Notes under the pieces: model-generated | Databases searched by the model: none | Told to the model about the DNA's origin: nothing | What the model saw: only the letters and a program-made list of their open reading frames with translations | Part shown: one piece after another, positions 1-36,939 of the stretch | How the letters are laid out: each line of letters opens with the position of its first letter | How positions within the stretch are numbered: position 1 is the stretch's first letter | Source: Bacteroidota bacterium | GTDB lineage: Bacteria; Bacteroidota; Bacteroidia; Cytophagales; Cyclobacteriaceae | Reading direction: 5' to 3' | Assembly: GCA_022571715.1 (NCBI GenBank) | Contig: JACZXH010000036.1 | Location: forward strand, 1 to 36,939 | DNA length: 36,939 nucleotides | Translations under genes and position numbers: made by a program

Positions 1-261
1 ACCTTTCGGCATAAGACATTTGGTGATGTTACTATTGAATTAGTTAATGATGAATTGATTTTAAAAAGAGGAGACTATATTTCAGATTTGAGTCATTGGC
101 ATTATGATACTTTTAAATCCATAATCCGTAATAATAAAATTGGTTTTGACACGGTCACTTTTTATATAGGATCTGATGGAACTGTTGATGAACTGATGAT
201 ATGGGATAGAAAGGAGTTCTACAAGGTAACGAAAACAAGTTCGAATTCAGGTCATCATTAA
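1..261 (+). CDS. C-terminal fragment of a serine hydrolase with DUF3471 tail (5' end outside window)
   Basis: The reading frame is open from base 1 and stops at 259-261, giving about 86 residues of a protein whose start lies outside the window. The fragment contains the pattern LSHWHYDTF followed by a beta-strand run and FYIGSDGTVDEL. This is typical of the DUF3471 domain found C-terminal to class C beta-lactamase-fold serine hydrolases in Bacteroidota. The catalytic domain itself cannot be seen, so the enzyme assignment rests on the tail alone. A hairpin that could end transcription lies 21 nt downstream. The alternative is a stand-alone DUF3471-like domain on another protein. Confidence 0.6.
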   Translation, partial: TFRHKTFGDVTIELVNDELILKRGDYISDLSHWHYDTFKSIIRNNKIGFDTVTFYIGSDGTVDELMIWDRKEFYKVTKTSSNSGHH

Positions 262-282
262 ACCAAACAGTATACAACAAAA

Positions 283-311
283 AATAAACGCCATTAAAAC
301 AGGTGTTTATT
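283..311 (+). terminator. Possible intrinsic terminator hairpin after the DUF3471 gene
   Basis: A 10-bp stem AATAAACGCC / GGTGTTTATT pairs fully in RNA if one G-U pair is allowed, with a 9-nt loop. It is preceded by an A-rich run and its 3' arm ends in TTTATT. There is no long T tract after the stem, so termination efficiency is uncertain. Its place just after a stop codon supports the call. Confidence 0.45.
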
Positions 312-433
312 AAGGTCGTTACATGGCATAGGCCAATCGCCAGCAATTGCCGCGAACAGGAATGAAAATATCAGGAGAATGACTAAAGGGAAGTATAAAG
401 AAGAAGTTTAATTCACAGTAGTAACAGTTAACT

Positions 434-2815
434 ATGACAAAGCTGCTTTTGATAATATTGAGAAACATCTTCAGAGAGCGTTTGAAGTTTTTGATCTTGG
501 TGGTCTCTTTGGCTGTTGGGTTATGTGGCTTTACTTTAGTTTTGCTGGTTGTTAGTAAAGAGCTTAGTTATGATAAGTTTCATAATAATTATGAAAATAT
601 TTATCGGGTTGTTACCGTAACTGAAAATGAAAGTGAGAATGTTCAAATTCCAAAGGCTTATGGGGCACTGAAGGAATATCTTGAAGGAAGTGTTCCGTCG
701 CTCCAAAGCGTAACTCATTTTATCCCTGTTTATTATGGAATGAAGGTTAAATCCAATAACGAGTATTTCGTCGAAAACAGCGGAGTTTATGTTGATGATA
801 GTTTTAATGATGTTTTTGATTTTAGAATAATAGCCGGTGACCGCAATACAATGTTTTCCCAGGTCAATTCAATTGCGTTAACAAGAGATTTATCACTAAA
901 ATATTTTGGCAGCATCGATGTGATTGGCCGGGAACTGGCAATTGACGACGGATGGGGTTTGAGAACTGTACTGATTACAGGCATTTATGAACAAGTGCCG
1001 GACAATTCAAGCTTAAAATTTGATTTCTTGCTAACTGGCAGATCGTATGGAAACTGGACCAGATTATTAGAAAGAAAAGCCTTGTTATTTTTTACTTACA
1101 TGAAATTTAAAGACCAATTAGATGAAATTAGCAAGGACTTTATAGAATCGAATCTCCATAACAGGTTGACTGACCTAAATAATCTAAATAAAAATGTTAA
1201 GAGTCAATATTTACAGCCTATTCAAAAAATTCATTTAAGCACCGATATCCGGAACGATTTATCAGGCAAAATTGAGCCAAATCAAATCTACATTTTATGG
1301 TTTACTGCCGTGTCAATCCTCATACTGACGTCAATAAATTTTATCAACATTAATACGATTCATGTCTCATCAAAAATAAAATTTTTGGGAATGCTAAAAA
1401 TCTTAGGACACAAAAATCCGATTTCGAGAATCTTGATCATTGACTCGATTATAAAATGCCTTACAGCACTTTCCATTGCATTCATTCTTGTAACCTTCAT
1501 TGGCAAATCAATTTTCGGTGAAATATTTGGGAATAGATTGCATTTGACTTCTCATGTGGTTTTCATTCTCGTAATGATTTGCATGGCTATTGGACTCGTG
1601 GCTGGTTTAATACCAGCAATGTTGTTGAGTGGAAGGAGACCGTTAGACTTAGTAAAAGGTAAGAGCCTAATGGCACTTGGGAAATACCCGATGTTGAAAT
1701 TGACCTCCATGACGATTCAATTTTTTATTGTGATTGTATTGATGATTGTCACGACCGTGGTAATTAAGCAGATCGATTATATTGATTCTTTGGATATGGG
1801 TTATGATAAATCGGAAAGGATGCTTATTCCGGCTCCTCAAGGGATTGGCGGGAATTATTTGGGATTTGTTAACGCGGCAAGAGATCTATCATATATAAGG
1901 TGGATTGGTACGTCTATGTTCTCATTTTATTCGGACTACAGGGAAGGAAGTATGAAAATTAATCGGGTAGATTATAATCTAATGTATAATTTGGTTGATA
2001 AAGATTACCTATCCTCAATGGGTATAGAGATCAAAGAAGGGAAAAATTTTAGTGGGATTTACACGGCGGACACCGTTAGCGCAATTTTAAATGAAACAGC
2101 GGCACGTTCATTAAGCGGTGGTAACAGTCGGTCAATACTTAACTCAATTATTACGGTTAACTTACCGTGGTATAGCAATAAAGAGTTCAGGATCATTGGA
2201 ATAATGAAAGATTTTCACTTCAAATCATTGAAAAGCAGAATTGAGCCACTAGTCTTCTTTTATCTTCCACGGGATGCTACTGGAGCCACTACTTTAGTGT
2301 TTGAAACGAACCAATCAGAGAATTTAAGAGAGCATCTGTCTGTTTTGTGGAAAGAAAATGGTATTGAAACACCCTTCGAGTTTGAATTATTGGAAGATGC
2401 CTTTGCTAAGACGCATAAGGATCAGAATCTCATAGGAAGTATATCAAAAAGCTTCACTATGTTGGCTTTTTTCCTAGCATTATTCGGATTATTCGCCTAT
2501 TTAAAACACAACCTTGAGTTTAAGAAAAGAGAATTTGCCATCAGAAGAGTCCTTGGTGCAACACCCCTTAATATCTATTATAATCTAAACCGAGAAATGC
2601 TGACCTTCTTCACGGTAAGTACAATTATTGCCCTACCCGTTGCATATTATGCGGGTCTGCGATGGCTATCGCAATTTGCTTATCATACGAATCTTGATTT
2701 GAATACCTTTCTAATTCCCATAAGTTTAACTCTTGCAGTGGTCATACTCATCGGTGTGTACCTCCTGCAAGACATGTTTTCTGAGAAAACAACAGAAATC
2801 TTAAAGGTTGAATAA
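434..2815 (+). CDS. ABC transporter permease, FtsX/MacB type
   Basis: This 793-residue integral membrane protein has the layout of Bacteroidota FtsX-family permeases. One membrane segment lies near residues 20-42, followed by a periplasmic MacB_PCD-like domain with the characteristic SYDKFHNNYENIYRV stretch. A cluster of three to four membrane segments spans about 285-450. A second extracytoplasmic domain (about 450-670) and three C-terminal membrane segments follow. The C-terminal half carries the FtsX signature KKREFAIRRVLGA. These permeases work with a separate ATPase to move lipoproteins, antimicrobial compounds or signals, or to act as mechanotransmitters; no ATPase gene is visible here, so the substrate is unknown. 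The ATG at 434 opens directly onto a basic stretch and the first membrane helix. Confidence 0.85.
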   Translation: MTKLLLIILRNIFRERLKFLILVVSLAVGLCGFTLVLLVVSKELSYDKFHNNYENIYRVVTVTENESENVQIPKAYGALKEYLEGSVPSLQSVTHFIPVYYGMKVKSNNEYFVENSGVYVDDSFNDVFDFRIIAGDRNTMFSQVNSIALTRDLSLKYFGSIDVIGRELAIDDGWGLRTVLITGIYEQVPDNSSLKFDFLLTGRSYGNWTRLLERKALLFFTYMKFKDQLDEISKDFIESNLHNRLTDLNNLNKNVKSQYLQPIQKIHLSTDIRNDLSGKIEPNQIYILWFTAVSILILTSINFININTIHVSSKIKFLGMLKILGHKNPISRILIIDSIIKCLTALSIAFILVTFIGKSIFGEIFGNRLHLTSHVVFILVMICMAIGLVAGLIPAMLLSGRRPLDLVKGKSLMALGKYPMLKLTSMTIQFFIVIVLMIVTTVVIKQIDYIDSLDMGYDKSERMLIPAPQGIGGNYLGFVNAARDLSYIRWIGTSMFSFYSDYREGSMKINRVDYNLMYNLVDKDYLSSMGIEIKEGKNFSGIYTADTVSAILNETAARSLSGGNSRSILNSIITVNLPWYSNKEFRIIGIMKDFHFKSLKSRIEPLVFFYLPRDATGATTLVFETNQSENLREHLSVLWKENGIETPFEFELLEDAFAKTHKDQNLIGSISKSFTMLAFFLALFGLFAYLKHNLEFKKREFAIRRVLGATPLNIYYNLNREMLTFFTVSTIIALPVAYYAGLRWLSQFAYHTNLDLNTFLIPISLTLAVVILIGVYLLQDMFSEKTTEILKVE

Positions 2816-2926
2816 CTATCTGATAAAAGTTAATGAAAACTATACGTTGGTTATTGCTTCTTTTGTAGCCATGTTGACGATGGTCGTTCAACTTTCTCCT
2901 GATAGTTCTGCAACCACAGTTTCAAT

Positions 2927-4657
2927 TCAATTTGCTCTTTCATATACAATTTCACCATTAAAAATCGTCATCGCTACTTTTGTATCCAGAATCTGATCAT
3001 CAGGCACGGTCATCAGGTTTTTAGTAAATACAGTGAAATCAGCCAGTTTTCCTGGTTCAATCGAGCCCTTTACGTGTTCAGCAAATTCGCCAAATGCGGC
3101 ATCCAGGGTATACGACCGCAGCGCTTCTGCACGCGACATCTTCTGATCCGGTTCATACCCGCCTTCGGGTGTTCGTTTCAATGTTTTGCGTGTCACGGAT
3201 GCATAAAAGGAAGCAATCGGATCAATTGGTTCTACCGGTACATCGGTTCCGTTAATAATTACAGCCCCGGATTTCAATAACTTCTGCCACACGTATGCAC
3301 TCTCTTTGATTCGTTGCTCTCCCAACCGGTCTATAGCCCATGGCCGGTCGGACGACATGTGTATAGCTTGCATCGCAGCAATTACGTTCATTTGTCCAAA
3401 CCGGGGTATGTCGTCGGGATGAATATGCTGGGCATGCTCAATTCTGAACCGGTGATCTGTAACCGAAGGATGCTCCTCAAAAGCCAGCTTATACCTGTCC
3501 AGTACCTCCCGGTTGGCACGGTCACCAATTGCATGTGAGCAAACCTGAAATCCATGTTCCAGCGCTTTTTCAGAAGTTTCAAGAACATAATCCATCGGCA
3601 ATGTTGACATTCCGAATTCGCCGGGCATATCCGAATATTCTTCAAGCAACCAGGCGCCGCGATTGCCCAGCGCACCATCGCAGTTCAGCTTTATGGAACG
3701 AACCGTAAATAGATGATCTACCGTGTCAATCATGGGACCTTTGGCATACCATTCCTTCACCAGTTCCCTGTCGGGACCGGATATCATTACATACATCCGC
3801 ACACCAAGTTTACCCTGGTCCTTGAAAGAAGCATACAAGGTCATTGTTTTTGTTCCTACCCCGGCATCGTGAAAACTAGTGATACCATTACGTTGGCAAG
3901 CTTTTATAGACAGTTCAAGTGCTTGTATATCTTTTTCAGCATCTGACTCTGGTATATGTCTGGCAATAATACCCTGTGCCCGTTCGCTGAAAATACCCGT
4001 AGGATTTCCCTTTTCATCCCGTATAATTTCACCTCCTTCCATATCTTCAGTAAATCCTTCAATGGAAAGCTGGTTCACTCCGGCAATCTCCATTGCTTTG
4101 GCATTTGCAAAACCTGCATGCCCGCTGGCATGTCTCAGATACACCGGGTTGTCAGGAGATACTGCACTTAACTTTTCATGTGTCTGAAAACCTTTTACAA
4201 TTGGTACCGGCACTGAATCCCATTTGCTTTGGTGCCAGCCACGACCAAGTATCCATTGCCCCGGTTCGGCTTCTTCGACTGCTTCAGCTACCAGTTGCAC
4301 CATATCATCGTAATTTCTGATTTTGGTAAGATCAAGATTCAGTTCGCTGTAACCAAGTCCCATCATGTGCCCGTGCGATTCGATAAATCCCGGGGTCATG
4401 GTTTTTCCCTGCAAGTCGACCACCGTTGTTTCCTGAGAGATATACGCACGTGCTTCTTCTTCAGAGCCCACAAAGAGGATCCTGCCATCCTTTACGGCCA
4501 CAGCTTCTACCTGTGGATTTTTCTCGTCCATCGTGTAAATCGAACCACCTCTGATCACCATATCGGCAAATTCCTTTTTTTCGCCCTGCTTACAGGACAA
4601 TAAAGCCAGAAATGCGAGAAATAAACATGCGGTTAATGCGGTTTTATAAGATATCAT
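2927..4657 (-). CDS. Amidohydrolase family lipoprotein (YtcJ-like, amidohydrolase_3)
   Basis: The 576-residue protein starts with a lipoprotein signal ending LLSC (Cys22), so it should be anchored in the cell envelope. It then follows the amidohydrolase_3/YtcJ order: a beta-sandwich start (DMVIRGGSIYTMD), TPGFIESHGH with the HxH metal ligands at His95 and His97, later histidines in CSHAIGDRANRE and RIEHAQHI, and the catalytic Asp in INGTDVPVEP. The C-terminal GSIEPGKLADFTV is the usual return to the sandwich domain. All expected metal ligands are present, so it is probably an active metal-dependent hydrolase of amides, carbamates or related compounds; the substrate cannot be read from sequence. 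It is convergent with the upstream permease and stands as a single gene. Confidence 0.9.
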   Translation of the reverse strand: MISYKTALTACLFLAFLALLSCKQGEKKEFADMVIRGGSIYTMDEKNPQVEAVAVKDGRILFVGSEEEARAYISQETTVVDLQGKTMTPGFIESHGHMMGLGYSELNLDLTKIRNYDDMVQLVAEAVEEAEPGQWILGRGWHQSKWDSVPVPIVKGFQTHEKLSAVSPDNPVYLRHASGHAGFANAKAMEIAGVNQLSIEGFTEDMEGGEIIRDEKGNPTGIFSERAQGIIARHIPESDAEKDIQALELSIKACQRNGITSFHDAGVGTKTMTLYASFKDQGKLGVRMYVMISGPDRELVKEWYAKGPMIDTVDHLFTVRSIKLNCDGALGNRGAWLLEEYSDMPGEFGMSTLPMDYVLETSEKALEHGFQVCSHAIGDRANREVLDRYKLAFEEHPSVTDHRFRIEHAQHIHPDDIPRFGQMNVIAAMQAIHMSSDRPWAIDRLGEQRIKESAYVWQKLLKSGAVIINGTDVPVEPIDPIASFYASVTRKTLKRTPEGGYEPDQKMSRAEALRSYTLDAAFGEFAEHVKGSIEPGKLADFTVFTKNLMTVPDDQILDTKVAMTIFNGEIVYERAN

Positions 4658-4792
4658 TTCAATTCATCCATTTAATAAAGTACCAAGAATAGATAAATAT
4701 TTTATTATTGTAAAGTTGAATGGGTTCAATGGAAACAGATTCGAAAAACCCTTCATTTTCTTTACAGTTTTATCTGACTAAAGTTACATTCT

Positions 4793-5500
4793 ATGTCTAA
4801 GAAAATTAAAATTATCATTTGTTCCTTGTTTTTCACGATCCTTTTATTACTTGCCGGCAACCATCAGGGGCATACACAAAGCATGGGAGTTTCATTTTCA
4901 TTTTTCTTCCCCAGAAACGGATCATTTTCAGTTCCAATCAGCCCTTTTTCGATACGGGGTGTGGGGATAGATCTAAACAGGTATGTGGCTATCGAAACCG
5001 GCTTTTCACTTTACCGGTTTTCGGGATTGAGCGTTACAAATGTTCCTTTTGAAACCCGTGATCCGATTATGGGCCCTACCATTACTTTCCTGGTTCCGCT
5101 TGAACTGGTTCTACAGGTTGGAAATGCTTCACAGCAATTCAGGATCAAAGGCGGACTGTTTTTCTTTTATAACTTCTCAAACCAGTTTCTCTATGGCAAC
5201 CTTGACAGGGCATTACGGGATATTGAAGACTGGGAAGTACTGAACTCAGACTTTGATTATGATAACAACATAGGTTGGGGGTATCAGCTTGGAGCTGAAT
5301 ACATCGTGTATGTCAGCAAACAGTTCGGAATAACCATGGGAGCAACTTATTTTATTGGTGGAACTAACCTCAACATGCGTGGCGTCTACCAGGGAGGGGT
5401 GAATGGCTCGGCATTCGAAACCGTACAAGCGGCCTATCCTGATTCGAAAATTGATTTAACCGGATGGGAAATTTCATTCGGTGCGCTGTTCGGAAACTAA
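4793..5500 (+). CDS. Hypothetical outer-membrane beta-barrel-like protein
   Basis: This 235-residue protein has an N-terminal signal peptide (basic MSKKIK, hydrophobic core to about residue 22, cleavage probably near HTQS). The rest is a succession of alternating hydrophobic/polar strands rich in Gly, Phe and Tyr, for example MGVSFSFFFP, VAIETGFSLYRF and WGYQLGAEYIVYV. It ends WEISFGALFGN, resembling an outer-membrane barrel. No specific family is recognised. It is the only gene in its direction for some distance and its stop is followed in the same frame by a 72-codon open stretch described separately. Confidence 0.6.
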   Translation: MSKKIKIIICSLFFTILLLLAGNHQGHTQSMGVSFSFFFPRNGSFSVPISPFSIRGVGIDLNRYVAIETGFSLYRFSGLSVTNVPFETRDPIMGPTITFLVPLELVLQVGNASQQFRIKGGLFFFYNFSNQFLYGNLDRALRDIEDWEVLNSDFDYDNNIGWGYQLGAEYIVYVSKQFGITMGATYFIGGTNLNMRGVYQGGVNGSAFETVQAAYPDSKIDLTGWEISFGALFGN

Positions 5501-5719
5501 TGGCCTAATCCCAGAATTGTCATTAGAAATCTACTTCAAGCTCAAAGTTACTGCACCACAACCTCATATTTTGGATCTCAAAAATATTCTACATTGTTTG
5601 CGAGTCAAATATCTGCAGGAGCACCTGATGCGCCACACCTTCGAACTCGTTACGAAGTCAAAGGACAATTCTGGGTTAAACTATTCGCCGGATTTATCGT
5701 TATAGAAACAAGCGATTAG
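5501..5719 (+). pseudogene. Possible decayed gene remnant in the 5501-5882 gap
   Basis: Directly after the stop at 5498-5500 the same frame stays open for 72 codons to a TAG at 5717-5719. Its second half reads like real protein (APHLRTRYEVKGQFW followed by VKLFAGFIVIETSD). There is no ATG in this frame and no recognisable start, so it looks like the tail of a lost gene, or chance. A different frame (5481-5705) is also open but reads less like protein. I do not recognise a family. The rest of the gap up to 5882 is AT-rich and shows no clear element. Confidence 0.25.
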
Positions 5720-5882
5720 TTTCTGATTCGTATCATTTTTTAACGTACTGATACTCAGAAGATTCCATACTCGGAGGGTTTTTCATCAAAAAATGACGAT
5801 TTATTTTAATATACATTTATGTAAAATTGTACTTCTCCTATTACGCTATTGACTTGTATTATTGAAAAATGAATAACTAATC

Positions 5883-7193
5883 ATGCGAATATATTTTTTA
5901 CTGCTTTTTATTTCCAACTTGATTTTTAACTCCGGATGTAAAAAACATATGAATGAAGATATAATAACACTTGATATTATAGCCGAAAAATATGTAAAAC
6001 TGGCATTGAATACCGGTCAGTATGATCCCGATTTTATTGATGCCTATTATGGCCCCGAAGAATGGAATAAAACGAAACATACAGCTGCTGAAACAGACAG
6101 TATCCCATTTGAAGAGCTGAAATGGCAGGCCACGTATCTTCTGATGGATCTTGAAGAATTGAATGTAGATACATATGACAGCATAAAGGTTTTGCGTTAC
6201 CGTTATCTTCATAACCAGATTATAGCAATAAACACTAAGCTTGACATGATGGCAGGTGATTTTCTTCCTTTCGATGTTGAGTCGAGAGCATTATATGATG
6301 CGGTTACACCACATTTTGATGAAGCATACTACGAGGGTTTGCTATTGGACCTGGAAAAACTGCTGCCAGGAACAGGTTCAATAAATAAACGCTATGAAGA
6401 GTATAGTAACTCATTCATCATTCCCCCTCAACTTTTGGACACAGTTTTTAATACAGCTATTACCGAAGCAAAAAGACGCACTTCTCTATTCATAGAACTT
6501 CCAGAAAATGAACGTTTTAAAATTGAGTACGTCACAGACAAACCATGGTCTGCTTATAACTGGTATAAAGGAAACAGTTTCAGTATCATCCAGATCAACA
6601 CAGATCTGCCGATTTATATCGAAAGGGCTATTGACCTTGCATGCCATGAAGGATATCCCGGCCATCATGTATATAATATGTTGCTAGAAAAACACCTTGT
6701 TGATGAGCGAAACTGGACTGAGTTCTCAGTATATCTATTATTCAGTCCGCAATCGCTGATTGCAGAGGGAAGCGCAAATTATGGAATCGAAATGGTATTT
6801 CCGAATGAAGAAAGACGTGAATATGAACGTAACATAATATTTCCTTTAGCAGGTATTGATCCTACAAAGGCAGATCAGTATTATGATATTCTACAGGTGA
6901 GAAATGAGCTGAGTTATGCAGGAAATGAAGCAGCAATGAAATATCTGAACGGACAAATATCCAGAGAAGATGCGGTAGATTGGCTCATGAAATATAACCT
7001 GTACAACTATGAGCGTGCACTACAACGCACCTTTTATTTCGATAGATACCGGAGCTATGTAATCAATTACAACTACGGTAGAGACCTGATCAAGAATTAT
7101 ATTGAACGTAATGCGGGAAACAATATAAATAAGCGGTGGGCTCTTTTCAAATCCATACTTTCCACTCCGCTTACCGCTTCAATGCTTGAATAA
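5883..7193 (+). CDS. DUF885 family lipoprotein (putative metallopeptidase)
   Basis: The 436-residue protein begins with a lipoprotein-type signal (hydrophobic run then NSGC, Cys19). The C-terminal half carries the DUF885 hallmark CHEGYPGHH at about residues 256-264, followed by an acidic residue in IAEGSANYGIE. This HExxxHH-like set resembles the zinc site of M32-type peptidases, and family members are annotated as putative dipeptidases or carboxypeptidases. The N-terminal half is mostly helical and includes FIDAYYGPEEW, which is also typical of the family. At 436 residues it is shorter than many DUF885 proteins, which often exceed 550. The ATG at 5883 is followed directly by the signal peptide. 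Confidence 0.8.
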   Translation: MRIYFLLLFISNLIFNSGCKKHMNEDIITLDIIAEKYVKLALNTGQYDPDFIDAYYGPEEWNKTKHTAAETDSIPFEELKWQATYLLMDLEELNVDTYDSIKVLRYRYLHNQIIAINTKLDMMAGDFLPFDVESRALYDAVTPHFDEAYYEGLLLDLEKLLPGTGSINKRYEEYSNSFIIPPQLLDTVFNTAITEAKRRTSLFIELPENERFKIEYVTDKPWSAYNWYKGNSFSIIQINTDLPIYIERAIDLACHEGYPGHHVYNMLLEKHLVDERNWTEFSVYLLFSPQSLIAEGSANYGIEMVFPNEERREYERNIIFPLAGIDPTKADQYYDILQVRNELSYAGNEAAMKYLNGQISREDAVDWLMKYNLYNYERALQRTFYFDRYRSYVINYNYGRDLIKNYIERNAGNNINKRWALFKSILSTPLTASMLE

Positions 7194-7229
7194 CAAATGT
7201 ATTTCTCTATGTTCCTTTTTCAGGAGATT

Positions 7230-7895
7230 CTATTCTGTATACGTAAACCTAGTTCCTTTGAACAGGTTAGAGTTTAGAGAAATATAAAACACATTGCTAT
7301 CAAACCGTTTGTACAGCGAATCGTAAATATCGGTCCGGTCAGGGTTGAAGAAAGATTTCGGATAGTACTTAAACTTTACATTTGTACCGCTCCAGAATTG
7401 TATTCCCATATGAAACGATGGTTGAAATTTCCGGATTCTATCACTGAACCAATAAGAAAATTTCTCAACTTTGTGACCGTCGACAAATTTTTTCTCTTTA
7501 AAATGAAAAGCATACTCTAAATCGGCTCCTAAATACAAGAATTTGCCATTCATGTTACCTATCTTAATTCCCAAAGGCAGGGCTACGTTGTATGTTCTGA
7601 ATTTCCTTCTTGTATCTGTTGTATCTGTATTGGCAGGATCATCAGCAATAAACCCAACGTTTCGGAGTGCAATACCCGAATAAATGCCAAATGATTTATT
7701 CATATCTTTATTAACCATACTCTGTATGTTAAACACCGGTGCAAACCGGATCACTGCTCCGTCGTCGGGGCTGTTATCAAAATTATTCCATGAGAATATG
7801 GTTTCGCCGCCAGAAGTTACATACCAGTCGGACTGTGCACTCGAAGTAATTGTAATAATTGCGGAAAATAAAATAATGATAATTAACCTGATCAT
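7230..7895 (-). CDS. Hypothetical secreted/outer-membrane protein
   Basis: This 221-residue protein has a clear signal peptide (MIRLIIIILFSAIITITSSAQ) and then beta-rich sequence with alternating patterns, for example FGIYSGIALRNVGF, NVALPLGIKIG and FLYLGADLEYAFHF. It ends in strands rich in Phe and Tyr and is best described as a small barrel-like outer-membrane protein of unknown role. A close match to the Bacteroidota -7 box lies 42-49 nt upstream of the ATG. It is convergent with the DUF885 gene, with a 36-nt gap. Confidence 0.65.
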   Translation of the reverse strand: MIRLIIIILFSAIITITSSAQSDWYVTSGGETIFSWNNFDNSPDDGAVIRFAPVFNIQSMVNKDMNKSFGIYSGIALRNVGFIADDPANTDTTDTRRKFRTYNVALPLGIKIGNMNGKFLYLGADLEYAFHFKEKKFVDGHKVEKFSYWFSDRIRKFQPSFHMGIQFWSGTNVKFKYYPKSFFNPDRTDIYDSLYKRFDSNVFYISLNSNLFKGTRFTYTE

Positions 7896-7936
7896 AACTA
7901 TCTGAAAATTATATGTGATTTAATTAGAAATGGGGG

Positions 7937-7944
7937 CAAATATA
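7937..7944 (-). promoter_or_regulatory. Bacteroidota-type -7 promoter box (TATATTTG) for the 7230-7895 gene
   Basis: On the minus strand the octamer TATATTTG matches the TAnnTTTG consensus exactly, 42 nt before the ATG of the small outer-membrane protein. A TTTTTG run 16 nt further upstream could serve as the -33 element, slightly closer than the usual spacing of about 18-20. Confidence 0.5.
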
Positions 7945-8117
7945 AGCAACTAAGCTAATACAAAAATTATCTCATTACAAGGATTACATTTCACAGAAAC
8001 ATGTTGCATAAAAAACAGCCTGTTCATTAAATATTTTTCAAAAGCAGTTATTTTATTTGCAGAAACTTAAATAGATATATCCTTTTTATAATTTTGAATA
8101 AAAAATTAACAACTGAC

Positions 8118-8729
8118 ATGAAATCAAAATTCCTGATAACATTTGGCCTCGTAATATTTCTTTATGCGTGTGACGACAAACCAAATAATGCGATTATTGC
8201 AGATAGAAGTGAATATCCTCCACTATCAGACAACTCGGTGCAAACCCCGTACACGGATAACTCGGGTCTGATAAAAGTTACTGCAAAGAATTCAGAAGGA
8301 CTGACCGAGGAAGGTGATTATCTGAACGGCCTTCGTAACGGAAATTGGACAGTTTATTTTGCAAACAACTATCCAAAATCGATTACTGGTTATGTGGAAG
8401 GCAAAAAGCAGGGATTATGGATTTCATTGGATAACCGAGGTCAGCTTCAGGAAAGGGCCTATTATCATAACGATAAGCTTCACGGAGAATACGTAAAATA
8501 TAACCGGTCACGAATCAAGGAAGAATATTTATACGAAAACGGTTTTCTTGAAGGACCATTAAAAAAATATTATCCCAATGGTAATATTATGGAGGAGAGT
8601 AATTATAAAAATGGTAAACTAGACGGAATTGCCAAATGGTATGACCAGGAGGGAAACGTAACAATTGAATACGAATACAAAGACGGGGAATGGCTAAACA
8701 AAGAAGAAGAAGAAGAAGAAGAAGAATAA
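8118..8729 (+). CDS. YwqK/MORN_2-repeat lipoprotein with poly-Glu tail
   Basis: I start at ATG 8118 rather than the in-frame TTG at 8094 because the ATG is followed at once by a lipoprotein signal ending LYAC (203 residues). The body is a run of MORN_2-type repeats of the form NGLRNGNWTVYFANN, EGKKQGLWISL, NDKLHGEYVKY, NGFLEGPLKKYYPNG and NGKLDGIAKWY. Such proteins are often labelled YwqK-family antitoxin-like, but that label comes from distant homology and no toxin gene is adjacent. The repeats probably form an elongated beta structure on the periplasmic or outer face. The protein ends in eight consecutive glutamates coded by a GAA repeat. Confidence 0.8.
   Translation: MKSKFLITFGLVIFLYACDDKPNNAIIADRSEYPPLSDNSVQTPYTDNSGLIKVTAKNSEGLTEEGDYLNGLRNGNWTVYFANNYPKSITGYVEGKKQGLWISLDNRGQLQERAYYHNDKLHGEYVKYNRSRIKEEYLYENGFLEGPLKKYYPNGNIMEESNYKNGKLDGIAKWYDQEGNVTIEYEYKDGEWLNKEEEEEEEE
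8703..8726 (+). repeat. (GAA)8 microsatellite coding the poly-Glu C-terminus
   Basis: Eight perfect GAA codons run directly into the TAA stop of the MORN_2 lipoprotein. Whole-unit slippage would change the acidic tail length; single-base slippage would alter the stop. Confidence 0.9.
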
Positions 8730-8790
8730 ACAATATGTGAGGAGTACAGGTAATTGATATACTGATTCCAACGAATAATTTGTAATAAAA

Positions 8791-10137
8791 ATGCATGATT
8801 TATATCAGCTATCTTCAAGAAAAATCAGAGTACCTCCAGTTTCCTTTATTGATAGAATCAGACATCTTGGACCTGGATTTATTCTTTCTGCAGGCATTGT
8901 AGGGTCGGGGGAACTGATAGCTACTACTACCCTGGGCGCCCGGGCTGGATTCATTACTTTCTGGGTGATTCTTGTGAGTTGTGTTGTAAAGGTGGCCGTG
9001 CAGATAGAGTTTGCCAAACATACTATACTTACCGGAAAGACCTCCATGCAGATTCTGAATTCATTGCCAGGCCCTTTATGGGGAAAAGCACGATGGTCGG
9101 TATGGCTCATGCTATTTTTCATGGTAATTAAATTTGTGCAGGTTGGCGGCATTATCGGTGGAGTTGCCATTATTTTGAATATAGCTGTACCGGAAATGAG
9201 TATTGCATTCTGGTGTTTTTTAACGGCTGTTTTTGTTGCCCTCTTAATTTTTAAAGGGTATTACAAAATGATTGAAGGTTTCTCACTGATAATGATAGCC
9301 TTATTTACGATTTTTACGGCCTTGTCATTATATTTTGTCCAGTTCACCTCATTTGCCTTCTCCATCGAAGATGTTTTATCAGGGTTAACGTTTCACTTAC
9401 CAAAAGAAGCTGTGGCAGTGGCAATCGGCGCTTTTGGAATCACAGGTGTCTCCGGCGAAGAAATTATATATTATAATTACTGGTGTCTTGAAAAAGGATA
9501 TGCCCGATATACCGGTCCGGAAGAAGATTCGGTCGCATGGCGACAAAGAGCCAAAGGTTGGATAAAAACCATGTATCTGGATGCTTTCGCTGCACTAGTG
9601 ACTTATACCGTTGTAACAGCACTTTTTTATCTGCTGGGTGCCAGTGTACTTTACTCACAAGGGAAAATACCTGAAGGTTATGAAATGATTGAAATCATTT
9701 CAGCCATATATACCGAATCACTTGGCCCTGGAGCAAAGACCGTATTCTTAATCGGTGCTTTTTTAGTGCTATTTTCTACCCTGTTTGCCTCACTTGCCGC
9801 TTGGACCCGATTGTTTCCGGATATTTTTGGCCAAACCGGCTGGATAGATTTTCATGATATGAAACAACGAAAACGGTACATAGCTATATGCGCCTGGACT
9901 TTTCCAATCATATGGGCTATACTTTTTGTTTTTATCCAGCTTCCTGTGGTTATGATATTGTCAGGAGGTATTGTCGGTTCATTCATACTATTCTTAATTG
10001 TATTTGCTGTGATTCATATACGGTACAAACAAAAGCACGTTCATTTTATACCAGATTTGAAATATGACACCTTTCTATGGCTAAGCATCTTGTCAATTTT
10101 TTTGGTTGGTATTTATGGGTTAGTCAAGCTCATGTAA
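8791..10137 (+). CDS. Nramp (SLC11)-family transporter homologue with non-canonical metal site
   Basis: This 448-residue protein has about eleven membrane segments and the Nramp fold pattern, opening with LGPGFILSAGIVGSGELIATT. In canonical Nramp proteins helix 1 carries DPGN and helix 6 carries an A-x-x-MPH motif that coordinate Mn/Fe. Here the first is GSGE (residues 38-41), and the helix 6 region reads ITGVSGEEIIYYNYW with no MPH. It therefore belongs to a divergent Nramp-like group and may move a different ion or have another role. The family and topology are clear; the substrate is not. The ATG at 8791 is preceded by an A-rich leader without a strong ribosome binding site. It could be cotranscribed with the lipoprotein gene 61 nt upstream. 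Confidence 0.85.
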   Translation: MHDLYQLSSRKIRVPPVSFIDRIRHLGPGFILSAGIVGSGELIATTTLGARAGFITFWVILVSCVVKVAVQIEFAKHTILTGKTSMQILNSLPGPLWGKARWSVWLMLFFMVIKFVQVGGIIGGVAIILNIAVPEMSIAFWCFLTAVFVALLIFKGYYKMIEGFSLIMIALFTIFTALSLYFVQFTSFAFSIEDVLSGLTFHLPKEAVAVAIGAFGITGVSGEEIIYYNYWCLEKGYARYTGPEEDSVAWRQRAKGWIKTMYLDAFAALVTYTVVTALFYLLGASVLYSQGKIPEGYEMIEIISAIYTESLGPGAKTVFLIGAFLVLFSTLFASLAAWTRLFPDIFGQTGWIDFHDMKQRKRYIAICAWTFPIIWAILFVFIQLPVVMILSGGIVGSFILFLIVFAVIHIRYKQKHVHFIPDLKYDTFLWLSILSIFLVGIYGLVKLM

Positions 10138-10327
10138 ATTAAATCTGATGCGAAATAGACGAATAATTCATGTCTGAATAGTCAAAACGGGTGCTTTTCA
10201 ACACATTTGACGAGAATTAAGTTGATTTATCGGATAAAAACGCAATTCACTTCTATTTATTTGGTAAATTCAATGTTCATTTACAACTTACCCGGCTCTG
10301 CATTTGACTCTTAGCACCATACGGATA

Positions 10328-12037
10328 ATGAAATCGTTTAATGTTAAAAGAGATTTTAAGATCATTCTTCTCACTTTGATCTATTGCCTGGCAGCCTACT
10401 TTGCCTTCCAATTAGCATTCGATACACCACTCAATATTCCGGTGTGGCCTGCTGCCGGTATCGGACTTGCTTTTGTGATACTGATGGGCAGAGATACCTG
10501 GCCAGCTGTCGCATTAGGCACGCTACTCACCCAGGTATTTGCCTACTGGCACTTTGCCGCGATAACTCCGGAATTTATGATCCTCATTGCGGTATTGACA
10601 GCTACCGGCACCACCATTCAGGTACTGACCGGTAATTATCTTTACAAAAAATTTATAAGTTCAAAGGAAAAAACACCGTTTTCACGGTCAGCCGATTCTT
10701 TTACTTTTTTATTTATTGCGCTTTTCGCTGGCCTTATTGCCCCTACCATGAGCACGGTATCCCTTTATTTAACCGGCGTATTAAGACCGGAGGCTATTCT
10801 AAACACCTGGTTTTCGTGGTGGGTTGGCAATGTAGTTGGAATACTGCTTTTTACACCATTTATTCTTTCATGGACCAGGGCTTTGAAATTCCGTGTCACC
10901 ATAGAAAAATTGCTTGAAGGTCTTTTGTTCTTAATCTGTATTGCCGGTTTGCTTGCCCTGTTCCGCGTGGATTCTCTTGCTGGAACTGTTGAAAAAGCTT
11001 TTCCTTTTCTGGTAATCCCTTTTTTGATGTGGCTTGCCTTCAGATTCAGACTAAATGTAGCTCTATCGGTAATGGTCATTGTATCTATTTCTGCAGTTTA
11101 CCGTACCACGCACGGACTTGGCCCTTTTGCAGTTGAAGATGTCTATAATTCAACGCTACTTCTTCAGGCATTTGTCGGAGTGATTAGTATTTCAACGTTG
11201 ATAATATCTTCGACCGTTACCGAAAGGAACCAGATACAAAAGCAACTCGAACGTTTCAATGAAAATCTTGAAAGCAAGGTTAACGAACGCACGAAAGCCT
11301 TGAATGAAGAAATTACCATACGTGCCAAAGCGGAAGAGAAACTTAAAATATCTAACCGCAAACTCCGCAAGACAAATGCAGAACTGGATAATTTCGTATA
11401 CAGCGTATCTCATGACCTGCGGGCTCCTATTGCTTCAGTTCTTGGCCTAATTAATCTTGCTAAAAAAGACAGGTCAGAGGAGATGGCAATGAAATACCTG
11501 GAAATGATAGAAGAAAGTGCCATTCAGCAGGATAAATTCATCAAGAAAATTCTTGATCAATCCAGAAACGCCCGCCTGGATATACGCAAGGAGGAAATCA
11601 TGTTTGACAGGCTTATCTCCGAAACATTCAACCAACTCAAATATGTTGACCTTACCGGGAACGTATCAAAAAACATAAATATTAATCAGGATAAACCCTT
11701 TTTCTCTGATACGTGGAGATTAAAAGTAATATTCAACAACCTTCTTTCGAACTCCATACGTTATAAAAATGGCAATCCACCTAAAATTGATATCGATATC
11801 AATGTAGAAAACAATGATGCACATATTGTCATCAGGGATAACGGAAAGGGTATAGCAAAAAAACATTTACGACACGTATTCAAGATGTTTTACAGGGCTA
11901 CAGACGAAAATGCGGGTTCAGGTCTTGGATTGTATATAGTTAAAGAAACCGTAGATAAACTGCACGGAGCTATCAAGCTTTCCTCAAATGAAGGAAAAGG
12001 CACTGAAGTAGATTTACATATTCCCTCATTGAGCTGA
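10328..12037 (+). CDS. MASE1-domain membrane sensor histidine kinase
   Basis: I prefer ATG 10328 (569 residues) to the in-frame TTG at 10304. The N-terminal 300 residues are a MASE1-type membrane sensor: about eight membrane segments including the typical IPVWPAAGIGLAFVI and WFSWWVGNVVGILLFTP. A coiled-coil linker (about 300-350) leads to a HisKA domain with VSHDLRAPIASV, where the phospho-accepting His is residue 362. The HATPase_c domain follows, with N box NNLLSNSIRY, G1 box DNGKGI and G2 box GSGLGLYIV. No response regulator is adjacent, so the output partner is unknown. It is convergent with the amidohydrolase pair. Confidence 0.88.
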   Translation: MKSFNVKRDFKIILLTLIYCLAAYFAFQLAFDTPLNIPVWPAAGIGLAFVILMGRDTWPAVALGTLLTQVFAYWHFAAITPEFMILIAVLTATGTTIQVLTGNYLYKKFISSKEKTPFSRSADSFTFLFIALFAGLIAPTMSTVSLYLTGVLRPEAILNTWFSWWVGNVVGILLFTPFILSWTRALKFRVTIEKLLEGLLFLICIAGLLALFRVDSLAGTVEKAFPFLVIPFLMWLAFRFRLNVALSVMVIVSISAVYRTTHGLGPFAVEDVYNSTLLLQAFVGVISISTLIISSTVTERNQIQKQLERFNENLESKVNERTKALNEEITIRAKAEEKLKISNRKLRKTNAELDNFVYSVSHDLRAPIASVLGLINLAKKDRSEEMAMKYLEMIEESAIQQDKFIKKILDQSRNARLDIRKEEIMFDRLISETFNQLKYVDLTGNVSKNININQDKPFFSDTWRLKVIFNNLLSNSIRYKNGNPPKIDIDINVENNDAHIVIRDNGKGIAKKHLRHVFKMFYRATDENAGSGLGLYIVKETVDKLHGAIKLSSNEGKGTEVDLHIPSLS

Positions 12038-12080
12038 ATCCAGCTGGTTTAAAATCAATCCTGCCGGTTCCAGTTGCTTC

Positions 12081-13391
12081 TTATTTCGAATGACCATACT
12101 TTTTCGAATACCTTTCAAACAGTGCTTGTTGCTTATTTTCCAGCACAATGGCTTTTCCACTGATGTAGGCATTAGTGAGATTATTTGTCCTAATATCGAA
12201 AGCATCCCCTTCTGATACAAACAACGTGGCATCTTTACCCGCCTCCAGGGTTCCTGTTCTATTATCGATCCCAAGGATTTTTGCCGTATTTGAAGTAATC
12301 ATTTTCAATGCTTCCTCTTTGTCAACTCCATAAGCGACGGCTGTGCCTGCATAAAAAGGCAGGTTTCTGGAATTGGCAAGCATACCCGTATGGCTCAGTG
12401 CAACCACTACACCTGCATTACTCAACAAAAAGGGAAGTTTAAAAGGAAAATCATAGTCGGCGTCTGCCCGTGATGGCAGGCGGTGAGTGGCTGGAAGAAT
12501 TACTGCAATCTTATTTTTCCTGAGAAATTCCCTGGCTTGCCATGCTGCGTCTCCAGTAACCACTGTAATACGCTTTACACCATTCTTTTGCGCAAACTTT
12601 ACACTTTCAACAATTCCCTTCGGATTATTTGTATGCAGGATCAATGCCTTGCTACCATCAAATAGTCCGGCCATTGCTGACATTTTAATATTAACAGGCT
12701 TGGCAGCCAGTTTACTATAAGAGACTGCATCATTAAAATGCTTTTCCAACTCATGTATATTTTTATCATAGTCCTCATTAGGTTCATTTTTAACAGTAAA
12801 AGTTGAAAAATCGAATTTCCGGCTCATGCGTGAAGGCCAGTTTAAGTGTATAGCCACGTCCACCGTATGGGCTGCATCCTCCCAGTTCCATCCGTCAAGT
12901 TCTACGACAGATGATGTTCCGGAAATGATTCCTCCTGTAGGTGTAGGTTCGGCCAGCAAAATTCCGTTGAATCGTAATGTTGGCGGAATTTCCGAATCTG
13001 TATTATAGGCGATAATTGAACGGACATTTGGGTTAATCGACCCCCGTTCACTGTTATCACGCATCGCCCGAATCGAACTTACTTCCTGAAGTCCGAGTTG
13101 CGTATTTGGCAGGATAAATCCAGGATAAATATGCTTTCCCGATACATCGATCACTTCATATCTGCTACGGTCAGTTTGATCAGTTGTCGCGTCAGCCACA
13201 ATAGTCAATTTTCCGTTTTCAAATGCAATTATAGCGCTCTGAATCACATTACCGTTTCCCAGATGGGCTATTCCCCCAACCAGCATTATCGGATTCTCCT
13301 GGTTATTTGCTGGTACCGGAACCTGTGCAATCAAAAACACTGGCTGTACCAGGATTACAATTACTGAAATTATATATTTTATTTTTATCAT
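12081..13391 (-). CDS. Secreted amidohydrolase-fold protein lacking the HxH metal ligands
   Basis: The 436-residue protein has a signal peptide (MIKIKYIISVIVILVQPVFLIAQ) and the imidazolonepropionase-like amidohydrolase fold: an initial sandwich (GGIAHLGNGNVIQ), the YPGFI junction, a barrel, and the closing IDNRTGTLEAGKDATLFV. Where active members have D-x-H-x-H after PGFI, this one has LPNTQ, with Asn96 and Gln98 in place of the two His. It is therefore probably not a standard metal hydrolase. It lies 20 nt after the large amidohydrolase gene on the same strand, so the two are likely cotranscribed and may form a complex. Its dead site parallels that of the first module of the neighbour. Confidence 0.82.
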   Translation of the reverse strand: MIKIKYIISVIVILVQPVFLIAQVPVPANNQENPIMLVGGIAHLGNGNVIQSAIIAFENGKLTIVADATTDQTDRSRYEVIDVSGKHIYPGFILPNTQLGLQEVSSIRAMRDNSERGSINPNVRSIIAYNTDSEIPPTLRFNGILLAEPTPTGGIISGTSSVVELDGWNWEDAAHTVDVAIHLNWPSRMSRKFDFSTFTVKNEPNEDYDKNIHELEKHFNDAVSYSKLAAKPVNIKMSAMAGLFDGSKALILHTNNPKGIVESVKFAQKNGVKRITVVTGDAAWQAREFLRKNKIAVILPATHRLPSRADADYDFPFKLPFLLSNAGVVVALSHTGMLANSRNLPFYAGTAVAYGVDKEEALKMITSNTAKILGIDNRTGTLEAGKDATLFVSEGDAFDIRTNNLTNAYISGKAIVLENKQQALFERYSKKYGHSK

Positions 13392-13411
13392 CGTATTTAT
13401 TAGTTAATAGG

Positions 13412-16400
13412 TCAGTGAAAATCTACAAAACGTGCCACGCCGAGTATATCATCACAATGGAATTCAATCTGCTCTGGGGAATCTCCCTTTTTTGTTTTTG
13501 CTCCGTCCTTTTTAGCATCTTTCATCTTTTGAATCAACCTGGCCCTCTCCTTTCTGATTTCTTCATTTAATCTGTCGTCTTTTTCAAGATCGAAGTACAC
13601 AATTCCATCAATAATGGTTTTTTCTGCTTTGGCATAAACAGATAGTGGGTTATGTGACCAAAGCACAACATCGGCAGATTTCCCTACCTTTATGCTGCCC
13701 ATCTGATTATCAAGATGTAAAAGTTTTGCAGGATTCAAAGTAACCATTTTCAATGCATCTTCTTCAGTCATTCCTCCATACTTGATTGATTTTGCCGCCT
13801 CCTGGTTCAGCCTCCTGCCGGTTTCACCGCTGTCGGAATTAATCACTGTGATAACACCTTCATTATGCATAATAGCTGCATTGTACGGAATGGCATATCG
13901 TACTTCCCACTTATAATTCCACCAGTCCGAAAATGTGGAACCTCCGGCGCCATGTGCCTTCATTTTATCAGCAACCTTATAGCCTTCAAGTATATGTGTA
14001 AATGTATTGATATGGAAATTGAACCTTTCAGCAACTTGCATGAGCATGTTTATTTCAGACTGTACATAAGAATGACATGTAACGAAACGTTTTCCTTCAA
14101 CAATTTCAAGCATTGTCTCATGGACGAGATCTCTGCGTGGTTTTATTGCACTGGGTTTTGTTCTTGAAGAAAGCCTGTTGTAGGCATCCCATTCCTTTTT
14201 ATATTCAAGTGCATTCGTAAATGCATCCACATACACCTGCTCTACCCCCATTCTGGTCTGAGGATACCTGATGGAATTGTTGTTTCTGGAACGTTTCACA
14301 TTTTCACCCATTGCAAATTTTATAAATTCATCTGCTCCTTTAATTTTCAACTCTTCTGGTGCAGCCCCCCACCGAAGTTTAATGATGGCCGACTGGCCCC
14401 CAATCGGATTGGCAGACCCGTGCAGAATCTGAACAGCTACAACACCTCCGGCAAGCGCCCGGTATATATTGATATGTTCTGAATTAATTACATCTTTGAT
14501 TCTGACCATACCCGAATTCGTGGCAACATCATTGATTGAGCTTGCTCCAATATGCGAATGTTCGTCGATTATCCCGGGTGTCAGATGCTTTTCCGTTCCG
14601 TCAATAACACGTGCATTGGCTGACGAAATGTTTTTGCCGATTTGAGTAATCCTTCCGTTTTGAAGCAGTACATCTGTATTTTCCAGTACTCCTTCGCTCT
14701 CATTAGTCCAAACGGTAGCATTTTTTATCAGGATTGTCTCTTGTTTTGGCAACACAGATGTACCGTGAGCTACAAAAGGATAAATAACCTCACCTAATTC
14801 AATTTCTTTATCTTCTTTATCCTTTTCTTCCTTTTCTTCCTTTTCTTCCTTTTCTTCCTTTTTCTCAACCTCCGAGATATAGGTCGCTGTCCAGCTCACC
14901 CAGTTACCGTCAGCAAGCTGCCCTTCACCGGTAAAACCTTTCGTTTTCCCATCGGGCGTATCGGTATCCCATCCGGATAACCGTATACGTCCTTTCTCCT
15001 TTTCAGGTTCAAAGCTCATAGTAATCAATTCATCGATGAGTTTCATATCAACTTTCACATCGGTTGAGTCATTGATTTTGATTTCAGCCTTATGACTTCC
15101 CGGCTTACCTGTAATTGACAAGTCATACTTCGTATCTCCTACGCCCAGCTCATAAGCGCCGCTCTGGTCCTTTGTATCCAGGTCTTTAAGCCTGAATCGC
15201 CTGCCCCGGATCCAATTCTCATGGATAATTGCCTTTTCGGCAAATATATTTTCTGATGTGATTATGAAATTAGCGAGCATCCCACTTCGCAGACTGCCTA
15301 GCTCGCTACTCATATTTACCATACCGGCCGGATTGGTTGTCAGTGCTGCCAGGGCTGCTTTTTCGCTGAGTCCGTATTTTATGGCTTTGCGAAGATTGGG
15401 AATAAAATCCTTCTTGTTTTTAAGTCCATGCGTAGTAACAGCAAACTGAATACCACTTGATTCAAGGGCTGCAAGGTTTGCTGGTGCCATTTCCCAATGT
15501 TTCATATCTTTCAGCGAAACGTTTTCGGCGTCGAACGGATCCTCCACATCGTACGCATCCGGATAGTTTACCGGGATGATCATTTTGGCATTGGTAGCTT
15601 TTATCTCTTTTATTCTTTGGTACTCATCACCACCGCCTTTTATAATGTATTGCTTCCCAAACTCATCCCCTACTTTGTCAGCACGCAGGGTATTTAGCCA
15701 GCTGTTTGCTTCAAATATCTGGGGAAGGGATTGTAGCTGTAACCAGCTTTCAAGTGATTGGTCTTTAAAGGGTCTGGGGTTCTGGCTTCCATACCATTCA
15801 GCATCCATGTACGTTTGACGTAAGAGGGCAATAAATCCCATAATGGAAACAGGATAATTCTGACGTGAAGTGCCGCGGTTAAATGAATATTGAGCCGCCG
15901 CCTTTTCTTTTAATAGTTCATTATTGTCGGTTTCCTCACCGAGCGTGACAAAGGCAGACGAACCCCTCGCAATACCGTCGGAACGGAATGTGAGCACAGC
16001 GCCAAAGCCTTGTTTTCTCCATGATTCTGCTGATTTTCCATCAATACTGAATTCTTCTGCCGCATTATATTCCGACTTAATAGCCTGGTTGGCATTGTAA
16101 GCCCCCTTGGTTTTTGACTGAATTTGCTCCGGATTTCTACCAAAAGGACTTCTTCCCTCGGACCGTTTCAATTTCGGCAGCCCGTAGCTTGTATAAATAT
16201 CAATAAACCCGGGATAAATAAATTTACCGGAAAGGTCTAACTCAGTATATCCCACAGGAACAGATACATTCGTGCCTACTTTCTCAATTCTACCCGACCG
16301 TATAAGCAAAGTTGCATTTGTAAGTGTGGTTTCGGGATCAACTACAATGGTCGCATTGCGAAGTGCGTATGCATTTTCTCGTTTATCCAGCACATCATTT

Positions 16401-16480
16401 CTTGGAAATGTTTCCTGGGCATAAAGCCGGCTGGAAAAAATAATAAGCGTCAGGAAAAGAAATAAATTTCGTTTCATCAA
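13412..16480 (-). CDS. Large secreted protein with two amidohydrolase modules
   Basis: This 1022-residue protein has a signal peptide ending near LYAQ (residue 22). Module 1 (about 35-430) has the amidohydrolase sandwich and barrel, but the metal motif after YPGFID reads IYTSYG, with Tyr96 and Ser98 in place of His. A middle region (about 440-560) looks beta-rich and ends in a charged run of repeated EEK. Module 2 (about 575-990) retains TPGIIDEHSHIG with His641 and His643, further histidines (FVTCHSYVQ, HINTFTHIL, MKAHGAGG) and the Asp in VINSDSGE, so it is probably the active site. Such long tandem proteins with a shorter amidohydrolase next door recur in Bacteroidota; the substrate is unknown, peptides or acylated amino acids being plausible. 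Confidence 0.87.
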   Translation of the reverse strand: MMKRNLFLFLTLIIFSSRLYAQETFPRNDVLDKRENAYALRNATIVVDPETTLTNATLLIRSGRIEKVGTNVSVPVGYTELDLSGKFIYPGFIDIYTSYGLPKLKRSEGRSPFGRNPEQIQSKTKGAYNANQAIKSEYNAAEEFSIDGKSAESWRKQGFGAVLTFRSDGIARGSSAFVTLGEETDNNELLKEKAAAQYSFNRGTSRQNYPVSIMGFIALLRQTYMDAEWYGSQNPRPFKDQSLESWLQLQSLPQIFEANSWLNTLRADKVGDEFGKQYIIKGGGDEYQRIKEIKATNAKMIIPVNYPDAYDVEDPFDAENVSLKDMKHWEMAPANLAALESSGIQFAVTTHGLKNKKDFIPNLRKAIKYGLSEKAALAALTTNPAGMVNMSSELGSLRSGMLANFIITSENIFAEKAIIHENWIRGRRFRLKDLDTKDQSGAYELGVGDTKYDLSITGKPGSHKAEIKINDSTDVKVDMKLIDELITMSFEPEKEKGRIRLSGWDTDTPDGKTKGFTGEGQLADGNWVSWTATYISEVEKKEEKEEKEEKEEKDKEDKEIELGEVIYPFVAHGTSVLPKQETILIKNATVWTNESEGVLENTDVLLQNGRITQIGKNISSANARVIDGTEKHLTPGIIDEHSHIGASSINDVATNSGMVRIKDVINSEHINIYRALAGGVVAVQILHGSANPIGGQSAIIKLRWGAAPEELKIKGADEFIKFAMGENVKRSRNNNSIRYPQTRMGVEQVYVDAFTNALEYKKEWDAYNRLSSRTKPSAIKPRRDLVHETMLEIVEGKRFVTCHSYVQSEINMLMQVAERFNFHINTFTHILEGYKVADKMKAHGAGGSTFSDWWNYKWEVRYAIPYNAAIMHNEGVITVINSDSGETGRRLNQEAAKSIKYGGMTEEDALKMVTLNPAKLLHLDNQMGSIKVGKSADVVLWSHNPLSVYAKAEKTIIDGIVYFDLEKDDRLNEEIRKERARLIQKMKDAKKDGAKTKKGDSPEQIEFHCDDILGVARFVDFH
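14821..14856 (-). repeat. 9-nt minisatellite, four perfect units, coding an EEK-rich linker
   Basis: On the plus strand the unit CCTTTTCTT occurs four times in a row. Read on the minus strand it gives Lys/Glu triplets, part of a longer charged linker between the middle beta region and module 2 of the large amidohydrolase. Unit gain or loss stays in frame. Confidence 0.9.
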
Positions 16481-16887
16481 TTACGTTAAATTTTGATTTG
16501 GAATAGATTATAAAAAGGCAATTTAAGTCAAAATAGTATTGATCTTAACAACTGTTTTTGATAAGCGGAATAAATTGTACTTGGAAAAAAAACTTCATCA
16601 GTAAAGTCATATATGTAAATAAAATAATTATAAATTATGACAAATGTTATTTATTACTTATTACAGGCAATTTATTTTTGACCAGGTTAAATAAATAATT
16701 TATATTAAATGTATATGGATATTCCTGCTGATATGCACAGCACCGAATAAAATCACTAATATATCTGTCTTTAAAATATGTTGGACAAATCATGCAATAC
16801 ATCATTAAAAATATCCGGAAACAAAAAGCATTTGGAGTAAGTCGTGCTTGAAGGCGCCAGAATTATTGACACCATTTGGTACTTGTA
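16481..16887. other. AT-rich intergenic gap of 407 nt
   Basis: The gap lies between the end of the epimerase gene and the start of the large amidohydrolase gene, both on the minus strand. It probably holds the 3' end of the first unit and the promoter of the second. It is strongly AT-rich with scattered T and A tracts. I found no coding sequence, no RNA gene, no clear terminator hairpin and no convincing TAnnTTTG box in the right orientation. Confidence 0.5.
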
Positions 16888-17955
16888 CTATATTTTGTCA
16901 ACACCGAGCCCTGGTTTTCCATTGGGCATCATATAGCCGTCTTTGAGAATAAATCCACCTTTTACTGCATCTTTGGCCATATCAAGGCTGCCATCCAGAT
17001 CAATGTATTTTGTGTTAGCAGAGCTAAATGCTACATGCAAACCAGCAGTAATGCTTACGATGCTTTCGTCGTTGCAACCCCACATCAAATCAATACCGGC
17101 ATTTTCAGCAATTACAGCAATCTTTCTGGCCTGGTAAATTCCTCCGCATTTCATAAGTTTAATATTGAAAATGCCACTTGCACGGGGCGGTGAAGCCAGA
17201 TGGAATGCATCTTCTGGTGTAACCAGGCATTCATCGGCAGCCACCGTGTCCTTGATTTCATCAGGTAACGCTTTCATTTCATCAATCTGATCTGCAGGTA
17301 AGGGTTGTTCGTTTAACTCAATATCCAGTTTGGCAGTCTGATGAAAAAATTGTTTCAGGTCTTCTACAGAATAGCCCTGGTTGCAATCAATCCTGATTTT
17401 GGGCTTATATCCGAATTTTTCCCGCAATTTCACAAGGCGTTCCACATCTTCATCCACACTTTTCCCCAACTTTACTTTCAGGATACTGAACCCATCGGCA
17501 AAATAATCCCGGGCTTCTTCAAGTGTTTCTTCCACATTTTTAATACCGATAGTAATCGATGTAGCCATTTTTTCGATTTTCTGGCCAAAATATGATACCA
17601 GAGGAATTCCCAGATGCCGGGTGAACGCATCATGGAGTGCAATGTCTGCTACAGTTCGGATTCCTGGGCTTTGGGGAAATTTGTCAACGAGTACCTGACA
17701 GAGGGCAGGTGTTTCATGGATATTACAGCCAATCAAATAGTCCAGCATACCTTCGCTGAGTTTTGTATGCACATCAGCAGTAGATTCACCCACCACATAT
17801 GGACTTGGATTTGCTGATCCAATACCGGTAATTCCATTTTCAAGACTAATCTCAAAAAATACGACTTCTACCTCATCAACAGTTTTATACGAAATGGTAT
17901 ATGGTCGTGTGTTGCCCATGTCCTGCTTCCAGTAGTCAATTGCCTTTATTTTCAT
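16888..17955 (-). CDS. Enolase-superfamily dipeptide epimerase / DgcA-like N-acetyl-D-Glu racemase
   Basis: The 355-residue protein has the muconate-lactonizing-enzyme-type layout. The Lys pair is ILKVKLG (Lys160 and Lys162), the metal ligands are Asp190 (RIDCNQGYS), Glu216 (NEQPL) and Asp241 (AADECL), and the second catalytic Lys is 266 (NIKLMKCGG). A late DLD (residues 319-321) matches the DxD motif that binds the free amino group of dipeptides in Ala-Glu epimerases. It lies 20 nt after the DUF1611 gene and is surely cotranscribed with it. The same pairing occurs in the DgcN-DgcA D-glutamate pathway, where the enolase partner racemises N-acetyl-glutamate. The DxD motif favours a dipeptide epimerase and the context favours DgcA; the sequence alone does not decide. 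No signal peptide, so cytoplasmic. Confidence 0.88.
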   Translation of the reverse strand: MKIKAIDYWKQDMGNTRPYTISYKTVDEVEVVFFEISLENGITGIGSANPSPYVVGESTADVHTKLSEGMLDYLIGCNIHETPALCQVLVDKFPQSPGIRTVADIALHDAFTRHLGIPLVSYFGQKIEKMATSITIGIKNVEETLEEARDYFADGFSILKVKLGKSVDEDVERLVKLREKFGYKPKIRIDCNQGYSVEDLKQFFHQTAKLDIELNEQPLPADQIDEMKALPDEIKDTVAADECLVTPEDAFHLASPPRASGIFNIKLMKCGGIYQARKIAVIAENAGIDLMWGCNDESIVSITAGLHVAFSSANTKYIDLDGSLDMAKDAVKGGFILKDGYMMPNGKPGLGVDKI

Positions 17956-17975
17956 TTACACTATTTATAATGATA

Positions 17976-19040
17976 TCATTTGTATTTGTCGATTTCTACT
18001 TTTAATACCCCGTACAATTTCTCCACTCCTTCTTCCAACGGCAAAACAACAGGTATCCCTAGCTCATCTTCATATTTCATTTGCCATTTTTTTGTCTGCT
18101 CTGGAGAGATTCCCGCCGTGTTCAAAGCTAGTCCGATTGTAGGTGCTCCAAGAATCCGAATCAATTCTATTTCCTCTTTTGCAGTAGGCAGGTTGTCAGG
18201 ATAATCTTCCATGTCCTTGAACTTGGTTCGTTCCGGATTCAGGATCAGGATCACGGCATCGGCGTTAGCCGAAATAATGAACTCCGATCCGCACGGACCA
18301 CTTGGATTACGCAATCCAGACTGCCCTTCAAGAAAAATAATATCCGGATTTTCATTTCGGTAACACTTTAGAATTGCATTTTCCAGTTCTCCGGATACAA
18401 AATCATTAGGTGTGGAATCAAAAATAAATCCATAATTATTACCCATCATCCATCCTGTCTGACCGGTATAAACCATATGTGCATTATGCCCATGATCCCG
18501 CATCATATTCCGTAGAAACATTGCTGCAGTTCGTTTTCCCAATGCACAATCAGTTCCTAAAACAGGTATTTTAGGTGTCAATATGTCTTTGATCTCTCCG
18601 GTCCAGAAAGCAAGTTCGGAAGCTGGTCTGGGTTTGCGAATATCGATAATTTCGACCCCATGTTTTTTTGCAAGCACAGCAAATTCCTCATCGTTTGCCA
18701 CATAATGATGCAATCCGCTAATAATACCCATTCGGTTTTGCAGCGCTTCTTTAATAATCGGCCTGAATTCACCCGGTATCACACCCCCCTTCGTGGCTAC
18801 ACCTATAATGCAGAAATCCGCAGGCTGTTTTGCTTCTTGCATGTATGCTTTTATCGAGGCATATATCATGATACCCCGGTTACGACCATCTATTATTTCG
18901 CCCGCATCCTGCCCGACAAAATTTTGATCAATCACGCCAGTGATCTTAAATCTCTCAGACCCCCTGATCAACCCGTGAGCTGTTTTGGCATGAATATCAT
19001 CTAATAATCCGGCAGTAAGGATGACTGCATTTTGTTGCAT
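17976..19040 (-). CDS. DUF1611 family P-loop protein, DgcN-like (putative D-glutamate N-acetyltransferase)
   Basis: The 354-residue cytoplasmic protein matches the DUF1611 family throughout. The N-terminal Rossmann-like half (about 1-150) includes ITGVIDQNFVGQDAGE and FCIIGVATKGG. The C-terminal half starts with a P-loop-like GTDCALGKRT at residues 162-171 and continues with VYTGQTGWM and FLEGQSGLRNPSG. Members of this family were shown to be DgcN, which N-acetylates D-glutamate before the enolase-family partner racemises it; assignment here is by family and by the adjacent epimerase. It is the first gene of the pair, transcribed leftward. Earlier annotations call it NAD-dependent epimerase-like, which is poorly supported. 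Confidence 0.85.
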   Translation of the reverse strand: MQQNAVILTAGLLDDIHAKTAHGLIRGSERFKITGVIDQNFVGQDAGEIIDGRNRGIMIYASIKAYMQEAKQPADFCIIGVATKGGVIPGEFRPIIKEALQNRMGIISGLHHYVANDEEFAVLAKKHGVEIIDIRKPRPASELAFWTGEIKDILTPKIPVLGTDCALGKRTAAMFLRNMMRDHGHNAHMVYTGQTGWMMGNNYGFIFDSTPNDFVSGELENAILKCYRNENPDIIFLEGQSGLRNPSGPCGSEFIISANADAVILILNPERTKFKDMEDYPDNLPTAKEEIELIRILGAPTIGLALNTAGISPEQTKKWQMKYEDELGIPVVLPLEEGVEKLYGVLKVEIDKYK

Positions 19041-19279
19041 AAATATAAAACTGATTGAGGTTGCGAATTAACCAAATAATACTTTCAGGTAAAATACTTT
19101 TTGACGGTTTTAACCAAAGCAGCATTTTACTGAAATAACAATCTGTAACGAGTAATTACTATTTTATATTAAGACATCATTGGATTCATAAATTATTACT
19201 TAAAAACCTTGTTAAAGTTCATGAATTTACCCTAAATTGTACAGAAAAAATTTATGTTGAATGTTATAATTTAATTTCC

Positions 19280-20062
19280 TTGAAAAAAATAACCTTACTT
19301 CTTCTCCTGCCTGCATTTCTGTTAAACGCCTTATATGCTCAGGATAAAAACGCAGCTTTGTTTTTCTATACTACTGATTATACACTTAATCAGGACAAAT
19401 CATTTCTGGATTTTCAGACTAACTCTATCAAGGACGATCTGATGTTTACCTATGGTTTCCGGGCATCTTCTTATAAAAATTATTCAAAAATTAATTTCAT
19501 AAACAGCATTTCTAACGAATGCGCTGCTGATACCAGTAATGCAACCAAGCAACTATTTATTTACATTGCCGGTATAAGTGCCAGAGATGATGCAGGAAAC
19601 GGGTACCTGATTCTGTCTGAATCCGATTCACTTGCATACGACCAGATGATCTCATTTAATGATATCGCTAATTTGTTAAGTAACTGCCAGGTTCAGCACC
19701 TGCTTTTATTTATGGATGTACCTTATTCGAGCAGCATAAAAAACGATATCAAAACTAATATTACCGAAAACCTGTTTCCAAATGATTCTATTCCAAGAGC
19801 CGAACTTATATCTTCTAAATTCAAATTAAAAGCCAGCTACTATATTGCCAGTAGTGATAATACTGTCTCAACCATTGGCCGTTCAAGATTTTCACCCCTG
19901 TCAAGTAAATTGTTGGAGGCCTTCCGGAATTATGGTGACGGAGATGATGTAATAACCATGTATGAACTGAATGGATATATGCAGATGCTTAAAGCCATTC
20001 CTGAAATGAGTGTATTTGCGGTTCACAAATCCGGCGGCGATTTCCTCTTTATTGTGAAGTAA
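19280..20062 (+). CDS. Secreted caspase-fold (C14-like) protein with both catalytic residues replaced
   Basis: The only plausible start is the TTG at 19280, since a stop lies in frame at 19259-19261 and a signal peptide (MKKITLLLLLPAFLLNALYAQ) begins there. The 260-residue product follows the caspase/metacaspase order: AALFFYTTDYTLN (first strand), a helix with FLDFQTNSIKDDLMFTYGF, FIYIAGISARDDAGNGYLIL, ISFNDIANLL, and HLLLFMDVPYSSSI. In active members these last segments read FAGHG (catalytic His) and DxCYSG (catalytic Cys). Here they read AGIS (Ile99) and DVPYSS (Pro148), so both residues are gone. It is probably a pseudo-protease with a binding or scaffolding role. It stands alone on the plus strand between the DUF1611/epimerase pair and the M14 peptidase. 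Confidence 0.72.
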   Translation: MKKITLLLLLPAFLLNALYAQDKNAALFFYTTDYTLNQDKSFLDFQTNSIKDDLMFTYGFRASSYKNYSKINFINSISNECAADTSNATKQLFIYIAGISARDDAGNGYLILSESDSLAYDQMISFNDIANLLSNCQVQHLLLFMDVPYSSSIKNDIKTNITENLFPNDSIPRAELISSKFKLKASYYIASSDNTVSTIGRSRFSPLSSKLLEAFRNYGDGDDVITMYELNGYMQMLKAIPEMSVFAVHKSGGDFLFIVK

Positions 20063-20126
20063 TTTTCTTCCGGTTTTTTGATAGGTGATAACTCGGAAAC
20101 GGGAATATAGGCTTATTCAGGATAAA

Positions 20127-21548
20127 TCAATATCTGTATGTCAATCCGTTTTTTACACCAAATCCTGCAGTGGAAGAATTAACCACAAACCCATTTACAA
20201 TGATATGCTTGACTACAAGCTCATCCATTACAATAAAATCTGCAGGTCCTTCTGGTATTATTTTAAAATCCGCTGATTTCACTTTTCTTCGATGGACTAA
20301 ATTAACCGGATAATCACAAAAGGGTCTGGTTAGTATTGCATCATCTACCACTACCGAAGTGTATCCGTTTTTCAAAATAATATCAAAATCTGCACGTTCC
20401 AATTCCTCTTGTGTTTCAAATCGGTATGGATAACTTTTACCCGCTTTTACTTTCATCCCGTTTACATCCAGCTCTTCGTATCCATAATAGAGCGCCATGT
20501 CTCCCATATCCTCAATGAAACTTCTGAAATAAAAGTCATTGGAATCATTGTAATTTTCTTCTTCCCTGTTAATCCCTATATCCACTTTAAATTCTTTTCC
20601 AGCAATTTCGATCACTGCATTTCTTATCAACAAATCAAAAAACCGGTCTTTAATATTGTAGGGAATGGAATCATACGGGTGATTTGTACTTATCCGGTAA
20701 GCGTCATGTGCAATTGCATCAAACGATGCCAACAGTAACGCAAAATTAAGTTTTCGTAAATATTCTTTCTCACCATCACCCGGATATCCCCCTGATTCAA
20801 TCAGAATCGTGCTTGTACCCCACTTCTGAATGTTGTCGCCAAATGCACGAGGATTAAATGTATCATCATATCTGCCTACATGGCCAGGAATAATTTTTTG
20901 AAGCAGGTTGTTCATGTAACTAATTATAGCCATAGCGTTTTCACGCTGAGTATTGATCTCTTTAGCATAGTTATATGCAGGTGCAAGAAATGAAATGGAA
21001 GCGGGAAAAGGTGAATCCCCTGCAGAATAGTATAGACTCTGATCGTGCATATTAAATCCGAAATCAGGATGGAATCTATCTATTACTTTTTTCAAAATCC
21101 TTGCTTCCGGTGTCTGAAGTTTTATAGCATCTCTGTTTATATCGATGCCCTGTACGGTACGCCGTTGAAACAGGTTTGCTCCATCCGGATTAAGAACCGG
21201 TATAAAAATCAAAGTTACTTTTTTGAAAAGATCGTTACGGATTTCATTAAAATCATCATCGGAAATAAGAAAATTCCATACATCGAGCATGGCTCTTGTA
21301 GCTGTTGACTCATCGCCGTGCATCTGTGACCAAAGCAGGATTCTTACATCCCCCTGTCCCCATTGAATTAAAAAAATTTCTCTTTCTTCAAATGAATATC
21401 CAACTTTTTCGACGCAAAACCGTTGATTGTTCGTAATGTTATTTATTACAGAAATAATCTGTTCATATTTAATTCTTTTTGTAGTAATGGCAGAATGATG
21501 ATATCTTTGATATGCATCAAGTAATTTAAAAAAAAATTCTTTTTTCAT
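20127..21548 (-). CDS. M14 family zinc carboxypeptidase
   Basis: This 473-residue protein has no signal peptide. The M14 site is complete: HxxE as HGDE (His77, Glu80), the substrate-binding DINRD (Asn138, Arg139), the third zinc ligand in FNMHDQ (His168) and the catalytic Glu in ILIESGG (Glu251). The context resembles the succinylglutamate desuccinylase / murein-peptide amidase side of M14 rather than digestive carboxypeptidases. Residues about 262-473 lie outside the catalytic domain and are unusual; they end with PADFIVMDE and KHIIVNGFVV, similar to the last strands of amidohydrolases. The start codon lies only 7 nt from the start of the divergent DUF4159 gene. Confidence 0.85.
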   Translation of the reverse strand: MKKEFFFKLLDAYQRYHHSAITTKRIKYEQIISVINNITNNQRFCVEKVGYSFEEREIFLIQWGQGDVRILLWSQMHGDESTATRAMLDVWNFLISDDDFNEIRNDLFKKVTLIFIPVLNPDGANLFQRRTVQGIDINRDAIKLQTPEARILKKVIDRFHPDFGFNMHDQSLYYSAGDSPFPASISFLAPAYNYAKEINTQRENAMAIISYMNNLLQKIIPGHVGRYDDTFNPRAFGDNIQKWGTSTILIESGGYPGDGEKEYLRKLNFALLLASFDAIAHDAYRISTNHPYDSIPYNIKDRFFDLLIRNAVIEIAGKEFKVDIGINREEENYNDSNDFYFRSFIEDMGDMALYYGYEELDVNGMKVKAGKSYPYRFETQEELERADFDIILKNGYTSVVVDDAILTRPFCDYPVNLVHRRKVKSADFKIIPEGPADFIVMDELVVKHIIVNGFVVNSSTAGFGVKNGLTYRY

Positions 21549-21555
21549 TAGGTGT

Positions 21556-22224
21556 ATGGATAACCGGTTGCCAAAAATACTTTTTTCAGTATTAATTACA
21601 TTAATTTCTTTACAGGCATTATCGCAGGAAAGCCTGAAAATTGCAAAACTTAAATATCATGGCGGTGGGGACTGGTATGCCAATAAAACCGCATTGCCTA
21701 ATCTGATCAGGTTTTGCAATCAGGAACTGAACATGAACCTTGCACCTACTGAGGAAATTGTAGACGTTGGGAGCTCCGAACTTTTTCTTTACCCCTACAT
21801 TTATATGACGGGGCATGGCAATGTAATATTTTCGGATCAGGAGGCAGAAAATCTAAGAGATTACCTTATTTCAGGGGGCTTTCTTCACATTGATGATAAT
21901 TATGGTCTGGATCAGTTTGTCAGGCTGGAAATGAAAAAGGTATTTCCTGAACTTGAGTTTATTGAGCTGCCCTTCAATCATCCCATCTATCATCAGAAAT
22001 TCCATTATTATAACGGATTGCCGAAAATTCATGAACATGATGGGAAGCCCCCACAGGGCTTTGGACTCATTTATGAAGGCCGGCTTGTATGTTTTTATAC
22101 CTACGAGTGCGATCTTGGCAACGGTTGGGAAGATCAGGTGATATATAATGATCCTGATGAGAAAAGGCAACAAGCATTAAAAATGGGAGCCAATATCATT
22201 GCTTATAGCTTTACCATTTTTTAG
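21556..22224 (+). CDS. DUF4159 domain-containing secreted protein
   Basis: The 222-residue protein has a signal peptide (hydrophobic run to about residue 22, LQALSQE). The remainder is a DUF4159 domain: IAKLKYHGGGDWYANKTALPNLIRF, YPYIYMTGHGNV, LRDYLISGGFLHIDDNYGLD and LPFNHPIYH are typical. The fold resembles class I glutamine amidotransferase-like (ThuA-like) proteins. Family function is not established, and these proteins appear in Bacteroidota often near other envelope genes. It is divergent from the M14 peptidase with only 7 nt between the start codons, and it is followed 53 nt later by the desaturase gene. Confidence 0.87.
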   Translation: MDNRLPKILFSVLITLISLQALSQESLKIAKLKYHGGGDWYANKTALPNLIRFCNQELNMNLAPTEEIVDVGSSELFLYPYIYMTGHGNVIFSDQEAENLRDYLISGGFLHIDDNYGLDQFVRLEMKKVFPELEFIELPFNHPIYHQKFHYYNGLPKIHEHDGKPPQGFGLIYEGRLVCFYTYECDLGNGWEDQVIYNDPDEKRQQALKMGANIIAYSFTIF

Positions 22225-22239
22225 AAATTATTAATACCG

Positions 22240-22247
22240 TATATTTG
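22240..22247 (+). promoter_or_regulatory. Bacteroidota-type -7 promoter box (TATATTTG) for the desaturase gene
   Basis: TATATTTG matches the TAnnTTTG consensus exactly and ends 30 nt before the TTG start of the desaturase gene. A T-rich run (TTTTTT near 22217-22222) lies about where the -33 element should be but has no clear TTTG. Confidence 0.45.
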
Positions 22248-22277
22248 CATATTCATTAATTACATAACACTACAATT

Positions 22278-23048
22278 TTGATAATCTGGGCAATTTTTAT
22301 TGGACATTGGTACATCTCACTTTTCAGTCAGACCTTTTTTCATCATCGGTATAGCGCACATCAGATGTTTACAATGACCAAATTCTGGGAAAAGTTTTTT
22401 CATCTTTTTGCTTTTATAGCGCAGGGGTCATCGTATCTGAACCCGAAAGCATACGCTGTTATGCACCGGATGCACCATGCATACAGCGATACCGAAAAAG
22501 ACCCGCATTCACCGCACTACGCTAGTAATTTATTTTCGATGATGTGGAAAACGAGGTTGATGTACAATAACCTTGTAAGCGGGAAAATGGAGGTGGAAGA
22601 AAGATTTAAAAAAAATATCCCTGTTTGGCCTGCATTGGACAAATTCGCTGAGTCACATATTTCCAGGATAGGATGGGGCATTTTGTATTTTGTGGTTTAT
22701 GTACTGATCATTTCGGTTTTTCAATTCCCCGGAACTCATCCATGGATGTATGCGCTTTTGCCCATACATTTCTTGATAGGTCCCACGCATGGTGCGATTG
22801 TAAACTACTTCGGTCATAAGCTTGGTTATGCAAACTATGATAATCATGATAAATCCAAAAATACATTCAATTGGGATTTTCTGATGCTTGGAGAGCTTTT
22901 TCAAAACAATCATCACAAGTTTGCAGCCCGTCCAAATTTTGCGACAAAATGGTTCGAAATTGATCCCACATATCCGGTCATGAAATTTCTTCAGTGGACC
23001 CGAATCATTCGTTTCAAAAAGAGAGAAAGTAGAATTCTTAGTTTCTGA
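22278..23048 (+). CDS. Membrane acyl-CoA / fatty acid desaturase
   Basis: The 256-residue integral membrane protein has the three histidine boxes of delta-9-type desaturases: HRYSAH (residues 23-28), HRMHH (63-67) followed by AYSDTEKDPHSPH, and NNHHKF near residues 210-215. These bind the di-iron centre that introduces a double bond into acyl chains, adjusting membrane fluidity. About four hydrophobic segments surround the boxes. The TTG at 22278 is taken as start because a stop lies in frame just upstream (22257-22259) and the sequence after it (IIWAIFIGHWYISLFSQTF) matches the usual beginning of Bacteroidota desaturases. It is transcribed alone and converges on the rhomboid gene. Confidence 0.88.
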   Translation: MIIWAIFIGHWYISLFSQTFFHHRYSAHQMFTMTKFWEKFFHLFAFIAQGSSYLNPKAYAVMHRMHHAYSDTEKDPHSPHYASNLFSMMWKTRLMYNNLVSGKMEVEERFKKNIPVWPALDKFAESHISRIGWGILYFVVYVLIISVFQFPGTHPWMYALLPIHFLIGPTHGAIVNYFGHKLGYANYDNHDKSKNTFNWDFLMLGELFQNNHHKFAARPNFATKWFEIDPTYPVMKFLQWTRIIRFKKRESRILSF

Positions 23049-23215
23049 TTATTACGGTATATTTTAACGTCCGAATCATTTCATAGATTATATAAATAAT
23101 AGTTTATTAGCAATACTCAAGTGGGTTATTAGTCAATATTAATAGATCTATTTCTTTAATATAAATGCTCTAACTTATTGATTGAAAGTATATTAAAATA
23201 ATTATACTAAAAAAT

Positions 23216-23773
23216 TTAGTGTTTCCTGCTTAATATATATGCGTTTACTGCACCTACCACAGCGCCAAGCAAATGAGCTTCCCATGACACCCATGGATTA
23301 GCAGGTATCATTTTTAGGAAAATTCCGCCGTAAATTATTAGTACAGCAACTGAGATAAATATTGATTTCAAATCTTTTATAAACCATCCGTACAGAATAA
23401 GAAAAGCCGCAAGTCCATACACTACTCCGCTTGCTCCAATGTGATTAGCAGGCTTGGCAAATATCCATACCAGGGCGCTAGTAAAGAAGTAACACTGAAC
23501 GAAGACCTTATTTGCGATTTTCGGATAAAAATAATAAAGTGCAGAACCCAGAATAAGTATTGGAACCGTATTAGAAACAATATGGAATACACTTGCATGA
23601 ACAAGAGGCATTCCACCAAGACCTGCAAGACCTTTAAGCGTACGAGGATATACACCTAAAAATCCTAAGTCAATTCTAAACTTCGTTTCTATAAAAAAAA
23701 TCAGCCACATGAAAAAAACCATGCGGCTGGGTATAATTATACTTTCAAAAAAAGAGTCCAACGTGCGTTTCAT
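23216..23773 (-). CDS. Rhomboid family intramembrane serine protease
   Basis: The 185-residue protein has about six membrane segments. The catalytic Ser is in GASGVVYG (Ser115) and the catalytic His in WEAHLLGAVVGA (His167). HIVSN (His64 to Asn68) matches the HxxxN of helix 2 that stabilises the oxyanion. All residues for activity are present. It cleaves transmembrane substrates within the cytoplasmic membrane; no substrate is evident. Its ATG lies 4 nt after the stop of the TerB-like gene on the same strand, so translation is probably coupled. Confidence 0.87.
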   Translation of the reverse strand: MKRTLDSFFESIIIPSRMVFFMWLIFFIETKFRIDLGFLGVYPRTLKGLAGLGGMPLVHASVFHIVSNTVPILILGSALYYFYPKIANKVFVQCYFFTSALVWIFAKPANHIGASGVVYGLAAFLILYGWFIKDLKSIFISVAVLIIYGGIFLKMIPANPWVSWEAHLLGAVVGAVNAYILSRKH

Positions 23774-23777
23774 TCCA

Positions 23778-24242
23778 TCATAAAGAAGGATCTTTTATCA
23801 TTTTAAGATCAATTAATTTTGATTCCTCATAGCCAATGGACATGTACCCCAGAATGCCCCCAGATGATTCTGCGATTCTTTTGGCAAAATCTTTCAGGCT
23901 GGCGTATAAGGTAATTGCAAATCTCCTATTCAGTTTAGGAAGTATAGTACTGATTCCTGACAATTGTTTGGAAATTAAATCCTGACGTTCCTTTATATCA
24001 CTGGGATATTTTGCAATACCAACTTTCAGTTTATCTTCAAAATCCTTTCCAACTTCATTGTAATACTGTAGTAAGTGCTTTCGGGCTTTAATTTTTTTCA
24101 TGCCAGAAATAGAAATTGCTTCACGCATTTCTGATTTATCAATTTCCCCGTCGGCACCCGCAACTAGCATTGCAACTAGAACTGGTGCATTGTATAACAG
24201 GTTTTGTTCTTCTTGTTCTAAGTTTTCAAATTCAGATATCAT
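23778..24242 (-). CDS. TerB-like helical protein
   Basis: This 154-residue protein is mostly helical without signal or membrane segments. It carries LVAMLVAGADGEIDKSEMREAI, matching the N-terminal acidic metal-binding turn (ADGxIDxxE) of TerB-like (DjlA/TerB) domains. The second half also has helical repeats (DIKERQDLISKQL, RFAITLYASLKDFAKRIAES). The function of stand-alone TerB-like proteins is poorly known. It sits directly upstream of the rhomboid protease gene with a 4-nt gap, suggesting one transcript. A further TerB family member or an EF-hand-like protein is the alternative. Confidence 0.6.
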   Translation of the reverse strand: MISEFENLEQEEQNLLYNAPVLVAMLVAGADGEIDKSEMREAISISGMKKIKARKHLLQYYNEVGKDFEDKLKVGIAKYPSDIKERQDLISKQLSGISTILPKLNRRFAITLYASLKDFAKRIAESSGGILGYMSIGYEESKLIDLKMIKDPSL

Positions 24243-24404
24243 TTTTATAAATTAGTTTTGCACAAGACAAAAGTTGAATCAATTTACTAAAAGTAATATA
24301 AAAATGAATTTATAAAATAATTAATGAATATCAATTTTATCAAATATGCTGTTAATTATTTAACCTTTTAGTTATTTTGATGAGATATTCCATAACCTTC
24401 ATAA

Positions 24405-25760
24405 ATGTATCAAAAAGACACCATTAAGATATTCACTATCGAGGACGATCCACGGTATTTGAAATACCTGGATTATGTGCTTGGCCTGAATCCGGATTTT
24501 GAAGTATCCTTTTTCAAAACAGGGAAATCTGCGCTTGATCATTTACATGAAAATCCAGCAATAATTACGCTCGACTACACTTTACCAGATATAAGTGGTG
24601 AAGAGGTACTAAAACAGATCAAGGAATACAATCCTGATATTCCTGTAATAATCATTTCAGGGCAGGAAGAAATAGGTACTGCAGTTAATCTCCTAAAATT
24701 AGGAGCATATGATTACATTATCAAAGATGAAGAAACCAAAGACAGACTACTATATGCCATCACTAATGCGAGGACAAATGTAAGCCTGATCAAGGAGATA
24801 GATCACCTGAGAGAGGAGATTTCTACAAAATATAATTTCGAGAAAAGCATTATAGGTACCAGTCCGCCTATAAAAGCCATGTTCAGGCTTATGGAAAAAG
24901 CCACTCATACCAATATTACTGTATCCATATCAGGTGAGACCGGAACTGGTAAAGACCTGGTTGCGAAAGCAATTCACTACAATTCGAATAGAAAAAAACA
25001 TTCATTTATAGCCGTGAATATTACGGCTATACCCAATAATTTGCTGGAAAGTGAACTTTTTGGACATGAAAAAGGCGCTTTTACAGGAGCTGTGACAAGA
25101 AGAACAGGAAAATTCGAAGAATCAAATAAAGGAACAATTTTCCTCGATGAGATCGGTGAAATGGACCTGCAGATGCAAACAAAACTACTGCGTGTGCTTC
25201 AGGAGAAAGAAGTGACCCGGATTGGCAGTAATGAGGTGATACCGCTTGATATGCGGGTAATTGTAGCAACCCACAAAAATCTTGCTGAAGAAGTGCGGAA
25301 TGGAAATTTTAGAGAAGACCTGTACTACAGGCTACTTGGTTTACCAATACACCTGTCGTCATTGCGTGAAAGAGGAAAAGATATCCTTTTACTTGCGCGT
25401 CATTTTTTAAAACTTTTCGCAAAAGAAAATAAAATTTTAGCCAGAAGTTTTTCGAATGAAGCAAAAGATACACTGCTGAAATATGCGTACCCAGGCAATG
25501 TCAGGGAACTCAAGTCGGTAATTGAACTGGCGGCTGTGATGACGGATGGTGCTGAAATACAAGACTCAGAAATCTTGTTCGGAAGCTTACAAAAGGATAT
25601 GAATCTGATGATGGAAGAGTTGACACTGAAGAATTATACATTTCAGATCATCCAATATTTTATGGAGAAATATCATGACAATGTACTGCTGGTTGCAAAA
25701 AAACTCGATATTGGTAAATCCACGATTTATCGTTATCTTAAAGAAATGGAAGAAATCTGA
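24405..25760 (+). CDS. Sigma-54-dependent NtrC-family response regulator
   Basis: The 451-residue protein has three domains. The receiver domain (about 7-120) has the acidic pair Glu13/Asp14, phospho-acceptor Asp57 in ITLDYTLPD and conserved Lys107. The AAA+ domain (about 148-385) has Walker A GETGTGKD (177-184), the sigma-54 contact loop GAFTGA (224-229) and Walker B FLDEIGE (Asp248, Glu249). The C-terminus (about 405-450) is a Fis-type helix-turn-helix ending KSTIYRYLKEMEEI. It should activate sigma-54 promoters when phosphorylated. The hybrid kinase begins 31 nt downstream on the same strand and is the likely partner. The ATG at 24405 starts the receiver domain directly. Confidence 0.94.
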   Translation: MYQKDTIKIFTIEDDPRYLKYLDYVLGLNPDFEVSFFKTGKSALDHLHENPAIITLDYTLPDISGEEVLKQIKEYNPDIPVIIISGQEEIGTAVNLLKLGAYDYIIKDEETKDRLLYAITNARTNVSLIKEIDHLREEISTKYNFEKSIIGTSPPIKAMFRLMEKATHTNITVSISGETGTGKDLVAKAIHYNSNRKKHSFIAVNITAIPNNLLESELFGHEKGAFTGAVTRRTGKFEESNKGTIFLDEIGEMDLQMQTKLLRVLQEKEVTRIGSNEVIPLDMRVIVATHKNLAEEVRNGNFREDLYYRLLGLPIHLSSLRERGKDILLLARHFLKLFAKENKILARSFSNEAKDTLLKYAYPGNVRELKSVIELAAVMTDGAEIQDSEILFGSLQKDMNLMMEELTLKNYTFQIIQYFMEKYHDNVLLVAKKLDIGKSTIYRYLKEMEEI

Positions 25761-25791
25761 TTGAACGAAACAGTCCCAATATTTTTTAATT

Positions 25792-27762
25792 ATGACTACA
25801 GATCCCAATATCCAATCATATATTCGAAAAGAATCATTTTTTAAGGCGGTTGTTGAAGACGGAACTGACATTATTTTTATTGTCAATTATGATGGCACCA
25901 TTTTGTATCATAATCCGGCTGTACAACATTTGTTGGGATACCCTTTCAAATCTCTGGTCAATGAAAGCTTTTTTAACTACCTCGATCCTGATATCGTGGA
26001 AAGTTTTAAAATAAAATTTAACGAATGTTTAAAATTCCCTTATTCAAAAAATATAGAATTTCGCTTCCGGAAGTCAGATCTAACCTATCAATATCTGGAA
26101 TTTAATGCAATTAACCTGAAGCATAAAGAAGGTATTAAAGGCCTCATACTTGACTGCAGGGATATCTCCCAGTTAAAGGAAGATGCAGAAGAACTGTTAA
26201 GTGCAAAGTTAGCGAAGGAACAATTTCTTGCTAACATGAGTCATGAAATTCGTACTCCAATTAATGGCATTGCCGGGATGGTCAATTTATTGTCAGACAC
26301 ACATACAACGCAAGAACAACAAAAATATTTGACAGCCATAAAAAACTCAACAGATAACCTCAAAGTTATTATAAATGATATTCTTGATTTATCTGCCCTT
26401 GAAAGCGGGAAGCTGAAATTTGAAAAAATCGGGTTTAGAATAAGTGACATTGTACCTCAGGTTATTGAAATGTTTCTTCCACAGGCAAATGAAAAAGGCA
26501 TTGATCTTAATTATGAATTTGCACCTGGGTCAGAAGTTGTTTTATTGGGAGACTCCGTAAGACTGAGCCAGATATTGATCAACCTGATCAACAATGCGAT
26601 TAAGTTTACTTATAAAGGTAGGATTTCCGTTAATGCAAAAATCTCAAAAAAAATAAATAAAATCGCGTACATTCAGATTGATGTCAAAGACACCGGAATA
26701 GGTATTCCTGATGAAAAACTTGAGTTTATATTTGACACTTTCACGCAGGCAGACCCAAGTGTTACACGGAAATTTGGTGGCACCGGACTTGGGCTTTCTA
26801 TTGTAAAACAACTAATTGATTTGCAAAATGGATCCATCTTTGTTAAAAGCGAAGAAAATATTGGTAGTACATTCAGTTTTACTATCCCATACGAAGTCGG
26901 CACCGAAACAGATTTGATTGTGGATGATCAATCAGAAAATAACCTAAAACGAGTGAATAAACTGCCTGGAATGAAAGTATTGCTTGTAGAGGATAATGAT
27001 ATAAACCGGATGTATGCCGCTAAGATCATTAAAAACTGGCAATGTGAGGTAAGTGAAGCAGAAAATGGTTTGATATGTCTTGAAAAACATAAAAAGCACG
27101 ATTACGATATCATCCTGATGGATATCCAGATGCCGGTTATGGACGGCTTTGAAACCACCATTTCCATTCGTAAAAGCTTCGAATCACCCAAATCAGAGAT
27201 TCCTATTATTGCACTCACAGCTAATGCCATAAAAGGCGACAACGAAAAATGCTTGAAAATCGGAATGAACGACTACATTTCCAAGCCATTTTTACCGGAA
27301 GAACTTTTTCGCATTTTAACTAAATATTTTCAACCCCGAGAAAAATCCGGTACGGATAAGGAAAAAGCAACTGGACAGAAAAAATCGCCAGTAAAAATGG
27401 CAAAGTCAGATAAGAACAGACACACAGACTTATCATACCTTGAGTCAATATCTGATAATGATACCAAATTCGTCAAAGACATGATTTCTACATTTATTGA
27501 ATCTACCCCGGATATTATCGATCAGATGAAACTGGCTATCATAAATAATAATTTCGAATCTCTAGGGCTGTTGGCTCATAAAATCAAACCGTCATTAACA
27601 TTTATGGGCATTCATTCTATGAAAGAAACCGCCCGTGAAATTGAATTATTGTCCAAAGAAAACAAGGAACCACTACGCGTGAAAAAACTCACAGAAATTT
27701 TCTTCACGGAGATAAAAGCTTCCATTACAGACCTTCGTAAGAAGCTCAAAGAATATTCGTAA
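25792..27762 (+). CDS. Hybrid sensor histidine kinase with PAS, REC and HPt domains
   Basis: This 656-residue protein lacks membrane segments and is cytoplasmic. It has a PAS domain (about 12-130), a HisKA domain with FLANMSHEIRTPING (His151) and a HATPase_c domain (N box LINNAIKF, DTGIGIPDE, FGGTGLGLSIV). A receiver domain (about 394-512) has phospho-acceptor Asp444 and Lys498. A charged linker leads to an HPt domain with LLAHKIKPS (His596). The kinase can therefore run a His-Asp-His relay internally and hand the phosphate to a separate receiver, presumably the sigma-54 activator encoded just upstream. The PAS ligand is not evident. Confidence 0.93.
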   Translation: MTTDPNIQSYIRKESFFKAVVEDGTDIIFIVNYDGTILYHNPAVQHLLGYPFKSLVNESFFNYLDPDIVESFKIKFNECLKFPYSKNIEFRFRKSDLTYQYLEFNAINLKHKEGIKGLILDCRDISQLKEDAEELLSAKLAKEQFLANMSHEIRTPINGIAGMVNLLSDTHTTQEQQKYLTAIKNSTDNLKVIINDILDLSALESGKLKFEKIGFRISDIVPQVIEMFLPQANEKGIDLNYEFAPGSEVVLLGDSVRLSQILINLINNAIKFTYKGRISVNAKISKKINKIAYIQIDVKDTGIGIPDEKLEFIFDTFTQADPSVTRKFGGTGLGLSIVKQLIDLQNGSIFVKSEENIGSTFSFTIPYEVGTETDLIVDDQSENNLKRVNKLPGMKVLLVEDNDINRMYAAKIIKNWQCEVSEAENGLICLEKHKKHDYDIILMDIQMPVMDGFETTISIRKSFESPKSEIPIIALTANAIKGDNEKCLKIGMNDYISKPFLPEELFRILTKYFQPREKSGTDKEKATGQKKSPVKMAKSDKNRHTDLSYLESISDNDTKFVKDMISTFIESTPDIIDQMKLAIINNNFESLGLLAHKIKPSLTFMGIHSMKETAREIELLSKENKEPLRVKKLTEIFFTEIKASITDLRKKLKEYS

Positions 27763-27806
27763 AAAATTTATTTACAGCTGAGTTTTAATTACTTTTAACG
27801 GGTTAC

Positions 27807-28075
27807 CTACCTGTGAATAACCGCAATCTTTCTATAAACAAGTGGTCTGCCTCGTACACCCATCACTAAATGATAAAGGCCATTTGGGATTCGTTCGGTA
27901 GAAATGGTTATTCTCTCATTTCTAAAGAAAAGCTCACCCTCCATCATGGTAAGCCCCCGCTGATCAATAATCTTCCAATAGTAATCATCCCTGGATAATC
28001 CAGAGTTGGCATCAATTATAAAATGGAGATCGTTTAGCACTGGATTCGGAAAAATTGTGATATTATTCAGTTCAG
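27807..28075 (-). other. T9SS type A C-terminal sorting domain
   Basis: The last roughly 89 residues of the giant protein contain the FPNP motif, the strand LHFIIDA, ISTERIPNGLYHLVM and a terminal basic KIAVIHR. This is the standard outline of the type A sorting signal that directs export through the type IX system and cell-surface attachment. The T9SS machinery is not encoded in this window. Confidence 0.85.
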
Positions 28076-31000
28076 CGGTGAGCACATCTTCAATTGCCAA
28101 CGGAGGCTGGCCTTCTTTGTTGTCATTGATTCTCACGTAGCCTGCATTATATATTTCATTGGTTTCCTGATCCTGAATAAATACAACGACGGCTAATTGC
28201 GTTGGATCATATATATCAATGAATTCTTCATTAATATCCCAGATAAGACTTGTTTCGCCATCCATTCCATTTGCCGACAGGAAGGATTCAATATCCACGG
28301 TAGTGCCGATTCCGGTTGCCGGATTAAATTGCCAGTCCTGGATCCAGGTAAGACCTGTTGCATCCGGCATCATGTGTTTTATAACATTGAAAGCTATATC
28401 TCCGTTTTGAAGAGCGACCCGTTCTTCAAATACCACGGTATAAACCCGAATTGGCCTGTCAATATCCTGAGTAGAACTAATTACCCACTTGACTTCTAAA
28501 ATATTTTGGTTTGTATTTACGATTTCAATAGTTTCAATATTAAACGGAGCATCTACAAGTGACCGGCTATCAATAAGTTGTTTATTAAACGATGGTTCAT
28601 TATATCGGCCATTGAACCCGAACAGAATATCATTAGAACCATCCAGCACGGAATGTATTGGTTCTGATATTCCATACTTACCGCTTCTTACACGTGGTAC
28701 TCCATCATTATCCTGATTGAGGCTATCAGGAACATTTGTATTTATATGGTAATTCAGGTAAACAAAATCAGATGGCAATAGGATACTATCTATATCAAGC
28801 ATTTTATTTCTGAATATAGAATAATCAGTATAATCTTGCAGTGAAGTAAAGTTCTCAATAAGAACGGTTCTGTTTTTTTCGCCCACAAATACATTATCAA
28901 ATCCGAATCCGTTCAACGGGGAATCTTCATTATCAGCATTGGAAGAAAAGTAGAAACGAATACGAACTTTGTCCCGACTAAGCACTTCTTTGGGCAGTGT
29001 AAACCTTGCATTTCTCCATATAGAAGTAGTATCAGTCCAGCCATCCCCAAGGTTACTTTGTCCTGGATTCGATACAATATCGCTGCTATTATACCAGTTA
29101 ATGCCATTATCAGGAATCCCTACTATTTTCCACACAACACCTCCATCCAGAGAATATTCCAGAACCACCCCGTCTTTATTTGCCTCGCTGGATAATTGAT
29201 AATCGAACGTAAACATAGGTCTTTCTAGTCCTCTGAAATCGAAGCATGGGCCGTTTACCACACTTCTTTCACTGTCGAGATAGGTATATGGAGTACTTGG
29301 ATCCAAATTCGCACCTGTCCACCACACTTTATTATTTGTGCCTTGTGTATTAATATTTACACCATTCGCCACACCCCAAATCCATGAAGTATCACTTTCA
29401 GAAACCCCCGGAACTCCCAGGTCGGCTTCTATAAACCATCCTCCCCTTCCTGATTCAAAATCTTCAAAATAACCTTGAGAAACTGAAAGTGATTTAGACG
29501 GTAGAATTTCCACTCTCTGTTGTAAAGAATCAATACAGTTTGCAGATGTTTCTACTGTCAATACGACATCAAACAAATCGCCTTTTACAGCATTTACATA
29601 TTGGTGTCTTGGTTTCTCGTAAATATTAAAAGTTACTGAACCATTCGAATGGCTTCCATCCGTAATACTGCTTCCGGGAGCACCCTGAACAGCATTACCG
29701 TCTCCGAAAATCCACGTATAATTTGAAATTTTATCCTGAGATCCTGGCAACAGAATGGTTTTATCCGTAAATAGTGTAGTATCGTTAAAGCAAATATTGC
29801 TCCACTCAAAATCAATGATTGGTGGTTTACCAAAAATTGCTGTAATGGTCGTATCGGCTACACAACCGATACTATTTGCCAGCGTTTTAATCGAAAGAGT
29901 GATCTCCTTTGCACCTGGATCTTTAAAGAATGCAACAGGATTTTGGCGCGTATCTACCCGTTCATTATTAAAATTCCATTGCCATATTATAATTGTATCT
30001 TCATCAAATACTTTATTTACAACAGAAGTATCAAAAAACTGAATAGAATCCCGGGCACAAAGATTGCCGATATTAAATTTTACGACAGGCTTAGGATGAA
30101 CACGTATGGTGACAGGCGCCACCGATGTTCCACCTGTTACAGGGTCCGTAACTGTATAAATAACCACATGAGTAGTTACTCCCGGAAGACTTGGATCAAA
30201 TAATCCATTTTCCGAGTCAATTATTCCCGGACCACTCCACACGCCAGTAGTAATATTTGGATTCAGATCAACAAATAAATCAATTATACTTTGGTTTTCG
30301 CAGTAATCCTGTCCGGGTTTGGTGCCAAATTCAATATTAGGATTTTTATCTATACGAATTATCTTAGAATCACTATTAACGCATCCTTTAAAATCTGTAT
30401 AGGTATAGGTAAGCGTGTCGAGCACAAAGCTCTCGCTTTGGCCAACAGGAACAGCTACTGGGACATAAAATCCGCTTAGTACACCTTTGCCGACCCAGAT
30501 TCCCGGAGGTGTCTGAGGAGATGCTAATAATACAATTTCCGGATCACTTTGTGCATACTGGTTAAGAGCAGGTGTTAATATTTCAACAAAAGGTAACAAA
30601 TTAATCACAACAGTAAGATCATCAATAACTACAGGACACGGCCCCGAGCCATCCGGATCATTAGATGCAATAGTCAAAACAAACGATCCTGCAGTTATAT
30701 CCGACGTTGATGGGGTGTATGTGGCAAGTGGATCATTTACGTCACTAAATGTTCCGGTTCCGCCACTCCATGTAATGCTGGTAGCAGCCCTGGCAAAACT
30801 TCCATTCAACTGGGCCATACCATCTTCACAAATTTCAAAATCAAGACCTGCATCGACTACAGCAGGAGGATTTACCGTAACAACTACATCCGTTGTCGGG
30901 CCATCACATCCATTGGCTGTAGGCGTTATCTGGTAGGTTACCGTACCTGATATATTATCATTTGGATTGATCAGGTCATTGTCTATCAGGTTACCTGCCC

Positions 31001-34000
31001 CATCATTTGCACCAAGAATTCCATTAGTAGTACTTATTACCGTCCAGCTAAAGGTACTACCTGTTACGTTATTTGGGTTCGAAATTGAAATGCTTGTCTG
31101 ACCTGGTGAGCATATGGTCTGGTCACCACTGGTCGATATGGATGGTGTCGGGTTCACGGTAATAATCACATCAATGGGTGATCCGTTACATCCGTTTGCA
31201 CTTGGAGTAACCGTATAGGTAGCTGTTGCTGGTACGTTTGTAGGATTAAATAGTTGCTGTGCTATGGTATTTCCAGAACTATTCGATGCTCCCGTAACAC
31301 CACCCGTCTGTACAACAGACCAGCTAAATGTGGTACCACTTACGCCGTTGGGATTGGTTAGTAAAATGTTATTGAATGTGCCGTCACAAATGGTTTGGAT
31401 GTTCTGTGAAGCAGAAATATTAGGTATTGGATTAACCGTCACAGTTCTGATCAGTGTTCCCCCTAAGCCAGGGCATCCATTCGCATTTACGGCAAACTCA
31501 TAGTCAACAGACTGAATCAGGTTCGTGGTATTCACCAGCAAATCCGTAATAGTTGCACCATTCAGGAAAGTGGTACCAGCCGAAGAAAAACCTACCAACC
31601 CCGGATCAGTCGGGGTTACACTGACCAATGTTATTTGTGCGTTGGCTGTTGGGCTCGTAATATCAATATTCGTTAATTCCTGAGAACAAATTGTCGTTGT
31701 GTTATTTGTTACTGTGAATGCCGGATCAGGATTAACACTTACCATAACCACTTTAGATACAGGATCCATACAACTATTGGCTGCAATCGTGAATTCATAA
31801 GAAACTGTCTGAATGGTGTTTGTGCCATTAGTTAACGCATCGGAAATAGTGGTTGGAAAAGCATTGTAGGTAGTCCCTGCAGGTGCATATCCCATTACGG
31901 AGGCATCGCTTGGTGTTACAGCAATAAGTGTGATGATTGCATCCTGAGTAGGGCTGAATAAATCAAAATTTGTAGATTCCGATACGCAAATATCCACATC
32001 GTTTTCGGTAATTGTCCATACCGGATTGGGAAATACCGTTACTCTCTCAATAATTGTTGACAGTTCTGTGCATCCATTAGCTGAAACCTGGAATTCATAA
32101 TCAACTGTTTGTGGATTATCGGTCGGATTTGTTATTTTGTCAGTAATACTCCCACCATCCAGGAAAGTACTTCCGGCAGGTGAAAATCCAGTCAGTGCAA
32201 CATTACTCGGCATAACATTGATAAGGGAAATCACTCCATTTTGAGTTAATGTGCCTAATTGAATTAACGCAGTCTCATCTGAACAAATATTTACATTGAT
32301 GTTAATTACTGTGAAAGTTGGCACCGGGTTGACCGTCACAACCACTTGTTGACTTATTGGATTAGAGCATCCAATTGCATCAACATTAAATGAATAGATT
32401 AGTGTTTGTGGAGTCTGAGTACTATTGCTTAATATGTCCCCGATGTTAGCAGGGAAAGTGTTGTAAGTTGTTCCAGCTACCGTAAAGCCAGTTAATCCCG
32501 GATCACTTGTTGTCACTGAAGTTAGGGTTATTACTCCGTTTTCGGTTGGACTTGTCAAATCTATATCCGTTGGTATTCCTTCACACAGCGCACTGAGATT
32601 ATTCGTAACGGTCATTGAAGGATCCGGATTAACCGTCACGATAGTCATTTGTGGAGCACTCGAAGGGCACCCAGGAGCAATAGCAATAAATGTATATTCA
32701 ACAGTTTCTATATTATTAGTCGGATTAATTAATAAATCAGCAATTACTCCCCCATCAGGGAAGGTTGCCCCAACTAATGAGGTCCCGGTGACAGATCCGG
32801 CATTGATACCTGTTATTTCTACTAAGCCGCCGGCAATTGGTGTATTAAGGACAATATTGGTAAGATTACCGGAACATATTTCATCTGTTGGAGAAGGATT
32901 CGTAATTGTAAATGTTGGTTCCGGGTTGATCGTTACGGTTGCAAATTTTGATATGGGATCTGTACATCCGGCGGCTTCAATAGTAAATTCATAAGTAATG
33001 GTTTCCGGAAATGTGCTGGTGTGTGTTAGCGGATCAGCAAGTGTAAACGGAAATGGCCCGCTTATTACTGATAAAACAGCCGTATTACCGGTAATGGAAG
33101 GATCACTTTTTGTAATGCTGGCAATGGTGATCTGCGCACCTGCTGTCGGGCTATCCAGAATGATATCAGTTACCTGGCCTTCACAAATTGTTGGTGCCGA
33201 CGTATTATCCAGTGTCCATACCGGACTCGGTTTCACTGTGACTACCGCTGATTGTGTAGTTAAGTTAGTACATCCGCTGGCAACAACCTGGAATTCATAT
33301 GTGACAGTTTGTACAACATTGGTCGGATTGATAAGAACATCAGAAATATTTGCCCCATCCAGATATGGAGTTCCAGCTCCCGAGAATCCCGTTACTCCGC
33401 CTGTCGGTGTAACGGCTATTAGTGTCATCACTGCACCGAAAACAGGCGAATTCAAGGTTATGTCTGTCGGATCAGCAGGTGTATTGGAACAGATGGAAAT
33501 AGCCGCATTTGTTATTGAAAATGTTGGGCTTGGATTAATTGTAACTGTTACGGATTTTACTACCGGATCATTACAACCAACTGCAACTGCATTGAATATG
33601 TATTGAACGGTTTGAGGAAAATTTGTACTATTTGTTAAAGCATCCGTAATTTTCTGGGTACCTATTGGTGGATTAAAGTTGAAAGTAGTTCCAATGGGAG
33701 AAAATCCACTAACGCCCGGATCACTTATAATTATATTTGAAATGAAGACTGTTACATTATCCGTGGTCGCATCCAGAACAATGTCAGTACTTAATCCTTC
33801 ACAAATAGTAGGTGCATTGTCCGTAACTGTCCATACCGGAATAGGTAACACATTTACAAAAGCAGATTGTGTTGTCGTATTGGTACAGCCGGCAGCGGAG
33901 ACTTCAAATACATATTCAATGGTTTGGATAGATGTTGTTGTATTAAACAGTTGATCTGAAAGTATTGAACCAGTTGCAAAAGGAGGTACCGGAGGCATTG

Positions 34001-36939
34001 TATAACCAGTAATTAGCCCGGGTATCACGGTTATGAGGTCTATGTCCGCTCCCACTGTGGGGGATGTCAGTTGTATTGATGTGAAATCCCCGGAGCATAT
34101 AATTGGTAAAGTATTGGTAATACTGAATATGGGACCTGGGTTGACTATTATAACAACCGTTTTGCTAATAGGATCCACGCATCCATTTGCAGCAATATCA
34201 AAGGTATAGGTAACTGTTTCCGCTGTTGTATTACTGTTTGTAAGCGCATCCGCAATATTAATCGGTCCTGCTGGCGGATTAAAATTAAATGTTGTTCCTA
34301 TGGTTGTCCAACCGCCCAATCCTCCAGTACTTGGAGTAACTGATGTTAGTGTAATGACTGCATTTTGGGTGGGACTGTCAAGGTCGATGTCCGTTGTTTG
34401 GCCTTCACAGATTTCAGTTACACCATTATTAACAACCGTCCAGCTTGGTGTAGGATTAACCGTTACGGTACGTATGGTTACTGTTCCTGGACACCCATTG
34501 GCATCTACGGTGAACTCGTAGTCTATTGTATGAATGTTGTCGGTAGGATTAACTAAAAGATCTGTTATTTTACTTCCATTCAGCCATGTAGAGCCTATCA
34601 ACGAGTTTCCGGATAATGAAGGATCGGATTTTGTAATGTTGGTAATGGTCACAATCCCATTTTGTGTAAGTGTCACAATATCGATATCGGTAATGTCACC
34701 TGAACATATGGAAGTATTGTTGTTAGTAATAGTCAATTTTGGCTGTGGAAGAATCTTAATTACCACGAATTCGCTCACAGGAGCCAGGGGACAAGTCAGA
34801 GTCGTTACTTGGAACTCATAAGTAATGTCCAGGGGATTATCAGTTGTGTTTGCCAATGTTGCAAGTTCAGTGATCGTTAGACTGTTTGGTGCACTTACCG
34901 GGAATGGGCCAGTATACGATCCCCCAATCACACCATTATAATTTACACTCAATAGATCTATTGTATTCGCTGCCGTCGTACTTGTTACATCAAAACTCAA
35001 CCCGAGATCACTACACACCGAACCAGGTGGCGAAACCACTATCAGGCTCGGGTTCGGGTTTACCGTCACATCCGTGGTGAAGGCCCCAACTAGATCATCA
35101 CAACTGCCATAGGTAACACTGAATTCATAGGTGATCGTCACAGAGTTGTCAGTGCTGTTGACCAATACATCACCTATTACAAAACCCGGATCAAAATTAA
35201 TCCCCGCTGCTGTAAAACCGGTTACACCTGTCGTGTTGATCACCGCATCAAGGCGGATCTTAACCGGATTCGACGGATCGGTATTGTTTGTTGTGCTGTT
35301 TAACGTTAGCGAGGTGGTCTCCCCGCTGCATATTGATGACGTCCCGTTAGTTATACTCATTGTGGGTTTTGGATAAACGGTCACCACTGTAAACTCACTT
35401 GTCGGAATTAAGGGACAGCCGTCTGCAGTGGTCACTTGAAACTCATAGGTTACATCCAAGGGATCATCTGTGGCATTCACCAGTGTAGCTATTTCCGTAA
35501 TCGTCAAACTGTTTGATGCACTTACCGGAAACGGTCCAGTATAAGAACCACCAGAGACTCCGTTGTAATTGACACTTAATAAATCAATCGTGTTCAAAGC
35601 AGTACTACTTGTGACATCAAAAGTCAATCCGTCCTGGCTGCATACCTCCGTGGGCGCACTCACCACCGTCAGGCTCGGGTTCGGGTTCACCGTAACGTCC
35701 GCAGTGAACGTGCCCGCTCCTACCTTGTCATCACACGCCTTGTAGAATACACTCCAGTCATAGGTGATCGTTACCGGGTTGTCCGTGCTGTTGACCAGCA
35801 CATCGGCGATGTTGTCACCCGGGTTTGATACCAGCCCCGGACTGCTGAATCCACTTACCCCCGCCGTGTTGTTTACCGCATCCAATACAAAGGTCACATT
35901 CCCCACATCGGTCAGCGTCGTGGTCAAATCGATGTCCGTGGCACTGCCGCTGCACAGTGAGGCCACATTGTTGGTCACTACCATCGTCGGCAGTGGCGCC
36001 ACATTAACCGTCACCGTGGTGGTCGGTACCGCCAGCGGACAACCGTCACTGGTGGTCACCTGGAAGTCATACTCTACACCGATCGTCGTGTTGGTCGTGT
36101 TGCTCAACGTAGCTACCTCGGTGATCAATAAACTGTTAGGAGCTGTCACAGGAAAGGCTGCATATGAACCCCCCACTACCCCATTATACCGTACATCCAC
36201 CAGCGCTAAGGTATTGTTGGCCGTGCTGCTGGTAACACTGAATGTGAATCCATCCTCGCTGCATACCTCCGTGGGCGCACTCACTACCGTCAGGCTCGGG
36301 TTCGGGTTAACCGTGACAACTATATCAAAATCAGCTCCTATACAGAATGTTGAACCCGGTCCAGCAGGTGTAACGGTATATGTTACATTGATCGGGTTGT
36401 CAGTGGTGTTAACGGGTGCATCGGTTAAATTTCCTGTACCTCCACTACCATTATCCCCTACCCAGATAAACGTGGAAGACGGGACATTTGTTATTGGAGC
36501 AATTGACAATGTTTCCCCTGAACAAGCAAAATATGTTCCTGCTGGAACCGCAGTACCTATGGGTATCGGATCAACAGTAACAATAACGGGTAAAATTGTT
36601 CCGTCACAGCCATTTGCACTTGGTACAATTAAATATTCCACTGTTCCACCTGCTGCGCTTGCTAGAGTTTGAGTAATTACATTTCCGTTGCCGGAGTTTT
36701 GTCCAGAAACTGTACCCGTTACTGTACCTATTGTCCAGCTGAAAGTTGTTCCTGTAACCGTATTAGGATTGGTTATTATTACGTTAGTTATATCTCCATC
36801 ACAGATACTTTGAGGACTCGCAAGAGCATCCGGCTGCTCGAAAAAGTTTACTACTATCTGGGCGCTGGCCACACAGGTGCCAGTACCATTGTCTTCTGTC
36901 CAGGTAAAGGTATAGGTCCCAAAGACACTTACAATTAAT
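27807..36939 (-). CDS. Giant T9SS-exported protein with Ig/PKD-like repeats (5' end outside window)
   Basis: The frame is open to the right edge, so the start is missing; more than 3,040 residues are visible. From N to C terminus: two PKD-like domains of about 90 residues; 16 repeats of about 101 residues at 31422-36296, each with a VC/IC motif near the start, a YEF-V--NGC strand pair and a VNP-P end; three further short PKD-like domains; two linked Ig-like units; two PKD-type domains (near 29500-30090); a jelly-roll/MAM-like domain from FEDFESGRGGWFIEAD (near 28880-29490). An Omp28/thioredoxin-like region starting VLIENFTS lacks the usual Cys pair. The C-terminus has ITIFPNPVLNDLHF and KIAVI, a type A T9SS sorting domain. 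It is probably a surface adhesin or gliding-related protein. Confidence 0.88.
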   Translation of the reverse strand, partial: LIVSVFGTYTFTWTEDNGTGTCVASAQIVVNFFEQPDALASPQSICDGDITNVIITNPNTVTGTTFSWTIGTVTGTVSGQNSGNGNVITQTLASAAGGTVEYLIVPSANGCDGTILPVIVTVDPIPIGTAVPAGTYFACSGETLSIAPITNVPSSTFIWVGDNGSGGTGNLTDAPVNTTDNPINVTYTVTPAGPGSTFCIGADFDIVVTVNPNPSLTVVSAPTEVCSEDGFTFSVTSSTANNTLALVDVRYNGVVGGSYAAFPVTAPNSLLITEVATLSNTTNTTIGVEYDFQVTTSDGCPLAVPTTTVTVNVAPLPTMVVTNNVASLCSGSATDIDLTTTLTDVGNVTFVLDAVNNTAGVSGFSSPGLVSNPGDNIADVLVNSTDNPVTITYDWSVFYKACDDKVGAGTFTADVTVNPNPSLTVVSAPTEVCSQDGLTFDVTSSTALNTIDLLSVNYNGVSGGSYTGPFPVSASNSLTITEIATLVNATDDPLDVTYEFQVTTADGCPLIPTSEFTVVTVYPKPTMSITNGTSSICSGETTSLTLNSTTNNTDPSNPVKIRLDAVINTTGVTGFTAAGINFDPGFVIGDVLVNSTDNSVTITYEFSVTYGSCDDLVGAFTTDVTVNPNPSLIVVSPPGSVCSDLGLSFDVTSTTAANTIDLLSVNYNGVIGGSYTGPFPVSAPNSLTITELATLANTTDNPLDITYEFQVTTLTCPLAPVSEFVVIKILPQPKLTITNNNTSICSGDITDIDIVTLTQNGIVTITNITKSDPSLSGNSLIGSTWLNGSKITDLLVNPTDNIHTIDYEFTVDANGCPGTVTIRTVTVNPTPSWTVVNNGVTEICEGQTTDIDLDSPTQNAVITLTSVTPSTGGLGGWTTIGTTFNFNPPAGPINIADALTNSNTTAETVTYTFDIAANGCVDPISKTVVIIVNPGPIFSITNTLPIICSGDFTSIQLTSPTVGADIDLITVIPGLITGYTMPPVPPFATGSILSDQLFNTTTSIQTIEYVFEVSAAGCTNTTTQSAFVNVLPIPVWTVTDNAPTICEGLSTDIVLDATTDNVTVFISNIIISDPGVSGFSPIGTTFNFNPPIGTQKITDALTNSTNFPQTVQYIFNAVAVGCNDPVVKSVTVTINPSPTFSITNAAISICSNTPADPTDITLNSPVFGAVMTLIAVTPTGGVTGFSGAGTPYLDGANISDVLINPTNVVQTVTYEFQVVASGCTNLTTQSAVVTVKPSPVWTLDNTSAPTICEGQVTDIILDSPTAGAQITIASITKSDPSITGNTAVLSVISGPFPFTLADPLTHTSTFPETITYEFTIEAAGCTDPISKFATVTINPEPTFTITNPSPTDEICSGNLTNIVLNTPIAGGLVEITGINAGSVTGTSLVGATFPDGGVIADLLINPTNNIETVEYTFIAIAPGCPSSAPQMTIVTVNPDPSMTVTNNLSALCEGIPTDIDLTSPTENGVITLTSVTTSDPGLTGFTVAGTTYNTFPANIGDILSNSTQTPQTLIYSFNVDAIGCSNPISQQVVVTVNPVPTFTVININVNICSDETALIQLGTLTQNGVISLINVMPSNVALTGFSPAGSTFLDGGSITDKITNPTDNPQTVDYEFQVSANGCTELSTIIERVTVFPNPVWTITENDVDICVSESTNFDLFSPTQDAIITLIAVTPSDASVMGYAPAGTTYNAFPTTISDALTNGTNTIQTVSYEFTIAANSCMDPVSKVVMVSVNPDPAFTVTNNTTTICSQELTNIDITSPTANAQITLVSVTPTDPGLVGFSSAGTTFLNGATITDLLVNTTNLIQSVDYEFAVNANGCPGLGGTLIRTVTVNPIPNISASQNIQTICDGTFNNILLTNPNGVSGTTFSWSVVQTGGVTGASNSSGNTIAQQLFNPTNVPATATYTVTPSANGCNGSPIDVIITVNPTPSISTSGDQTICSPGQTSISISNPNNVTGSTFSWTVISTTNGILGANDGAGNLIDNDLINPNDNISGTVTYQITPTANGCDGPTTDVVVTVNPPAVVDAGLDFEICEDGMAQLNGSFARAATSITWSGGTGTFSDVNDPLATYTPSTSDITAGSFVLTIASNDPDGSGPCPVVIDDLTVVINLLPFVEILTPALNQYAQSDPEIVLLASPQTPPGIWVGKGVLSGFYVPVAVPVGQSESFVLDTLTYTYTDFKGCVNSDSKIIRIDKNPNIEFGTKPGQDYCENQSIIDLFVDLNPNITTGVWSGPGIIDSENGLFDPSLPGVTTHVVIYTVTDPVTGGTSVAPVTIRVHPKPVVKFNIGNLCARDSIQFFDTSVVNKVFDEDTIIIWQWNFNNERVDTRQNPVAFFKDPGAKEITLSIKTLANSIGCVADTTITAIFGKPPIIDFEWSNICFNDTTLFTDKTILLPGSQDKISNYTWIFGDGNAVQGAPGSSITDGSHSNGSVTFNIYEKPRHQYVNAVKGDLFDVVLTVETSANCIDSLQQRVEILPSKSLSVSQGYFEDFESGRGGWFIEADLGVPGVSESDTSWIWGVANGVNINTQGTNNKVWWTGANLDPSTPYTYLDSERSVVNGPCFDFRGLERPMFTFDYQLSSEANKDGVVLEYSLDGGVVWKIVGIPDNGINWYNSSDIVSNPGQSNLGDGWTDTTSIWRNARFTLPKEVLSRDKVRIRFYFSSNADNEDSPLNGFGFDNVFVGEKNRTVLIENFTSLQDYTDYSIFRNKMLDIDSILLPSDFVYLNYHINTNVPDSLNQDNDGVPRVRSGKYGISEPIHSVLDGSNDILFGFNGRYNEPSFNKQLIDSRSLVDAPFNIETIEIVNTNQNILEVKWVISSTQDIDRPIRVYTVVFEERVALQNGDIAFNVIKHMMPDATGLTWIQDWQFNPATGIGTTVDIESFLSANGMDGETSLIWDINEEFIDIYDPTQLAVVVFIQDQETNEIYNAGYVRINDNKEGQPPLAIEDVLTAELNNITIFPNPVLNDLHFIIDANSGLSRDDYYWKIIDQRGLTMMEGELFFRNERITISTERIPNGLYHLVMGVRGRPLVYRKIAVIHR
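31422..36296 (-). repeat. Array of 16 long Ig/PKD-like coding repeats in an A-B two-domain order
   Basis: The array is 4,875 nt, about 305 nt per repeat. Odd copies in the later part share CEG at the start and C-DP-SK before the VNP-P end. Even copies share CS at the start and a C followed by Thr/Pro-rich sequence at that place, with G--I-D-L-NPT. The first copies (from 36296) instead pair SLTVVSAPTEVCS with TM--TN---S-CSG. The dimer spacing is 621 and 627 nt, measured from the conserved AGGCTCGGGT motif at 36292, 35671 and 35044. Confidence 0.85.

Follow-up and report, generated by a model that had tools for sequence, protein, structure and literature searches.

A caspase-fold protein with a predicted signal peptide has lost both catalytic residues and remains under constraint in one Bacteroidota genus

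The window analysed here is a stretch of 36,939 nucleotides from a 3.47 Mb genome in 136 contigs. At 19280–20062 on the plus strand it carries an open reading frame of 260 aa with a TTG start, which we describe as the gene for a candidate exported caspase-fold pseudopeptidase. Orthologues are also found in Flammeovirgaceae bacterium SZUA-230 and Bacteroidetes bacterium B34T3L8, and the TTG start is common to all three. Upstream of this start the frame stays open for 16–47 codons in the three species. The gene has its own 239-base upstream gap and lies between genes for a DUF1611 protein (17976–19040, minus strand; DgcN-like, below that model's cut-off) and an M14-family carboxypeptidase-like protein (20127–21548, minus strand), on the strand opposite to both. 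Next to the DUF1611 gene is one for an enolase-superfamily, epimerase-like protein (16888–17955, minus strand; below the equivalog cut-offs), and next to the M14 gene one for a DUF4159 protein (21556–22224, plus strand).

Residues 1–20 of the window protein (19280–19339, plus strand) read as a signal peptide that ends in LPAFLLNALYA and is followed by QDK, with likely cleavage before Gln21; what remains is a single domain. Gln21 is kept in 3/3 orthologues, after LYA in the window protein and one orthologue (L036) and after VYA in the other (L037). According to PMC5837995, most signal peptidase I substrates of Bacteroidetes carry Gln directly after the cleavage site (the Q-rule). We infer from this N-terminal fit that the protein is exported, as the first-pass annotation had proposed.

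That annotation had also described a caspase fold in which the catalytic His and Cys are both lost, and all the motifs it named are present: AGIS (Ile99), DVPYSS (Pro148), FIYIAG, NGYLIL and HLLLFMD. The former His codon (codon 99, 19574–19576, plus strand) encodes Ile in the window and Leu and Met in the orthologues, while the former Cys codon (codon 148, 19721–19723, plus strand) encodes Pro in 3/3. By comparison, the 23 non-orthologues of a 26-sequence alignment without exception read HG around the catalytic His and DxC around the Cys. Asp146 (19715–19717, plus strand), two positions ahead of the former Cys, is kept. Codon 46 (19415–19417, plus strand), by motif the first acidic residue of the S1 pocket, encodes Gln in all three orthologues, in a column that is Asp in 144/146 active homologues (2 gaps); the equivalence of column 46 and Asp146 to TbMC2 Asp95 and Asp211 is drawn by motif, not by structure.

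Across 59 genomes (its own and relatives), the window protein matches intact caspases over residues ~24–260, with a best E of 1.2e-24. It scores 14.5 bits against Peptidase_C14 (PF00656), below the 21.4-bit cut-off, while a protein of the matched type (L004) reaches 60.5 bits; of the orthologues, L037 scores 17.5 bits and L036 gives no match. Against caspase_w_EACC1 (NF047832) the window protein scores 24.5 bits, below the 140-bit cut-off. Because its Pfam score is below the cut-off, surveys based on such cut-offs can miss this protein. Searching the sequences of solved structures with the three orthologues returned only unrelated enzymes at E 0.4 or worse; the same search with active homologues recovered metacaspases and caspases weakly (best E 3e-4). 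Judged by sequence, the window protein belongs to the caspase/C14 fold and is dead as a Cys-His peptidase.

A wider survey, seeded with the pseudopeptidase and thus leaning to its relatives, aligned 185 stretches, of which 17, cut or split, have no letter at one or both catalytic columns. Among the other 168, 160 (some places counted repeatedly) are His/Cys. Five of the remaining eight rows are the three orthologues, two of them fetched twice, and three are His/Val rows from another genus (g68). A match was found in 104 of 390 genomes of the same GTDB family, where the genus's three genomes score 568.8–571 bits and the next best 95.0. Given this gap, the orthologue is seen in this genus only.

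A structural model was built from four sequences (mean pLDDT 59.6, pTM 0.61); among viral-contig relatives sought for a deeper model, one was usable (L064) and further scans added none. It superposes on the yeast metacaspase Yca1 (4f6o) with Z 10.7 and rmsd 2.9, and the 129 aligned residues fall within positions 1–158 of the model. Of the 50 structural matches listed, 49 carry a title naming caspase, ICE or metacaspase; the other is an uncharacterised Geobacter protein (3bij). With Foldseek, the first 24 matches are MALT1 paracaspase, and metacaspase 9 and caspase-11/-4 appear lower down. Ten-residue blocks have pLDDT of 55–87 to about residue 130, and values are mostly below 50 after model residue 137, in the p10-like half; no surface can therefore be drawn. 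The superposition on caspases is carried mainly by the first ~130 residues. The model thus supports a p20-type alpha/beta sheet with strands in caspase order and, with the full-length homology, bears out the proposed fold for the p20 half.

Two cysteines are new in this lineage. Cys81 (codon 81, 19520–19522, plus strand) and Cys136 (codon 136, 19685–19687, plus strand) are the only cysteines of the mature protein; both are invariant across the three species and each is found in 0/146 active homologues. In the model they sit at the ends of helices preceding two strands, and in caspase topology these helices share one face of the sheet. A Cys81–Cys136 disulfide is therefore plausible, as far as the model goes, and perhaps present.

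The orthologues in the three genus genomes found are 86–87% identical, with the same start and length and no indels. Their pairwise dN/dS values are 0.106, 0.197 and 0.133 at dS 0.33–0.71, a measure of constraint that rests on three orthologues. In the same species the M14 neighbour gives similar values of 0.153, 0.185 and 0.139, DUF1611 0.079–0.085 and DUF4159 0.050–0.093. Intact orthologues and dN/dS of 0.11–0.20 rule out a pseudogene. The annotation had kept a degenerate gene as a possibility, which finds no footing in the three genomes, where the gene is intact.

We then asked how far the loss extends. At the 67 columns in which at least 90% of 146 distinct active homologues share one residue, the three orthologues keep 27, have lost 38 in all three and are mixed at 2; active homologues lose 3.3 of the 67 on average, with a maximum of 45 in the most deviant one. 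The 38 losses include the Asp of the NPVxDA motif (Gln46), and other conserved columns changed in all three are 99–100, 148–152, 186, 190, 192, 193, 196, 197, 199 and 202. Fold-core positions are kept. With 38/67 conserved columns changed in every one of the orthologues, the loss extends beyond the dyad. The annotation's view of a specific active-site loss without general decay thus holds for the absence of decay, given intact frames under constraint, but not for the narrowness of the loss.

A tree of 50 rows, reduced from 153, places the three orthologues in one clade with a stem of 2.54 changes per column and end branches of 0–0.08, and the g68 His/Val rows in a separate clade with a stem of 1.76. 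The backbone of this tree is unresolved, its bootstrap is unsettled and the program gave a warning of long branches meeting; the nearest active sister of the window clade was not recovered from it. Within these bounds, the branch lengths show a past burst of change on the stem followed by constraint, and the losses in the window genus and in g68 likely had separate origins.

The present constraint is uneven. Columns 96–104 and 144–156, fixed as the former site before the control comparison, differ between orthologues at 7, 8 and 9 of 22 columns (24/66), versus 31–37 of 238–239 overall; 10/22 of these columns vary versus 48/239 (hypergeometric P 0.004). Among active homologues, 38 independent pairs (78–93% identity) differ in the same columns at 54/836 positions versus 1239/8882 overall, with a maximum of 6/22 per pair. 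Relaxation at the old catalytic site is robust, and with former-site dN/dS of about 0.20, 0.91 and 0.16, all below 1, the site changes faster than the rest yet keeps some constraint. The inter-subunit linker region (residues 161–185, 19760–19834, plus strand) is nearly invariant, with 1, 2 and 1 differences in 25 columns between orthologues versus 202/856 in the 38 active pairs. These columns were picked after viewing the alignment and 3/38 active pairs also show only 1 difference, so the case for a newly constrained linker is only suggestive.

Inactive caspases have been described in bacteria before, so the class is not new; the first-pass annotation had held that a secreted bacterial one beside peptide-processing genes would be of interest. 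According to PMC6426788, 858 of 9,994 bacterial orthocaspases are pseudo-orthocaspases; 90% of those described are in Cyanobacteria and Alphaproteobacteria, and in Bacteroidetes they number 10 of 1,078 sequences. Like them, the window protein has a caspase p20 fold without the His-Cys dyad and falls in a conserved clade. The dyad itself differs: YS, YN, YA, FS, QC and HA are the common substitutions in that account, versus Ile/Leu/Met with Pro in the window lineage. The pocket differs as well. There the two acidic specificity residues are given as highly conserved, though not defining; here Asp146 is kept and the other residue is, by motif, Gln. Also unlike those described pseudo-orthocaspases, the window protein consists of a signal peptide and a caspase domain only, has two new cysteines and scores below the Pfam cut-off. 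We therefore regard it as an unusual, far-diverged version of this known kind, and its lineage may be among the ten Bacteroidetes cases. As for function, deletion of the Synechocystis pseudo-orthocaspase SyOC is reported in PMC7889975 to raise oxidative-stress tolerance. The annotation had pointed to inactive caspase homologues as regulators in eukaryotes, and the human pseudo-caspase FLIP(L), which according to PMC7586951 is dead and acts by pairing with an active caspase, is such a case. FLIP(L) and the window protein are both dead caspase-fold proteins, but FLIP(L) is an animal protein with death-effector domains, and pairing is only proposed here.

The active relatives offer a possible context. 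Active exported C14 proteins such as L004 (398 aa) share with the window protein caspase-domain homology along its full length, a signal peptide and the GTDB family. They differ from it in having His and Cys, an extra N-terminal region of ~130 residues and usually a gene for type IX secretion system (T9SS) cargo just upstream. In 27 of 33 loci of active homologues with frames of 370–440 aa and enough upstream sequence (L004, L010, L012, L033 and others), the nearest upstream same-strand frame matches TIGR04183 (T9SS type A sorting), with E of 0.01 or lower counted as a match, 4.1e-11 as the best value and the first member's score below the cut-off (19.7 versus 23); Pfam PF18962 also matches 27/33. 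As a control, a profile made from the 33 upstream tails recovered all 33 of its own rows and 0 of 34 tails taken from upstream of DUF1611 and M14 genes. We read the arrangement as a likely cargo-caspase pair.

The g68 caspases (L237:5330-6541, L238:5533-6765 and L239:1047-2438), which belong to the same GTDB family, resemble the window protein in that the catalytic Cys is lost and the frames remain open and conserved. They differ in that His is kept, Cys is replaced by Val, the N-terminal region is kept, a cargo gene lies upstream and they form a separate clade. All three are immediately preceded by a giant T9SS cargo gene, which scores over the cut-off (32.7–41.6 bits). Their N-terminal region is Ig-like by weak, sub-cut-off Pfam matches; that of L004 gives no match. 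In the window's own genome, 18 T9SS type A sorting domains score over the cut-off, one of them just upstream of an active paralogue on contig C38, and none lies on the contigs of the four other caspases (C66, C88, C85 and C10). Another caspase gene of the window genus (L232:1228-2631 and L134; G001 C20, and G000 C117, where the contig end cuts it) is followed by a gene that, by eye, resembles one for a papain-like (C1) peptidase.

With the catalytic residues gone and the gene kept intact in close relatives, the window protein probably binds rather than cuts. The explanation we favour, and hold to be probable, is a neofunctionalised exported pseudopeptidase kept by selection for a non-catalytic role in which it binds a partner. 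It would be secreted to the periplasm, stapled there by the Cys81–Cys136 disulfide, and would bind its partner through a surface of the linker and second half. Most likely that partner would be an active exported caspase from the same protein family, or the surface-protein cargo of such a caspase, and the window protein would regulate or scaffold processing instead of cutting. The C38 paralogue is active and has a signal peptide, which may place a same-family partner in the same compartment; this signal peptide (by eye LYG before Q) also contains LLAC, and the paralogue could thus be a lipoprotein. PMC12914765 describes metacaspases as monomeric, which weakens a model of pairing. The protein has lost catalysis and, judged by motif, one side of the acidic pocket, yet it remains under selection and has gained two cysteines; the fold thus appears to have been re-used for another task outside the cytoplasm.

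It is tempting to speculate further, at long odds, that in Bacteroidota exported caspases are dedicated partners of T9SS surface proteins and that dead forms arose at least twice, in the window genus and in g68, as a partner role such as cargo binding or escort needs no cutting. The window protein would then be a free-standing, disulfide-stapled regulator, an extracytoplasmic counterpart of FLIP. Among the literature matches listed we found no published account linking exported caspases to T9SS surface proteins, and the sole match naming both 'type IX secretion' and 'metacaspase' treats, by its title, Candida/Porphyromonas biofilms. If the link holds, bacterial exported caspases gain a testable job other than cell death.

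Several other readings are less probable. The protein could be a substrate trap that binds peptides through the old cleft as an active caspase would, either shielding them or competing with active exported caspases. Asp146, acidic and kept in 3/3, fits such a trap, as does the acidic pocket that cyanobacterial pseudo-orthocaspases retain according to PMC6426788. Yet column 46, acidic by motif, is Gln in 3/3, family-conserved columns (99–100, 148–152 and the 186–202 set) changed in all three orthologues, and the former site is the fastest-changing part tested, so we consider a trap unlikely. Invariant polar residues near the cleft (Ser100, Asp103, Asp146 and Ser191) might instead point to an enzyme with different chemistry on the same fold. 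This seems quite improbable: Pro, which offers no nucleophile, occupies the former Cys position, the residues after it vary (Y/N/Y, S/A/S, S/D/N and S/S/I) and the segment as a whole is relaxed. Least probable is gene decay, in which a former caspase would be in the course of being lost. The very long stem branch, the TTG start and the absence of the N-terminal region of active homologues would suit decay, but the stem shows only a past burst, and intact genes of constant start and length in the three genomes, their low dN/dS and the two shared new cysteines lead us to reject general decay as the present state.

Lastly, the gene could serve the surrounding D-amino-acid and dipeptide catabolism genes, given that DUF1611 and M14 flank it in each of the three species, and the first-pass annotation had noted its place next to peptide-processing genes. 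Against this, it is on the opposite strand to both with its own upstream gap, and in two other genera (L233 and L234) DUF1611 and M14 adjoin with nothing between them. L233 even has the row epimerase–DUF1611–M14–DUF4159 as in the window, without the caspase (DUF4159 named by eye). At E 1e-4 the pseudopeptidase has no match around the DUF1611 gene in 27 loci from other genera, within flanks that reach 1.5 kb at most and are shorter at some loci, which suggests that the gene probably entered this place in an ancestor of the genus and does not belong to the neighbours' operon. By eye, the DUF1611, epimerase-like and M14 proteins have no signal peptide, so their compartment would differ from that of the window protein; DUF4159 seems to have one. 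We find a functional link to the neighbours unsupported and this role improbable, and return to the partner-binding pseudopeptidase as our preferred explanation.

M14 lies upstream of DUF1611 in 2/27 loci, those of the same two genera, and the compact row of epimerase, DUF1611 and M14 genes in L233 and L234 is perhaps devoted to D-glutamate or muropeptide breakdown.
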